Assembly (NCBI RefSeq): GCF_015220045.1
Contig: NZ_JADBGB010000001.1
Location: 1,021,001-1,085,000, forward strand
Direction of reading: 5' to 3'
Length of the DNA stretch: 64,000 bases
From: Marivivens aquimaris
GTDB taxonomy: Bacteria; Pseudomonadota; Alphaproteobacteria; Rhodobacterales; Rhodobacteraceae
In this document: piece after piece, positions 1-64,000 of the stretch
Numbering within the stretch: position 1 is the first letter of the stretch
Layout of the letters: every line of letters starts with the position of its first letter
Notes under the pieces: model-generated
What the model saw: only the letters and a program-made list of their open reading frames with translations
What the model was told of the DNA's origin: nothing
Database searches by the model: none
Translations under genes and position numbers: made by a program

Positions 1-834
1 TCCGCGCTCGCGGGCCTCGCCACCGCGCCGTTTTCCGCCGCGCATTTCAACCAGATCAGCCACTATGGATTGATCGCCAACGTCCTCAGCGTGCCGATGA
101 TGGGCGCGGTCGTCATGCCGTCCGCCATCGCAGCGCTGGTCCTTGCGCCCTTGGGCCTTGAATGGATCGGGTTCGCGCTGATGGACTTCGGCCTTGGCTG
201 GATTCTAACGGTCGCGGAAACCGTGGCGAGCTGGCCCAAACCCGTGACGTTCATCGTCTCGCCGAAGCCGGCCGTCTTGGGCCTCATGGCGTTCGGAGGG
301 CTGTGGTTTGCCATCGCGCGGGGGTATTTCCGTCTAGCTGGGCTGGCTCCGATGGCACTGTCCGCCGTCCTCTGGTCCCAGACCGAGCGCCCTTATATCC
401 TGATCTCTGACACCGGAGGCTTGGTCGGCGTAATGACAGCCGAGGGCAGGGCGCTGAACAAACCCAAGGGCGACGGCTTCTCTGCCGAAAACTGGCTGCA
501 GAATGACGGAGACGGTGCGGCGCAGGACATCGCGGCGGGGCGCATTGCTGAGAACTCACCGATCCGCGCCATTTCGGGAAAACGGTCACTTGAGACCCTG
601 CAAGACTGCGGCGGAGCGCGCTACCTCGTCACCAACCAGCCCGATGCCGGAGAGCGCCCTTGCGAGACCTTTGATCTCAGCCGCCTGCGCCAGACAGGCT
701 CGGTCGCCATATATGAAAACGGGCGGATCGAGACCGCCCGTCAAATCACCGGTGAGAGGCTTTGGAACGGCGGCGCAGCGCCGCTCACCCTCAGTAGCTT
801 CGGATCAGACCGACGAGGCGGCCCTGAACCTTGA
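1..834 (+). CDS. comEC: ComEC/Rec2 family DNA-uptake channel, C-terminal part
   Basis: The reading frame is already open at base 1, so the gene begins outside the window and only the last 277 residues are seen. The first part is hydrophobic and resembles the end of the membrane-embedded competence domain (HFNQISHYG, then NVLSVPMMG and further membrane helices to about residue 115). ComEC forms the inner-membrane channel that carries single-stranded DNA into the cytoplasm. The remaining tail of about 150 residues is soluble and shows no HxHxDH motif, so the metallo-beta-lactamase nuclease domain found on ComEC of Gram-positive bacteria is absent here. The last 44 bases overlap the end of lexA on the other strand. 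I am confident of the family, though not of a role in competence. Confidence 0.8.
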
Positions 835-1477
835 CCTGATCGTCGCGCAACATCCGCGTCTCGTAGGCGGGATTCGCCGCTTCCAGTGCGATCATGCCTT
901 TCTGGCGGCGGAAGGTTTTCAGCGTTGCTTCAGCATCTTCGACCAGCGCCACGACGATATCGCCGTTATCGGCAGTGGTGGTTTCGCGGATGATCACCAC
1001 GTCACCGTCGTTGATACCGACCTCAATCATCGAGTCACCGCGGACTTCTAGCGCGAAATGGTCGCCCTTGCCGACCATGGTCTGCGGGATCATCACGTTG
1101 TGGCTGATCTCGGAAATCGCTTCGATCGGCACACCGGCGGCGATGCGGCCCATGACGGGTAGTTCGATCACGCCAATCGCCTCGACCATTGGTGCGGGCT
1201 TCGGCTTGTCCGCTTTGCCGCCGTCGATAACCTCGGGCGTGAAGCCGTGCTTTTCCTGCAGGCTTTCGGGCAGCTTCAGGATTTCGAGCGCGCGGGCGCG
1301 GTGTGCAAGGCGGCGGATAAATCCGCGTTCTTCCAATGCGGTAATTAAACGGTGGATGCCGGATTTCGACCGCAGATCCAGCGCGTCCTTCATTTCATCG
1401 AAAGACGGCGGCACACCATCGCGCTGCACGCGCTTATGGATGAATTCGAGCAGGTCGAGCTGTTTTTTGGTCAGCAT
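791..1477 (-). CDS. lexA: LexA SOS-response repressor
   Basis: LexA represses the DNA-damage regulon and is inactivated by RecA-stimulated self-cleavage. The 228-residue protein starts [10 protein letters not shown] and has an N-terminal winged helix (about residues 1-65), the Ala-Gly cleavage site in GRIAAGVP, the catalytic serine in GDSMIEVGI and the catalytic lysine in ATLKTF. The start at 1477 is chosen because LexA proteins begin this way and AAGGA lies 7 bases upstream; an ATG five codons earlier lacks such a site. The 84-base gap to moeA holds a LexA operator, so lexA probably has its own autoregulated promoter although it follows moeA on the same strand. Confidence 0.97.
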
Positions 1478-1523
1478 GGGGCATCCTTGCACAGTTTCGC
1501 GGTTTGGACCGCGTTTATTCTAT

Positions 1524-1538
1524 GTTCTACCCATGTTC
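1524..1538. promoter_or_regulatory. LexA operator (SOS box) upstream of lexA
   Basis: GTTC at 1524-1527 and GTTC at 1535-1538 are separated by exactly 7 bases, which is the direct-repeat operator known for LexA of Rhodobacter and Rhizobium relatives. It lies 46 bases upstream of the lexA start codon, where a promoter-overlapping autoregulatory site is expected. Confidence 0.88.
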
Positions 1539-1561
1539 CCGTTTTGTGTCAACAATTCCGT

Positions 1562-2734
1562 TCACAGTGGAACGATTTCAACGACTTCGCCTTTCTGGCG
1601 CGCCTCGTCACCGATGGGGCGGATCACGAGGCAGTTCGCCTCGGCCATGACGGTCAGCAGCGAGCTGTCCTGCGATCCGGCAATGGTCACCTCGTCGCCT
1701 TCGATCGTGGCGCGCATGTAGTGCGTGCGCGGCCCGTTTTTCGGGGTGTCGTGGGCGAGGCGGGCGGTGCGGGTCGCGGGGAACACGTCCTCCAGCCCCT
1801 GCATCCGCTTGACCAGCGGGATGAGGAACAGCAGCGCGCAAACGATGGCGGACACTGGGTTGCCCGGCAGGCCGAGGTAAGGCGCGCCATGCGGAAAACG
1901 TCCTGCAATCAGCGGCTTACCGGGCCGCATGGCGATCTTGTAGAACGACCGCTCAACGCCGAGCGCATCGCTGACTTTGCCGACCAGATCGTAGTCGCCG
2001 ACGGACGCGCCGCCGATGGTGATCGCGATGTCGCCGGTCATGGCCTTCATCGCTTCGGTGATCGCCTCTTCGGTGTCGGCGGCAATCGGGTGGATGTGCG
2101 CGATGCCGCCAGCCTGTTCGACCAGCGCTTTGATCGCGAAGAGGTTAGACGCGATGATCTGGTCGCGGGTCGGCACTTCGCCCGGCATGACCAGTTCGTC
2201 GCCGGTGGCGAGGATGTCGACCACGGGGCGCTTTGCCACGGTCACGCGGTCGACGTTCATGGCGGCCAGAAGTGCGAGGTCGATAGCGCTTAGACGGCGA
2301 GGGGCCTTGAGCGTGAAATCGGACGGGAAATCAACGCCTTCGGGGCGGATGTTCGGGCCGTCACCGAGGTTGGGCTGGATGGTAATCGTGTCGCCGTCGC
2401 GGGAGATGTCCTCTTGAATGACGACGTGGTCGGCCCCTTCGGGCACGGGTGCACCGGTGAAGATCCGGACCGCTTGGCCCGCTTGCAACGTGCCGTCCCA
2501 GCCATGACCCGCAGCGGACTCGCCGACGACGGTGAAGCGTGCACCAATGGCGACTTCGCTGTCCTTGACCGCATAACCGTCCATCGCCGCCGAGCGGAAC
2601 GGAGGCTGCGCGCGGCCGGCCTGCGCGGTGACCGCCAGAACACGCCCCGCCGCGTCAGCAAGCGCGATTTCCTCGGTGCCGACAGTGTCCGCAAGCCCGA
2701 GGCAAAGACGCTGCGCTTCCTCGACAGAGATCAT
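1562..2734 (-). CDS. moeA: Molybdopterin molybdotransferase MoeA (gephyrin-like)
   Basis: MoeA inserts molybdate into adenylylated molybdopterin, the last step of molybdenum cofactor synthesis. The 390-residue length is normal. Recognised parts are the N-terminal PFRSAAMDGYAV motif, the central MoCF-binding segment with TGDEL and GGASVGDYD, GMRP-like AMRPGKP, and the LPGNPVSAI motif near residue 290. It starts one base after the moaC stop codon, so the two are almost certainly translated from one transcript. Coupling of moaC and moeA to trpC is a familiar alphaproteobacterial arrangement; the pathways are otherwise unrelated. Confidence 0.95.
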   Translation of the reverse strand: MISVEEAQRLCLGLADTVGTEEIALADAAGRVLAVTAQAGRAQPPFRSAAMDGYAVKDSEVAIGARFTVVGESAAGHGWDGTLQAGQAVRIFTGAPVPEGADHVVIQEDISRDGDTITIQPNLGDGPNIRPEGVDFPSDFTLKAPRRLSAIDLALLAAMNVDRVTVAKRPVVDILATGDELVMPGEVPTRDQIIASNLFAIKALVEQAGGIAHIHPIAADTEEAITEAMKAMTGDIAITIGGASVGDYDLVGKVSDALGVERSFYKIAMRPGKPLIAGRFPHGAPYLGLPGNPVSAIVCALLFLIPLVKRMQGLEDVFPATRTARLAHDTPKNGPRTHYMRATIEGDEVTIAGSQDSSLLTVMAEANCLVIRPIGDEARQKGEVVEIVPL

Positions 2735-2735
2735 G

Positions 2736-3212
2736 TCATTCCGCCTCGAAGCGTCCGGATTTGCCGCCGTCTTTCATTGTCACGCGGATTCCGCCGATAA
2801 CCATGTCTTTCTGGACGGCTTTGACCATGTCGTGGACGGTCAGGGCGGCTGTGGAGACGGCGGTGAGGGCCTCCATTTCGACGCCGGTCTGGCCGGTGGT
2901 TTTGACGGTGGCCGAGATGCGCACGCCGGGAAGCGCTTCGTCGGCGGTCAGCTCGACCGAGACCTTGGTGATCGGGAGCGGGTGGCAGAGCGGGATCAGC
3001 TCTGCGGTTTTCTTGGCGCCCATGATGCCAGCAAGGCGGGCGATGCCGAGCACGTCGCCTTTTTCAGCACGGCCCTCGACGACGAGGGCAAGCGTTTCAG
3101 GCGTCATGGTGATGTAGCCCTCGGCCACTGCGATGCGGGACGTCACGGCTTTGTCCGAGACGTCGACCATGTGGGCCTTACCGGCCTCGTCGAAGTGGCT
3201 GAGGCCCGACAT
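2736..3212 (-). CDS. moaC: Cyclic pyranopterin monophosphate synthase MoaC
   Basis: MoaC converts the cyclic GTP-derived intermediate made by MoaA into cyclic pyranopterin monophosphate, the first stable molybdopterin precursor. The 158-residue protein is full length and shows [12 protein letters not shown] and the [10 protein letters not shown] segment that builds the active site between subunits. It overlaps the end of trpC by one base and is followed one base later by moeA. No moaA, moaB or moaE is seen here, so the pathway must be completed elsewhere. Confidence 0.96.
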
Positions 3213-4024
3213 CAGTATCCTCCGGCGTTCAGCGGGTTGGCGAGCAGAGTGCGGGTCGCGTTCGCAACGTCGTCCTGACGCATGAGGCTCTCACCGATGA
3301 GGAAGCTGCGGGCACCGTAGCGGGCCATGTCAGCGAGGTCTTCAGGCGAGAAAAGGCCGCTTTCGCAGACGATCATGCGGTCCGCAGGCACCATGCGCGA
3401 CAGCTGGCGGGTGGTGTCCAGCGAGGTCTCGAAGGTGTTGAGGTTGCGGTTGTTGATGCCGATCATCGGGGATTTCAGGAGCGTGGCGCGCTCCAGTTCC
3501 TCGGCGTCGTGGACCTCGATCAGCACGTCCATGTTGTAGTCGAACGCCGCGGCTTCGAGTTCCTGTGCCTGCGCGTCCTCGACCGAAGCCATGATGATCA
3601 GGATGCAGTCGGCACCCATCGCGCGGGCTTCGGCGACTTGGTAGGTGTCGTACATGAAGTCTTTGCGCAGGACGGGCAGTTCGACGGCCTCGCGGGCGGC
3701 GATCAGGTAGTCCTCGTGGCCTTGGAAGCTCGGCGCGTCGGTGAGGACGGACAGGCAGGCTGCGCCGCCTTCTTCGTAGGCTTTGGCAATCGCGGGCGGA
3801 TCGAAGTCCGGACGGATCAGGCCCTTGGACGGGCTGGCTTTTTTGACCTCGGCGATCAGGCCGTAACCTTCGCGGCTGGCGGCCTGAAGGCTCTCGTGGA
3901 AGCCGCGGACGGGAGACGCGTTATTGGCGGCATCCTCGACCTCGGACAGCGGGCGGGCCTCCTTGCGCGAGGCGACTTCCTCGAGCTTGTAGGCTTTGAT
4001 TTTATCCAGAATGGTGGCGGTCAT
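3212..4024 (-). CDS. trpC: Indole-3-glycerol phosphate synthase
   Basis: TrpC closes the indole ring of indole-3-glycerol phosphate in tryptophan synthesis. The 270-residue TIM barrel carries the expected motifs: [10 protein letters not shown] with the catalytic lysine, [22 protein letters not shown] and CESGL. It is a monofunctional enzyme and is not fused to TrpF. It follows trpD after 47 bases and overlaps moaC by one base, placing it in the middle of the trpGDC-moaC-moeA run. Confidence 0.97.
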
Positions 4025-4071
4025 AATTACTCCGGTGGCGGCCGCACATGCGGGGCTGCCAGTTTGGTATT

Positions 4072-5088
4072 TCAGGCTTCCGACGTGACTTTGGCCAGCA
4101 TGGTGACTGCGGCCTTCGCGCGGTGGCTATCGATGGATTCAGTTGCGATTTCAACGCCTTCCTTGAGGCTGCTCGCGCGGTCCGCAACCACCAGCGCGGC
4201 GGCGGCGTTCAGCAGGACGGCATCGCGGTAGGCACCGGCTTCGCCCTCAAGCAGCGCACGCAGCGCATCGGCGTTTTCCTCGGGTGTACCGCCGAGGATA
4301 TCGCGCAGACGGTGCACGGGCAGACCGGCGTCCTCGGGGTGGACTTCGAGGCCTTTGATCTCTCCGTCCTCGAGCGCGGCGACCGAGCTGGCGCCGGTGA
4401 TGGACAGCTCGTCCATGCCGTCGTTACCGTGCACGAGCCACGCCTTTTCAGCGCCAAGTTCTTTCAGCGTCTCCGCCATCGGCCAGATCAGGTCGACTGC
4501 AAAAGCACCCGTGAGCTGACGCTTGACGCCAGCGGGGTTGGTCAGCGGGCCGAGGATGTTAAAGATCGTTTTGCAGCCCAGTTCCTGACGCACGGGCATG
4601 ACGTGCTTCATCGCGGGGTGGTGCATCGGGGCCATCATGAAGGCGATGTTCGCCTCTTTCAGCCCGCGCTCCACGATATCCGCGCCGACCATGACGTTGA
4701 TGCCCAGCTGGCCGAGCGCATCGGCAGCGCCCGATTTCGACGACACATTGCGGTTGCCGTGCTTGGCCACGGGCACGCCCGCACCAGCGACAACAAAGGC
4801 GGTCGCGGTCGAAATGTTCAGCGTGCCAAGGCCGTCACCACCCGTACCAACGATGTCGATCGCGCCCTCGGGGGCGTTCACGGGGATGCACTTGGCGCGC
4901 ATGGCGGCTGCGGCAGCGGCGTATTCGGACACGGACTCGCCACGGGCGCGCATCGCCATCAGAAGACCCGCGACCTGCGCGTGGCTTGCGCCGCCTTCGA
5001 ACAGGATTTCGAACGCCTGATTGGCCTGCGCCCGCGACAGCGGACCTTCGGAAGCAGCGTAGATGAGCGGTTTGATTGCGTCGGTCAT
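4072..5088 (-). CDS. trpD: Anthranilate phosphoribosyltransferase
   Basis: TrpD transfers phosphoribose from PRPP to anthranilate. The 338-residue protein is of usual size. The glycine-rich PRPP loop [14 protein letters not shown] lies near residue 82, followed by [12 protein letters not shown] and the NILGPLTNP motif. Its ATG overlaps the trpG stop codon by 4 bases, so translation is coupled to the glutamine amidotransferase. It is not fused to TrpG, unlike enterobacterial TrpD. Confidence 0.97.
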
Positions 5089-5672
5089 GCGTTCACCTTC
5101 ATCTTGGCGATAGTCAGGAAGTTTTCGAGCATCTGGTGTCCGTGCTCGGAAGCGATGCTTTCGGGGTGGAACTGCACGCCCTGGATCGGCAGCTCCTTGT
5201 GCTGGAGACCCATGATGGTCCCGTCCTCAAGCTGCGCAGTGACCTCGAGACAGTCCGGAAGGCTTTCGCGCTCGACGACCAGCGAATGGTAGCGCGTTGC
5301 GGCAAAAGGCGAGGGCAAACCCGCAAAAACACCTTTGTTTTCGTGATGCATGGTGCCCATCTTGCCGTGGACGATTTCGTGGCAGCGCACGACGTTGCCG
5401 CCGAATGCCTGACCGATGGTCTGATGGCCGAGGCACACACCCATCAGCGGCGTTTTCGTCTCTGCCGCAGCTTCGGTCAGCGCAAGGCAGATGCCCGCAT
5501 CATCGGGGGTCGCCGGTCCGGGCGAGAGCAGGATCGCTTCGGGCTTCATCGCCATTGCTTCCTGAACATTCAGCGCATCGTTACGCCAGACCCGTACGTC
5601 AGCGCCCAATTCGCCCAGATAGTGGACAAGGTTGTAGGTGAAGCTGTCGTAGTTATCGATCAAGAGCAACAT
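5085..5672 (-). CDS. trpG: Anthranilate synthase component II (glutamine amidotransferase)
   Basis: TrpG releases ammonia from glutamine for anthranilate synthesis by TrpE. The catalytic triad is visible: Cys in [15 protein letters not shown], and His and Glu in VQFHPESI. The start at 5672 ([11 protein letters not shown]) matches how the family begins; an ATG at 5690 in the same frame would add six residues. Neither start has a convincing Shine-Dalgarno sequence, and the region just upstream can fold into an 11-bp stem (see 5674-5736). The gene heads the trpGDC-moaC-moeA run. Its partner trpE is 1.7 kb away behind ppiD. The same protein may also serve p-aminobenzoate synthase. Confidence 0.94.
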
Positions 5673-5673
5673 G

Positions 5674-5736
5674 GTAGGCCCAACAAGCATTTAGGGGTTT
5701 TGCCGGAGACAAAGTCGGCGATATAGTCGGGCCTAC
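5674..5736 (-). promoter_or_regulatory. Stem-loop over the trpG translation start
   Basis: On the reverse strand the bases at 5736-5726 (GTAGGCCCGAC) pair with 5684-5674 (GTTGGGCCTAC) over 11 positions with a single G-U pair, enclosing a 41-base loop. The stem ends one base before the ATG at 5672, and the alternative ATG at 5690 lies in the loop. The pairing is read directly from the sequence. A role in controlling trpG translation is inferred. No Trp-rich leader peptide is visible. Confidence 0.4.
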
Positions 5737-5827
5737 ACAATCCCGTTCAGCCTCCATCGTCAAGGTGCGGGGGCCACTCCTGATCGGAGAATTGTGAGGG
5801 CAGACTACAAAACACGGGGGCACAAAC

Positions 5828-7282
5828 GTGTTACGCGGATTACTAGGTGGAGCAGCGGTCGGCGCAATCGTCGCCGGGCTGGGACTTGCGGCGGCTTCGC
5901 TGTTCGTTTCGGTCCCGATTTCGAACGAGGCACCGCAGGTCGAAGACACCACCACGCTGGCCCCAGAGGTCGCCATGCCCGAAGAGCCGACGCTCGAAGT
6001 GGAGCCTGTGACGGGCATCCAGATCGAAGCACCCGTGCTGGCCCCGCCGCCCACCGAAACCGAAGCGGAGGTCGAGGAAACACCCGACATGACGCTCTCT
6101 GCGGATAAGCCGCAGGTCGACGCCTCGCTCGGCATGGAGCTTGATACCCCGACGGTGAACAGCGATCCTGCGGTTTCTGCCACGGACGAAGATCCCGTGC
6201 TGCCAAGCCCGCTCGCCGCCGCGCCCCAAACCCCGCCGAATGAAAGCAACCTGTCGGTCAGCACCGAATCCGCCGTGCCGGTCATCGTCGAAGTGCCGGA
6301 AGATGACATGCCCGCCGCCGAAGCCGAAGACGGCGCAGGCGCTGTGCCCTCGACCGACGACACCCCGCTGCCTGACGTCGCTGTGGATCGCCCTGCGGTC
6401 GAAGCGCCGGAGGCCGCGCCCGAAACCAACACCGACATCGCAACGCCCACGCCGGAACCCACACCTGTTGTGCCGCGCGAACGCCCGTCGTCCATTCAGG
6501 TCGGCGGCAACTCAATGCCGGGTAACTCCGACGGCGTCGTAATCCGGCGCCTCGTGGACGATACAACGACAGAAACCACCGCGACCGAGGCCGCACCCTC
6601 GGCCATGAGCGAAGCGCTGGTTGCCTATTCGATCCCGTTCACCGACCCGCTGGAGATGCCGAAACTCTCGATCATCCTGATCGACGAGGGCGCGCTGCCC
6701 GACGGCCCGACGCTGGTGCGCTCGATCCCCTTCGACGTGACGGTCGCTATCCCGATGTCGGAGGAAAACGCCGCTCAGAAAATGCGTGATTACCGCAGCG
6801 CCGGTATCGAAGTTGTCGCGATCGCCGATCTGCCCGCAGGCGCATCCGCTGGTGACGCAGCCATCTCGATGGAGGCCACCTTCAACGAACTGCCCGAAAC
6901 CGTCGCGCTCCTTGATATCGGTATCGACGGCGCACAGCCCAGCCGCCAAGCGACCGAAGCCGTCCTCAGCCGCCTCGACGCGGACGGGCGCGGCTATATC
7001 AGCGGTGTCGACGGTCTCGGTTCTGGCCTGCGCCTTGCGGATACCTTCGATGTGCCCGCAGTGGAAATTGCCCGCGATCTGGATAGCAACGGTCAGGACG
7101 CCACGGTGATCCGCCGCTTCCTCGACTTCGCGGCGTTCCAGACCCGCCAGCAGGACGGCGCAGTGCTGCTCGCTCGTATCCGCGCCGAAACCATCTCGGC
7201 CCTGACGCTCTGGGCGACAGCCAACCGCGCCAGTCAGGTCGCACTCGCGCCCGTGTCGGCCATCCTGCTCGAACAGGACTAA
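5828..7282 (+). CDS. Divergent polysaccharide deacetylase family protein
   Basis: The 484-residue protein has three parts: an N-terminal hydrophobic anchor (about residues 5-28), a linker of roughly 240 residues rich in Pro, Glu, Asp, Ala and Thr, and a C-terminal domain from about residue 275 (KLSIILIDEG, FDVTVAIPM, GIEVVAIADLP) that resembles the divergent polysaccharide deacetylases related to YibQ. These proteins are thought to act on glycans in the periplasm, but this domain lacks obvious metal-binding His residues, so activity is doubtful. The start is GTG at 5828, with GGGGG seven bases upstream. It diverges from trpG. The low-complexity linker probably spans the periplasm. Confidence 0.7.
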   Translation: MLRGLLGGAAVGAIVAGLGLAAASLFVSVPISNEAPQVEDTTTLAPEVAMPEEPTLEVEPVTGIQIEAPVLAPPPTETEAEVEETPDMTLSADKPQVDASLGMELDTPTVNSDPAVSATDEDPVLPSPLAAAPQTPPNESNLSVSTESAVPVIVEVPEDDMPAAEAEDGAGAVPSTDDTPLPDVAVDRPAVEAPEAAPETNTDIATPTPEPTPVVPRERPSSIQVGGNSMPGNSDGVVIRRLVDDTTTETTATEAAPSAMSEALVAYSIPFTDPLEMPKLSIILIDEGALPDGPTLVRSIPFDVTVAIPMSEENAAQKMRDYRSAGIEVVAIADLPAGASAGDAAISMEATFNELPETVALLDIGIDGAQPSRQATEAVLSRLDADGRGYISGVDGLGSGLRLADTFDVPAVEIARDLDSNGQDATVIRRFLDFAAFQTRQQDGAVLLARIRAETISALTLWATANRASQVALAPVSAILLEQD

Positions 7283-7286
7283 AACA

Positions 7287-7320
7287 AAGGGCGCCTCAAT
7301 CGGGCGCCCTTCTTCATTCT
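7287..7320. terminator. Rho-independent terminator after the deacetylase-like gene
   Basis: A 9-bp perfect stem (AAGGGCGCC 7287-7295 with GGCGCCCTT 7303-7311) has a 7-base loop and is followed by a T-rich stretch. It begins five bases after the stop codon. Confidence 0.75.
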
Positions 7321-7369
7321 GACAAAAATACCTTGGGGGAGCGCGTCAGCGCGGGGGCAGAGCCCCCAA
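7314..7369 (+). repeat. 3'-end palindromic repeat, copy A
   Basis: This copy contains TTCATTCTGACAAAAATACC, a GGGGGA stretch, a variable middle, and the palindrome GGGGGCAGAGCCCCC at 7353-7367. It lies between the converging ends of the deacetylase-like gene and trpE. The same order of parts recurs at 35184 and 50378, with related copies at 12061, 35110, 60060 and 61210. Confidence 0.75.
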
Positions 7370-7373
7370 TCCC

Positions 7374-8885
7374 TCAACGGTTGCCGCTGCTGGTGAACCG
7401 CGAGGCGTCTTCGGCGGCTTTGCGGATCGCGTTCGATTTGTGAACGGTCTCCATGTACTCGGAGTCGGGGTTGGAGTCGTAGACGATCCCCGCACCGGCC
7501 TGAATGTACAGCTTCTCGTCTTTCAGAACCGCAGTGCGCAGCGCGATACACATGTCCATGTCACCGTTGGCGCTGAAATAGCCCACACCGCCGCCATAGA
7601 CGCCGCGCTTTTCGGGCTCCAGCTCGTCGATGATCTCCATCGCGCGGACCTTCGGCGCGCCCGAAACGGTGCCAGCAGGCATGCCCGCAAAGAACGCGGA
7701 CAGCGCGTCGTGGTCCTCTGACAGCTCGCCCACAACGTTCGAGACAATGTGCATGACGTGGCTGTAGCGCTCGACGATGAACTCTTCGGTCGGGCGCACG
7801 GTGCCGATCTTGGACACGCGGCCGACGTCATTGCGGCCGAGGTCGAGCAACATCAGGTGCTCTGCCAGTTCCTTTTTGTCGGCCAGCAGATCGGCTTCGA
7901 GCGCGTTGTCTTCTTCGGGCGTTGCGCCGCGCGGGCGGGTGCCTGCGATCGGGCGGATCGTCACGCGGCTGCCGACGACCTGCACGAGAATCTCGGGGCT
8001 CGCGCCGATGATCTGGTAGCCGCCGAAGTTGAAGTAGAACATGTAGGGCGACGGGTTTGTGCGGCGCAGCGAACGGTAGAGCGCGAAGGGCGGCTCTTTG
8101 AAATCCTGCGTCCAGCGCTGGGACGGCACAACCTGGAAAATGTCGCCCGCGCGGATGTAGTCCTTGGCCTTCTCGACCGCTGCCATGAACCCTTCTTTGG
8201 AGAAATTCGAAATGGCAGGGGCCGCGTCATGCGCCTCGCGGAATTCGCGGCTGTCGACGGGCACGGGGCGGTCCATGGCGCGCTGCGCGTCCATCACCCG
8301 CTCGGCGGCTTGGGCGTAGGCGGCCTTTGCCGACATGCCGGTGTTCGCCCATGCGGGGGACACGAGGATCACGTCGCCTTTGACGCCATCCAGCACCGCG
8401 ATCACGGTCGGGCGCATCATCACCGCATCGGGCAGGCCGATGGGATCGGGGTTGGCGTCCGGCAGGCGTTCGACCAGACGGATCGTGTCGTAACCGAGGT
8501 AGCCGAACAGACCCGCCGCCGCAGCAGGCAGATCGTGGGGCAGATCAATCCTGCTTTCGTCCAGCAGCTTGCGCAGCGAGGTCAGCGGATCGTCCTGTTC
8601 GTCAACGAAAGCGTCCTCGTCATAACGGGCCGAGCGGTTCAGGCGCGCCGTCTCGCCGCGGCATTCCCACACGAGATCGGGGTTCATGCCGATGATCGAG
8701 TAGCGACCGCGGATTTCGCCGCCGGTCACGCTTTCGAGCATGAACGCATCTTTACCCGCACCGGCAAGGCGCAGCATCAGCGACACGGCGGTGTCGAGGT
8801 CGGCCGCGAGGCGGGTGAAAACGATCTGGTTCTTGCCTGCGTCGAAGTTGGACTTGAACGTCTCGAAGTCGGGGCTGAGCGCCAT
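7374..8885 (-). CDS. trpE: Anthranilate synthase component I
   Basis: TrpE makes anthranilate from chorismate with ammonia from TrpG, the first committed step to tryptophan. The 503-residue protein carries the N-terminal ESVTGGEIRGRYS segment that contributes to the tryptophan feedback site, and the chorismate-binding domain with IAGTRPRG, LLDLGRNDVGRVS, GTVSGAPKVRAMEIID and IQAGAGIVYDS. It lies 15 bases downstream of ppiD and is probably co-transcribed with it. It is separated from trpGDC, which is common in this order. No leader peptide with Trp codons is evident. Confidence 0.96.
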   Translation of the reverse strand: MALSPDFETFKSNFDAGKNQIVFTRLAADLDTAVSLMLRLAGAGKDAFMLESVTGGEIRGRYSIIGMNPDLVWECRGETARLNRSARYDEDAFVDEQDDPLTSLRKLLDESRIDLPHDLPAAAAGLFGYLGYDTIRLVERLPDANPDPIGLPDAVMMRPTVIAVLDGVKGDVILVSPAWANTGMSAKAAYAQAAERVMDAQRAMDRPVPVDSREFREAHDAAPAISNFSKEGFMAAVEKAKDYIRAGDIFQVVPSQRWTQDFKEPPFALYRSLRRTNPSPYMFYFNFGGYQIIGASPEILVQVVGSRVTIRPIAGTRPRGATPEEDNALEADLLADKKELAEHLMLLDLGRNDVGRVSKIGTVRPTEEFIVERYSHVMHIVSNVVGELSEDHDALSAFFAGMPAGTVSGAPKVRAMEIIDELEPEKRGVYGGGVGYFSANGDMDMCIALRTAVLKDEKLYIQAGAGIVYDSNPDSEYMETVHKSNAIRKAAEDASRFTSSGNR

Positions 8886-8900
8886 TTAACAGGTTCCCGT

Positions 8901-10745
8901 TTACTGGAATTGGGTCAGGACAGCGCTGACAGCCGCGTCGTTGATGTCGACCTCGGTTTTGGCTTCGAGCTCGCGCAGGGTGATGAGGAAGATATCCTCG
9001 GCCAAGCCGTTGGCGGCGCGCTCGGCTTCGGTCGTCATCAGCGCTTCGGTGTCGGCATTGCCTTGCTCGGGCGCTTTTTCCTCGTCCACGCGGGCGATCA
9101 CAGCGCCGTCTGCGTAGGGCACAGCGAAGGCCTCACCGATGTTGGTCGCGAAGACCTCTTGGACAAAGCCCTGCGGGGTGCGGTCGATGAAGGTGCGGCG
9201 GGTCACGTTGTCGTCCTGCTGCGGCGAGAGGCCGAGCTCTTCGAACGATGCGCCGTTTGCCAGCTCGCCGGTCAGCTCGCGGCCTTTTTCGACGATGGCG
9301 TTGCGGGTGGCGTCGGCCATCCATGCGGCTTCGACCTCGGCGCGGGCTTCATCCAGCGGGATGACTTCCGGCTCGCGTACTTCGGTGATTTCCATGGCAA
9401 AGAGGCCGCCGTCTTCGAGCGCGATGACCTCGGGGTAGTCGCCGATTTCGCCGTTCGCCGCAGCTTCGCGGAATTCAGGGTAGGCGGCCATGCCGTCGGT
9501 GTCCTCGGCGGTCCATTCGACGGTCGAAACGGTAATGTCGGTGCTATCCGGCAGGTCCTGCAGCGCAACGCCGCCAGCCAGTTCGTCGGTGATGAGTTCG
9601 GCCTGTTCAGCGATCTGGCGGCGGGCTTGGGTCAGCGCCTGTTCGTTGCGCAGCTCCTCGCGGGCCTCTTCGAACGGCACGGAGTCCGCGGCAAGAACGG
9701 CGTTCATGCGGAACAGGGCGGGACCGACGAGCGTGTCGATCGGGCCGACCACCTCACCGGTTTCGGCAGCAAAGACAGCGTCGCCCGCGTTGCTGAGGTC
9801 GCGCTTGGACACGTCGCCGAGGTCGATATCGTCCAGCGTCAGACCGCGTTCGGTGACAATGGCGTCAAAGGTGGTCTCGCCCGCGTCGATCGCGGCTTTG
9901 GCTTCTTCAGCAGCGGCCTGATCGGCGAACGGCAGACGCTCGACGAGGCGGCGCTCTTCGGTGTTGTAGACGTCGAAACGCTGGTCGTAGAGCGCGCGCA
10001 GGGTCTCGTCATCGAAATCGAGGCTTTCCGCGATGTCCGACGGCAGGAGCGACGCGACGGTGATGACCTTGGTTTCGGGACGAGTAAAGTCGGCGGCGTG
10101 CGCTTCGTGGTAGGCGGCCAGCTCTTCGTCGGTCGGTGCGGCGACCGGCTCCGTCAGGATGCTTTCGTCGAGCGAGGCCCAAGTGATGTCGCGGCGGGTC
10201 GCGAGGTATTCGGCGCGCACTTCGGCAAAATTGGTGGCCGGCTCGATGCCCGTCACCAGACCAAGCTGGAGGAGGGTGCCTGCAACTTCGTCACGGACTT
10301 TGTCCTCGTAGCGGGCTTCGCGGGTGCCCATCTGGCTAACCACGTTGCGATAGGTGTCGCGGTCGAACTGGCCGGTCAGGCGGCTCTGGAACAGCGGGTT
10401 GGCCTGAACGCTCTCGCGCACGGCGTCGTCACCGGCAGAGATGCCCAGATCGGCAGCAGCGTTTTCCATGATCCGGCGGTTGAGCATACCGCTCAACACG
10501 TCCTGCGGAATGCCCGATGCCTGCATCTGCGCCATGCTGATCGGCGTCTGGTACTGGGCGCTCAGGCTCTGGCGGGCCTGATCCAGTTCGAGACCGAATT
10601 CCTGCGTGGTAATTTCCTTGTCACCGACAGACGCGAGCGTGTTGTTGGAGAGGGAGAGGTTGGTGCTGCCAAATCCGAGCAAGCTGACCACGACCACACC
10701 CAGAACAATGTAGACGCCAATGCTCGATTTCTTCTTCGTCGCCAC
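8901..10745 (-). CDS. ppiD: PpiD-like periplasmic folding factor (SurA N-terminal domain protein)
   Basis: The 614-residue protein has a single N-terminal membrane anchor (about residues 8-27), a SurA_N-like chaperone region (QEFGLELDQARQ through LLQLGLVTG, residues 45-175), a parvulin-like middle region (about 230-360) and a second helical region to the C-terminus. PpiD-type proteins sit at the inner membrane and help exported outer-membrane proteins to fold. The parvulin region is divergent and its prolyl isomerase activity cannot be assumed. The gene lies 15 bases upstream of trpE on the same strand. Confidence 0.82.
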   Translation of the reverse strand: MATKKKSSIGVYIVLGVVVVSLLGFGSTNLSLSNNTLASVGDKEITTQEFGLELDQARQSLSAQYQTPISMAQMQASGIPQDVLSGMLNRRIMENAAADLGISAGDDAVRESVQANPLFQSRLTGQFDRDTYRNVVSQMGTREARYEDKVRDEVAGTLLQLGLVTGIEPATNFAEVRAEYLATRRDITWASLDESILTEPVAAPTDEELAAYHEAHAADFTRPETKVITVASLLPSDIAESLDFDDETLRALYDQRFDVYNTEERRLVERLPFADQAAAEEAKAAIDAGETTFDAIVTERGLTLDDIDLGDVSKRDLSNAGDAVFAAETGEVVGPIDTLVGPALFRMNAVLAADSVPFEEAREELRNEQALTQARRQIAEQAELITDELAGGVALQDLPDSTDITVSTVEWTAEDTDGMAAYPEFREAAANGEIGDYPEVIALEDGGLFAMEITEVREPEVIPLDEARAEVEAAWMADATRNAIVEKGRELTGELANGASFEELGLSPQQDDNVTRRTFIDRTPQGFVQEVFATNIGEAFAVPYADGAVIARVDEEKAPEQGNADTEALMTTEAERAANGLAEDIFLITLRELEAKTEVDINDAAVSAVLTQFQ

Positions 10746-10829
10746 TTTCGGCTCCTCCCGTCGGTACGTACTGCCGGATCAATTATAACGGCCCGCAACT
10801 CAATAACAGGCCAGATGCGGGGCGCAAGA

Positions 10830-12008
10830 TCAGAGAGCGACCTGCTCCAAACGATCAAACAATGTGTTGATGCCCGCGCGGTCCACATTGGCGAATGCAA
10901 TGCGGAGCTGGCGTTTACCTGCCGCGTTGTCGTTCGGCATGAACATTGTTCCCGGAAGCAGCAGAACGCCCGCCTCAGTCACGAGTTTCTTGGCGACTTC
11001 ATCGGACGGCAGATCGAAGGGGTGTTCGACATAGGCAAAGTAGGCACCGCAGCCGAGCAGCTTCCAGCCCTTGTCCGCGAGGCGGTGGAAGCCTTCGTTG
11101 ATCGCAGCGCGGCGGTCGAGGATCTCGGCCCGCTCACCCGCCAGCCACTGCGACAGGTTCTGCATCCCCCAGAGCGCGGCCTTCTGGCCGATCTGGTTCG
11201 GGCAGATTGCAACGGTGTCGAGATACTTTTCGACCTCGGCAAGGATCGGCGTTGATGCGCAGACGGCACCGACGCGGTGGCCCGTGAGGCGGTAGGCTTT
11301 GGAAAACGAATAGAGCTGGATGAACGTCTCTTCCCAGTTCTCACGGGTGAAGAGGTCATGGGGCGCGCCGTCCCGCGCATCGAAATCGCGGTAGGTTTCG
11401 TCCACGATCAGCTTGATGCCTTTGGATTGGCAGAGATCATAGAACGCAGCGAGGGTTTCGGCGGGATACTCGACACCGCCGGGATTGTTCGGGCTGACAA
11501 GGACGATGGCCTGCGTGCGTTCGGTGATGAGCGCGGCGGCGTCTTCGGCGTGCGGGATCAGACCTTCGCGCGGCGTGAGCGGCACGGTTTTGACGTCTGC
11601 CATGTCCAGCCACATGCGGTGGTTGAAGTAGTAGGGGACGGGCAGAATGACTTCGTCACCTTCGGTGCAGAGCGCGGTGGTGACAGCCGTAAACGCTTGG
11701 TTGCAGCCAGAGGTGATGGCGACCTGATCCGCGGCGAGAGTGCCGCCATAGGACGCGGTCCACTGCTTTGCGATCTCTGCGCGGAGTTCCGGCAGACCCA
11801 GAACCGGACCGTAGAGGTGCGAGGAGGCGTCGTTCACCACCATGTCGGCCATTGCGCGCAGCATCGGCTCCGGCGGAGTGTCGACGGGTGCGGCCTGACT
11901 GACGTTGATGAGCGGGCGGTCTTCGGGGAACGTGACGCCCTCGATCCAGCGGCGTGCCTCCATCACCGGCGGGGCGAAGGTGGTCTGGGTGCGGGAGAGG
12001 TGCGTCAT
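10830..12008 (-). CDS. Class I/II PLP-dependent aminotransferase
   Basis: The 392-residue protein is a fold-type I aminotransferase. The pyridoxal phosphate lysine lies in LYSFSKAYRLTGHRVG near residue 238, with SPNNPGG around 170, DETYRDF around 205 and the C-terminal LRIAFANVD containing the substrate-carboxylate arginine. These features match aspartate/aromatic-type transaminases, but the substrate cannot be read from the sequence. It is a stand-alone gene, with 84 bases to ppiD and a repeat upstream. Confidence 0.85.
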   Translation of the reverse strand: MTHLSRTQTTFAPPVMEARRWIEGVTFPEDRPLINVSQAAPVDTPPEPMLRAMADMVVNDASSHLYGPVLGLPELRAEIAKQWTASYGGTLAADQVAITSGCNQAFTAVTTALCTEGDEVILPVPYYFNHRMWLDMADVKTVPLTPREGLIPHAEDAAALITERTQAIVLVSPNNPGGVEYPAETLAAFYDLCQSKGIKLIVDETYRDFDARDGAPHDLFTRENWEETFIQLYSFSKAYRLTGHRVGAVCASTPILAEVEKYLDTVAICPNQIGQKAALWGMQNLSQWLAGERAEILDRRAAINEGFHRLADKGWKLLGCGAYFAYVEHPFDLPSDEVAKKLVTEAGVLLLPGTMFMPNDNAAGKRQLRIAFANVDRAGINTLFDRLEQVAL

Positions 12009-12060
12009 GTTCGGTATCCCAAGGAGCGCCTGCGGCGCGAGGTTATATCTCGTCCTCGGC

Positions 12061-12114
12061 CGCTGGCCTCGCCCTCGGGCTGCCTCCGGCGGAGGTATTT
12101 TCCGTCAGAATGAA
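12061..12114 (-). repeat. 3'-end palindromic repeat, copy B (divergent)
   Basis: Read on the reverse strand, 12114-12091 gives TTCATTCTGACGGAAAATACC followed by TCCG, which matches the conserved left part of copies A, C and D. The GGGGGCAGAGCCCCC palindrome is replaced by other GC-rich sequence with short inverted repeats. It lies just after the gpt stop codon, again at a gene 3' end. Confidence 0.55.
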
Positions 12115-12120
12115 GGAGGT

Positions 12121-12633
12121 TCAGTCCTTACCGCGGAACGGCTGGACGTATTGCAGCGCCATGTCCCACGGGAAGAAGATCCATGTGTCCTGGCTGACTT
12201 CGGTAACGAAGGTGTCGACCTGCGGGCGGCCTTTGGGCTTGGCGTAGACAGTCGCGAAGTGGGCGTTGGGGTACATCTCGCGCACCAGTTCCAGCGTTTT
12301 GCCCGAGTCGACGAGGTCGTCGATCACGAGGATGCCGTGGCCGTCACCTGTGATTTCGGCGTCGGGAGCCTTCAGCACTTTTGCCGATGTCTGGCTCTGG
12401 TGGTCGTAGGATTTGACGCTGATGGTATCGACGGTGCGCACATCGAGTTCGCGGGCGATAATCATTGCCGGTGCCATGCCGCCGCGGGTGATCGCGATCA
12501 CGGCTTTCCATGCGCCGCCTTCCAGCGGGCCGTGGCCGTCAAGGCGCCACGCAAGCGCGCGGCTGTCACGGTGGAGTTGGTCCCAGCTGACGTGGAAGCC
12601 TTTTTCGTAGGGGAGGCGATCCGTTTGCGGCAT
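12121..12633 (-). CDS. gpt: Xanthine/guanine phosphoribosyltransferase
   Basis: This enzyme salvages xanthine and guanine by joining them to PRPP. The 170-residue protein starts [13 protein letters not shown] and contains the PRPP motif [15 protein letters not shown] near residue 105, the ITRGGMAPA loop and the C-terminal [10 protein letters not shown] longer frame runs upstream, but the start at 12633 matches family length, lies 14 bases after the LysE-type gene and has AAGGA upstream. It probably forms a transcription unit with that exporter gene. Confidence 0.88.
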
Positions 12634-12647
12634 CGGATGGAGGTCCT

Positions 12648-13259
12648 TCAGGTAAGGGCGACTTTGAGGCCCAAAAGCACGAGCAGACCGCCGAATGTGC
12701 GGTCGACGCCAGCCTTGAGTCGCAGATAGGCATTTCGTGCGCGTGGCATAGAGAACACGCGCGCGACGACGATATACCAGAGTGTTTCGTTGGCGAAAAC
12801 CGCCGCAAGGATCGCAAGACGCCACGGCAAGGGGGTGTCATGCGGCACGAGGCCTACGAAAACCGCGCCGAAGAAAATGGCGGGCTTCGGGTTCGATGCG
12901 AAGGTCAGGAAACCGTAGCGGATCGCCGAAAGCGCGGAGCGCGGGGCGGTATCGGTGTTCTGGGGCAGGGGCTCTTTGGCGTGTTTCCACATCTGGAAGG
13001 CAATCCAGAACAGGAACAGCGCGCCAACGATTTTCAGGCCCAGAAACAGCGCGGGCACCAGTTCAAACAGGATGGCGAGGCCGGCCATGGCCGCGCCCGC
13101 CCACAGAACAGCGCCCAGTCCGAAGCCCAAGGCCAGCGCCGAAGCCACACGGAAACCGTCGGAGGCGGCGGTGCGGACGGCGACGACAAAGCTCGGACCG
13201 GGGGAGATCGCCGCCGCGAGGTGGATCAGAACGATCGAGATGAACGCGGCGGTGGTCAT
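12648..13259 (-). CDS. LysE/RhtB family amino acid exporter
   Basis: The 203-residue protein is almost entirely hydrophobic, with about six membrane segments. It has the family signature near the N-terminus ([14 protein letters not shown]) and [15 protein letters not shown] near residue 120. LysE/RhtB proteins export amino acids or their analogues; the substrate here is unknown. It begins three bases after the fabI stop codon and is followed closely by gpt, so fabI, this gene and gpt may share a transcript. Confidence 0.88.
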
Positions 13260-13262
13260 CGC

Positions 13263-14069
13263 TTATTCCTTGTTCATGTCCGGCGCGTCGACGGCCTTCA
13301 TGCCGACAACGTGGTAGCCAGCGTCGACGTGGTGGGTTTCGCCGGTGACGCCCGTCGAAAGGTCCGACAGCAGGTAGAGCGCGGAGCCGCCAACTTCGTC
13401 GATCGACACGTTCTTGCGGAGCGGCGAGTTGTACTCGTTCCACTTCAGAATATAGCGGAAGTCGCCGATGCCCGACGCGGCGAGGGTCTTGATCGGACCG
13501 GCCGAGATCGCGTTGACGCGGATGTTGTCCTTGCCGAGGTCTTCGGCGAGGTAGCGGACCGATGCTTCCAGAGCGGCTTTGGCGACGCCCATGACGTTAT
13601 AGTGGGGCATCACGCGTTCGGCGCCGTAATAGGTCAGCGTCAGGCACGAGCCGCCTTCGGTCATCATCTTGGCCGCGCGCTGGGTGACGGCGGTGAACGA
13701 GTAGACCGAGATGTCCATGGTGGTCAGGAAGTTCTGGCGGGTGGTGTCGACGTAGCGACCGCGCAGTTCGTTCTTGTCCGAAAAACCGATGGCGTGGACG
13801 ATGAAGTCCAGCTTGCCCCATTTGGCTTCAAGCTCGCTGAAGAGGGTATCGACCGAATCCATGTCCGAGACGTCGCAAGGCAGAACGAGATCCGAGCCGA
13901 GTTGCGCGGCCAGCGGGCCAACGCGCTTGAGCAGGGCATCGCCCTGATAGGAGAACGCCAGCTCGGCGCCTGCATCGGCGAGCGCCTTGGCGATACCCCA
14001 TGCAATCGATTTGTCATTGGCAAGGCCCATGATGAGCCCGCGCTTGCCCTGCATCAGTTGTGACGACAT
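13263..14069 (-). CDS. fabI: Enoyl-[acyl-carrier-protein] reductase FabI
   Basis: FabI reduces the enoyl-ACP double bond with NADH in the last step of each fatty acid elongation round. The 268-residue short-chain reductase has [13 protein letters not shown] for cofactor binding, and the tyrosine and lysine of the FabI triad ([19 protein letters not shown]). It diverges from pdxH over a 139-base spacer that must hold both promoters. It is the typical triclosan-target type of reductase. Confidence 0.95.
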
Positions 14070-14208
14070 ATGTTCCTCTTGCCTCCGAGGCTTAGTTTCG
14101 TTTCGGTGTAGGCGATTGGCCGAAGCTCATCAAGTGCGCCCGCGACGCAACGTCACTATTGAAGGCGCACAACTTGAAGTTAAGTGCCGCGCGTTTGGAG
14201 AAGAAAAC

Positions 14209-14814
14209 ATGAGCGACAGAAGCGGAATATTTGCCGGAAACGATCCTTTCGTGATCGCGAAGGTTTGGCTGCAAGAGGCCGAAGGATCGGAACTCAACGA
14301 TCCGAACGCTATCGCTTTGTCCACCGTGGATGCGGACGGGATGCCGAATGCACGGATGGTTCTGCTGAAAGACATCGAAGCGGACGCTTTCGTTTTCTAC
14401 ACCAACTACGGCAGCCGCAAAGCGCAGGAAGTCGAGCAGGCCGGAAAGGCTGCCTTCGTCATGCACTGGAAGTCGCTCCGCCGTCAGGTGCGCGTGCGCG
14501 GCATCGTGGAAAAAGAAGACGGGCCACAGGCCGACGACTACTACAACTCGCGCTCGCTCAAGAGCCGTCTGGGGGCATGGGCGTCCAAACAGTCCCAGCC
14601 GCTCGATAGCCGCGGCACGCTCATGGCCGAGGTTGCGACGGTGACGGCGCGCGAGGGAATCAACCCAAAACGTCCTCCGTTCTGGGGTGGGTTCCGAATT
14701 AGACCGCTGGAAATCGAATTCTGGGCTGATGGCGCCTTCCGGTTGCACGACCGGTTCCGATGGTCCCGTTCGGATATACGGGAGGAGTGGAAAATTGACC
14801 GTCTGTACCCGTGA
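14209..14814 (+). CDS. pdxH: Pyridoxamine 5'-phosphate oxidase
   Basis: PdxH oxidises pyridoxine or pyridoxamine phosphate to pyridoxal phosphate using FMN. The 201-residue protein carries [37 protein letters not shown] and the C-terminal signature ending WKIDRLYP. The start at 14209 is supported by GGAGAAG eight bases upstream; the open frame extends further back without a ribosome site. No obvious terminator follows before the cold-shock gene. Confidence 0.95.
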
Positions 14815-14927
14815 ATTCCACGCTTCGTGAATGTAATATCCCAAGTTTAAGCTTGTTTTATCATCGAAAAACAGGTCTGTTGGGTAACTAGAAACTTCGG
14901 CCGGATGGGGGTCGAGGCGGGAATATA

Positions 14928-15467
14928 ATGAATAAGATGACTGACGAAATACTGACCGGACGCACCCTTACCGGGCGCGTCAAGTGGTTCGATCCTGCCA
15001 AGGGTTATGGCTTTGTCATAACAGACCTCGGCGGACCGGATATCCTTCTGCACGCGAATGTCTTACGTAACTTCGGACAAAGCTCCGTGGCCGACGGCTC
15101 GCGTATTGAACTTGTAACTCAGGAAACCGACCGCGGTATCCAAGCTGTCGAGATCCTCGCGATCGAGCCTCCGGAAAATCCGGGCGCTGGCAGCACGCTG
15201 ACCGATCTGGTGGAAATCGACGAGGCTGTCCTTGCCGATACCGAGATCGAACCGGCCCGCGTGAAGTGGTTCGACAAAGCCAAGGGTTTTGGGTTTGCAA
15301 ATGCCTTCGGATCGCCCGAAGATGTGTTTCTGCACATCGAAGTGCTGCGCCGTTCGGGTCTTGCCGATCTTCAACCGGGTGAGGCTATCGGCCTGCGCAG
15401 CATAGATGGCAAGCGTGGCAAGATGGCTGTCGAGGTACTGGTTTGGGAAAGCGCAATACAACGCTGA
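14928..15467 (+). CDS. Double cold-shock-domain protein
   Basis: The 179-residue protein holds two cold-shock domains. The first (about residues 12-78) has GRVKWFDPAKGYGFV, and the second (about 108-175) has ARVKWFDKAKGFGFAN followed by DVFLHIEVL. These contain the RNP1-type aromatic motif that binds single-stranded nucleic acid, although the second copy is less canonical. Such proteins act as RNA chaperones. GAGGCGGGA precedes the ATG. The 113-base leader is AT-rich but I see no defined thermosensor. Its end overlaps the next gene by 25 bases. Confidence 0.9.
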   Translation: MNKMTDEILTGRTLTGRVKWFDPAKGYGFVITDLGGPDILLHANVLRNFGQSSVADGSRIELVTQETDRGIQAVEILAIEPPENPGAGSTLTDLVEIDEAVLADTEIEPARVKWFDKAKGFGFANAFGSPEDVFLHIEVLRRSGLADLQPGEAIGLRSIDGKRGKMAVEVLVWESAIQR

Positions 15468-15934
15468 GTTCTTTCATTGCGGCGACAGTCGCGGTTCTTG
15501 GTTTCACTCACCCTGTTTCCGCACAAGTCAGCTGCCGTGATGATCTTGTCACTGTTTCGGGCGACTTCGGTGTCGCCCGTTTCACCGTCCAAGTGGCCGA
15601 CGACTATGAAGAGCGGGCGCAGGGACTGATGAACGTACCCTCCATGCCGACCTTGTCGGGCATGCTGTTTGTGTACGACCAGCCGCAGCAGACCGCGTTC
15701 TGGATGCGCAACACGCTTATCTCTCTCGACATGCTGTTTGCGGATGAAACGGGTACGATTACCCGCATCCACGATAAAGCTATTCCGCTCGACGAAACAC
15801 CGATCCCTGGCGGGGATGACATCCAGTACGTGCTGGAGATCAACGGCGGCCTTGCCGCGCGCCTCGGAATCGAGGAAGGCGACGTCATGCAGCATCCGTC
15901 GATGGGCGAGAACGCGGCAAAACCCTGTCAGTGA
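15443..15934 (+). CDS. Exported DUF192 family protein
   Basis: The 163-residue protein has a signal peptide (SSFIAATVAVLG, ending in VSAQ near residue 28) and then a DUF192 domain with QGLMNVP, MLFVYDQPQQTAFWMRNTLISLDMLF and VLEINGG. DUF192 proteins are small secreted beta-rich proteins of unknown biochemical role. The start is TTG at 15443, overlapping the cold-shock gene by 25 bases and preceded by GAGG; another start slightly downstream is possible. Translational coupling to the cold-shock gene is likely. Confidence 0.82.
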   Translation: MGKRNTTLSSFIAATVAVLGFTHPVSAQVSCRDDLVTVSGDFGVARFTVQVADDYEERAQGLMNVPSMPTLSGMLFVYDQPQQTAFWMRNTLISLDMLFADETGTITRIHDKAIPLDETPIPGGDDIQYVLEINGGLAARLGIEEGDVMQHPSMGENAAKPCQ

Positions 15935-15982
15935 CTTTTTGATCTTTTCTTTCCGGATCAGTCACTTTAAACGGGCGCCAGT

Positions 15983-16059
15983 CGGGGCGTAGCGCAGCCT
16001 GGTAGCGCGACGGTTTTGGGTACCGTAGGCCGCAAGTTCGAATCTTGCCGTCCCGACCA
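15983..16059 (+). tRNA. tRNA-Pro (anticodon UGG)
   Basis: The 77-base gene folds as a cloverleaf. The acceptor strands CGGGGCG and CGTCCCG pair with one G-U, the D arm is AGCGCAGCCTGGTAGCGC, and the anticodon stem ACGGT/ACCGT encloses the loop TTTGGGT with anticodon TGG at 16017-16019. GTTCGAATC is the T loop region, and CCA is encoded at the 3' end. Confidence 0.97.
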
Positions 16060-16261
16060 CTTCCTCCTCACAACAGAATCATCTGATGAATCGCAGGCGG
16101 GAACTTTGGTTCTCACGGCGCCGTGATTTTGTGCGTTTGCCCAAAAATGGTGAACATGTATCCGAACGGATAGGGTCGAGATTACCGTCAGGATTAAGGT
16201 CTCGTTAACTCTCTGTGGATGAAACAGTGGGTGAATCGGGCAATTGGTGCGGTTCCCCGCC

Positions 16262-16307
16262 GGTCAACAGTTTTTATCCTTCATTTAGATTAAAAACCCC
16301 GTTGACC
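16262..16307. repeat. Two-part inverted repeat in the nrdJ leader
   Basis: GGTCAAC (16262-16268) plus GTTTTTA (16270-16276) are mirrored by TAAAAAC (16291-16297) plus GTTGACC (16301-16307). This gives 14 paired bases with a small asymmetric internal loop and a 14-base AT-rich hairpin loop. It lies in the 469-base gene-free region before nrdJ. There is no T-run after it, so it is not an ordinary terminator. Confidence 0.5.
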
Positions 16308-16365
16308 CCCTAAACCTAGTTTTGCCAATTTGCGTGCATCGGCGACGTCTCACCAGATGTAGTGC
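16307..16365. promoter_or_regulatory. Candidate NrdR boxes upstream of nrdJ
   Basis: Two sites resemble the 16-base NrdR palindrome (aCaCwAtATaTwGtgt). The site at 16350-16365 reads CACTACATCTGGTG in its centre on the reverse strand (11 of 16 positions), and 16307-16322 is a weaker match (10 of 16). Their starts are 43 bases apart, about four helical turns, wider than the usual three. NrdR commonly represses ribonucleotide reductase genes, which makes the location suitable. Confidence 0.3.
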
Positions 16366-16528
16366 CGATCAATCGGTTCAATACAATGCAGCGGCCCTTT
16401 GCGGGCATCATGTTTCGGCTCTCCGAAGCACCGAATGTTGTTTGCCGTTTGGGGGATCGGTCGGGCTGGGTTCGGCTGGAATGGTTATGCGGGGCAGGGA
16501 ACGGCCCCGGAATTTTGGGCAGAACAAG

Positions 16529-19195
16529 ATGAAAATCGAGCGCTACTTTACGAAGGCCGGTCAGGACGCCTACGCGGGTATCGAATTCCGCAAAGTCTCT
16601 TCTGAAATCCGCAATCCGGACGGGTCGATTGTCTTCAAACTCGACGACTGCGAAGTGCCCGAAACCTGGAGCCAGGTCGCAAGCGATGTGATCGCCCAGA
16701 AATACTTCCGCAAAGCCGGCGTGCCGTCGAGTGCGACTAAGGTCAAAGAAAAAGACGTGCCCGAATTCCTGTGGCGCTCCGTTCCCGCCAAAGACGCCGA
16801 GATGGGCGGAGAGACCAGCGCCAAACAGGTGTTCGACCGCCTCGCCGGTGCTTGGACCTACTGGGGCTGGAAGGGTGGCTATTTCACCACCGAGGACGAC
16901 GCCCGCGCATACTTTGACGAAATGCGCTACATGCTGGCCAACCAGATGGCCGCGCCGAACAGCCCGCAGTGGTTCAACACCGGTCTGCATTGGGCCTACG
17001 GCATCGACGGTCCCGCGCAGGGCCACCACTACGTCGACTACAAGACCGGCAAGCTGGTCAAATCGAACTCCGCCTACGAGCACCCGCAGCCCCACGCCTG
17101 CTTCATCCAGTCCGTCGCCGACGATCTGGTGAACGAGGGCGGTATCATGGACCTTTGGGTCCGCGAGGCGCGTCTGTTCAAATACGGCTCGGGCACGGGC
17201 ACTAACTTCTCGTCGCTGCGCGGTGAGGGCGAGAAACTCTCGGGCGGCGGCAAGTCGTCGGGCCTGATGGGCTTCCTCAAGATCGGCGACCGCGCTGCCG
17301 GTGCGATCAAGTCGGGCGGCACCACTCGCCGCGCCGCAAAGATGGTGATCGTCGACGCCGACCACCCTGATATCGAGGACTTCATCAACTGGAAGGTCAT
17401 CGAGGAACAGAAGGTCGCGTCCATCGTCGCCGGTTCCAAGATGCACGAGCAGAAGCTCAACGCAATCTTCAAAGCGATCAACACTTGGGACGGCGCAGAG
17501 GCCGACGCCTACGATCCGGCGAAGAACGACAGCCTGAAGGCCGCTGTCCGCGAAGCCAAGAAGGTCGCTATCCCCGAAACCTACGTCAAGCGCGTGCTGG
17601 ACTACGCCAAGCAGGGCCATACCAGCATCGAATTCCCCACCTACGACACCGACTGGGACAGCGAAGCCTATGCGAGCGTGTCGGGCCAGAACTCCAACAA
17701 CTCCATCCGCGTGACCGATGCCTTCCTTGAGGCCGTCCGTAACGATGGCGACTGGAACCTGATCAACCGCAAGGACGGCACCGTTTCCAAGACCGTCAAG
17801 GCGCGTGACCTTTGGGATCAGGTTGGCCACGCCGCTTGGGCCTGCGCCGATCCGGGCATCCAGTTCCACGACACCGTCAACGCGTGGCACACCTGCCCCG
17901 AAGACGGCGCGATCCGCGGCTCGAACCCGTGCTCGGAATACATGTTCCTTGACGATACCGCGTGCAACCTCGCGTCGATGAACCTGCTCCAGTTCTACCA
18001 TCAGGGCGAGTTCAACGCCGAAGCCTACATCCACGCGACCCGCCTCTGGACCGTGACGCTGGAAATCTCGGTGATGATGGCGCAGTTCCCGTCCAAGGAA
18101 ATCGCGCAGCTGTCCTATGATTTCCGGACGCTGGGTCTGGGCTACGCCAACATCGGCGGCCTCCTGATGAACATGGGCTATGGCTATGACAGCGACGAGG
18201 GCCGTTCGCTAAACGCCGCTCTGACCGCGATCATGACCGGCATCGCATATGCTACCTCGGCCGAAATTGCGGGCGAGCTGGGCACTTTCGCGGGCTACGA
18301 GCGCAACAAGGCGCACATGCTCCGCGTCATTCGTAACCACCGCAATGCAGCGCATGGCAACGCGGACGGTTACGAGGCGCTTGCGGTAAAGCCGGTCGCC
18401 CTCGACCACGGCAACTGCCCCGACAACCGCCTAATCGCGCTGGCGGTCGAGGCATGGGATGAGGCGCTGCGTCTGGGCGAGAAGCACGGCTACCGCAACG
18501 CGCAGGTTTCGGTCATCGCGCCGACGGGCACCATCGGTCTGGTCATGGACTGCGACACCACGGGCATCGAGCCGGATTTCGCGCTGGTGAAGTTCAAGAA
18601 ACTCGCGGGCGGCGGTTATTTCAAGATCATCAACCGCTCCGTGCCGTCGGCGCTTGAGGGGCTGGGCTATAACTCCGCCCAGATCGAAGAGATCATCGCC
18701 TATGCCGTCGGTCACGGCACCATCGGTCAGGCGCCTGCGATCAACCACACCGCGCTGATCGGCCATGGCTTTGGTCAGCCCGAAATCGACAAGATCGAAG
18801 CGGCGCTGAAAACCGCCTTCGACATCCGTTTCGTATTCAACCAGTGGACGCTGGGCGAGGAGTTCTGCCAGAAGTCGCTCGGTATTCCGGCGGCCAAGCT
18901 GAACGATCCGTCGTTCGACCTGCTGCGTCACCTCGGCTTCAGCAAGCAAGACATTGATGCTGCCAACGACCACGTTTGCGGCACCATGACGCTGGAAGGC
19001 GCGCCGCATCTCAAGGAAGAGCACTACCACATCTTCGACTGCGCGAACCCGTGCGGCAAGAAGGGCAAGCGGTTCCTGTCGGTCGACGCGCACATCCGCA
19101 TGATGGCGGCGGCGCAGTCGTTCATCTCGGGTGCGATTTCCAAGACGATCAACATGCCGAACTCGGCCACCATCGAGGACTGCCAGAAGGCTTAA
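16529..19195 (+). CDS. nrdJ: NrdJ N-terminal and catalytic part (888 residues, up to the TAA)
   Basis: This part holds the catalytic barrel: the first redox cysteine in [12 protein letters not shown], the radical-site motif [21 protein letters not shown] with Asn, Cys and Glu, the phosphate-binding [16 protein letters not shown] and the allosteric N-terminal region. It would end at residue 888. It lacks the [12 protein letters not shown] segment and the C-terminal cysteines that pass electrons from thioredoxin, so alone it is unlikely to turn over repeatedly. Confidence 0.7.
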
Positions 19196-19276
19196 GAGCT
19201 GTCGTGGAGCCTCGGCATCAAGGCGAACGCGCTCTACCGTGACGGCTCCAAGCTGTCGCAGCCGCTCGCCGCTGCG

Positions 19277-20131
19277 TTGGTCGAGGAAGATGACGAGGCC
19301 GCGGAAGTGCTGGAAAGCGGCACCCCGACCGAAAAGGCTGCTGTCATCGCCGAGAAGGTGATCGAAAAGGTCATCGTCAAGGAGGTTGTCCGCGCCAGCC
19401 GTCAGAAGCTCCCCGAGCGCCGCAAGGGCTACACCCAGAAAGCGGTCGTCGGCGGTCACAAGGTTTACCTGCGCACCGGCGAATACGCTGACGGGAACCT
19501 CGGCGAGATCTTCCTTGATATGCACAAGGAAGGTGCGGGCTTCCGCGCGATGATGAACAACTTCGCCATCGCGGTGTCCGTCGGCCTCCAGTACGGCGTG
19601 CCGCTGGAAGAGTTCGTGGACGCGTTCACCTTCACCAAGTTCGAACCGGCGGGCATGGTTCAGGGCAATGACTCGATCAAGTCGGCGACCTCGATCCTCG
19701 ACTACATCTTCCGCGAACTGGCGGTGTCCTACCTCGACCGGACCGACCTTGCGCACATCAAACCGCAGGGCGCGGCCTTCGATGATCTCCACGCCGATCA
19801 GGCGGGCAACGTTGCTGAGCCGAGTGAAACTGCGGCCTCCAAGTCGTTGGAAGTGCTGCGACAAATCTCTTCGGCGGGGTACTTGCGCAAGCGTCTGCCG
19901 GAAGAGTTGACGATGCTGAACAGCGTCGCGCCGGTCGCGCCGTCTGCTGTGAAAACGGTGCAGACAACGGTATCCGAAGTTGCCGTCGCGACCGCCATCT
20001 CTGCCCGTGACAAGGCGCGGATGCAGGGGTACGAAGGCGACCCATGTGGTGAATGCGGCAACTACACGCTGGTGCGCAACGGCACCTGCATGAAGTGCAA
20101 CACCTGCGGCTCGACATCGGGCTGTAGCTAA
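19277..20131 (+). CDS. NrdJ C-terminal fragment after the TAA
   Basis: The frame from 19196 to 20131 encodes the remaining 311 residues of NrdJ. If it is translated separately, the first plausible start is TTG at 19277 (284 residues), with no good Shine-Dalgarno sequence. It includes [21 protein letters not shown], the region contacting substrate and cobalamin, and ends with the cysteine-rich tail ([19 protein letters not shown]) that normally relays electrons to the active site. Separate expression would make NrdJ a two-piece enzyme; nothing in the sequence proves this. Confidence 0.4.
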
Positions 20132-20176
20132 GGAATTCGATCTGGCGGCGGTTTTGGCTGGCAGATCAAAAGGCTA

Positions 20177-20297
20177 GGGGGCGATCTTCGCCCTCTGGCG
20201 TCACGGTTCCGGGGCCGGTGCGCTGGCCCCCGACGCGGATCGGGATACAGGCAAAAAGCTAACGGGCGGTATATAATTCCACCCGATCCGTGACACT
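20177..20297 (+). ncRNA. Highly structured region after nrdJ, possible 3'-derived RNA
   Basis: Three inverted repeats follow one another directly. First, GGGGGCGA/TCGCCCTC lies at 20177-20195 (8 bp with one G-U). Second, GCGTC/GACGC (20198-20236) encloses GGGGCC/GGCCCC (20211-20230). Third, CGGATCGGG/CCCGATCCG is a perfect 9-bp pair at 20236-20244 and 20282-20290 around a 37-base loop. A terminator follows at 20298. A TATAAT at 20272-20277 lies in the third loop, without a good -35 box. The structure is seen; that it is a functional RNA is inferred. Confidence 0.35.
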
Positions 20298-20327
20298 GGG
20301 GAGCCCTTGCGGCTCCCCTTTCTTTTT
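20298..20327 (+). terminator. Terminator after nrdJ and the structured region
   Basis: GGGGAGCC (20298-20305) pairs with GGCTCCCC (20311-20318) around CTTGC, and a T-rich tail (TTTCTTTTT) follows. It lies 167 bases after the nrdJ stop and 27 bases before the end of the converging chemoreceptor gene. Confidence 0.8.
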
Positions 20328-20353
20328 CGAAAACAGATATTTACGAGGCAATT

Positions 20354-21502
20354 TTACTGCGCCGCAATCTGGCTCGCGTTCTTCGCGGGCGCGCTGCTGT
20401 TGGCGGGCTTCGCTTTGCTGGTGCCGCCGCTCGTGCCGGTATTCGTCAGCTTGTAGGTGGCGATTTCGCTGCGGATGATCTCGTTCGCGGCACTCAGGCT
20501 GCCGAGCGTCATATTCAGCTCGTCTGCTTGAAGGGTGTTGCGGCGGGTGAGGTTCTCGATCTCGGTCATGGAGAAGTTGATCTGGTCCACCGCGCGGGTC
20601 TGCTCCGAACTGGCAAGGTTGATCTCGCCCAGACGGGTCGCGACTTCGGCGATGTCCTTGTTGATCTTCTCGAAGGTTTGGCTGGTCTCGCTGGAGGTTT
20701 CCACGCCGACGACGACCTGCTGACGCGAGGTCTCGATGAGGCGCGAGGTTTCCTGCGCGGCCTTGGACGAACGGGCGGCGAGGTTGCGGACTTCCTGCGC
20801 AACAACGGCAAAACCGCGACCATGTTGACCGGCGCGCGCGGCCTCGACGGCAGCGTTCAGCGCGAGCAGGTTGGTCTGGAACGCGATTTCGTCGATGACC
20901 TTGATGATCTGCATGATCTCGCGCGAGGACGTTTCGATCTTGTCCATCGCGGTGACCATGTTGTCGACCTGGTTCTTGCCGCGCTCTGCGGTGCGGGCAG
21001 CGCCGCTGGCCAGTTCGTTGGCGAGTTTCGCGGTCTGGGCATTGGAGCGCACCACGCTCGCGGTTTCCTCGACCGATGCGGACAGTTCTTCGACCGCCGA
21101 GGATTGCTGTTCGGAGTTGCTGCCGACGAGCTGGATCGCAGAGGCCAGCGCCTTGGACGAAACGTTCACGTCTGCCGAGCCGCGGCCCAGCGTCTGCATC
21201 GTATGTTCAAGCTCGGTCAGGAAGGCGTCGATGGTGCAGTTCGGACCAAGCTCCACGCGGCGGGACAGGTTCTTGTCGCCGGCGATCCCTTTGAAGGTGG
21301 TGCGGACGCGGCTAAACCGCTTTTCCCAGCGGGTGCCGCGCTGAAGTCCGAAAATCGCCGTTCCGATGCCGACCACGCCAACGATGGCGCTGGACCATGC
21401 CGGTCCGCCGCTCAGTTGCCACGCTACCAAACCACCGCTTACCAAAACCGAGCCTGCGAGAACGCCGAGCTCGAGACGTGCCATACCTGCAATCTGCATC
21501 AT
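20354..21502 (-). CDS. Methyl-accepting chemotaxis-type signalling protein
   Basis: The 382-residue protein has two adjacent hydrophobic segments near the N-terminus (about residues 8-55) with almost no periplasmic loop, a short linker, and a long helical cytoplasmic signalling domain. The hairpin tip is canonical: [23 protein letters not shown] near residue 215, followed by [16 protein letters not shown]. The C-terminus is low complexity (Ser, Thr, Ala, Lys). Without a periplasmic sensor it may detect an internal or membrane-linked signal. Its gene stands alone, with a 5' AGGGGCGGC region and no neighbouring che genes. Confidence 0.88.
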
Positions 21503-21587
21503 ACTGTCCGTTTATCTGCCGCCCCTCTCTTGGGGGTACAGCAAAGGTAACGACCGAATGAAGTAGACGTTTAGGTAGAAGGGGGAC

Positions 21588-21953
21588 TTATTCGAAGGAG
21601 TCCGCACCACCATTGCTGTTCGCAATGGACTGGACCATCCGGCAGAGGCTTTCGCGCACGTCGGGATCGTCGACCTTGGCCAGCGCGAACAGGATGCGCG
21701 AGGCGGTGTTGTCCATCTCTTGCTGGGGCGCGGTAGAGTCGTATCCGTCAAAGAAATAAGACGGTTGGACGTCGAGCGCTTCGGCGATTTCATAGAGACG
21801 GCTGGCCGAAACGCGGTTCTGGCCGGCTTCGTATTTCTGGAGCTGCTGGAACGAACATCCGATCTGTGCAGCAAGTCCCGATTGGGTCAATCCGCGCATC
21901 AAGCGAGCCTGCCGAATTCGCTGTGCGACGAAATCGTCTACCGGGTGGGCCAT
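21588..21953 (-). CDS. XRE-family helix-turn-helix regulator
   Basis: The 121-residue protein starts MAHPVDDFVAQRIRQAR. It has a Cro/CI-type helix-turn-helix (residues 10-65: GLTQSGLAAQIGCSFQQLQKYEAG, then RLYEIAEALDV) and a short acidic helical tail. The layout resembles short Roseobacter XRE regulators. The start at 21953 is preferred over an ATG four codons upstream because GGAGA lies six to eight bases before it. It diverges from the regulator at 22129, and the AT-rich gap between them carries two palindromes. Confidence 0.85.
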   Translation of the reverse strand: MAHPVDDFVAQRIRQARLMRGLTQSGLAAQIGCSFQQLQKYEAGQNRVSASRLYEIAEALDVQPSYFFDGYDSTAPQQEMDNTASRILFALAKVDDPDVRESLCRMVQSIANSNGGADSFE

Positions 21954-22042
21954 GCTGTTCTCCATCGTTACTCGTTAAACTGCCTATCATGAACGATGAA
22001 GTAATATTCAACTGATGAAATTTGTTCGGCAACGGTAAGCGT

Positions 22043-22062
22043 ATCATACACCAATGTATGAT
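22043..22062. promoter_or_regulatory. Perfect palindrome between two divergent regulators
   Basis: ATCATACA and TGTATGAT form an 8-bp perfect inverted repeat around CCAA, in the 175-base AT-rich gap between the XRE regulator and the gene at 22129. The size and symmetry suit a homodimeric regulator site. Which protein binds is unknown. Confidence 0.5.
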
Positions 22063-22114
22063 TTATCACTCATAGGTATTAGACTAAGACGGAATTGCGT
22101 GGATCTGCCGTAAT

Positions 22115-22137
22115 AACATACAACCATAATGTATGTT
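22115..22137. promoter_or_regulatory. Second CATACA/TGTATG palindrome, over the start codon at 22129
   Basis: AACATAC (22115-22121) and GTATGTT (22131-22137) are inverted repeats spaced by 9 bases. They share the CATACA/TGTATG half-sites of the palindrome at 22043 but with wider spacing. The right half overlaps the ATG at 22129, so a bound protein would block that start. Confidence 0.4.
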
Positions 22138-23031
22138 GAGGCAGTGTCGCGAGTGGCTACGCATAACCAGGGACGAGCACCGTTGTTATATGAAATGCTG
22201 CGATCGTTTACGACGCTCGCAGAAGTATTAAATCTTTCGCGTGCAGTTACCCTTTTGGGTAGCACCCGGCAGACTTTGCGCCGGCATATTTCGATTCTGG
22301 AGCAGGAACGTGGCGAGAAGCTGTTCGAACTCGACGAGGACCGCCGCTACAAATTGACGCCGGAAGGTGAACGGGCGCTCGACGAGGCGCTCGAGATCGT
22401 TGCGCGGGGTGATGCGTGGCTCAAGAACCAGTCCGGTAAGATCAAGGGCCTGTCCCACTTGATGGTCGAGCCGGAGCAGGGGAATCGCTACTACCTTCAG
22501 CAACATTCGCTCACGAAGCTCTGGCAGGACGGGCCGGAGAGGCTCCGCGCGACAGCAAAGGCGTGGGCGGAGGCCGAAGGAAAGCTCAATCATCGCGCAT
22601 TTGCAGCACATCGTTCGCACTGCATCGTATTCCGTCCGTCAGGGACGCAGTGGGTCTGCGCTGAAATCGGCGCGCGGTCGTCCTATGCAACGTGGTTCGG
22701 CAAGGACTGGGCGGCGTCGAGCATTGGCCTGTCTTTCAGCAGCCTCGTGCGCGGATCGGGGCTGGGGGCGGTGTCGTTCGATCCCTACCGCGAAATCCTC
22801 GCCAATGGCGGGGTGCGGTTCGACCATATCTCGACCGAATTGCCGCGCGAGGAGCCTGACGAGAAGTTCCCGATCTCGTATGCGCGGGTGATGATGGGCT
22901 GCCGTTTCCCCGACAACAGTGTCGGTGTCGTGTCCTCGTCGATCCGGACCTACGATATCCAGATTGCGGGCGTGCCTGATAGCTGGATCAAGTCGATGGA
23001 CCCGTCAGCGCTGATGGACGACGATATCTAG
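22129..23031 (+). CDS. LysR-type helix-turn-helix protein with an unrecognised C-terminal domain
   Basis: Residues about 23-85 read like the DNA-binding domain of LysR regulators (MLRSFTTLAEVLNLSRAV, RRHISILEQERGEKLFEL, LTPEGE). The remaining 200 residues do not show the usual LysR effector-binding pattern; they contain CIVFRPSGTQWVCAEIG and YATWFGKDWAASSIG. It may be a transcription factor with a different ligand or partner domain. The start is uncertain: ATG 22129 gives 300 residues but has no ribosome site and lies in a palindrome, TTG 22183 has GGGA upstream, and ATG 22195 matches the usual LysR start. Confidence 0.65.
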   Translation: MYVEAVSRVATHNQGRAPLLYEMLRSFTTLAEVLNLSRAVTLLGSTRQTLRRHISILEQERGEKLFELDEDRRYKLTPEGERALDEALEIVARGDAWLKNQSGKIKGLSHLMVEPEQGNRYYLQQHSLTKLWQDGPERLRATAKAWAEAEGKLNHRAFAAHRSHCIVFRPSGTQWVCAEIGARSSYATWFGKDWAASSIGLSFSSLVRGSGLGAVSFDPYREILANGGVRFDHISTELPREEPDEKFPISYARVMMGCRFPDNSVGVVSSSIRTYDIQIAGVPDSWIKSMDPSALMDDDI

Positions 23032-23032
23032 G

Positions 23033-23066
23033 CCCCTAAAAAGGAAAAAGGCGCCCGAAGGCGCCC
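23033..23066 (-). terminator. Terminator for the DUF882 gene
   Basis: Read on the reverse strand, GGCGCC TTCG GGCGCC (23065-23050) is followed by TTTTTCCTTTTT. It lies 28 bases after the stop codon of the gene at 23094 and also separates it from the converging gene. Confidence 0.75.
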
Positions 23067-23093
23067 AAATTCCATAGCCAAAGCCGGAAGGCT

Positions 23094-23663
23094 TTAGCCG
23101 TTCCACGTACGCACGCCACCACAGTCCATGTGGACGAAGTTCGAACCACGATAGGTGCCGACGCCGCCCGCTTGGCACGACTGTGCTGCCGAAGCCATCT
23201 GGGTGATCGAACGGCTTTGCAGACGGAGGTCTGCGGCCTGTGCCTGCATGTGCAGCGAGTTCTTGGCCACGCCCGACGAACGGCTACGCAGCATCGCGTT
23301 GGTTTCCGGCGAACGATAGCCCGAGAGCATCATGTACGGCTCGTCGGTTTCGAGCATGTTGTGGACTGCTGCCATAATGTCGATCGTGCGAGTGTCGACG
23401 TTTTTGGTCTGGCCGTTGCGCCAGTCGCGCATGAAGTAGGTAACCTGATCCACGGCTTCGCGGATATAGTCGCCTTCGACCCAGTAGATCATGTCCACTT
23501 TTTCACCGGTACGACCCGAGTACATCTTGATGCGGCGAATATCTCCCGCACCACGAAGGAACCCAGCGGCCTTGGAAAACGTTGGTGCTGCAACAACGGT
23601 CGTTGCTGCGAAAGCACGCAGAAGTCCACGCCGAGTGAAACCCGTAGAGGTATGTTCAGTCAT
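23094..23663 (-). CDS. DUF882 / YcbK (MepK-like) exported peptidoglycan peptidase
   Basis: The 189-residue protein carries a twin-arginine signal (FTRRGLLRAFAATT) and then a DUF882 domain with GYRSPETNAMLR, NSLHMQAQAADLRL and FVHMDCG. The His, Asp and His in these motifs match the zinc ligands of M15-type peptidases. E. coli MepK (YcbK) of this family cleaves 3-3 crosslinks in peptidoglycan. That role fits the neighbour, a divergently transcribed L,D-transpeptidase that makes such crosslinks. Export through Tat suggests it folds, probably with its metal, before transport. Confidence 0.85.
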   Translation of the reverse strand: MTEHTSTGFTRRGLLRAFAATTVVAAPTFSKAAGFLRGAGDIRRIKMYSGRTGEKVDMIYWVEGDYIREAVDQVTYFMRDWRNGQTKNVDTRTIDIMAAVHNMLETDEPYMMLSGYRSPETNAMLRSRSSGVAKNSLHMQAQAADLRLQSRSITQMASAAQSCQAGGVGTYRGSNFVHMDCGGVRTWNG

Positions 23664-23795
23664 GGTAATTTGCCTGTCCCGTTTCTAGTGCCCGCTATCG
23701 AGCGGGTTGTGTCATCTCATCCCCAGATGCAGGCACTTTATGACATGGGAAAGTTAACGAACCAACCACGGATTGAGAAAGGTTCCATCGCCAGC

Positions 23796-23840
23796 GCACA
23801 AATCGGCAGGAACTTGCGCAAAACCTGTGCGGATTTGTGC
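23796..23840. promoter_or_regulatory. Large imperfect palindrome between the DUF882 and L,D-transpeptidase genes
   Basis: GCACAAATC (23796-23804) and GATTTGTGC (23832-23840) are perfect inverted repeats, extended inward by GCAGG and CCTG. This lies in the middle of the 310-base gene-free divergent region, which otherwise shows only AT-rich promoter-like sequence near the transpeptidase gene. It could be an operator shared by both genes or a transcribed hairpin. Confidence 0.35.
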
Positions 23841-23973
23841 CTGTGGCCGAATTACCCTGCAAATGGATAGTCGGGACAGTTGGCATTGGCGGAATTCAAA
23901 GAGCGGCCTATTATCAATTAAAACGCCGCGTGCAGTGCGGTTTTATGAATAAAAAGAGGCATTTGGTATAAGT

Positions 23974-25578
23974 ATGGCGCGAATTGTTAAACGCCCCGCC
24001 GCCTTTATGGCTGCCACCGCAATCGCCTTGACGGTTGTATTCAGCACTCCGGCACACGCCCAAGTGACGGCTTTCCGACAGGCAATTGCCGAGAATGCCT
24101 CTCAGGACGACGCGATTGCCGCATTTTATCGTGCTCGCGACTTCCAAGGGCTTTGGTCCGGAACCGACGAAATGGCCCAAGCGCGCCGCAACGCGCTGCT
24201 CGGCGCGTTTGATTCCGCCTCGCTCCACGGCTTGCCGCAAGCCCAGTTTGACCCGCAGGCACTGATTGCCCGTATGCAGGCTGCCGACACCGTTTACGAA
24301 CGCGGCCAGATGGATGTCGAGCTGACGAAGCTCTTCCTCGATTACGCCCGCGATCTGCAAAGCGGCATCCTCGTGCCGTCGCAGGTCTCCTCCGACATCA
24401 AACGTCAGGCACCCGTGCGCGACCGTCTGGAAACGCTGACCGCGTTCGCTGAGGCTGATCCCACTACATATATCCGCGACCTCGCACCGCAGACCGGCGA
24501 ATACGCCCGCCTAATGCGCGCGAAGATCGACCTTGAACACCGCATCCTTGCGGGCGGGTGGGGCGAGACTGTCCGCGCGTCCGACACCCTGCGTCCCGGC
24601 GATACTGGCCCGACCGTGGTCGAGCTGCGCAATCGTCTGATCAAGATGGGCTACATGGGCCGCTCGGTGTCGTCGACTTACGACGACCAACTGGTCGAGG
24701 CCGTCAGTAAATTCCAGGCCGAGCATGGTCTGCTCGTTGACGGCGTTGCCGGTGGCGGCACGCTGACCGAACTGAACGTCTCGCCCGAAGAGCGTCTGCA
24801 ATCCGTGATCGTTGCGATGGAGCGTGAACGCTGGCTGAACCGCGAACGCGGCGAACGCCACGTCTGGGTGAACCAGGCTGACTTCACCGCAATGATTATC
24901 GACGATGATATCGTCACGTTCGAGACCCGCGCGGTTATCGGCGCCAACACCAGCGACCGCCGCTCGCCGGAGTTCTCTGACACGATGGAGCACATGGTCA
25001 TCAACCCCAGCTGGTACGTGCCGCGTTCCATCGTCGTGGGTGAGTACCTGCCGCAGCTCCAGCAGAACCCTGCGGCAGCGGGTCAGCTGCAGATCATCAA
25101 TGCCTCGGGGCAGGTGATGAGCCGCAATCAGGACTTCAGCCAGTTCACCGCGTCCAGCTTCCCGTATTCGATGAAGCAGCCGCCGGGTCCGGGGAACGCG
25201 CTGGGAACCGTGAAGTTCATGTTCCCGAACCGCTACAACATCTATCTGCACGACACCCCGTCGCGCAGCCTGTTCGCGCGCGAATCCCGTGCGTTCAGCC
25301 ACGGGTGTATCCGCCTGCAGGACCCGCACGACTTTGCCTATGCGCTGCTGGCGCGTCAGACCGACGATCCGCAGGGCTTTTTCCAAGCCAAACTGCGCAC
25401 TGGCGTCGAACAGCGCGTCAATCTGGAGACGCCGATTCCGGTGCACCTCGATTACCGCACGGCCTTCACCAATGCGGATGGCACGCTGCAGTTCCGCCGC
25501 GACGTTTATGGTCGTGACCGTCAGATCTGGAACGCGCTGAGCGCGGCAGGGGTGGCAGGCGCCGGCGTTCAGGGCTAA
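23974..25578 (+). CDS. L,D-transpeptidase (YcbB/LdtD type)
   Basis: This enzyme forms 3-3 peptide crosslinks in peptidoglycan. The 534-residue protein has a signal peptide (cleavage near AHAQ, residue 30), a helical N-terminal part, a peptidoglycan-binding domain (GDTGPTVVELRNRLIKMGY to KFQAEHGLLVDG, residues about 209-260) and a YkuD catalytic domain with the HGCIRL motif in RAFSHGCIRLQDP near residue 450, including the nucleophilic cysteine. An insert within the catalytic domain matches the capping loop of YcbB. It diverges from a MepK-like gene and is followed 23 bases later by lpxD. Confidence 0.93.
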   Translation: MARIVKRPAAFMAATAIALTVVFSTPAHAQVTAFRQAIAENASQDDAIAAFYRARDFQGLWSGTDEMAQARRNALLGAFDSASLHGLPQAQFDPQALIARMQAADTVYERGQMDVELTKLFLDYARDLQSGILVPSQVSSDIKRQAPVRDRLETLTAFAEADPTTYIRDLAPQTGEYARLMRAKIDLEHRILAGGWGETVRASDTLRPGDTGPTVVELRNRLIKMGYMGRSVSSTYDDQLVEAVSKFQAEHGLLVDGVAGGGTLTELNVSPEERLQSVIVAMERERWLNRERGERHVWVNQADFTAMIIDDDIVTFETRAVIGANTSDRRSPEFSDTMEHMVINPSWYVPRSIVVGEYLPQLQQNPAAAGQLQIINASGQVMSRNQDFSQFTASSFPYSMKQPPGPGNALGTVKFMFPNRYNIYLHDTPSRSLFARESRAFSHGCIRLQDPHDFAYALLARQTDDPQGFFQAKLRTGVEQRVNLETPIPVHLDYRTAFTNADGTLQFRRDVYGRDRQIWNALSAAGVAGAGVQG

Positions 25579-25601
25579 ACCCTCCTGAAACGGAGGATGT
25601 C

Positions 25602-26693
25602 ATGGCACACTCGATCGCTGAGATTGCAAAGGCTCTGAACGCTGAGGCGTTCGGGGCAACCGACATCATAGTAGACGGCGCGTCCGAACCCGCTTCGGCT
25701 GGTCCGCGCGATCTGGCGCTGGCGATGTCGCCTGCATACGGCGAGAAACTGGCCGAAGGGCAGGCCCGCGCTGCCATTGTATGGCCCGGAGCCGATTGGA
25801 AAGCGCTGGGGCTGGAAGCCGCGATCATCGCGCCGCGCGCCCGCCTCGCCATGGCTCGCCTCACGCAGATGCTCGATACGCCGTGGGATATCGAGGACGG
25901 CATCCACGTCACTGCAATCACTGACGGCGCGGAGATCGGCAAGGGCGTCGCCATCGGTCCTTATAGTATAGTGGGCAAAGGCGCCAAGGTCGGCGCTGGC
26001 TCTCGCATTGCGGCCCATGTCGTCATCGCACCGGGCGTTGTGATCGGTGAAGGCTCGGTGATCCTCGACGGGGCCAAGATTTTGCGACGCGTCACCATCG
26101 GCGCGCGCGCAGTCATTCATCCGAACGCCGTGATCGGCAGCGACGGGTTTTCGTGGGTCTCGGCCGATGTATCCAACGTCGAACGCGCCCGCGCCACGAT
26201 GGGCGAGGCCGAGGCGAACATCCCCGACGATCCAAGCTGGCACCGCATCCACTCCCTCGGCGGGGTGGAGATCGGTGACGACTGCGAAATCGGTGTCGGT
26301 AGCACCATCGACGCAGGCACCATCCGCGCAACGAAGGTCGGCAACGGCTGCAAGATCGACAACGGCTGCCACCTTGGCCACAACGTCACGATGGGCGATC
26401 ACTGCCTCATGGCGGGGCACGCTGCCGTTGCGGGCTCGACCGTGATCGGAGACCGCGTTGTGCTTGGCGGACAGACCGGCGTCGGTGACAATCTGAAAAT
26501 CGGTGACGATGTCGTTACGTCGGCAGGGACGATCGTTCTTGCAAATGTACCATCGGGTCGTGTGATGATGGGCTACCCTGCGACGACGATGACGCAGCAG
26601 GTCGATATGTATAAGGCACTCCGCCGCCTACCGCGTTTTTCGCGCGACAAGGTCGGATCGTCAAAATCTGGTTTCAATAGCAAGCCAGAATGA
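25602..26693 (+). CDS. lpxD: UDP-3-O-acylglucosamine N-acyltransferase LpxD
   Basis: LpxD adds the second 3-hydroxyacyl chain, from acyl-ACP, to the lipid A precursor. The 363-residue protein has an N-terminal uridine-binding region, then a left-handed beta helix of hexapeptide repeats (about 105-320) with the catalytic histidine in CHLGHNVTMGDH near residue 257, and a C-terminal helix. GGAGG lies five bases before the ATG. In enterobacteria lpxD sits between ompH and fabZ; here that position at 47.1 kb lacks it, and lpxD is next to an acyl carrier protein and a ketosynthase. Confidence 0.93.
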   Translation: MAHSIAEIAKALNAEAFGATDIIVDGASEPASAGPRDLALAMSPAYGEKLAEGQARAAIVWPGADWKALGLEAAIIAPRARLAMARLTQMLDTPWDIEDGIHVTAITDGAEIGKGVAIGPYSIVGKGAKVGAGSRIAAHVVIAPGVVIGEGSVILDGAKILRRVTIGARAVIHPNAVIGSDGFSWVSADVSNVERARATMGEAEANIPDDPSWHRIHSLGGVEIGDDCEIGVGSTIDAGTIRATKVGNGCKIDNGCHLGHNVTMGDHCLMAGHAAVAGSTVIGDRVVLGGQTGVGDNLKIGDDVVTSAGTIVLANVPSGRVMMGYPATTMTQQVDMYKALRRLPRFSRDKVGSSKSGFNSKPE

Positions 26694-26751
26694 CTAGATC
26701 ATCAGCGCGGCCTTTCGGGTGCGCGCTGTAAAGGGATACGGGGACTACAGC

Positions 26752-27015
26752 ATGACGAACGACGTTCGTGAAAAAACCATTGCTATCATTGCCGAGCAGG
26801 CCGTTCTGGAGCCGTCGGACGTGAAGATGGAAAACACTCTCGAAGATCTGGGCATCGACAGCCTCGGTCTGGTGGAAAGCATTTTCGCGATTGAAGAAGC
26901 CTTCGACATTACTGTCCCGTTCAATGCCAACGAACCCGAGAAAAGCGATTTCGATATTTCGACCGTCGCGTCGATCGTTGCTGCTGTCGAGCAGCTGGTG
27001 ACGGAAAAGGTCTAA
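26752..27015 (+). CDS. Acyl carrier protein (second type, beside lpxD)
   Basis: The 87-residue protein is an acyl carrier protein with the phosphopantetheine attachment serine in GIDSLGLVE near residue 37. It is more divergent than housekeeping AcpP (for example FNANEPEKSDFDIST), so it may carry a special acyl chain. The ATG at 26752 follows GGGGA. It lies between lpxD and a ketosynthase that starts seven bases after it, which suggests a dedicated carrier and elongation enzyme pair. Confidence 0.88.
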   Translation: MTNDVREKTIAIIAEQAVLEPSDVKMENTLEDLGIDSLGLVESIFAIEEAFDITVPFNANEPEKSDFDISTVASIVAAVEQLVTEKV

Positions 27016-27021
27016 TCCAGA

Positions 27022-28233
27022 ATGCACCGCGTCGTCATTACCGGAGCCGGCACGATCAACGCGCTCGGCCATGATGTGGCTTCCACCCTTGAGGCAATGC
27101 GCGAAGGGCGCTGCGGGATCGGGCAGCTCGATGTCCGCGATGTGGAACGTCTGGCCGTGCAGATCGGCGCGCAGGTCAAAGATTACGACGAGCAGGTGCA
27201 TTTCAACCGCCAGCAAATCGCGCTGTTCGACCGTTTCACCCAGTTCACGCTGCTTGCCGCGCGTGAAGCGATGGCCCAGTCGGGTATCGTGTTTCAAGGC
27301 GAGCTGGCCGACCGTTCGGGCGTGATCCTCGGCACCTCGGGCGGCGGTCTGTCCACGCAGGACGAAAACTACCGCGCAGTTTACGAGGAGGGGAAGAACC
27401 GCGTTCACCCCTTTATCGTGCCCAAACTGATGAACAACGCCGCGACCAGCCATGTGTCGATGGAGTTCAACCTCCGCGGCCCGTCGTTCACCGTTGCGAC
27501 CGCCTGCGCGTCGTCCAATCACGCCATGGGCATGGCATTCCAGATGATCCGTTCGGGCATGGCGCAGGCGATGCTGACGGGCGGATCGGAGTCCATGCTG
27601 GTCTTCGGCGGCGTGAAAGCGTGGGAAGGTCTGCGCGTCATGTCCAAAGACGCCTGCCGTCCGTTCAGCGCCACCCGCAACGGCATGGTGCAGGGCGAAG
27701 GCGCGGGTGTTTTCGTGTTCGAGGAATACGAGCACGCCAAGAAGCGCGGCGCGGTCATTCTGGCCGAAGTCGTCGGCTTTGCCATGTCCTCGGATGCGTC
27801 CGACATCGTGATGCCGTCGAAGCAAGGCGCGGCGCGCGCGATCTCCGGCGCGCTGAAAGACGGCAAGATCAACGCCTCTGACGTTGGCTACATCAACGCC
27901 CACGGTACCGGCACGGCAGCGAACGACAAAACGGAATCGGCGGCCGTCGCGGATGCGTTCGGCAGCCATGCGGACAAGCTGATGATCTCGTCCACGAAAT
28001 CCATGCACGGCCACCTGATCGGCGGTACGGGCGCGGTAGAGCTTCTGGCGTGTGTCATGGCGCTGCGTGACGGCGTGATCGCGCCGACCATCGGCTATGA
28101 AGAGCCCGATCCCGAATGCGCGCTGGACGTGGTCCCGAACGAGGCGCGGGAGGCGAATGTGGACACGGTGCTGTCCAACGCCTTTGCCTTTGGCGGGCTC
28201 AACGCTGTCCTCGCGCTTCGCAAAGCCAACTAA
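27022..28233 (+). CDS. Beta-ketoacyl-ACP synthase (FabF-like)
   Basis: The 403-residue condensing enzyme has the complete Cys-His-His triad: the nucleophile in TVATACASSNHA (near residue 164), NAHGTGT and KSMHGHLIGG. It extends acyl chains on an ACP by two carbons. It follows the divergent ACP by seven bases and lpxD upstream, so it probably makes a specific acyl chain on that ACP. Hydroxylated lipid A chains are one possibility. The main fabF for bulk synthesis is likely elsewhere. A terminator closes the unit. Confidence 0.9.
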   Translation: MHRVVITGAGTINALGHDVASTLEAMREGRCGIGQLDVRDVERLAVQIGAQVKDYDEQVHFNRQQIALFDRFTQFTLLAAREAMAQSGIVFQGELADRSGVILGTSGGGLSTQDENYRAVYEEGKNRVHPFIVPKLMNNAATSHVSMEFNLRGPSFTVATACASSNHAMGMAFQMIRSGMAQAMLTGGSESMLVFGGVKAWEGLRVMSKDACRPFSATRNGMVQGEGAGVFVFEEYEHAKKRGAVILAEVVGFAMSSDASDIVMPSKQGAARAISGALKDGKINASDVGYINAHGTGTAANDKTESAAVADAFGSHADKLMISSTKSMHGHLIGGTGAVELLACVMALRDGVIAPTIGYEEPDPECALDVVPNEAREANVDTVLSNAFAFGGLNAVLALRKAN

Positions 28234-28237
28234 GAAA

Positions 28238-28263
28238 AAACGCCGCCCCGAAAGGCGGCGTTT
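28238..28263. terminator. Bidirectional terminator after the ketosynthase gene
   Basis: AAACGCCGCC (28238-28247) pairs with GGCGGCGTTT (28254-28263) over 10 bp around CCGAAA, between two converging genes. Confidence 0.8.
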
Positions 28264-28285
28264 CCGTTTTCAGATATGGCGCGGA

Positions 28286-28891
28286 TTAGCGCGGTGCGGT
28301 CGCCTGTTCGAAGCCAGCAGTGAAGCCGGTCAGCGACATATCGAGCAGCACTTCTTCGCCATCCGAAGCACCGGCGGGAACGAGGCGCACGGTGCCCTTG
28401 TTGCCGCGCTTGAGGCTGTTCAGTTCTTCCGCACGCAAACCGATGCGCGAGACGCAGCCAGCCTGGTTACAGAATTCGAACGGGTAGCGCTGCGGCTGGC
28501 CACCATCGACGGTGAGCGTCACGCCTTCGGGGATCAGGGTCATCAGCGGAACGACGATCACAGCGCCAGCGACGACCTCGTTACCTTCGGGCAGCGGGAA
28601 CATCTTCACTTCGGAAACGGCATTATCGTCACCGTCGGTCAGAAGCTGGTAGATCTGGCAGTCGTCGGTGTTGCCTTCTTCCGCCTTCATGCAGCGCACT
28701 TCCCAGTCGCCCGAGGTTTCCTTGATATAGACCTGACCCGGCTGCGGGACGGTCGGCTCTGCGGTCGCTTCGCTGGTCGTCTCTGCGGTCGCGGCGGCAT
28801 CGTCGGTGGCGGGCTCGGCGTCCTGAGCAAAGGCGGCGCCACCCATGGCGATCAGGGCGATCGTTGCGAGCGGTTTAAGCGTGTTGATCAT
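28286..28891 (-). CDS. Invasion-associated locus B (IalB) family protein
   Basis: The 201-residue exported protein has a signal peptide (IALIAMGGAAFAQD), an acidic Ala/Glu/Thr-rich segment of about 40 residues, and a domain with GDWEVRCMK, DDCQIYQLL, FEFCNQAGCVSRIGL that matches the IalB family. Four cysteines could form two disulfides. The family is named from Bartonella but is widespread in free-living alphaproteobacteria, where its role is unknown. The second of two adjacent ATGs (28891) is chosen because AGGA is then at a suitable distance. Confidence 0.85.
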   Translation of the reverse strand: MINTLKPLATIALIAMGGAAFAQDAEPATDDAAATAETTSEATAEPTVPQPGQVYIKETSGDWEVRCMKAEEGNTDDCQIYQLLTDGDDNAVSEVKMFPLPEGNEVVAGAVIVVPLMTLIPEGVTLTVDGGQPQRYPFEFCNQAGCVSRIGLRAEELNSLKRGNKGTVRLVPAGASDGEEVLLDMSLTGFTAGFEQATAPR

Positions 28892-29027
28892 CATAAATCC
28901 TAAATTATTCGTCGGTGCGAAAGCTAACATAGGATTGAGATAGTGCCAGTAGGGTTTGCTGACAATTGCAGGCGATCACGGAGTGATGAAAATACTTGAA
29001 CTTTGGTTCGTAAAACTGTGATCCAAA

Positions 29028-29092
29028 AGTAAAAAGGAGCCGCAACGCAGCTCCTTTTCACATCTCTCCCTGTCGGACTTGGCCGACTATTT
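29028..29092 (-). ncRNA. Candidate small RNA ending in a strong terminator
   Basis: In a 408-base gene-free stretch (28892-29299) the reverse strand shows TTGACG (29127-29122), a 17-base spacer and TAGCGT (29104-29099) as a possible promoter. Downstream come a GTCGG/CCGAC hairpin and then AAAAGGAGC/GCTCCTTTT (29058-29032), a 9-bp stem followed by five T. A transcript of about 65 bases is implied. It starts after the terminator of the next gene upstream, so it would be independent. The elements are seen; the RNA is inferred. Confidence 0.35.
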
Positions 29093-29157
29093 GTGCAGAC
29101 GCTACGCAATGCAGCACGTACCGTCAACAGGCAAAATGCAGGATTTTCGCTGTTAAG

Positions 29158-29185
29158 AAAAAAGCCGCGCCAAGAGGGGCGCGGC
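29158..29185 (-). terminator. Terminator after the CorC-type gene
   Basis: On the reverse strand GCCGCGCC (29185-29178) pairs with GGCGCGGC (29171-29164) and six T residues follow. It lies 114 bases beyond the stop codon at 29300. Confidence 0.75.
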
Positions 29186-29299
29186 AAGTCCTTCAGGGAG
29201 AAGTTTACTACAAAGCTGACCGCTCTGGAGTAACTTCGTTATACCGTAAAATCGTAAAAGTTGTATTGCGCAAAGGTACAACACCGACGCGCGAAAGTA

Positions 29300-30601
29300 T
29301 TAGCCGAGCGGACGTATCTTCACGGTTGCAACGCGGTTGCGTTCCTTCTCCAGAACCTCGAACCGAAAGCCGTGGAAGCTGAATACCTGACCACGCAGCG
29401 GGATCAGTTGCGCCTCGTGGATGACAAGGCCCGCAACGGTGTTCGCCTCGTCATCGGGTAGGTTCCAGTCGCGCGCACGGTTGAGGTCGCGGATGGTCAT
29501 CGCACCGTCAACGATCACCGCGCCGTCTTCGGTTTCGGTGATCTGGTCGTTGTCTTCTTCGTCGAATTCGTCGGCAATCTCGCCGACGATTTCCTCAAGG
29601 ATGTCCTCCAGCGTGATGAGACCTTCCAGCCCGCCATATTCGTCCACCACCAGTGCAAAGTGCGATTTGCGTTTCAGGAACTGACGCATCTGGTCGTCGA
29701 GCGTGGTGGTTTCGGGGATGAAGTACGGCTCCATCGCCACGTCGAGGATGTTGAAGTTCGCCATTTCCTCGGGCTCGATCCGGCCGTCGGCCATCATGCG
29801 GTTGAGGGCGCGCAGCAGGTCTTTGGCGTGGAGGACACCGACGACGTTTTCCATCTCGTTGCGATAGAGCGGCAGGCGGGTGTGCGGGCTTTCCAGCACG
29901 CGGTCGAGGATCTCGGTGACGGGAAGATCGGCGTCCAGCATTTCAATGTTGGAGCGGTGGGTCATCACCTCTTCAACAAAGCGGTCGGACAGGTCGAGCG
30001 CGCCGAGGATACGGTCGCGGTCTTCCTTTTCCACCACGCCTTCGGAGTGGCCAAGGTTCAGCGCGCCCGCGATTTCTTCGCGGACGGCGAGGATGTGGCT
30101 GTTCGGGTCGGTGTCGACGCCAAAGACGCGCAGGACCAGGCGCACCAAAAGGCGGACCGCAGACACGATGGGCGAAAAGATCAGGATGACGAACTTGATC
30201 GGGGCCGCGACACGGCTCGCCACGGTTTCGGCATTGGTGATCGCGTAGGTTTTCGGCAGCACTTCGGCAAAAATCAGCACGAGCAGGGTCATCGCCAGCG
30301 TTGCGACAGCCACACCGTTCTGGCCGAATACCTTCGTGAGCAGGGCGGTCGCCAGCGAGGTCGCAAGAATGTTGACCACGTTGTTGCCCAGTAGGATCGA
30401 GCCGATCAGGCGCTCGCTGTCTTCTGTCACCTCCAGCGCGTTTTCGGCGGAGCGGGAGCCTTTGTCGGCGGCAGCGCGCAGCTTGCCGCGGCTGGCAGCC
30501 GTCAGCGCGGTTTCGGAGCCCGAGAAGAACGCCGAAAGCACCAGCAGCACAAGGATGCCGGCGGCAGTGAACCAGAATGCAGTGTCGAGAGCCGTAGTCA
30601 T
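29300..30601 (-). CDS. Hemolysin C/CorC family membrane protein (CNNM and CBS domains)
   Basis: The 433-residue protein has an N-terminal CNNM membrane domain with about four helices (to residue 175; FFSGSETALTAAS, LLGNNVVNI, AEVLPKTYA), a pair of CBS domains (about 205-330; VMTHRSNIEML, HFALVVDEYGGLEGLITLEDILEEIVGEI) and a C-terminal CorC_HlyC domain. Such proteins are linked to magnesium or cobalt export rather than haemolysis. It is preceded on the same strand by xerD after 49 bases. Confidence 0.9.
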   Translation of the reverse strand: MTTALDTAFWFTAAGILVLLVLSAFFSGSETALTAASRGKLRAAADKGSRSAENALEVTEDSERLIGSILLGNNVVNILATSLATALLTKVFGQNGVAVATLAMTLLVLIFAEVLPKTYAITNAETVASRVAAPIKFVILIFSPIVSAVRLLVRLVLRVFGVDTDPNSHILAVREEIAGALNLGHSEGVVEKEDRDRILGALDLSDRFVEEVMTHRSNIEMLDADLPVTEILDRVLESPHTRLPLYRNEMENVVGVLHAKDLLRALNRMMADGRIEPEEMANFNILDVAMEPYFIPETTTLDDQMRQFLKRKSHFALVVDEYGGLEGLITLEDILEEIVGEIADEFDEEDNDQITETEDGAVIVDGAMTIRDLNRARDWNLPDDEANTVAGLVIHEAQLIPLRGQVFSFHGFRFEVLEKERNRVATVKIRPLG

Positions 30602-30650
30602 ATGATTTTCCGAGTTTCTCTCTCGGTTATGGGGCGCGCGGGCCCTTGTT

Positions 30651-31598
30651 TCAAGTTGTCTTGCCGCTCTTTCGCGCCAGCGGGTGATGTTCGAGCACCA
30701 GTGATTTCAAGCGCTCGTCGACCACATGGGTGTAGATTTCCGTGGTCGCGAGGTCTGCATGGCCGAGCATGGTCTGGATGACGCGCAAGTCCGCGCCGCC
30801 TTCGAGCAGGTGCGTGGCGAAGGCGTGGCGCAGCGTGTGGGGCGTGACCGATGCGGGCGAAATGCCCGACGCGACGGCCAGTTCCTTGATCAGCATAAAG
30901 AACCGGTGCCGCGTAAGGTGGCCGTCCTTACCGCGCGAGGGAAACAGGAATTTCGAGGCGGGCTGGCCTTTGCGGCGGGCGAGTTCCTCGGCGTTGTCGC
31001 GTTCGATCAGCCAGTCGGTTATGGCCGCGCGGGCGGGGTCGGACAGTGGGACCATCCGCTCTTTGCCGCCTTTACCGCGCACCAAGACCATCTGCGGATC
31101 GCCCCTGACGGCGGCGACGGGCAGGCTGACCAGTTCGGTCACGCGCATCCCTGTGGCGTAGAGCAGTTCCATGAGGCAGGTGTTCCGCGCCACTTCGCGC
31201 CCGTGGGTCCGCGCGGCGTGGAGCAGTTTGTCGACGTCTTCCACGGTGAGCGTTTTCGGCAGCTTCTTTGTCTTCCCCGGACCGCGGATCTGGATGGCGG
31301 GGTTGTCCTCTCGCCAGCCTTCTTCGAACGCGAAACGGTAGAGTTGTTTGATCGCGGACAGGCGGCGGGCGCGGGTGGATTGGGCCAGCCCCTCGGCCTC
31401 GCAAGCGATCAGATAGCCTTCGACCTGATCCTGCATGACTGTCGCGAAATGGACATCGCGCCGTTCCAGCCAGCCGGCGAAATCCTTGAGGTCGCGGGCG
31501 TAGGCCAGTTGGGTGTTGGTGGCCGCATCGAGCTCTGCCGCCTGCGCTTCAAGGAATGCCTGCACCCAATGAAGCATCGGCTGCTCGGCTGGTGTCAC
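30651..31598 (-). CDS. xerD: Tyrosine recombinase XerD
   Basis: XerD works with XerC at the dif site to resolve chromosome dimers. The 315-residue protein has an N-terminal core-binding domain and a catalytic domain with the conserved Arg in ATGMRVTELVSL, Lys in RGKGGKERMVPL, HTLRHAFATHLL, and the tyrosine nucleophile in TTEIYTHV. The start is GTG at 31598, overlapping the preceding stop codon (GTGA), with GGAG eight bases upstream. It is a housekeeping recombinase, and no integrase-associated mobile element is nearby. Confidence 0.94.
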   Translation of the reverse strand: MTPAEQPMLHWVQAFLEAQAAELDAATNTQLAYARDLKDFAGWLERRDVHFATVMQDQVEGYLIACEAEGLAQSTRARRLSAIKQLYRFAFEEGWREDNPAIQIRGPGKTKKLPKTLTVEDVDKLLHAARTHGREVARNTCLMELLYATGMRVTELVSLPVAAVRGDPQMVLVRGKGGKERMVPLSDPARAAITDWLIERDNAEELARRKGQPASKFLFPSRGKDGHLTRHRFFMLIKELAVASGISPASVTPHTLRHAFATHLLEGGADLRVIQTMLGHADLATTEIYTHVVDERLKSLVLEHHPLARKSGKTT

Positions 31599-33127
31599 GA
31601 CGGACGCTCCAGCAGCAGGTATTCGAGGGCGGCGCGGCGGGCCACGTCCTCAAGTCCGACAGCCCGGAAGGTGGCCAGCGCCTCGGTGATGCCGACCGGA
31701 TCGCCCGTCATGCCTTCGCCGAAGGTCGCGATGGCGCGAAGCAGCGCCTCGCCCAGTTTGCGCTCGCCCAGCAGGGTTGAGGTGATGTCCGGGACGGGAG
31801 TGCCTTGGAAGGCGTTATAGATTGTGCGCTGCTTGTCGGACTGCGGCTCGACCTCGCTGACGTCACCGCGCGCGACGGCGATATAGAACGCCTCGTCGAC
31901 GTCGGTCGGCACGTAGGTCTGCGCGGCCTCTTCATATTCGGGCGACAGCATCGCGATGCGGAAGGCGAGTTTCTTAGCCTGGCCAGTCAGCGGCAAACGC
32001 GCCAGGTCTGCGGCGAAGATACGGGCAAACGGAGCCTCGGCGCGGGCTTCTTCCATCGCGGCCCAAGCGGCGGGCAGGGTGGAGGACACGGCGCTCGGGT
32101 CGCCGGAGTTGATCGCGGTGCTGAACTGCTGGAACGCTTCGGCACGATCCCAGACACCGCCCGATGCGGCGGGGCTGCGTTCTTCATAAAGCGCGCGTAG
32201 GACGTTGGAATTGATCGCATCGGCACGGGCCAGACGCTCGGCGGCTTCCAGACGGGTGCGCCAGCTCATGATGTCGCGCAGGTCGGCGTAGGCGAAGGCG
32301 CGGGGCAGAGAAGTCGTCGCGATCGGCTCGCCGATGGCTTCGAACATGCGGAAGACCAGCGGGCTGAGGCGTTCGGGCTGCTCCAGCGGGGCAGAAATAT
32401 CATCGAGGTGCGCGTCGAGGAACCGCTCGACCAGCAGCTCCAGATCGGCAGGCATATCGCCCAGCGCGCGGGCGGTGTTGAACACAAGAACCGCGTCATC
32501 CCAGTCGCCGCCCCGCGCGAGGCAGAAAATCTGCGCCGCCTCTGTAGGTGACAGGTCCGGCACATCGTTGAGCATCGCGCAGGTCGCTTCCTCGGTCCCC
32601 GTCAGCAGCGAGATATCGAACCAGCGGCGGAAAATTTCGGGCCGCTTGAGGTCAGCGGCCTCAACCAGCGCCTGCGCCTGTTCGAGCTGTCCAAGGTCCA
32701 GCAGTTTATCGAGACGTGCGAGGAACAATGCGCCGTCGGGACCGGCATCATGCGGGGCCACAGCCTCGGCAAGAAGTAGCGTAACGAGCAGATCCTGCAC
32801 CGCAGGCAGCATCGACGTGCGCTCCGCGTTCACCAGATTGACCAGCGTCGATTCGTCCGACTGTTGCCAGAGGTTCATCGGCAAACCAGTGATTTGCGCC
32901 GAAAGAATGCCGACCGTATCTGGCGACGCGCTATCGAGCGGCGTGACGGTCACGTCCTCGTCCACAGCGCCTTCCATGCCGTTCGGCACCGCTTGCTCCA
33001 GCGGCTGTTCGGTCGTGGGATCGACGCTACGCGACAGCCAGTCGATCGCCGAAAGCGGCTGTTCCGACTGGGCGCTCGCGGTGCTGGCGATCAACGCCAG
33101 TAAGGATATCGTACCGGCAAACCGCAT
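31595..33127 (-). CDS. Exported helical protein of unknown function
   Basis: The 510-residue product has a clear signal peptide (MRFAGTISLLALIASTASAQ) and is otherwise predicted to be soluble and mostly alpha-helical, with Ala/Glu/Leu-rich segments that resemble helical repeats. Two cysteines are seen (TCAML, IFCLA). I do not recognise a family. The start at 33127 gives the signal peptide directly and lies four bases after the upstream small gene; a TTG eight codons earlier is less likely. It overlaps xerD by four bases, so it is translated with it, yet a periplasmic protein has no evident link to recombination. Confidence 0.75.
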   Translation of the reverse strand: MRFAGTISLLALIASTASAQSEQPLSAIDWLSRSVDPTTEQPLEQAVPNGMEGAVDEDVTVTPLDSASPDTVGILSAQITGLPMNLWQQSDESTLVNLVNAERTSMLPAVQDLLVTLLLAEAVAPHDAGPDGALFLARLDKLLDLGQLEQAQALVEAADLKRPEIFRRWFDISLLTGTEEATCAMLNDVPDLSPTEAAQIFCLARGGDWDDAVLVFNTARALGDMPADLELLVERFLDAHLDDISAPLEQPERLSPLVFRMFEAIGEPIATTSLPRAFAYADLRDIMSWRTRLEAAERLARADAINSNVLRALYEERSPAASGGVWDRAEAFQQFSTAINSGDPSAVSSTLPAAWAAMEEARAEAPFARIFAADLARLPLTGQAKKLAFRIAMLSPEYEEAAQTYVPTDVDEAFYIAVARGDVSEVEPQSDKQRTIYNAFQGTPVPDITSTLLGERKLGEALLRAIATFGEGMTGDPVGITEALATFRAVGLEDVARRAALEYLLLERPS

Positions 33128-33131
33128 GTGA

Positions 33132-33287
33132 TTACTCGACGTCCAATTCAATCGGCTGGGTCACGGTCTGCGTCGGCGCGTCAAAGTCCGAGGGGAAAAT
33201 CAGCGGTCCGACATAAGCGTAAACCACCAGACCGATGCCTGCCAAAATCAGCAGAACCAGTAGAAGCTTGATCAGTTTCCACAACAT
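33132..33287 (-). CDS. Small membrane protein (51 residues)
   Basis: The product starts MLWKLIKLLLVLLILAG, has one membrane helix (about residues 5-28) and a short polar tail after VGPLIFPSD. AAAGG lies seven bases before the ATG at 33287, which is why this start is chosen over a longer frame. It ends four bases before the exported helical protein and diverges from aroK. The small size and close spacing suggest it is the first gene of a unit with that protein and xerD. Function unknown. Confidence 0.7.
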   Translation of the reverse strand: MLWKLIKLLLVLLILAGIGLVVYAYVGPLIFPSDFDAPTQTVTQPIELDVE

Positions 33288-33388
33288 TCCCGAACCTTTC
33301 TTGCCTTCTTTGCCTCGACGGGCTTTGCACCCTTGGCGGTCTTTATATATTCCCTTGAACACAAGATCACGTCAGTTTGGATAACAAA

Positions 33389-33991
33389 ATGGGCCCTCGG
33401 GTGCAGGAGAGCGATCACGACACCGACAACTCGGTCGCGAAAGCTGAAAAATACCGTCTGCATCGCACGGTCGTTCTTGTCGGGATGATGGGGTCGGGCA
33501 AGAGCGCGATCGGCAAGGCGCTCGCCGCAAAACTGGGCGTTCCCTTCGTCGATTCGGACCACGAGATCGAAGTCGCCGCCAATGCCACCATCGCAGAGAT
33601 CTTCACCCGCGACGGCGAGGAGTTTTTCCGCCGCCGCGAAAGCGAGGTAATCGAGCGCCTTCTGTCCGGTCCGCCCTGCATCCTGTCCACGGGCGGCGGT
33701 GCCTTCATGGCCGAACGGAACCGCACCGCGATCACCGAAAAGGGCGTGTCGGTCTGGCTGAAGGCGACGCTGGATACGCTCTGGGACCGCGTGCGCCACA
33801 AGGACACCCGTCCGCTGCTGCGCACGCCGAACCCGAAAAAAACGCTGTCGGAACTGATGACGAAACGCGATCCGATCTACGCGCTGGCGAACCTCAGCGC
33901 GCAAACCAAAAAGGGCAACAGCATCGAGGCGACCACGAACGCCGTGATCCGCTCTCTGCTGTCCCGCCCTGATGTACTGGAGAAAGAGTAA
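33389..33991 (+). CDS. aroK: Shikimate kinase
   Basis: AroK phosphorylates shikimate in the chorismate pathway. The 200-residue protein has the Walker A motif GMMGSGKSAIGK near residue 34, DSDHEIE and the substrate-binding FFRRRESEV and STGGGAF. An N-terminal extension of about 25 residues precedes the kinase core. The ATG at 33389 is chosen, but no strong ribosome site is seen; TTG 33377 or GTG 33401 are alternatives. aroB follows directly. Confidence 0.93.
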   Translation: MGPRVQESDHDTDNSVAKAEKYRLHRTVVLVGMMGSGKSAIGKALAAKLGVPFVDSDHEIEVAANATIAEIFTRDGEEFFRRRESEVIERLLSGPPCILSTGGGAFMAERNRTAITEKGVSVWLKATLDTLWDRVRHKDTRPLLRTPNPKKTLSELMTKRDPIYALANLSAQTKKGNSIEATTNAVIRSLLSRPDVLEKE

Positions 33992-33992
33992 T

Positions 33993-35102
33993 ATGCAGCA
34001 AACCGTGCACGTCGGCCTTCCGGGCCGCGAATATGATGTGGTGATCGGACCGGGCCTTCTGGAGGAAGCCGGTGCGCGCATCCTGCCGCTGCTGCGCAAA
34101 CCCACCGTTGCGATCATCACCGACGAAACCGTCGCGGGCTTGCATCTGAAAACGCTCGAAGCCTCGCTGGACAAGGCCGGCATCTCCCACACCGCGCTGG
34201 CGCTGCCCGCTGGTGAAAGCACGAAAGGGTGGGAGCAATTCTCCCGCGCCGTCGAATGGCTTCTGTCCGAAAAGGTAGAGCGTACCGGCGTTGTCATCGC
34301 CCTTGGCGGCGGTGTGATCGGTGACCTCGTGGGCTTTGCTGCAGCGGTCGTGCGCCGCGGTGTTCGCTTCGTGCAGATCCCGACGTCGCTGCTGGCGCAG
34401 GTCGACAGTTCTGTCGGTGGGAAAACAGGCATTAACGCGCCCCAAGGCAAGAACCTGATCGGCGCCTTCCACCAGCCGAGCCTCGTTCTGGCCGACACCG
34501 CGATCCTCGCGACGCTGCCCGAACGCGATTTCCTCGCGGGCTACGGTGAAGTCGTGAAATACGGCCTGCTCGGCGATGCGGAGTTCTTCGACTGGCTGGA
34601 GAAAAATGGCCCCGCGCTCCGCGACGGAGACATGGAAGCCCGCGTCCATGCCGTGACCCGCTCGGTGCAAATGAAAGCCGAGATCGTCATGCGCGACGAG
34701 ACCGAGCAAGGCGACCGCGCGCTCCTCAACCTCGGCCACACGTTCTGCCACGCACTGGAAAACGCGACGGGCTACTCCAGCCGCCTCCTGCACGGCGAAG
34801 GCGTGTCGATCGGTTGCGCGCTGGCATTCGAACTCTCGGCCCGCCTTGGTCTGTGTAGTCAAGAAGACCCCAGCCGCGTCCGCGCTCACCTCAAAGACAT
34901 GGGCATGAAAACCGACGTCACCGACATCGACGACGATCTGCCGGATGCAGAGGCGCTTCTCGATCTGATGGGACAGGACAAAAAAGTCCTCGACGGCAAA
35001 CTGCGCTTTATCCTCGCGCGCGGCATCGGCGAAAGCTTCGTCACATCGGACGTGCCGCGCGATGCAGTCCTTGATGTTCTGAGCGACGCGCTGAACGGAT
35101 AA
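33993..35102 (+). CDS. aroB: 3-dehydroquinate synthase
   Basis: AroB cyclises DAHP to dehydroquinate, an early chorismate step. The 369-residue protein has the NAD-binding ALGGGVIGDLVGFAA, PTSLLAQVDSSVGGKTGIN, GYGEVVKYGLL and the zinc ligands in LNLGHTFCHALE and LHGEGVSIG. The start at 33993 lies one base after the aroK stop codon with GGAG upstream, so the two genes are one unit. Other aromatic-pathway genes in the window (trpE, trpGDC) lie more than 25 kb away. Confidence 0.96.
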   Translation: MQQTVHVGLPGREYDVVIGPGLLEEAGARILPLLRKPTVAIITDETVAGLHLKTLEASLDKAGISHTALALPAGESTKGWEQFSRAVEWLLSEKVERTGVVIALGGGVIGDLVGFAAAVVRRGVRFVQIPTSLLAQVDSSVGGKTGINAPQGKNLIGAFHQPSLVLADTAILATLPERDFLAGYGEVVKYGLLGDAEFFDWLEKNGPALRDGDMEARVHAVTRSVQMKAEIVMRDETEQGDRALLNLGHTFCHALENATGYSSRLLHGEGVSIGCALAFELSARLGLCSQEDPSRVRAHLKDMGMKTDVTDIDDDLPDAEALLDLMGQDKKVLDGKLRFILARGIGESFVTSDVPRDAVLDVLSDALNG

Positions 35103-35109
35103 GACAGCG

Positions 35110-35170
35110 GAGGGGCGCTGCCCCTCTGGCCTCCGGCCATTCATCCCGGGATATTTAGGGCACAAAGGCA
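35110..35170 (-). repeat. 3'-end palindromic repeat, copy C1
   Basis: AGGGGCGCTGCCCCTC (from 35111), a short inverted repeat (GGCCTCCGGCC), CCCGGGATATTT and GCACAAAGGCA follow the aroB stop codon. Read on the reverse strand this is TGCCTTTGTGC, AAATATCCCGGG, GGGGCAGCGCCCC: the same order of parts as copies A, C2 and D. Copies E and F are the closest relatives. Confidence 0.65.
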
Positions 35171-35183
35171 GGGCGACCTGCGC

Positions 35184-35240
35184 TTCATTCTGATAAAAAT
35201 ACCTCGGGGGAAGCCCGAAGGGCGTGGGGGCAGAGCCCCC
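35184..35240 (+). repeat. 3'-end palindromic repeat, copy C2
   Basis: TTCATTCTGATAAAAATACC, then TCGGGGGAA, a variable middle and GGGGGCAGAGCCCCC. It lies directly after copy C1, in opposite orientation, between the converging ends of aroB and ssb. Confidence 0.75.
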
Positions 35241-35255
35241 TTGGACAAAAGAAAA

Positions 35256-35279
35256 CCCCGCCGGATGGCGGGGCTTTTT
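35256..35279 (+). terminator. Terminator between aroB and ssb
   Basis: CCCCGCC (35256-35262) pairs with GGCGGGG (35267-35273) around GGAT and is followed by CTTTTT on the plus strand. An A-run on the other side makes it usable in both directions. Confidence 0.7.
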
Positions 35280-35281
35280 GT

Positions 35282-35788
35282 TTAGAACGGGATTTCGTCG
35301 TCCATGCCGCCGGAGTTGCCACCGCCGGAGGGGCCACTGTCGTAGCCGCCGCCGTAGCCGCCGCCCGACGAGGACGGGCCGTTGTCGTAACCGCCGCCGT
35401 AGCCACCGCCACCGCCGCCACCCTGACCGCCGTCACCGCGGCCGCCGAGGAGCGTGAGGTTGCCGGTGAAGGGACGCAGAACGACCTCGGTCGTGTAGCG
35501 GTCCTGACCGGACTGGTCCTGCCACTTGCGGGTTTCCAGCTGGCCTTCGACGTAGACGGTCGAGCCCTTGCGCAGGTATTGCTCTGCAATGCGGCCCAGG
35601 GCTTCGTTGAAGATGGCGACCGAGTGCCATTCGGTGCGCTCGCGGCGCTCACCGGTGTTGCGGTCTTTCCAGTTTTCCGAGGTGGCGATGCGCAGGTTGA
35701 CGACTTTGCCACCGTTATTGAAGTTGCGGACTTCCGGGTCGCGACCCAGATTTCCGATCAGGATGACTTTGTTGACTGAACCGGCCAT
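35282..35788 (-). CDS. ssb: Single-stranded DNA-binding protein
   Basis: SSB coats single-stranded DNA during replication and repair. The 168-residue protein has the OB fold ([36 protein letters not shown]), then a linker of about 45 residues very rich in Gly, Tyr and Ser, and the conserved acidic tip DDEIPF that recruits partner proteins. In many proteobacteria ssb is next to uvrA and SOS-controlled; here no uvrA is adjacent and no GTTC-N7-GTTC site lies upstream. Confidence 0.95.
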
Positions 35789-35982
35789 GCCGCGTCTCCC
35801 TCGAATCTCGTTTCTTTTGTTCGGGACGTTACATCATCCCGTGCGGGATGAATAAAGCACAAAGTCCCTCACGTCCGGTAAATACCCAGCGGGCAGAGAA
35901 TTGCCGATCACGGAGCTGTGTGGTTTTCCTGATGGAACCTATGTCCTAGGTTTGCCGAAACAAACGGGACAGGTGCGGAACG

Positions 35983-36561
35983 ATGCGAATTTTGGCGATT
36001 GCTGCGGTATGCAGCGTGGTTGCTGGTGGCGCGCTGGCGGATAGCGTGTCGTCGTCGGGCCGGATGGCCCTGTTCCAGAGCCAGTTGTCAGTCCTCGATG
36101 GCCGTGCATCCGAGCAGTACTCGACCTCCAGCCGTTTGATGCCGACCAGCCCGCCTGCGCCGATTGCCGTGTCGGCTCCGGCTTACAATGGCGGTTATAG
36201 CGGCGAGTATCTGACGATGGCCCGCTCGGCTGCCAGCAAGTATAACGTGCCCGTTGATCTGTTCCTGCGCCTCGTGCAGCAGGAGAGCGGCTGGAACTCT
36301 TCCGCCAAGAGCAGCAAGGGCGCGATCGGTCTGGCGCAGCTGATGCCGGCGACTGCGACGTTCCTTGGTGTCGATCCGCACAATCCGCGTCAGAACCTCG
36401 AAGGCGGCGCGCGTTATCTGCGGATGCAGTACGACCGTTTTGGCGACTGGCGTCTGGCGCTGGCTGCCTACAACGCGGGCCCTGAGGCCGTGGACCGCTA
36501 TGGTGACGTGCCGCCGTACCGCGAGACCACCCACTATGTCGCGGTGATCTGGGGCAGTTAA
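35983..36561 (+). CDS. Lytic transglycosylase SLT-domain protein
   Basis: The 192-residue exported protein has a signal peptide (MRILAIAAVCSVVAGGALA), a Ser-rich stretch, and a C-terminal SLT domain (about residues 75-190) with the catalytic glutamate in RLVQQESGWNSSAKS, GAIGLAQLMPATA, YLRMQYDRFGDWRLALAAYNAGPEAV. Such enzymes cut glycan strands of peptidoglycan with formation of anhydro-muramic ends. Its last four bases overlap the AraC-type gene on the other strand. The 194-base gap before it, shared with ssb, holds no clear operator. Confidence 0.92.
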   Translation: MRILAIAAVCSVVAGGALADSVSSSGRMALFQSQLSVLDGRASEQYSTSSRLMPTSPPAPIAVSAPAYNGGYSGEYLTMARSAASKYNVPVDLFLRLVQQESGWNSSAKSSKGAIGLAQLMPATATFLGVDPHNPRQNLEGGARYLRMQYDRFGDWRLALAAYNAGPEAVDRYGDVPPYRETTHYVAVIWGS

Positions 36562-37379
36562 TGCGCCTTGCGGAAGGCTGACGGGGTCATGCCTGTTTCG
36601 TGCTGGAAGCTACGGGTGAAGTAAGCCGCAGACGAGAAACCCAAATCCGAAGCGATTGTTTTCACGGGCGTTTTGCTGGTGCGCAGGCGCTCGCGTGCCT
36701 CGTACAGAATGCGGTCGTTGATGATGGCGAGCGCCGATTTCCCGCAGGTTTGTTTGCAGCAGCGGGTGAGGTGCGTCGGGGTTACGCCAAGCTCGCGCGC
36801 GTAGGCGGTGACGCCTTTTCCGGATGCGAATCCACGCTCCAGCAGATCTGTGAAAGCTGCCACCAGACGTGCGGCGGAGCTTGTGGTGCGGCCCGTGGTA
36901 TCGACGGGCGGGTTGTCCTCAAGCTGACGCTGGAAGAACACCGACATGATGCCGAGCATGTGGTGCGCGGCGCGTTCATGGCCTGCGCGGCCGGATTTCA
37001 TTTCACGCTCCAGACTGTCGAGGGTGCTGACGAATTCCTTTTGGATCAGCACGTCGCGCATCCGCAGGTGAACGGGGTCTTCGGGCCATTCGTGAGCGAG
37101 GGCACGGGGGATCGAGATGACGTAGCCAAAGACAGTCGTTCCGGCCTCGTAGCCAAACAGCGTATTGGCGGGGACGTAGATCAGGTTGTTCGCGCCGTAG
37201 CCGCTGGTCAGGCCCGACACGGTAATGCGGCCTTGGCCCTTGGTGAAGAAGATCAGTCGCGGAGAGCTATAGCTGCGCATCGCCTCGGTCCGCCATTTGC
37301 TGGCGGCGTTCTGCGGGACGATATGGGTCAGCGAGAGGGCGTTCTGCGCTGGGTCGGCATAGGGCTTCGGCGGGGTCAT
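36558..37379 (-). CDS. AraC-family transcriptional regulator
   Basis: The 273-residue protein has an N-terminal cupin-like sensing domain (RLIFFTKGQGRITV, YVPANTLFGYEAG) and a C-terminal double helix-turn-helix (about 185-270) with LGVTPTHLTRCCKQTCGKS and the AraC signature IASDLGFSSAAYFTRSFQHETGMTP. The start at 37379 follows GGAG by six bases; the frame runs longer upstream without support. The target is unknown, and it stands between two genes of unrelated function. Confidence 0.9.
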   Translation of the reverse strand: MTPPKPYADPAQNALSLTHIVPQNAASKWRTEAMRSYSSPRLIFFTKGQGRITVSGLTSGYGANNLIYVPANTLFGYEAGTTVFGYVISIPRALAHEWPEDPVHLRMRDVLIQKEFVSTLDSLEREMKSGRAGHERAAHHMLGIMSVFFQRQLEDNPPVDTTGRTTSSAARLVAAFTDLLERGFASGKGVTAYARELGVTPTHLTRCCKQTCGKSALAIINDRILYEARERLRTSKTPVKTIASDLGFSSAAYFTRSFQHETGMTPSAFRKAH

Positions 37380-37478
37380 CGTCGGCTCCGATGTTCGGTT
37401 TGTGCAACCTTTACCGAAGCGATTCGACCAAGCAACGGTTTTGATTCGCACCCGTAAAACCGTTGTAAACTTGCCGCA

Positions 37479-38351
37479 TCAGGGCAGGGCGACGGGCCTC
37501 CAATGTTTCATTCTGTTACGAAACCACGTGCGTTGGCGCTTGGCGTACTGGCGTGACGCGGTGACGGCGGCGTCGCGGGCGTCCTCCAGCGTCATCGCGC
37601 CTTGGAGGTGCGCAATCATCTCGGGCGCGCCGATGGCTTTGGAGGACAGATAGCTCGGGTCCCAGTGGGGCAGCATGGCACGGGCTTCGTCCAGAGCGCC
37701 GCTCTCAATCATCAGATCGAAGCGTCGGCCAATACGTTCGTTCAGCCAGTCCACATCGGGGCGCAGCACTAGCGCGTGCGTGTCAGCGGCAGGCAGCAGC
37801 GGCGGGGGCGTGTCGTCCTGCCAGTCGGCGAGTGCGCGCCCCGTGGCTGTCAGCACCTCCCAAGCGCGCTGCACACGCGGGCGGTTGTTCGTATCGATCC
37901 GCGATTTCGTTTTGTCGTCGAGCGCGGCGAGCAGATCGGGCAGGGCGATGAGGTCACCCTCAGCACGAACCTCAGGCGGGGTCGCGGGGATTTCCACCAG
38001 CCCTTCGGTCAGCGCCATGAAGTAGAGGCCCGTGCCGCCGACGATGATCGGGCGCTCTCCGCCCAGCAGAGGGGTCACATCGCGCAGCCAGTGACCCGCC
38101 GAATAGGGCTGATCGAAGGGCACATGGCCGTAAAGTTTGTGCTCCGCCCGTGCCAGATCAGAATCATCGGGCCGCGCGGTGAGGATGCGCCAGCCGCTAA
38201 ACACCTGTAATGCATCGGCATTCACGATCACGCCGCCCTTGGCCTCTGCAATGCGAAGCGCCAGTTCGGATTTGCCCGAGGCCGTCGGACCCGCAATGAG
38301 CACGGGCTTTTCGGCGGATATGCTATCGATCAGTGACACGAAATGCGGCAA
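37479..38351 (-). CDS. miaA: tRNA dimethylallyltransferase
   Basis: MiaA adds the isopentenyl group to A37 of tRNAs that read codons starting with U. The 290-residue protein has the P-loop [40 protein letters not shown] and the C-terminal [18 protein letters not shown]. The start appears to be TTG at 38351, with AGGAAAGG immediately before it. Its isoprenoid substrate links it in metabolism to dxr and uppS in the next cluster. Confidence 0.94.
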
Positions 38352-38485
38352 CCTTTCCTAGATGCTGTGCAGGTTTTACAGAGAATTCACACAACCTGCC
38401 AATTTCCGGCGATACCGCCATTGCCCTTTCGCGCCTTTTGCGACATTTTCCACGCCGATCAAAGTACCAGCGCGAGGATAGAGCC

Positions 38486-39211
38486 ATGACCGACGGCAAG
38501 GATGTGAAATTCAAACGGGTCATGCTCAAAATATCAGGGGAAGCCCTGATGGGCGACGGCCAGTTCGGCCTCAACCCGCCGACCGTTGAGCGCATTGCCC
38601 GCGAAGTCAAATCGGTCCACGACCTTGGCGTCGAAATCTGCATGGTCATCGGCGGAGGTAATATCTTCCGCGGCCTTCAGGGCTCCGCACAGGGCATGGA
38701 ACGCACCACTGCAGACTACATGGGCATGCTCGCGACCGTGATGAACGCGCTGGCGATGCAGTCCGCGCTTGAAACGCTCGGCGTCTTCACCCGCGTCATC
38801 TCGGCCATTCCGATGGATCAGGTTTGCGAGCCCTACATCCGCCGCCGCGCGGTGCGCCACCTCGAGAAAAAGCGTGTGTGCATCTTTGCCGCCGGCACGG
38901 GCAACCCGTACTTCACCACCGACACCGCCTCGGCGCTGCGTGCCAACGAGATGTCCTGCGAGGCGATCTTCATGGGCAAGCAGGTCGACGGTATCTACGA
39001 CAGCGACCCCAAGAAGAACCCTGACGCAAAGCGCTTCGACCGTATCTCCTACGACGAGGTTTTCCGCCAGAATCTCAAGGTGATGGACGCTTCGGCTATT
39101 GCGCTGGCCCGCGACAACAACATGCCGCTGATCGTGTTCAGCCTCGACGAGCCGGGCGGTTTCCGCGGTATCCTCGCGGGTGAAGGCACCTATACAACTG
39201 TGCACCGTTAA
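38486..39211 (+). CDS. pyrH: UMP kinase
   Basis: PyrH phosphorylates UMP to UDP and opens the large envelope cluster. The 241-residue protein belongs to the amino-acid-kinase fold: [44 protein letters not shown] and [19 protein letters not shown]. The start at 38486 is chosen from homologous N-termini and GAGG upstream. In most relatives rpsB and tsf precede pyrH, but here miaA does, on the other strand. frr follows after 48 bases. Confidence 0.96.
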
Positions 39212-39259
39212 GGTTATAGCAGTCCGAACCGAAGAATACCCCCGAGGGGAGCAGAAAGT

Positions 39260-39823
39260 ATGTCCGAAGATTTTGAACTCGACACCGACGACCTGACCCG
39301 CCGTATGGACGGCGCCATTTCCGCGCTGCGCACCGAATTCGCTTCGCTGCGTACCGGCCGTGGTTCGGGCTCCATGCTGGAGCCGATCCAGGTCGAAGCC
39401 TACGGCACCATGACGCCGATCAACCAGCTGGGCACCGTCAACGTGCCCGAGCCGCGCCTTGTCACCATTAACATCTGGGACAAGGCCATGGTCGGTAAGG
39501 TCGAAAAGGCCATCCGCGAGTCCGGTCTGGGCATCAACCCGCAGCTCAACGGCACCATCATCATGCTGCCGATCCCCGAACTGAACGAAGAACGCCGCCG
39601 CGAGCTGACCAAGGTCGCAGGCCAGTACGCCGAACACGCTCGCGTTGCGATCCGTAACCTGCGCCGTGACGGTATGGACCAGATCAAGAAGGCCAAGAAC
39701 GACGGCCTTTCGGAAGATGACCAGAAGTTCTGGGAATCCGAAGTTCAGGATCTGACCAACAAGTACGTCAAGCAGGTCGACGATCTTCTGGAGAACAAGC
39801 AGGCGGAGATCATGCAGGTTTAA
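39260..39823 (+). CDS. frr: Ribosome recycling factor
   Basis: RRF splits the ribosome after termination, together with EF-G. The 187-residue length is normal. Recognised parts are [17 protein letters not shown], the hinge with [18 protein letters not shown] and the C-terminal helix with [21 protein letters not shown] purine-rich site (GGGGAGCAGAAAGT) precedes the ATG. It stands between pyrH and uppS, the usual bacterial order. Confidence 0.97.
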
Positions 39824-39854
39824 ACCTGCATGTTTCGTGGCGAGGAACTCCAGT

Positions 39855-40583
39855 ATGGACGGACATTTGGAAACTGACCAAGACGGTCCGCGCCACGTCG
39901 CGATTATCATGGACGGCAACGGCCGCTGGGCGCAGCAGCGCGGGCGGCCTCGTCTTTTCGGGCATCAGGCCGGTGCCAAGCGTGTCCGCGAAATCGTCGA
40001 AGCCTGTCCGCCCAACGGCGTGAAGTACCTCACGATCTTTGCTTTCTCGACCGAGAACTGGAAACGCACCCAGACCGAAGTTGCCGGTCTGATGAAGCTG
40101 TTCCGCATGTATATCCAACGCGAAGCCCGCGCTTTGCTTCAGGCAGGCGTGCGTGTCCGTTTCATCGGTGACCGCGTGAAGCTGGAGCCAAAGCTGGTCA
40201 CGCTGATGGACGAGCTGGAGCTTCTGACCTCGACCAACGACAAGTGTCACCTGACCATCGCGCTGAACTACGGCGGCCGCGATGAGGTGACCCGTGCGGC
40301 CCAGCGCCTCGCCTATGAGGTGGAGCAGGGCAACCTGACCCACAAGGACGTCGACGCCGAAACGCTGTCGCGTTTTCTCGACACTCGCGTGCTGCCTGAC
40401 CCCGATCTTGTGATCCGGACATCGGGCGAAGCGCGCATTTCGAATTTCCTTCTGTGGCAGTCGGCCTATTCTGAATATGAATTCGTCGATACGCTCTGGC
40501 CTGACTTCACGGCCGAAGAGTTCGGCAAGGTCGTCAAGAACTACGCCAACCGCGAACGTCGGTACGGCGGAATCAAAGGCTAA
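39855..40583 (+). CDS. uppS: Undecaprenyl diphosphate synthase
   Basis: UppS condenses isopentenyl units to the C55 carrier lipid used for peptidoglycan and O-antigen. The 242-residue protein has the catalytic IMDGNGRWAQQRG near residue 20, FAFSTENWKR, and the C-terminal IRTSGEARISNFLLWQSAYSE with WPDF. The start is ATG 39855 after GAGGAAC; a GTG 18 bases upstream is in frame. cdsA follows one base after the stop codon. Confidence 0.96.
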   Translation: MDGHLETDQDGPRHVAIIMDGNGRWAQQRGRPRLFGHQAGAKRVREIVEACPPNGVKYLTIFAFSTENWKRTQTEVAGLMKLFRMYIQREARALLQAGVRVRFIGDRVKLEPKLVTLMDELELLTSTNDKCHLTIALNYGGRDEVTRAAQRLAYEVEQGNLTHKDVDAETLSRFLDTRVLPDPDLVIRTSGEARISNFLLWQSAYSEYEFVDTLWPDFTAEEFGKVVKNYANRERRYGGIKG

Positions 40584-40584
40584 G

Positions 40585-41388
40585 ATGCGCGAACGTGTCA
40601 AAAACAAATGGCGTGACCTCGGGCCACGCGTGACTTCGGGCATCGTGCTCGCAATCATCGGCGGTGGCGCACTGGTCCTCGGACATTTCGTCTTCCTTCT
40701 TTTCATCTCGATCTGTGCAGGTCTGATGATCTGGGAAATCTACCGGATGGGGCATCCGCTCGCGAACCTGCGCGCCAAGGCGTTCGGAGTTGTCGGCGGC
40801 ATCACGGTATTCCTGTGCGTGTTGATCCCGTTCGGTGCAGAGGGCGTGATCTTTGCGCTGCTGGCCGCCGCGATCTTTGCCACGATCAAACGTGACCGCG
40901 TATGGCTGTCGCTTTACGCGTTCGGCGTTCTGGCCGCCTGCGGGTCGATCTGGATGCTGCGTGAGCTTTCGCTGCCCTATACGCTCTGGCTCGTGCTGGT
41001 GGTCGTAATGTCCGATATCCTCGGTTATTTCGTGGGTAAAAGCCTCGGCGGTCCGAAGTTCTGGCCCGCGATCAGCCCCAAAAAAACATGGTCCGGCACC
41101 ACTGGCGGCTGGGTCGGCGCGGCAGCAATCGGCTGGGCGTTCTCCGAAGGCTCGACCGTAGCAGTCCTCGTACTTATGTTCACGTCGGTGTTTATGGCCT
41201 TTGCGGGCCAGCTGGGCGATATTGCCGAAAGCGCGCTGAAACGTCGGGCAGGGGTCAAAGACAGTTCAGCCCTCATTCCGGGGCATGGCGGTCTGCTTGA
41301 CCGGTTCGACGCGCTGATGGCCGCAGCACTGGTCCTCGCGGCATATGTCGTGATCATGGAGCCGTTTATCGCGTCGAAGGGATATTGA
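40585..41388 (+). CDS. cdsA: Phosphatidate cytidylyltransferase
   Basis: CdsA makes CDP-diacylglycerol, the precursor of all membrane phospholipids. The 267-residue integral membrane protein has about eight hydrophobic segments, and the family signature near the C-terminus: SALKRRAGVKDSS, then ALIPGHGGLLDRFDA. The start at 40585 is one base after uppS, and its stop codon shares a base with the dxr start codon, so uppS-cdsA-dxr are translated as a block. Confidence 0.95.
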   Translation: MRERVKNKWRDLGPRVTSGIVLAIIGGGALVLGHFVFLLFISICAGLMIWEIYRMGHPLANLRAKAFGVVGGITVFLCVLIPFGAEGVIFALLAAAIFATIKRDRVWLSLYAFGVLAACGSIWMLRELSLPYTLWLVLVVVMSDILGYFVGKSLGGPKFWPAISPKKTWSGTTGGWVGAAAIGWAFSEGSTVAVLVLMFTSVFMAFAGQLGDIAESALKRRAGVKDSSALIPGHGGLLDRFDALMAAALVLAAYVVIMEPFIASKGY

Positions 41389-42554
41389 TGAGACGTGTGT
41401 CCATTTTCGGCGCAACGGGAAGCATCGGACAGAACACGATCGACCTGATTGCCCGCGCTCCGCAGGAATACGATGTGGTCGCGCTGACGGGTGCCCGTAA
41501 CATTTCGCAATTGGCCAAGGACGCGATCCGGCTGAACGCCGATGTTGCTGTGACCTGCCATGAAGAATTATTGCCCGACCTGAAAGACGCGCTGGCTGGA
41601 ACTGGCGTCGAAGCCGCCGCAGGTGCGGACGCGATGCGCGAAGCGTCCCAGCGTCCAGCCGATTGGGTCATGTCCGCGATTGTCGGCGCTGCCGGTCTGT
41701 TGCCGGGGCTGGAGGCGTTGAAGCAGGGCGCGACGCTGGCGCTTGCCAACAAGGAGTCGCTCGTGACAGCGGGTCCGCTGCTGATGCAGACCGCCGCCGA
41801 GCACAACGCGACCGTCGTTCCCGTCGACAGCGAACATTCGGCCGTGTTCCAAGCGCTGGTGGGTGAGGATCTGTCTGCCGTCGAGCGCGTCATCATCACG
41901 GCCTCGGGCGGTGCGTTCCGCGACTGGCCGATGGAGAAACTGGCGACAGCCACGGTTGAGCAAGCCTCCACCCATCCCAACTGGGATATGGGCCAGCGGA
42001 TCACCATCGACAGCGCCTCGATGTTTAACAAGGCGCTCGAACTGATTGAGACCAAAGAGTATTTCGGCGTTCACCCCTCGCAGATCGAGGTTCTGGTCCA
42101 CCCCGAAAGCCTGATCCACGCGATGGTCGGCTTTAACGACGGCGCGCTGATGGCCCACGTTGGGCCTGCTGATATGCGCCACGCCATCGGCTACGCGCTG
42201 CATTGGCCCGAGCGCCGCAAACTGCCTGTCGAACGTCTGGACCTCGCCAAAATCGGCCAATTGACATTCCGCGCCCCCGACGATGCGCGTTACCCCGCGC
42301 TGGCGCTGGCGCACCGCGTGATGCATGAAGGCGGCCTGTCCGGCGCGATCTTCAATGCCGCGAAGGAACGCGCCCTCGACGGGTTCATCGCGAAGAAAAT
42401 CGGGTTCCTCGACATGGCACAGGTCGTCGAACGCACAATGGACACTATGTCGCCCTCGACTGATCGCACAAATGCCCACGGGATTGATACGATCATGCAA
42501 GCAGACACCGAGGCCCGCGCACGCGCTTCGGAAATCATGGAGACGATGGATTAA
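41388..42554 (+). CDS. dxr: 1-deoxy-D-xylulose 5-phosphate reductoisomerase
   Basis: Dxr makes methylerythritol phosphate, the committed step of the non-mevalonate isoprenoid pathway that feeds uppS and miaA. The 388-residue protein has the NADPH-binding IFGATGSIGQNTID, the metal and substrate motifs ANKESLVTAG, VPVDSEHSA and IDSASMFNKALELIE, and the C-terminal helical domain. The start at 41388 overlaps the cdsA stop codon by one base. rseP follows after three bases. Confidence 0.96.
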   Translation: MRRVSIFGATGSIGQNTIDLIARAPQEYDVVALTGARNISQLAKDAIRLNADVAVTCHEELLPDLKDALAGTGVEAAAGADAMREASQRPADWVMSAIVGAAGLLPGLEALKQGATLALANKESLVTAGPLLMQTAAEHNATVVPVDSEHSAVFQALVGEDLSAVERVIITASGGAFRDWPMEKLATATVEQASTHPNWDMGQRITIDSASMFNKALELIETKEYFGVHPSQIEVLVHPESLIHAMVGFNDGALMAHVGPADMRHAIGYALHWPERRKLPVERLDLAKIGQLTFRAPDDARYPALALAHRVMHEGGLSGAIFNAAKERALDGFIAKKIGFLDMAQVVERTMDTMSPSTDRTNAHGIDTIMQADTEARARASEIMETMD

Positions 42555-42557
42555 CAG

Positions 42558-43871
42558 ATGACCAGCTTCCTGCCCAATTTCGGTAACATCGCTCTGGCCA
42601 TCCCTGCCTTCGTTATTGCCCTGTCGATCATCGTGGCGATCCACGAATACGGCCACTACATCGTCGGTCGCTGGAGCGGCATTAAGGCCGACGTGTTCTC
42701 GCTCGGCTTCGGTAAGGTGCTGTTTTCGCGCGTCGACAAGCACGGCACGCAGTGGCAGCTGGCGGCGATCCCGCTCGGCGGCTACGTCAAATTTCGCGGC
42801 GATGCGAACGCGGCGAGTGTGAACACCAGCGATGTGGGCGGGCGTGATACGATGCTTGGCGCGCCGCTCTGGGCGCGCTCGGCAACTGTCGCTGCGGGTC
42901 CGATCTTCAACTTCATTCTGACGGTCGTCATCCTCACTGGCCTCGGCCTTTGGTCGGGCAAGGCGACGGACCCGCTGACCCTGCGCACCGTGCCGGAACT
43001 GCCCGCGACCTATCTGCAAGAGCTTGAAGCCGGCGACCAGATTATTGCCGTGGAAAACATGGACGCCCGCTCGGTCGCCCAGTTCGCTGCCGCGCTTGAC
43101 GATCTGCCGCTGGAGCCGTCGCTGACCTACACCATCGTTCGCGATGGCGAGGAGATGCAGGTCGAAGGCCCGTATCCGCAGACGACCCGCGTCATGAGCC
43201 TGACCCAGAACGGCGCCGCGCGTGAAGCCGGTGTTCTCGAAGGTGACGTTGTGACCGCGATCAACGGGCAGGAGGTCTTTGCCTTCAGCCAACTCATGGA
43301 GCTTGCAGGCGCGTCCGATGGCGAGCCGCAGGTTCTGACGCTGTGGCGCGATGGCGGCGTCATCGACATCACCGTGACGCCCGACCGCCGCGATCTGCCC
43401 ACCGCAGACGGGTTCGAAACCCGTTGGCTTTTGGGTATTTCGGGTGGCATTTTCTTCGAACCGGTCACCGAAACCCCCGGTATTTTCGAGGCCATCGGCA
43501 ACGCCTTTGAAGGTCTGTGGTACATCATCGACCTGTCGCTGACGGGCATGAAGTACATGATCCTCGGCGAAATTTCGACCTGTAACCTCTCCAGCCCCAT
43601 TGGCATCGCAGAGGCGTCGGGCCAGATGGCTGCGGCAGGTGCGCTCGATTTCATCCAGTGGATCGCGACCCTTTCGGCGGCAATCGGGCTGATGAACCTC
43701 TTCCCGATTCCCGTGCTCGACGGCGGCCATTTGGTGTTCTTTGCCTATGAGGGCATCACCGGCAAACGTCCGAGCGATGGCGCGATGCGTGTGCTGATCG
43801 TCGTGGGCCTCGGCCTCATTCTGTCGCTGATGCTGTTCGGCATCCTGAACGACGCGATCTTCTGCCGCTGA
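42558..43871 (+). CDS. rseP: Site-2 intramembrane protease RseP
   Basis: RseP cuts transmembrane segments, classically of anti-sigma factors in the envelope stress response. The 437-residue protein has the zinc motif HEYGH in the first helix (near residue 29), the loop LGFGKVLFSR, two PDZ-like domains (about 125-290), and the third zinc ligand in PIPVLDGGHLVFF near residue 390. It follows dxr by three bases and precedes bamA, which fits quality control of outer-membrane protein assembly. Confidence 0.95.
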   Translation: MTSFLPNFGNIALAIPAFVIALSIIVAIHEYGHYIVGRWSGIKADVFSLGFGKVLFSRVDKHGTQWQLAAIPLGGYVKFRGDANAASVNTSDVGGRDTMLGAPLWARSATVAAGPIFNFILTVVILTGLGLWSGKATDPLTLRTVPELPATYLQELEAGDQIIAVENMDARSVAQFAAALDDLPLEPSLTYTIVRDGEEMQVEGPYPQTTRVMSLTQNGAAREAGVLEGDVVTAINGQEVFAFSQLMELAGASDGEPQVLTLWRDGGVIDITVTPDRRDLPTADGFETRWLLGISGGIFFEPVTETPGIFEAIGNAFEGLWYIIDLSLTGMKYMILGEISTCNLSSPIGIAEASGQMAAAGALDFIQWIATLSAAIGLMNLFPIPVLDGGHLVFFAYEGITGKRPSDGAMRVLIVVGLGLILSLMLFGILNDAIFCR

Positions 43872-43955
43872 GAAATCCGCCTGACTTCGCGCAGCGCCGT
43901 AAATTCGCCCAAATCGGGGAATATACGTTCGCTGTAGTGTAAGGAGGCAATGGAT

Positions 43956-44111
43956 ATGGCTTATATCACCGCCGGATATGATCGTCTGTCGTTTCTGGCC
44001 CGTTTGAACTGGGACAGGTTCCTGTTTGCGGGGGCCGTGCTTGTGGCGCTGGTGGCCGCGAACTACCTTGGAAACGAGCTGATCGAGATGGCTTGGACCG
44101 ACCTTCACTAA
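43956..44111 (+). CDS. Small membrane protein between rseP and bamA (51 residues)
   Basis: A perfect Shine-Dalgarno AAGGAGG (43941-43947) lies eight bases before this ATG; an in-frame ATG at 43950 is too close to it. The product starts MAYITAGYDRLSFLARLNWD, has one membrane helix (about residues 23-38, FAGAVLVALVAANYL) and ends in an acidic short tail (TDLH). A terminator follows 11 bases after the stop codon. It is well separated from rseP and bamA, so it likely has its own promoter. No family is recognised. The ribosome site, helix and terminator together support a real gene. Confidence 0.72.
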   Translation: MAYITAGYDRLSFLARLNWDRFLFAGAVLVALVAANYLGNELIEMAWTDLH

Positions 44112-44122
44112 AGCCCGCCCAG

Positions 44123-44150
44123 CGCACCCGAAAGGGTGCGTTGTTGTTTT
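44123..44150 (+). terminator. Terminator after the 51-residue membrane protein
   Basis: CGCACCC (44123-44129) pairs with GGGTGCG (44134-44140) around the stable loop GAAA and is followed by TTGTTGTTTT. It suggests that bamA is transcribed from a promoter in the 60 bases downstream. Confidence 0.75.
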
Positions 44151-44212
44151 GACAAGGCCCATCATTCTGGGTAGGTCAGAAGCTGACTGTTTTGTCTGGA
44201 CTGGCTGGATTG

Positions 44213-46546
44213 ATGCGATTTTTTCCCAACGATAAGAAACCGGCTTCGGCCAAAACCCTGCTTCGTCTCACGGCGGCCGCGCTGATCGGTCTTTCGACCA
44301 TCCAGACGCCGGTCTTCGCGCAGAGTTTCTCGGTTGGAAATATCGCCGTTCAGGGCAACCAGCGTATCCAGACCGGTACGATCATCGACTACCTCGAACT
44401 GCCCGCGTCGGGCGCTGTTTCGGCTGGCGACATCAATGACGCCGCCCAGCGTCTGCGTGCGACCGGCCTGTTCGAAAGCGTCGACGTCGTGACCCAAGGC
44501 GGCGGCCTCGTTATTCAGGTTGTCGAGCGCCCGACCGTTTACCGCATCAACATCGAAGGCAACCGCCGTCTGTCTGATGACGAACTGTTCGGGCTAGTCT
44601 CTGCCACCGAGCGCCGCATCTACAATCCCGACGATGTTGCTGCCGACGCCCAGCGCATGGCCGAAGCCTATGCCAACGATGGCCGTATCAACGCAGTCGT
44701 CACTCCGCGCATCATCCGTCTGCCCGACAACCGCGTGAACGTGGTGTACGAGGTCGAAGAAAGCGGCGTGACCGAGATCGAGCGCATTGCGTTCACCGGC
44801 AACAACAGCTTCTCCGACCGCCGTCTGCGCGGCGTTCTGGAAACCAAGCAAGCAGGCATCCTGCGCGCGCTGATCGGTCGTGACACCTATGTCGCCGACC
44901 GCGTCGAGTTCGACAAACGCGTTCTGACCGACTTCTACCAGTCGCGCGGCTATGTGGACTTCCAGATCCTCGACACCGACGTGACGCTGGCGCGTGAGCG
45001 TGACGCCTACCTCATGACCTTCAGCATTGAGGAAGGTCAGCAGTTCGATTTCGGCAACATCACCGTCACCAGCGATCTGCCGGAAGTCGACGTTGCTTCG
45101 TTCCAGGAAGTCGTGCGCACCCGCAGCGGCTCGACCTACACGCCGCTCGACGTTGAAAACGACATCGCCCGCATCGAAGAACTGGCCGTCCGTCAGGGCC
45201 TCCAGTTCGTGCAGGTCGAACCGGTTGTCACCCGCGATGACCGCGGTCTGCTCATCAATGTCGATTTCCAGCTCAAGCGCGGCCCGCGTATCTTTGTCGA
45301 GCGTATCGACATCGAAGGTAACAACACCACGCTCGACCGCGTTGTACGTCAGCAGTTCCGCGTTGTCGAAGGCGACCCCTTCAACCCGCGTTCGATCCGC
45401 CAGAGCGCGGAGCGCATCCGCGCCCTCGGCTTCTTCTCGAATGCCGAGGTGAACGCACGTCAGGGCTCGTCCGAAGATCAGGTCGTCATCGACGTGAACG
45501 TGACCGAACAGCCGACCGGCTCGCTGTCGTTCGGTGCGAACTACAACACCGACAACGGTGTTTCACTGCTGGCCTCGTTCCGTCAGGCGAACTTCCTTGG
45601 CCGTGGTCAGGCGCTGAACGTGTCGATCTCGACCGCGAAGACCAACAACTACCTGACGCTCAACTTCTCGGAGCCGTACCTGCTGGGCCGCGATGTCGAA
45701 TTCGACTTCGACTTCAGCTACCGCGCGACCAACCGCGAGAGCGCCGATTACGACACCACCCGTTTCAACTTCCAGCCGGGTCTGACGTTCAACGTCTCCG
45801 ACCGTGGCCGCCTGAACACCTATGTGCTCAGCAACTATGCCGAAATCCGTGACGCCAACGCAGACGAGGTTTCGCCTTACGTTCTGGCCGATGAAGGCGG
45901 CGTCTGGACCAGCGGTGTCGGCTATAACTACTCGTGGAGCAGCGCCCGCGACGGTCTGGACGAAAAGACGACCTACAGCTTCCGCGTCGGTCAGGAGTTC
46001 GGCTTCGGTGATGCGAACTACATCGAAACCACCGCGCGCGCCTCGGCAGAGACGAAGGTTCTGAACGAAGACCTGACGCTCCGCGCCACGATCGAAGGCG
46101 GCCTGCTGCACTACAGCGATGGCGACAGCCGCATTATCGACCGCTTCAACCTGAGCAGCCGCCAGATGCGCGGTTTTGAACAGTACGGCCTTGGTCCGCG
46201 TTACTACGACGATAGCGATCCGGACAACGTCATCAATGACGCTCTGGGCGGTGAAGCCTACGCGGTCGCCCGTCTCGAAGCCGAATTCCCGCTTGGCCTG
46301 CCCGAAGAGTACGGCATCTCTGGCGGTGCGTTCTACGACTACGGCTCGCTCTGGGATCCGGGTTTCGACTGCGACAGCGATCCGAACGTGTACTACTGTG
46401 ACTTCACGCCGCGTTCGGTCGCAGGTCTGTCGATGTTCTGGGATACGCCGATCGGTCCGCTGCGTTTCGACTTCACCGAAGCGCTCCAGACCGAAGAGCT
46501 GGACCAGACGAAGTCCTTCGACGTTTCGATCTCGACCCGTTTCTGA
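44213..46546 (+). CDS. bamA: Outer membrane protein assembly factor BamA
   Basis: BamA inserts beta-barrel proteins into the outer membrane. The 777-residue protein has a signal peptide (ending VFAQ, about residue 37), five POTRA domains (about 40-365, for example IEGNRRLSDDEL, FTGNNSFSDRRL, IEGNNTTLDRVV) and a C-terminal 16-strand barrel ending in the aromatic STRF. The lid-loop RGF motif is in MRGFEQYGLGPR. The start is ATG 44213; a TTG 21 bases upstream is possible. It begins the outer-membrane and lipid A run bamA-ompH-fabZ-lpxA-lpxI-lpxB. Confidence 0.96.
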   Translation: MRFFPNDKKPASAKTLLRLTAAALIGLSTIQTPVFAQSFSVGNIAVQGNQRIQTGTIIDYLELPASGAVSAGDINDAAQRLRATGLFESVDVVTQGGGLVIQVVERPTVYRINIEGNRRLSDDELFGLVSATERRIYNPDDVAADAQRMAEAYANDGRINAVVTPRIIRLPDNRVNVVYEVEESGVTEIERIAFTGNNSFSDRRLRGVLETKQAGILRALIGRDTYVADRVEFDKRVLTDFYQSRGYVDFQILDTDVTLARERDAYLMTFSIEEGQQFDFGNITVTSDLPEVDVASFQEVVRTRSGSTYTPLDVENDIARIEELAVRQGLQFVQVEPVVTRDDRGLLINVDFQLKRGPRIFVERIDIEGNNTTLDRVVRQQFRVVEGDPFNPRSIRQSAERIRALGFFSNAEVNARQGSSEDQVVIDVNVTEQPTGSLSFGANYNTDNGVSLLASFRQANFLGRGQALNVSISTAKTNNYLTLNFSEPYLLGRDVEFDFDFSYRATNRESADYDTTRFNFQPGLTFNVSDRGRLNTYVLSNYAEIRDANADEVSPYVLADEGGVWTSGVGYNYSWSSARDGLDEKTTYSFRVGQEFGFGDANYIETTARASAETKVLNEDLTLRATIEGGLLHYSDGDSRIIDRFNLSSRQMRGFEQYGLGPRYYDDSDPDNVINDALGGEAYAVARLEAEFPLGLPEEYGISGGAFYDYGSLWDPGFDCDSDPNVYYCDFTPRSVAGLSMFWDTPIGPLRFDFTEALQTEELDQTKSFDVSISTRF

Positions 46547-46552
46547 TCCCTC

Positions 46553-47119
46553 ATGTTGCGCATCGCCGCATATCTCCTGATCGCCGCGCTCTCATCGGGC
46601 GCGGCGTTCGCGCAAGAACAGCCGCAACCGCAGTCGGTGCCGCTGGCCACCGTCGCGATTATCGACGCCGATCAGGTGTTTACGAACTCGCTTTACGGGC
46701 GGCGCGTGCTGGACGATATCCAGCAGCAGACCGACGCGCTTGAAGCCGAAAACGCCCGCATTGCCGATGCGCTGACCGAAGAGGAAAAGAGCCTCGCCGA
46801 GCGCCGCGAACTGATGTCCCCCGAAAACTTCCGTGACGCAGCCGACGCATTTGACGAGCGTGTGCAGGGCATCCGCGTGGCCCGTGACGCCAAAGAAGAG
46901 GCGCTGAAGCAGCAGCTTGCCAATGCACGCGCGGCTTTTGACGACGCGGTCCGTCCGATCCTTGGCGAATTGATGCAGGAACGCCGCGCGACCGTGCTGA
47001 TGGCCCGCCGCGATGTGATCCTTTATTTCGGCTCGGCCGACATTACCGCGCCCGCCATTGCACTGATTGACGAACGCCTCGGCGACGGCAGCGATCTGAC
47101 CGAACCTGCCGCAGAGTAA
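46553..47119 (+). CDS. OmpH/Skp-like periplasmic chaperone
   Basis: The 188-residue exported protein has a signal peptide ([15 protein letters not shown]), a short beta segment ([18 protein letters not shown]) and two long charged helices with coiled-coil character (about 55-140, [24 protein letters not shown]), as in Skp, which grips unfolded outer-membrane proteins. It follows bamA by six bases. Skp-like proteins pass clients to BamA, so neighbour and function agree. Confidence 0.88.
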
Positions 47120-47199
47120 CGCCTCGCGCTTGCCCACAGAGGGGCGAGTTGGTACTGAACCCGCAAGTTACAGACTGTCCCGCCATAAGGACCAATAAT

Positions 47200-47664
47200 A
47201 TGACCGAAGCCGTCACCACCGCCGATATCGCCCTGATCCAGCGCATTATTCCGCACCGCTACCCGTTCCTGCTGGTAGACAAGGTTGTCGATATCAACGG
47301 CACCCAGTCCGGCAAGGGCATCAAGAACGTCACCATGAACGAGCCGCACTTCACAGGCCACTTCCCCGATCAGCCGGTCATGCCGGGCGTTCTGATTGTC
47401 GAAGCCATGGCGCAGACCGCTGGCGTGATGGTCGGTGCGGCTCTGGGTATGGCCGACAAGAACATGAAGGTCTACTTCATGGCCATCGACGGCGTGAAGT
47501 TCCGCCGCATGGTCGTTCCGGGCGATGTTCTGGAAATGCAGATCGAAACCACCCGCGGCAAGCCGGGCGGCAAGGTCTGGAAATTCAAAGGCGTTGCCAC
47601 AGTTGAAGGTGAGATGGCCGCAGAGGCAGAGTTCACCGCAATGATGGACATGACCGCACAATGA
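47200..47664 (+). CDS. fabZ: 3-hydroxyacyl-ACP dehydratase FabZ
   Basis: FabZ dehydrates 3-hydroxyacyl-ACP and competes with LpxA and LpxD for the same substrate, a reason often given for their clustering. The 154-residue hot-dog-fold protein has the catalytic His in [26 protein letters not shown], and the Glu in its helix. The start at 47200 follows AAGGA by eight bases. It overlaps lpxA by four bases. lpxD, usual before fabZ in enterobacteria, is absent here and lies at 25.6 kb. Confidence 0.95.
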
Positions 47665-48446
47665 CCGCCAACATCCACCCCAGCGCCGTTATCGAGGACG
47701 GAGCCGTCATCGGCCCCGATTGCATCGTCGGTCCGTTCTGCCTCGTCGGGGCAGAGGTCGTGCTGGGGCGGGGCGTTGTCCTGAAATCCCACGTTGTCGT
47801 CACGGGCGACACGCATATCGGCGACGAAACCGAAGTGTTTCCGTTCTCCGTCATCGGTGAAATCCCGCAGGATCTGAAATTCGGCGGCGAGAAGACCCGT
47901 CTGCGTATTGGCGCCCGCAACCGCATCCGCGAGCATGTGACCGTCAACACCGGCACCGCAGGCGGCGGCAGCGAAACCCGCATCGGCGACGATTGTCTGC
48001 TGATGGCAGGCTGCCACGTTGCGCACGACGCGCAGGTCGGCGACCGCGTCATCATCGTGAACAGCTCGGCTGTCGCGGGTCACTGTCATATCGAGGATGA
48101 TGTCATCATCGGCGGCCTCTGCGGTATCCACCAGTGGGTGCGCATCGGGCAGGGTGCTATCATCGGCGCGCTGACGATGGTGACGAACGACGTCATCCCG
48201 CACGCTCTGGTTCAAGGCCCTCGCGGCAAGCTCGACGGGTTGAACCTCGTCGGTCTTAAGCGCAAAGGCGTCGCCCGTTCGGACATCACCGCCCTGCGCG
48301 CCGCGTTCCAGATGCTGAAGGACGGCGAGGGCACGTTCCTCGACCGCGCGCATCGCCTCAAGGACGAGACGGAGAGCGATTACGTCAAGCAGATGGTCGA
48401 TTTCATCCTCGGTGATACCGATCGCAACTTCCTGACGCCGTCCTGA
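47661..48446 (+). CDS. lpxA: UDP-N-acetylglucosamine 3-O-acyltransferase LpxA
   Basis: LpxA starts lipid A synthesis by acylating UDP-GlcNAc. The 261-residue protein is a left-handed beta helix of hexapeptide repeats with the catalytic His in [14 protein letters not shown] near residue 116 and a C-terminal helical domain ([15 protein letters not shown]). It overlaps fabZ by four bases and lpxI by one, so translation is coupled. Confidence 0.95.
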
Positions 48447-49234
48447 TGATCGCGATTATCGCGGGCACGGGCGCTCTGCCGTCGGCGCTGGTCAAGGCGT
48501 TGATGGAGCAGGGGACGCGACCCCTCATCTGCGCGATGGCGGGGTTTGAGCCCACCGTGCCTGCGGAATTGGAGCGGATCGACTTCCGTCTCGAAACCCT
48601 CGGCACACTGCTGGAGACGCTGAAAACGAAGCGCGTCACCGAGGTCTGCTTCGCCGGCGCCGTCCGCCGTCCAGAGGTCGATCCCGCCGCCATCGACGCG
48701 CTGACCCTGCCGCTGGTCCCGCGCATCCAGCAGGCGCTGAAGCCCGGCGACGACAGCGCGCTCCGCACGATCATCCGGATCTTCGAAGAACACGGCCTCA
48801 CCGTCCTCGCCGCCCACGAGATTGCGCCCGATCTGCTGCCGCCCAGCGGAGTGCTGACAGACGCGGGCCTCCCCGAGAACGCCGAGGCCGACGCCATTTT
48901 CGCCACCAGCCACGTCGCCGACATGGGCCGCCGCGATGTCGGTCAGGCGTGCGTGGTGCTGAACGGCGCGTTGATCGCGGAGGAGGGCCCCGACGGCACC
49001 GACGCGATGATCCGCTCGTTGAACTCCGAAGGCATCCTCTTCAAAGCCCCGAAGCCTGATCAGGACCGCCGCATCGACCTGCCTGTCATCGGCCCTGACA
49101 CGGCGCAAAACGCGGCCCGAGCGGGCCTCAGCGGTATCGTCATCGAAGCGGGCGGCGTCATGGTCATGCACCTTCGGGCCGCCCTCGACATTCTCAACGC
49201 CAACGGCATGTTCCTCTGGGTGCGCGAACAATGA
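48446..49234 (+). CDS. lpxI: UDP-2,3-diacylglucosamine diphosphatase LpxI
   Basis: LpxI hydrolyses UDP-2,3-diacylglucosamine to lipid X, the step done by the unrelated LpxH in enterobacteria. The 262-residue protein starts [15 protein letters not shown] and carries VCFAGAVRRPE, TDAGLPENAEADAIFA, DVGQACVVLNG and GIVIEAGGVMVMH, typical of this family. The first residue overlaps the lpxA stop codon and the last overlaps the lpxB start by four bases. The position between lpxA and lpxB matches the order of reactions. Confidence 0.94.
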   Translation: MIAIIAGTGALPSALVKALMEQGTRPLICAMAGFEPTVPAELERIDFRLETLGTLLETLKTKRVTEVCFAGAVRRPEVDPAAIDALTLPLVPRIQQALKPGDDSALRTIIRIFEEHGLTVLAAHEIAPDLLPPSGVLTDAGLPENAEADAIFATSHVADMGRRDVGQACVVLNGALIAEEGPDGTDAMIRSLNSEGILFKAPKPDQDRRIDLPVIGPDTAQNAARAGLSGIVIEAGGVMVMHLRAALDILNANGMFLWVREQ

Positions 49235-50376
49235 AGGTCTTTATCCTCGCAGGTGAACCCTCTGGCGACCGCCTCGGCGGCGCGCTCATGGCGGGTCTCA
49301 AGGAACTCCGCCCCGACGTGGCGTTTGCAGGCATCGGCGGCGAGATGATGCAGGCCGAGGGCCTCACCAGCCAGTTCCCGATGGAGGAACTGTCGGTCAT
49401 GGGCATTGCAGAGGTGCTGCCGAAATACTTCCACCTCAAGCGCCGCATCCGCGAAACCGCCGACGCTGTACTGGCAATGAAGCCCGACGTGATGATCACC
49501 ATCGACGCGCCCGATTTCTCGCTGCGCGTCGCGAAACTGGTGAAGGAAGCGTCCGACACCCGCACCGTCCACTACGTCGCTCCGACCGTCTGGGCGTGGC
49601 GTCCGAAGCGGGCGCAGAAGATGGCTAAGGTCATCGACCACGTCCTTGCGCTCTTCCCGTTCGAGCCGCCCTACATGGAAGCTGCGGGCATGGACTGCGA
49701 TTTTGTCGGGCATCCCGTCGTCACCGAACCGCAAGCGACCGAGGCCGAAGCGCAAGCCTTCCGCGCCGCGCACAACATCGGTGACGCCCCGCTGGTCCTC
49801 GTCCTGCCCGGATCGCGTACCGGAGAGGTCACGCGCCTCGCGCCGATCTTCGGTCCCGCCATTACAGAGGTCGCCAGACAGAAACCGGACGCCAAGTTCG
49901 TCCTCCCATGCGCCCGCCATGTCGCGCCCAAGGTCGCCGAACTCACCGCGGATTGGCCCGTCAAACCGATCCTGCTTGACCCGAACCAAGGGAGCACGCC
50001 GGATGAAAAACGCGCCGCCTTCCGCGCCGCCGATGTAGCGCTCGCAGCATCGGGCACGGTCTCGCTGGAACTTGCCGCCGCCAATACGCCGATGGTGATT
50101 GCTTACAAATTCAACGCAATCACCCAATATCTCATCGAGCGCATGGCCCTGATCGACACCTTCACGCTCGTGAACCTTGTTAGCGAAACTCGCGCCGTGC
50201 CCGAATTCGTCGGCAAAAACTGCCTGCCCGAGAAAATCGCCCCCGCGATCCTCCAAACACTGGCTAATCCGCAGCCCCAGCGCGACGCGATGGCCACCAC
50301 CATGGACCGGCTCGGCAAAGGTGGCGAAAGACCCGGCCTCAGAGCCGCGCGCGCAATTCTCGCGCGGATGCCCTGA
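49231..50376 (+). CDS. lpxB: Lipid A disaccharide synthase LpxB
   Basis: LpxB joins lipid X to UDP-diacylglucosamine to form the lipid A disaccharide. The 381-residue GT-B-type glycosyltransferase has AGEPSGDRLGG at the N-terminus, ELSVMGIAEVLPKY, TVHYVAPTVWAWRPKRAQKM, LVLPGSRTGEVTRL and ASGTVSLELA. It closes the bamA to lpxB run. A 3'-end repeat and a terminator follow. Confidence 0.95.
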   Translation: MKVFILAGEPSGDRLGGALMAGLKELRPDVAFAGIGGEMMQAEGLTSQFPMEELSVMGIAEVLPKYFHLKRRIRETADAVLAMKPDVMITIDAPDFSLRVAKLVKEASDTRTVHYVAPTVWAWRPKRAQKMAKVIDHVLALFPFEPPYMEAAGMDCDFVGHPVVTEPQATEAEAQAFRAAHNIGDAPLVLVLPGSRTGEVTRLAPIFGPAITEVARQKPDAKFVLPCARHVAPKVAELTADWPVKPILLDPNQGSTPDEKRAAFRAADVALAASGTVSLELAAANTPMVIAYKFNAITQYLIERMALIDTFTLVNLVSETRAVPEFVGKNCLPEKIAPAILQTLANPQPQRDAMATTMDRLGKGGERPGLRAARAILARMP

Positions 50377-50377
50377 T

Positions 50378-50435
50378 TTCATTCTGACAGAAATACCTCG
50401 GGGGAATTGGCCGCAGGCCAAGGGGGCAGAGCCCC
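50378..50435 (+). repeat. 3'-end palindromic repeat, copy D
   Basis: TTCATTCTGACAGAAATACC, then TCGGGGGAA, a short inverted repeat (TTGGCC...GGCCAA) and GGGGGCAGAGCCCC. It starts two bases after the lpxB stop codon and abuts the terminator shared with mnmA. Confidence 0.75.
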
Positions 50436-50441
50436 AATGAA

Positions 50442-50463
50442 AAAGGGCGCCTCAGCGCCCTTT
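50442..50463. terminator. Bidirectional terminator between lpxB and mnmA
   Basis: AAAGGGCGC (50442-50450) pairs with GCGCCCTTT (50455-50463) around CTCA. It reaches into the last codons of mnmA, whose stop codon lies in the loop. Confidence 0.7.
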
Positions 50464-51591
50464 CCAGATCCAGCCACCACCGAGGATGCGGCTGCTGTCA
50501 TTCTCGTAGAACACACACGCCTGACCAGGCGAGACGCCTTCTTCCGGCGTCAGCAGTTCCACTTCTGCCTCGGTCGCCGAAATCGGACGCAGGATCGCCG
50601 GCGCGGGCGGACGGGTCGAGCGGACCTTCACCGAAATCTCGCGCTCACCGCTGTCCATGAAATCGCCGTTGCCCAGCCAATTCACTTCGCGGATCGGCAC
50701 GGTGCGGGTCGCCAGTAGCTCTTTCGGACCAACGACAACGCGCTTGTTGTCCACGTCGAGCTTCACGACATACAGCGGATCGGCAAGACCGCCGATGCCC
50801 AGACCGCGGCGCTGACCGATGGTGTAATGGATGACGCCGCGGTGCTCGCCCAGCACATTACCGTCCTGATCCACGATCTCGCCCGGTTCGGCCGCACCGG
50901 GGCGCAACTTTTCGATGACCGAGGCGTAGTTGCCGTTCGGCACAAAACAGATGTCCTGACTGTCGGGCTTGTCCGCAACGGGCAGGCCGTATTTTGCGGC
51001 CAGCGCGCGGGTCTCGGCCTTCGACTTCAGATGTCCCAGCGGGAAGCGCAGGTAGGATAGCTGCTCGGGCGTGGTCGAGAACAGGAAATAGCTCTGGTCG
51101 CGGTTCGCATCGGCGGCGCAGTGCAGTTCGGGCCCGATCTCGCCATCGAAACGCTGGATGTAATGGCCGGTCGCCATGCAGTCCGCGTCGAGATCCCTGG
51201 CGGTTTGCAGCAGGTCCTTGAACTTCACACGCTCGTTGCAGCGGATGCAGGGCACGGGCGTCGCGCCGGCCAGATAGCTGTCCGCGAATTCGTCGATCAC
51301 CGCTTCCTGAAAGATGTTCTCGTAGTCCAGCACATAGTGCGGGAAGCCCATCTGTTCGGCCACGCGGCGCGCATCGTGGATATCGCGGCCCGCACAGCAG
51401 GCACCTTTTTTCGCCAGCGCCGCGCCGTGGTCGTAGAGTTGCAGCGTCACGCCGACAACGTCGTAGCCTTCTTCTGCGAGCTGCGCGGCAACAACCGACG
51501 AGTCAACGCCGCCCGACATGGCAACAACCACGCGGGTTTCAGAAGGCGGCTTGGCAAAGCCGAGCGAGTTCAGCGGGTGATCGAGGGACAT
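50452..51591 (-). CDS. mnmA: tRNA-specific 2-thiouridylase MnmA
   Basis: MnmA thiolates U34 of tRNAs for Lys, Glu and Gln. The 379-residue protein has the PP-loop [15 protein letters not shown] near residue 30, the nucleophilic cysteine in [13 protein letters not shown] and the second catalytic cysteine in [11 protein letters not shown] near residue 210. An additional Cys pair (GACCAGRDI) is present near residue 62, as in relatives. It diverges from sciP over a 129-base gap. Confidence 0.95.
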
Positions 51592-51720
51592 CTTCGACTC
51601 CGGTCCAGTAAAGTCCGACGGAATATATGAAAATGCGAGGTACTCTCAAGGGGCGGTTTCACCCCTCGTTAAGCCGTGATCGCACAATGTGCTGCAATAG
51701 AGCGAACATAAGGGGTAAAA

Positions 51721-52014
51721 ATGTTTTTGAAAAAGCCGATGGGCCCGCGCGCGGTCACACTTCCCGATGGCCGAAAACTCACGCGCGGCGATCTGCCTGC
51801 GCCCGATACCAGCCGCTGGGTCGCGTCCCGCAAGGCGCTGGTGGTGGAGGCTGTGGTCTTTGGCCTGCTGACAAAATCCGAAGCGGCCGGGGTATGGAAC
51901 CTGTCCGAAGCGGAGCTCGAAGAATGGATCAGTGCCCACACAATGCATGGCGCAAAAGGGCTGCGGACGACAGCGCTACAAAAATATAGACAACCCAAAG
52001 GAGAGTGTGCATAA
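51721..52014 (+). CDS. sciP: CtrA inhibitor SciP-like protein (DUF1153)
   Basis: SciP of Caulobacter is a small DNA-associated protein that blocks CtrA-dependent transcription in a cell-cycle window. The 97-residue product has the matching DUF1153 features: RAVTLPDGRKLTRGDLPAPDTSRWVASRKA, VFGLLTKSEAAGVWNLSEAEL as helix-turn-helix, and GLRTTALQKYR. AAGGGG lies before the ATG. It is placed immediately upstream of ctrA, separated by 77 bases, so repressor and target are linked. Confidence 0.87.
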   Translation: MFLKKPMGPRAVTLPDGRKLTRGDLPAPDTSRWVASRKALVVEAVVFGLLTKSEAAGVWNLSEAELEEWISAHTMHGAKGLRTTALQKYRQPKGECA

Positions 52015-52026
52015 ATATTTCGTACA

Positions 52027-52041
52027 GTAACGAGAAATTAA
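52027..52041 (+). promoter_or_regulatory. Candidate CtrA box upstream of ctrA
   Basis: GTAA (52027-52030), seven bases, then TTAA (52038-52041) differs by one base from the CtrA site TTAA-N7-TTAA. It lies 50 bases before the ctrA start codon, a fitting place for autoregulation. Confidence 0.45.
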
Positions 52042-52091
52042 CCAGTGTGCGGGTAGACAAAGGAAGGTAACCAACTAACGGAGGACAGCGG

Positions 52092-57252
<5,161 letters not shown>

Positions 57253-57260
57253 TTCCTGAA

Positions 57261-57295
57261 GTTCCGAAATGTTCACAAATGTTCTTAAAAAGTTC
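57261..57295. promoter_or_regulatory. LexA operator (SOS box) in an array of GTTC half-sites
   Basis: GTTC at 57281-57284 and 57292-57295 are separated by exactly seven bases (TTAAAAA), giving the same operator type as at lexA. Two more GTTC half-sites at 57261 and 57271 continue the series at 10-base steps. GAAC half-sites lie at 57310 and 57319. The array lies between recG and the 40-residue membrane protein, 66 bases before its ATG. Confidence 0.75.
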
Positions 57296-57360
57296 TTTAT
57301 CGAATCGCAGAACTATGAGAACAAAGTGGCAACAAAAACGCCAAACAAGGAGCCGACGAC

Positions 57361-57483
57361 ATGGCAAAGGATATCAAATCCCTCATCACCCGTTCTCCGC
57401 AGACGGTTCTTTCTGATCTTGCAGGTGTCGCGGCCATCGCCGTGATGTTCTACGCAGCGATGGTTCTGCCTGGCGTTTTCTGA
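57361..57483 (+). CDS. Small membrane protein behind a LexA operator (40 residues)
   Basis: The reading frame starts with ATG eight bases after AAGGAG (57347-57352) and encodes MAKDIKSLITRSPQTVLSDL followed by one membrane helix (LAGVAAIAVMFYAAMVLPGVF). The N-terminus is positively charged and should stay in the cytoplasm. No family is recognised with certainty. The LexA operator upstream implies induction by DNA damage. In Caulobacter an SOS-induced membrane peptide of similar size (SidA) blocks cell division; this could be a functional counterpart, which is inference only. Confidence 0.68.
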   Translation: MAKDIKSLITRSPQTVLSDLAGVAAIAVMFYAAMVLPGVF

Positions 57484-57632
57484 CTTTGAATACGTGTTTC
57501 GTGCCGGTCGGTTCCGTCACCAGTTTGCCCCTGGTCTGACGTGACTGCCTGCCTGTCCCGAGATGCAGTCTAACGGATCCCTGCCTCTTCCGTTTTTCTC
57601 ACCGACCGGATTCCCACACGCAACACGCACTT

Positions 57633-57673
57633 ACCGCCGCCATCCAAGGGGATGAGCGGCGGTTTCTTTTTTC
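57633..57673. terminator. Long-stem terminator before the soluble chemoreceptor gene
   Basis: ACCGCCGC plus CATCC (57633-57645) pair with GGATG and GCGGCGGT (57650-57663) with one bulged A and the loop AAGG, 13 bp in all, followed by TTCTTTTTT. The preceding 150 bases after the 40-residue gene hold no further gene. Confidence 0.8.
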
Positions 57674-57689
57674 TTACGATGGCGGGGGA

Positions 57690-59078
57690 TCAGATCGTGT
57701 AGGCGAAGCGCAGACCGCCCCAGTGTTTGCCTTTGACGATGATCGGAGCCGAGAGGTCCTTCATCATCCTGAACTCACCGCCGCCCATGTCGCGGCGATA
57801 GACTTGCAGCAGGAACGGCTCGCGGCTGCGGCCCGCCTTCAGACCCACACGGTCATTGAAGATGCGGCGGTTGCGGCAATGCGCGGTGTTCCAGACAGGG
57901 TCGGGGCCTTGGGGCAGAGAGAACTTCGCATTGTGCGTCGGCAGGTAGCCGTTGTCGTCGACGGCGGCGCAGAACACCACGCGCTGATCGAAGTACGCGG
58001 CGGCTTCGAGGTACTGCGGGAGTACGCTATCTGTGAACCGCGTGAAGCGGGTCATCATCTGTTCGGGATTGGTGTTCGGGATCGGCGTGTAGTTGCGGTC
58101 GAACAGGTCGTCGAGGCGGATATTCCCGCGGTCGATGGCCTCTTCGAATTTCTTGCTGATGGTCTGGGCCAGATCGCGAACGTAGTTGATGAACCGCTGG
58201 TCCTGCGACGCGCCGCCACCAAGGATGCTGAGGCGCACGATCTCTTCGCTGTCATCGACCAGCGCGTTGATGCGGTCGCGGCTTTCCTCGACGCCTGCGG
58301 CTGTCTCGGCAGCGGCTTGGCTGATCGAATGGAAGGCGGGCCCAAAGGAGCCGATGGACTGCGAAATCCTCTCCGCTTCGCCGGACATGGCGTGAGTGGT
58401 GTTCACCGTGCCTTGCATCTTTTCCGACATGGCGGACATCTTCTGGTCGGTCTTTTCGACCTCCTCGATGACGTGGCTGGCCTTTTCCTGCACGCCAGTC
58501 GCTTCCTTGCGGAGCGCGGCAAAGCTCTCGCCCATCTTCTCGACGCTTCCGGTCACGGCGTCGGCGGCGCTGGTGGTGCTAGCGGACAGTTCGTTGATCG
58601 CATCGGCGACCACGGCAAAACCCTTACCGAAGCGGCCCGCGCGGACGGCTTCGATCTTGGCGTTGATGGCGAGGATATTCACCTGACGGGCGATCGAGGT
58701 AATTTCCGCGTTCTGGCGCTCCACCGAACGGAGTGTATCCACGACCTCGCCGATGCGGGTGTCCAGCGCCTTTACCCAGTTCGCGATCTCGCGGCTGCCT
58801 TCGTTGCTGATGCGGGCGCTCTCGATGCTCTCGTTGAGGGCCGCGAGGTTGCTTGTCGCATTGCCTGCGACGGTCTGGATCGCCTCCTGAACGGAGTCGT
58901 TGATTTCCAGAATTTCGCGCACGCGGGTTTCCAGCGCGGTCATCTCGTCCTGCTGCTCTTTCGCAGCTTTCCCGATTTCGTCCAGCGCACCGGCGACGTC
59001 TACAATGCCCGACGCCATGCGGGAGCCGACTCCCGAAACCTGATCAAGTACGCGCGTAATATCTTCGACTTTGGTCAT
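57690..59078 (-). CDS. Soluble methyl-accepting chemotaxis-type protein with C-terminal sensor domain
   Basis: The 462-residue protein has no membrane segment. The signalling helices come first (about residues 1-270), with the hairpin tip ITSIARQVNILAINAKIEAVRAG and FAVVADAINELSA. The C-terminal domain (about 320-462) contains RVVFCAAVDDNGYLPTHN, WNTAHCRNRRIFNDRVGL and PFLLQVYRRDMGGG, a conserved PAS/Cache-like sensor in alphaproteobacterial receptors. The order signalling-then-sensor is reversed from classical receptors. The start at 59078 has AGGA six bases upstream. Confidence 0.88.
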   Translation of the reverse strand: MTKVEDITRVLDQVSGVGSRMASGIVDVAGALDEIGKAAKEQQDEMTALETRVREILEINDSVQEAIQTVAGNATSNLAALNESIESARISNEGSREIANWVKALDTRIGEVVDTLRSVERQNAEITSIARQVNILAINAKIEAVRAGRFGKGFAVVADAINELSASTTSAADAVTGSVEKMGESFAALRKEATGVQEKASHVIEEVEKTDQKMSAMSEKMQGTVNTTHAMSGEAERISQSIGSFGPAFHSISQAAAETAAGVEESRDRINALVDDSEEIVRLSILGGGASQDQRFINYVRDLAQTISKKFEEAIDRGNIRLDDLFDRNYTPIPNTNPEQMMTRFTRFTDSVLPQYLEAAAYFDQRVVFCAAVDDNGYLPTHNAKFSLPQGPDPVWNTAHCRNRRIFNDRVGLKAGRSREPFLLQVYRRDMGGGEFRMMKDLSAPIIVKGKHWGGLRFAYTI

Positions 59079-59175
59079 CACTATCCTGCCACGTTGACGC
59101 CCCTCGATTGCAAGGGACATACCAAGCCTTCCCCTCGGCAAAGCCTCGGAGACTGTGATCGACCAAATTTCTCCC

Positions 59176-59616
59176 TCAGGCCTCGGCTTGTGCCGCTGCC
59201 TCTACCGTTGCGTCGAATGCCAGCAGGATCGACGCGTGACGGTTCTTGTATTCACGAGCGGGAAGCAGAACCTCCAACTCGCCGAACGGAGCCGCCGGAA
59301 CGGGACCGCCGTCTTTGAGCATGGCGCGGAGCTCGTCCCGCGCTTTTTCAATCTCGGCCCGTGTACGTCCGATCACGGTCCCACCCATGATCGCCGCCGA
59401 GGCTTGACCCAATGCACAAGCTTTAACGTCCTGTCCGAAGGAAGTTATAACGCCGTCCGTCATTTTTACGTCCACAGTCACTGTGGACCCGCACAGAGGT
59501 GCGCGTTTCTTCACCGTCGCGTCGGGATTTTCGAGCCGCTCGGTCAGCGGCATGTCCGCCGTGAGCGCCAGAATACGCGAGGAATAGAGTTGGACGAGAT
59601 CGGACGTGTCGGACAC
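59176..59616 (-). CDS. Iron-sulfur cluster scaffold-like protein (NifU_N/SufU family)
   Basis: The 146-residue protein resembles the NifU N-terminal/SufU scaffolds: LVQLYSSRILALTADM, KRAPLCGSTVTVDVKM with the first cysteine, and VKACALGQASAAIM with the second. The third cysteine expected near the C-terminus is replaced (KNRHASILLAF carries His and Ala instead), so it may not hold a cluster in the standard way. The start is GTG 59616, supported by GGGA at seven bases; an ATG ten codons upstream lacks a ribosome site. It diverges from hisI. Confidence 0.8.
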   Translation of the reverse strand: MSDTSDLVQLYSSRILALTADMPLTERLENPDATVKKRAPLCGSTVTVDVKMTDGVITSFGQDVKACALGQASAAIMGGTVIGRTRAEIEKARDELRAMLKDGGPVPAAPFGELEVLLPAREYKNRHASILLAFDATVEAAAQAEA

Positions 59617-59684
59617 TTTGATTTCCCTTTTGCGCTGGTCTGCCATAGATAGGCCGCAAGCTGCCGTAGGAACAGGGATAGCCG

Positions 59685-60044
59685 ATGCCTTTTGATGCTG
59701 ACAGTCTGAAATATAACGAAAGCGGGCTCATTCCCGTTATCGCGCAGGACGCCGAGAACGGCGATGTGCTGATGATGGCATGGATGAACGCCGAGGCCGT
59801 GCGCAAGACGCTGGAAACCGGCCGCGTGACTTACTGGTCCCGCTCGCGCCAGGCGTTCTGGGTCAAAGGCGAGAGCTCGGGCCACGTTCAGGAGCTGGTC
59901 GAGTTCACCTATGACTGCGACGCCGACTGTATTCTGGTGAAGGTGCGCCAGACGGGGCCTGCGTGTCACACCAACCGCCGTAGCTGTTTCTACCGCGCTG
60001 TGCGCGGCGGCGAGGTGGTGGAGTTGATGCAGCCCGAGGTCTGA
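59685..60044 (+). CDS. hisI: Phosphoribosyl-AMP cyclohydrolase
   Basis: HisI opens the adenine ring of phosphoribosyl-AMP in histidine synthesis. The 119-residue monofunctional enzyme has VLMMAWMNAEAV, YWSRSRQAFWVKGESSGH, and the metal-binding cysteines in DCDADCILVKVRQTGPACHTNRRSCFY. It is not fused to HisE. It stands alone here, away from other his genes. A 3'-end repeat follows. Confidence 0.95.
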   Translation: MPFDADSLKYNESGLIPVIAQDAENGDVLMMAWMNAEAVRKTLETGRVTYWSRSRQAFWVKGESSGHVQELVEFTYDCDADCILVKVRQTGPACHTNRRSCFYRAVRGGEVVELMQPEV

Positions 60045-60059
60045 CGGTTCAGGGTGAGG

Positions 60060-60120
60060 AGGGGCGCTGCCCCTCTTGGCCGTTGGCCAATTCACCCCGG
60101 GATATTTTTTGCCCAAAGGC
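60060..60120 (-). repeat. 3'-end palindromic repeat, copy E
   Basis: AGGGGCGCTGCCCCTC, then TTGGCCGTTGGCCAA, CCCCGGGATATTTTTT and CCCAAAGGC follow the hisI stop codon by 15 bases. It matches copies C1 and F. The next 130 bases to the methyltransferase gene show nothing further. Confidence 0.65.
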
Positions 60121-60250
60121 ATTATGCGGGTGCTTGACGGAATTTCGCGCGCGGATTACGTGCGCGCTGCAACGCGGATTTTGGCGTTGTTCCGCATCTG
60201 CTAGTGGCGATTTGGGGCCGATCGGCAGACCTTTTCTGAAAGTTCGGTCA

Positions 60251-61201
60251 ATGGTTGGAACGCCATTCTCCTCGGGTCATCCGCTTGCGGATCGTCGTGC
60301 CGATTTTGCTGCAACCATGGCGGCCAGTGCCGCGTGGGCGGATGCAGCCGAAGTGATGTCCAGCGCGCTGGAGCTTGCGCCCGATTGGGCGGCGGGTTGG
60401 TACCAATTGGGCGACTATTTCGAGAGTGCAGGCGATGCGGAGGCTGCGGCGTCAGCGTGGCGCAAGGCGATTGAACTGGAGCCGAGCGATCCGTTCGGCG
60501 CGGGGTTGAAGATCGATTTGCAGCGGGCTGTGCCAGTCGCCGAGACCATGCCTACGGCTTTCGTTGAGACCTTGTTCGATCAATACGCGCCGCGTTTCGA
60601 GGCGTCGTTGGTAGGCAAGCTGGACTATACGGGGCCGGATGTGATCATGCGGGCGCTGACCGATGTTGGCTTCGAACGTGCCAGCAAAGTCATCGACCTT
60701 GGGTGCGGCACCGGGCTGATGGGGCAGGCACTGCGGGATCGCTGCGATTGGCTCGGCGGGTATGACGTTTCGCAAGAGATGCTGAAGCAGGCCGCCCATA
60801 AAGGCGTCTACGATTTCCTTGGCAAGCAGGACCTCTGCGAGTTGGATGTGTCCGACATCCGCTATGATCTGATCGTGGCGGCGGATGTGTTCATCTATGT
60901 TGGTGCGCTGGAGCGGGTCATTGGCTGGGCCGCGAATAGCCTCGCGCCACGCGGGCAGCTGGCCTTTACCGTTGAGCGTGGCGATGCGCCGCTGGAACTG
61001 CGCGAAAGTCGCCGTTTCGCGCATTCCGAAGACTATGTGCTTGGCGTGCTGCGCCGTGCAGGGTTCAAGTACATCACGCTGACGGATTGCGTGCTGCGCA
61101 AGGATCGCGGCGAGGATGTGAAGGCGTTCTGCGTGGTGGCAGGGGTGGAGCCGCTGGTGTCGCGGTTCGATCGCGATGGCGGCGAAGTCGTCGCGGCCTG
61201 A
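60251..61201 (+). CDS. TPR-containing SAM-dependent methyltransferase
   Basis: The 316-residue protein has about two N-terminal tetratricopeptide repeats (MSSALELAPDWAAGWYQLGDYFESAGDAE region, residues 35-85), then a class I methyltransferase domain with the SAM-binding VIDLGCGTGLMG near residue 153, YDVSQEMLKQA and DLIVAADVFIYVG. The combination suggests methylation of a protein partner recognised by the repeats; the substrate is unknown. The start at 60251 has only a weak ribosome site, and an upstream frame overlaps repeat E and is not supported. Confidence 0.82.
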   Translation: MVGTPFSSGHPLADRRADFAATMAASAAWADAAEVMSSALELAPDWAAGWYQLGDYFESAGDAEAAASAWRKAIELEPSDPFGAGLKIDLQRAVPVAETMPTAFVETLFDQYAPRFEASLVGKLDYTGPDVIMRALTDVGFERASKVIDLGCGTGLMGQALRDRCDWLGGYDVSQEMLKQAAHKGVYDFLGKQDLCELDVSDIRYDLIVAADVFIYVGALERVIGWAANSLAPRGQLAFTVERGDAPLELRESRRFAHSEDYVLGVLRRAGFKYITLTDCVLRKDRGEDVKAFCVVAGVEPLVSRFDRDGGEVVAA

Positions 61202-61209
61202 TGCGTGCT

Positions 61210-61257
61210 GAGGGGCTCTGCCCCTCAACCCCGGGATATTTTCAGCACAAAGGCAGG
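61210..61257 (-). repeat. 3'-end palindromic repeat, copy F
   Basis: GAGGGGCTCTGCCCCTC (61210-61226), CCCCGGGATATTTT and GCACAAAGGCAGG. It begins nine bases after the methyltransferase stop codon and runs into the last codons of the converging gluQRS gene. Confidence 0.65.
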
Positions 61258-62144
61258 CCGACCATTTCGCGGATGTCGGTCGGGCTCGCGCCTTCCTCGC
61301 GGAATTTGCGGATCGCTTTGGCGTCATCGCGTTTGGCAAGGCGTTTGCCGTTCTCGTCGCGGATCAGGGCGTGGTGGTGATACTCGGGCGTGGGGAGTTT
61401 GAGCAGGCGTTGGAGGGCGACGTGGATGTGGGTGGCCTCGAACAGATCTTGGCCGCGGACCACATGCGTCACGCCCTGCGCGGCATCGTCGAGGACGACC
61501 GACATGTGGTATGAGCCGAGGAAGGTTTTGCGCGAGAGCACGATGTCGCCGACCGTTGTCAGCAGGTCTTCGGGCCGGAATTCGATCAAGCCGGTTTCGC
61601 CGTTCGGGCCGTGTCCGGTTTCGCGGAAATAGACGAATTCGCCCTCGCCAATGCGGTTCTCGCCGATCTGGATAGCCGTCAGGTCCATATCGAGCCGGAG
61701 CGCGACATTGTCCGGCATCGGGGTCAGGCTGTGCGGCATACCCGTTTGGTGGCGGCAGGTGCCGGGGTAAATGATCCCGTCAGGGCCATATTGCACCTCG
61801 CCTTCCTGCGGGGCTGAGGCGGAATCGAGGATGTCTCGGCGGGTACAGGTGCAGGGATAGAGAAGGTCCCGTTGCCAGAGCGCTTCGAGCGCTTGGCGGT
61901 AGGCGGGTAACCGGTCCGACTGGCGCATGACGGGTGTTTCCCACGTCAGGCCGAGCCACGCGAGGTCGTCATAGATTTGCGCTTCCCATTCGGGCTTGGA
62001 GCGTTCGCGGTCGATATCCTCGATCCTGAGGAGAAACCGACCGCCGTTCGCCATCGCCATGTCATGCGCGAGGATGGCGGAATAGGCGTGACCCAAGTGC
62101 AGCGGGCCGGTGGGGCTCGGTGCGAAGCGGGTCACGTATTGCAT
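61242..62144 (-). CDS. gluQ: Glutamyl-Q tRNA(Asp) synthetase
   Basis: GluQRS attaches glutamate to the queuosine base of tRNA-Asp. It resembles a glutamyl-tRNA synthetase without the anticodon-binding half, and the 300-residue length fits. Seen are FAPSPTGPLHLGHAYSAI (HIGH motif), the zinc ligands YPCTCTRRD with YPGTC, and the KMSKS-like KRLAKRDDA. Its ATG shares a base with the trmFO stop codon (TAATG), so the two tRNA-modification genes are coupled. Confidence 0.94.
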   Translation of the reverse strand: MQYVTRFAPSPTGPLHLGHAYSAILAHDMAMANGGRFLLRIEDIDRERSKPEWEAQIYDDLAWLGLTWETPVMRQSDRLPAYRQALEALWQRDLLYPCTCTRRDILDSASAPQEGEVQYGPDGIIYPGTCRHQTGMPHSLTPMPDNVALRLDMDLTAIQIGENRIGEGEFVYFRETGHGPNGETGLIEFRPEDLLTTVGDIVLSRKTFLGSYHMSVVLDDAAQGVTHVVRGQDLFEATHIHVALQRLLKLPTPEYHHHALIRDENGKRLAKRDDAKAIRKFREEGASPTDIREMVGLPLC

Positions 62145-63487
62145 TAGCTTTGGGCCTCAAGCCACTGAGCGAAATCTTCTTTTGCGCGGTCAGTGTAGCC
62201 CTTGTAGCGCTCTTTGCGGCCCTTGCGTCCGCCGCGCATTCCGTCCAGCGGCGGGAACAGACCGAAGTTCACGTTCATCGGCTGGAAGGTTTTTGCATCC
62301 GCGCCGCCGGTGATGTGCGTGACAAGCGCGCCCATGGCGGTGGTGTTCGGCACGTCGGGAATTTCGCGGCCCTGAATTTCGGCGGCGGCGAGGCGGCCTG
62401 CCAGCAGACCCATCGCGGCGCTTTCGACGTAGCCTTCGACGCCCGTGACCTGACCGGCGAAGCGGATGTTCGGGCGGGATTTCAGGCGCATCTGGTTGTC
62501 GAGCAGCGTCGGCGAATTCAGGAACGTGTTGCGGTGGATACCGCCAAGACGCGCGAACTCGGCATTTTCCAGACCGGGGATCATGCGGAACACCTCTTTC
62601 TGGGCGCCGTACTTCATCTTGGTCTGGAAGCCGACGATGTTGTACAGTGTGCCGAGCGCGTTATCGCGGCGCAGCTGGACCACAGCGTAGGGCTTGTTTT
62701 CGGGATCGTTGGTATTGGTGAGGCCGACGGGCTTCATCGGGCCGAAGCGCAGCGTTTCGCGGCCGCGTTCCGACATGACCTCGATCGGCAGGCAGCCGTC
62801 GAAATAGCCAGCGGTTTCGCCCTCATGGAACTCGGTTTTATCAGCGGCCAGCAGCGCGTCGATGAACGCCTCGTACTGGTCTTTGGTCATCGGGCAATTG
62901 AGGTAGGCGGTGCGCTCTTCCTCGGTCTCGCCCTTGTCATAGCGCGACTGCATCCACGCGATGTCCATGTTCACGCTGTCGAAATAGACGATCGGCGCGA
63001 TGGCGTCGAAGAAGGCGAGGCTTTCGGCGCCCGCTTCCTTGGCAATGGCCTGACCCAGCGCGGCGCTGGTGAGCGGGCCGGTTGCGATGATCCAGTGGCC
63101 TTCGTCGGGCAGTTCGGTCAGTTCCTCGTAGGAGACCGAGATATTCTCGTGCGCCATCAGCGCGGCGGTCACACTTTCTGCGAAGGGGTCGCGGTCAACG
63201 GCCAGCGCGCCGCCAGCGGGCAGGCGGTGCTTCGTGGCCATCTGCATGATGATGCCGTTCGCCTGACGCATTTCCCAGTGCAGCAGCCCGACCGCGTTCT
63301 GTTCGTTGTCGTCCGAACGGAACGAGTTGGAACACACCATCTCGGCCAGATTGCCGGTGCGGTGCGCGAAGGTTTCGACCTTGGGCCGCATCTCGTGGAT
63401 AACGACTTTGATGCCTGCGTTGGCGGCTTGCCACGCGGCTTCGGATCCGGCCATGCCGCCGCCGATGATATGGAGTTCCTGTGTCAT
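62144..63487 (-). CDS. trmFO: Methylenetetrahydrofolate-tRNA-(uracil-5-)-methyltransferase TrmFO
   Basis: TrmFO makes 5-methyluridine at position 54 of tRNA using methylenetetrahydrofolate and FAD. The 447-residue protein has the FAD motif [16 protein letters not shown] at the N-terminus, [33 protein letters not shown] and NVNFGLFPP. The start at 63487 gives the FAD motif directly; no clear ribosome site is seen. It precedes gluQRS with a one-base overlap. Confidence 0.95.
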
Positions 63488-63520
63488 AACGGCGGATTTA
63501 GTAGAGCATGGCGCAAAAGA

Positions 63521-63546
63521 AAAGGGCCGCAACGCGTGCGGCCCTT
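63521..63546 (-). terminator. Terminator after the outer-membrane protein gene
   Basis: AAGGGCCGC (63546-63538 on the reverse strand) pairs with GCGGCCCTT (63530-63522) around a seven-base loop, and TTTCTTTTG follows. It separates the partial gene at 63560 from trmFO on the same strand. Confidence 0.7.
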
Positions 63547-63559
63547 CCGTTCGGCGTGT

Positions 63560-64000
63560 TTAAAGCGCGCCGAGGTTCAGCGCGAACTCACCAACGTACT
63601 CAGTGACGCTCGGGACTGCGTCGAACGTGGTGACCGAGGGGGCGCCGAATTCGTAATCGATCATGAAGCCGAGGGTGCCGGCGGTCACATCGTCGTTGCC
63701 TGCTTCATAGCGGGCCTGACCGAGCGAGACCTTGGCCGACACGGTGTCGGTGAAGTCATAGCCGCCGACCAGCGCGATGCGCGAGGTGGACGCCATGTCG
63801 AAGATCTCGCCGTACTCGGCTTCGAGGCCGATGGTGTACTGGTCGTTCAGCGCGTAGTCGCCGAAGCCGGTGAGGGTGTAGATGCTGTCACCGTCATCGT
63901 CCATGTACATCAGTTCCAGACCGCCAGCGTAGGTGCCCATGTCGAATGCGCTGTCGACGTTGACCAGAACGGTCTCGTCGTACTGGGCAATCGCGAAGGT
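63560..64000 (-). CDS. Outer-membrane beta-barrel (porin-like) protein, C-terminal part
   Basis: The frame is open to the end of the window, so only the last 146 residues are seen. They show alternating polar and hydrophobic residues in short strands separated by Asp/Gly-rich turns (LELMYMDDDGDSIYTLTGFGDYALN, IGLEAEYGEIFD, RIALVGGYDFTDTVSAKVSLG), the pattern of a beta barrel. The C-terminus (FALNLGAL) does not end in the usual aromatic residue. It resembles alphaproteobacterial porin-like proteins; the exact family is uncertain. Confidence 0.65.
   Translation of the reverse strand, partial: TFAIAQYDETVLVNVDSAFDMGTYAGGLELMYMDDDGDSIYTLTGFGDYALNDQYTIGLEAEYGEIFDMASTSRIALVGGYDFTDTVSAKVSLGQARYEAGNDDVTAGTLGFMIDYEFGAPSVTTFDAVPSVTEYVGEFALNLGAL

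Follow-up and report, generated by a model that had tools for sequence, protein, structure and literature searches.

The locus lies in a 64,000-nucleotide stretch of the Marivivens aquimaris genome (NZ_JADBGB010000001.1, positions 1,021,001 to 1,085,000), which we call the window and whose numbering is used below. Behind recG, it carries two predicted LexA operators, a 40-codon frame for a putative membrane protein, and a structured 3' RNA followed by an intrinsic terminator:

55138-57252, forward strand: recG, the conserved upstream neighbour, placed by its frame in the window and by conserved gene order
57271-57274, forward strand: GTTC half-site additional to the two operators, 10 bp upstream of operator 1 and conserved in 115 of 128 loci
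57281-57295, forward strand: predicted LexA operator 1, GTTCTTAAAAAGTTC, a GTTC-N7-GTTC repeat supported by conservation and a matrix
57319-57333, forward strand: predicted LexA operator 2, GAACAAAGTGGCAAC, GAAC-N7-NAAC with one degenerate half-site
57347-57352, forward strand: Shine-Dalgarno AAGGAG, read from the sequence
57361-57483, forward strand: small gene for a predicted single-pass membrane protein, 40 codons with an ATG start
57484-57633, forward strand: conserved structured 3' RNA, recognized by its fold, repeated motifs, and covarying stems
57545-57560, forward strand: RNA motif CTGCCTGCCTGTCCCG, within the 3' RNA
57580-57587, forward strand: RNA motif CCTGCCTC, within the 3' RNA
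57634-57673, forward strand: intrinsic terminator, a CCGCCGCC stem followed by a T run, from sequence and fold

The four GTTC half-sites (57261, 57271, 57281, and 57292), the GTTC-N7-GTTC repeat at 57281-57295, the AAGGAG, and the 40-codon frame reported by a first-pass annotation of this DNA are all present. The small-protein family is found in most of the sampled family genomes: a profile built from 30 proteins (profile A1) matched in 171 of 198, and in 150 of the 174 good assemblies, with one match per genome save for G046, which has two. As a single-sequence query, the lone window protein matched in 86 of the 198. The arrangement of frame and operator behind recG recurs in relatives. Among 134 loci, recG is upstream in 129, and an exact GTTC-N7-GTTC (operator 1) lies within 160 bp upstream in 130. 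This locus set combines 132 loci fetched from the 171 profile-positive genomes with two from a class-wide search; the 39 profile-positive genomes dropped by hand were mostly weak matches or short contigs. For the best 80 of 112 named loci (Ruegeria, Leisingera, Phaeobacter, Sulfitobacter, and others), recG is upstream in 80 of 80, operator 1 is present in 78, and both operators are in register in 77.

Two of the 27 profile-negative genomes, G001 and G023, carry diverged copies behind recG, and these are the true copies among the 10 of those 27 genomes in which the operator pattern matched when up to 3 mismatches were allowed. The class-wide profile search of 385 genomes returned five strong matches, every one from the window's family, together with matches in four genomes of other families (E 0.006-0.009) that covered part of the profile. 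At E 0.01, a protein collection yielded 553 entries; the source names shown for the best 120 of these read hypothetical or uncharacterized and include SPO1682 of Ruegeria pomeroyi DSS-3. The record JAHVJD010000001.1, titled Nocardioides marinus, also holds this Rhodobacteraceae locus with recG and is probably mislabelled.

Comparison across these genomes supports the gene, and the frame almost certainly encodes a real membrane protein. Divergence by codon position is 0.48, 0.33, and 0.63 (113 loci) versus 0.72 at each position past the stop, which shows selection on the protein. Protein length is 39 to 40 residues in 124 of 134 loci, with a full range of 36 to 43. A spurious frame was considered and rejected, given that codon-position divergence and fixed length show selection on the protein. 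The predicted helix is similarly supported by comparison: a hydrophobic 19-residue stretch (mean at least 1.76) occurs in all 134 proteins, and charged residues are absent past position 22 in 133 of them. The annotation had described one membrane helix and a charged N-terminus; a helix is predicted in 134 of 134, and the N-terminal 20 residues are indeed charged, but their net charge averages just +0.2. By prediction, the protein would have a single-pass inner-membrane topology.

The operators and their spacing are also supported by comparison. Of the 134 loci, 132 have operator 2 in the form GAAC-N7-NAAC, and the spacing between the two operators is 38 bp in 122 of the 128 loci with both in register. 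A perfect GAAC-N7-GAAC stands in register at operator 2 in 3 of 134 loci, as well as in G001 and Pseudorhodobacter turbinis. An upstream alignment of 97 loci reads tGTTC.C.aATGTTCT.AaAAAGTTCTTtACa, followed by a variable stretch and TGAGAACAAAg.ggcAACa. The proposed array of four half-sites fared unevenly, given that the one at 57271 is widely kept (see above) and the one at 57261 is kept in just 25 of 128 loci. Similarly, the annotation was right about operator 1, which is conserved, but it overlooked the better-scoring second operator at 57319-57333.

A bare GTTC-N7-GTTC is common both in the window (5 versus 2.65 expected, with 15 of 100 shuffles reaching 5) and genome-wide (161 versus 81 for a reversed control pattern), and therefore other evidence was needed. 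The window count alone would permit a chance operator, but conservation in 130 of 134 loci does not, and we rejected that explanation. With as many as 3 mismatches tolerated, the pattern AATGTTCTNAAAAAGTTCTTTA occurs a single time in the genome. A LexA matrix trained solely on 26 lexA and 26 recA operators of relatives ranked operator 2 second (score 14.4) and operator 1 fifth (7.5) in the 64-kb window; rank 1 went to lexA's own operator, itself in the training set. Other SOS sites in the genome scored 15.9 (uvrA), 17.2 (uvrD), and 15.4 (mmcB), with genes named from translations. Some chance sites score at least as high as operator 1 (the maximum among 11 others is 8.4), and the case for operator 1 therefore lies in conservation and register, not in score. 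Given that both operators are conserved and picked out by the lexA/recA matrix, LexA control of the small gene is very probable, and we infer LexA binding and induction by DNA damage. Both the SOS control by LexA and the small single-pass membrane protein that the annotation had predicted are well supported by comparison.

We also considered how the small gene is distributed relative to lexA, a gene that was detected in 185 of the 198 genomes of the family and in 169 of the 174 good ones. The small gene is present in 8 of the 13 genomes without lexA, several of which are fragmented assemblies. Among the good genomes without lexA, the gene is absent in G029, G167, and G195 and present in G069 and G160. 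By profile, the small gene is thus missing from 3 of the 5 good genomes that lack lexA versus 21 of the 169 that have it (p 0.019, uncorrected for kinship, with 2 of the 21, G001 and G023, carrying diverged copies). Gene loss alongside lexA is suggestive only.

The structured 3' RNA and the second operator are new beyond the annotation. The 3' region of the window (57484-57690, terminator included) has a fold z of -3.57, and the CUGCC and CUGUCC motifs between stop and terminator occur far above shuffles: over the 114 loci, of 134, whose end could be read, CTGCCTG averages 1.23 versus 0.03 and CTGTCC 1.47 versus 0.13. Shuffles for motif counts, hairpin stem scores, and the ftsZ duplex preserved base composition alone, and the RNA tests omit loci in which the terminator or motif could not be read. 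One hairpin presents CUGUCCC in its loop on a stem that varies on both sides, with a stem score of at least 5 in 58% of 93 loci versus 20% in shuffles. Comparison supports the RNA stems as well. In an arm-swap test of the closing stem, own arms gave -18.5 versus -13.0 kcal/mol for swapped arms (n=93), and own arms were also better for the CUGUCCC hairpin (n=89) and for two further stems (n=38 and n=39). Permutations reached the observed result in 0 of 300 cases for each of the four stems versus 16 of 300 and 63 of 300 for two coding controls. Inspected by eye, 36 of the 67 single folds resembled one another, with a branched middle in addition to a closing stem and the terminator. For 15 relatives aligned with MAFFT, RNAalifold recovered the terminator as the sole structure, and a second hairpin motif, CTGCCTGT, was barely above shuffles (4.3 versus 3.8, n=42). 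Rfam gave no match on window positions 57200-57800; on 8 loci, it gave two matches, both in locus L026, which lie away from the 3' RNA and score far under the gathering thresholds. Taken together, we consider the 3' RNA likely to be functional.

CUGCCUGUCC, a motif of the 3' RNA, is matched at the start region of a DUF882 gene, which resembles murein peptidases, and less closely at that of ftsZ; the controls gave mixed results. Two wall genes in the window were the best of its 60 crude gene starts when matched to the RNA consensus motifs:

23094-23663, reverse strand, start at 23663: DUF882 (Peptidase_M15_2) gene, with ACGGGACAGG just before the start codon
35983-36561, forward strand, start at 35983: SLT transglycosylase gene, with ACGGGACAGG just before the start codon

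The DUF882 start and the RNA of the same genome form 11 perfect pairs in G000, 11 in G173, and 10 in G127, and GGACAGGC precedes DUF882 in all three; the DUF882 gene was found in just two of 27 relatives' stretches, namely, G127 and G173, and neither it nor the transglycosylase was found in 20 further stretches. GGACAGGC also stands before DUF882 in 5 of 5 Rhodobacterales plasmid records at 60-80% identity (P. turbinis, Paracoccus pantotrophus, P. ferrooxidans, and two of P. versutus, the four Paracoccus records being nearly identical), and it was not found at the annotated DUF882 starts of Agrobacterium or Sinorhizobium. In P. turbinis, the RNA is down to 6 matching bases, so the start motif is kept there without its partner. 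The match at the transglycosylase start is not kept in G073, and a related GACAGGCGG occurs at that start in G163.

At ftsZ, CAGGCGGA stands ahead of the start in all 16 examined genomes that carry the small gene, where predicted pairing with the RNA consensus motifs spans 8-10 bp with one G-U. The same motif is found before ftsZ in 8 of 21 readable profile-negative genomes (G001 being one of the 8) and in none of 6 genomes from other families, a distribution that could be explained by kinship. Duplex energy of the whole ftsZ region with the RNA was no better than shuffled (mean z -0.67, n=16). At gene starts, ACAGGCGG was not enriched (2 of 563, with 133 of 250 permutations reaching as many), and GGGACAGG was enriched (6 of 563, with 2 of 168 permutations, the motif itself included, reaching as many) in a control that was post hoc, made after two window matches were noticed, and that used crude gene starts. 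GGGACAGG occurs 7 times in the window versus 1.99 expected. We regard the predicted RNA-target pairing as a lead, and action of the 3' RNA on ftsZ or wall genes as a tentative suggestion with the odds against it. In locus L375, an ftsZ-type ACAGGCGGA lies 4 nt before the GTG of a GyrA-like frame.

We propose that the small gene is a LexA-repressed SOS gene whose protein restrains septation or growth of the envelope in a SidA-like way, possibly assisted by the RNA as a second arm, and we assign this reading a probability of roughly 55%. LexA on the two operators around the promoter would keep the gene off. Upon RecA-induced cleavage of LexA, one transcript would be made that carries the frame for the 40-residue inner-membrane protein, the folded 3' RNA, and the intrinsic terminator. 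The protein would hold septation or envelope growth during DNA repair, in the manner of SidA, and the 3' RNA could form a second arm that acts on cell-wall or division mRNAs. The topology and the job of the protein are what we infer here; that it is a division or envelope brake is plausible at slightly less than even odds, and a division role is without sequence support, given that no Pfam or NCBIfam family model fits (single-member matches only, at E 0.01 or worse, for 30 proteins). The annotation had suggested a division inhibitor like SidA or a membrane toxin, both of them putative functions here; a gene that most of the sampled family keeps as one copy in one position looks more like a core checkpoint factor than like a toxin. 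A stricter version, in which a two-armed SOS checkpoint transcript encodes a peptide that holds the divisome and bears CUGCCUGUCC-type RNA loops that stop translation of ftsZ and of two peptidoglycan hydrolases (the DUF882 peptidase and the lytic transglycosylase), seems rather unlikely. If it were true, one LexA-controlled RNA would halt septation and wall cutting across a bacterial family.

The protein could instead be an SOS membrane protein with a partner outside the divisome, such as a protease, a transporter, or gene-transfer-agent release. The invariant D19 and G22 at the head of the helix (113 forty-residue members) and the conserved LPG-like end suggest a specific partner, but no observation points to any of these, and the link to gene-transfer agents comes only from family range and general background; we consider this unlikely. 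A toxin resembling TisB, the LexA-controlled small membrane peptide of Escherichia coli that is paired with an antisense antitoxin, is less probable still. Such a toxin would lower the membrane potential and favour dormancy under restraint by RNA structure or an antisense RNA, and the probable LexA control, the length of about 40 residues, the one hydrophobic helix, and the RNA structure on the same transcript all agree with it. Against it stand the occurrence of the gene as one copy in a conserved position across most sampled family members and a plasmid and phage search with the window protein at E 0.01, in which the gene was not found; in P. turbinis, the gene is located on a 1.58-Mb replicon.

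It is very improbable that the promoter is read by another direct-repeat regulator, such as an OmpR-family activator, instead of LexA. The GTTC repeats, three in number and separated by steps of 10 and 11 bp, or about one helical turn, would suit such a protein, as would an operator 1 in which A, not the T of most other SOS sites in the genome, precedes the second GTTC, and no clear -10 element was found at the promoter. However, the lexA/recA matrix picks both sites, operator 2 is perfect in some relatives, and the recA promoters of 26 relatives (L032-L057) show a similar element pair: they carry a perfect GAAC-N7-GAAC, in most cases with an AATGTTC-N7 element ahead of it whose last four letters are often GATC. 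The distance within the pair, measurable in 20 of the 26 relatives, is most often 28 bp. The lexA promoters carry GAAC-N7-GAAC in 26 of 26 relatives. It is also very improbable that the structured, motif-rich 3' RNA is what the gene chiefly makes, with the frame as just a leader: the frame shows protein-type selection and a fixed length, and the RNA motifs are weak in some gene carriers, such as P. turbinis.

The proposed hold on septation has several analogues. YneA, whose single segment is transmembrane, and SosA are Firmicutes proteins that we liken to the small protein by description. The available text on them presents YneA (Bacillus) and SosA (Staphylococcus) as SOS-induced division inhibitors, YneA with a single segment. 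Nearest in working to our proposed mechanism are SidA and DinR, and we claim relatedness to neither. SidA of Caulobacter crescentus is described in the available part of its report as an SOS-induced 29-aa inner-membrane protein that blocks division via FtsW (PMC4211646). The likeness lies in the SOS setting, which is predicted here, in the tiny inner-membrane protein, and in the alphaproteobacterial host; the difference is that the RNA tail is structured here, whereas none is mentioned for SidA in that part of PMC4211646. SidA is set beside the small protein by description; strong matches in the search of 385 genomes are confined to the window's family. DinR of Klebsiella pneumoniae is, in the accessible portion of PMC10907235, a 3'-end RNA of the LexA-controlled dinI mRNA that represses ftsZ at the ribosome-binding site. 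It likewise comes from the 3' end of a LexA-controlled small-gene mRNA, but dinI encodes a different protein, the RNA is unrelated, and the pairing here is predicted. Pos19 of Rhodobacter sphaeroides, from the same bacterial family, is also an RNA with a translated short frame and takes part in Hfq-dependent regulation, as far as the excerpt of PMC5036791 goes, but it is RpoE-controlled and belongs to oxidative stress.

No description of the gene was found in the titles and abstract starts of open-licence papers, and one may exist elsewhere; SPO1682 was not found mentioned in the open-licence literature. PMC4809877 makes no mention of SPO168, recG, LexA, SOS, or DNA repair, and the available content of PMC6473078, which gives predicted LexA sites in Dinoroseobacter shibae, does not include recG. 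Open-licence papers also yielded no description of how Rhodobacteraceae halt division after DNA damage. For this abundant marine family, the gene offers one candidate division stop, with clear operators, presence in most sampled genomes, and tractable strains, and the SOS response would gain a conserved RNA without an Rfam match.

Other LexA-like sites were noted along the way. The annotation had named ligA as a neighbouring repair gene, and we rejected it as support through co-regulation because a GTTC/GAAC-N7 repeat lies upstream of ligA in 0 of 24 relatives. In the window genome itself, a LexA-like GAACGTTTACAGAAC at 52850-52864 lies 33 bp before the ligA start; given the lack of such a repeat upstream of ligA in the 24 relatives, this site is local or due to chance. 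A LexA-like GAACATAAGCAGAAC at G000:C1:548088-548102 (L196) scores 24.0, with no convincing frame of at least 70 residues assigned to it, and perhaps marks another small SOS gene. A further LexA-like site at G000:C1:810158-810172 (L198; score 13.6) lies about 140 bp before a Lon-protease-like frame.
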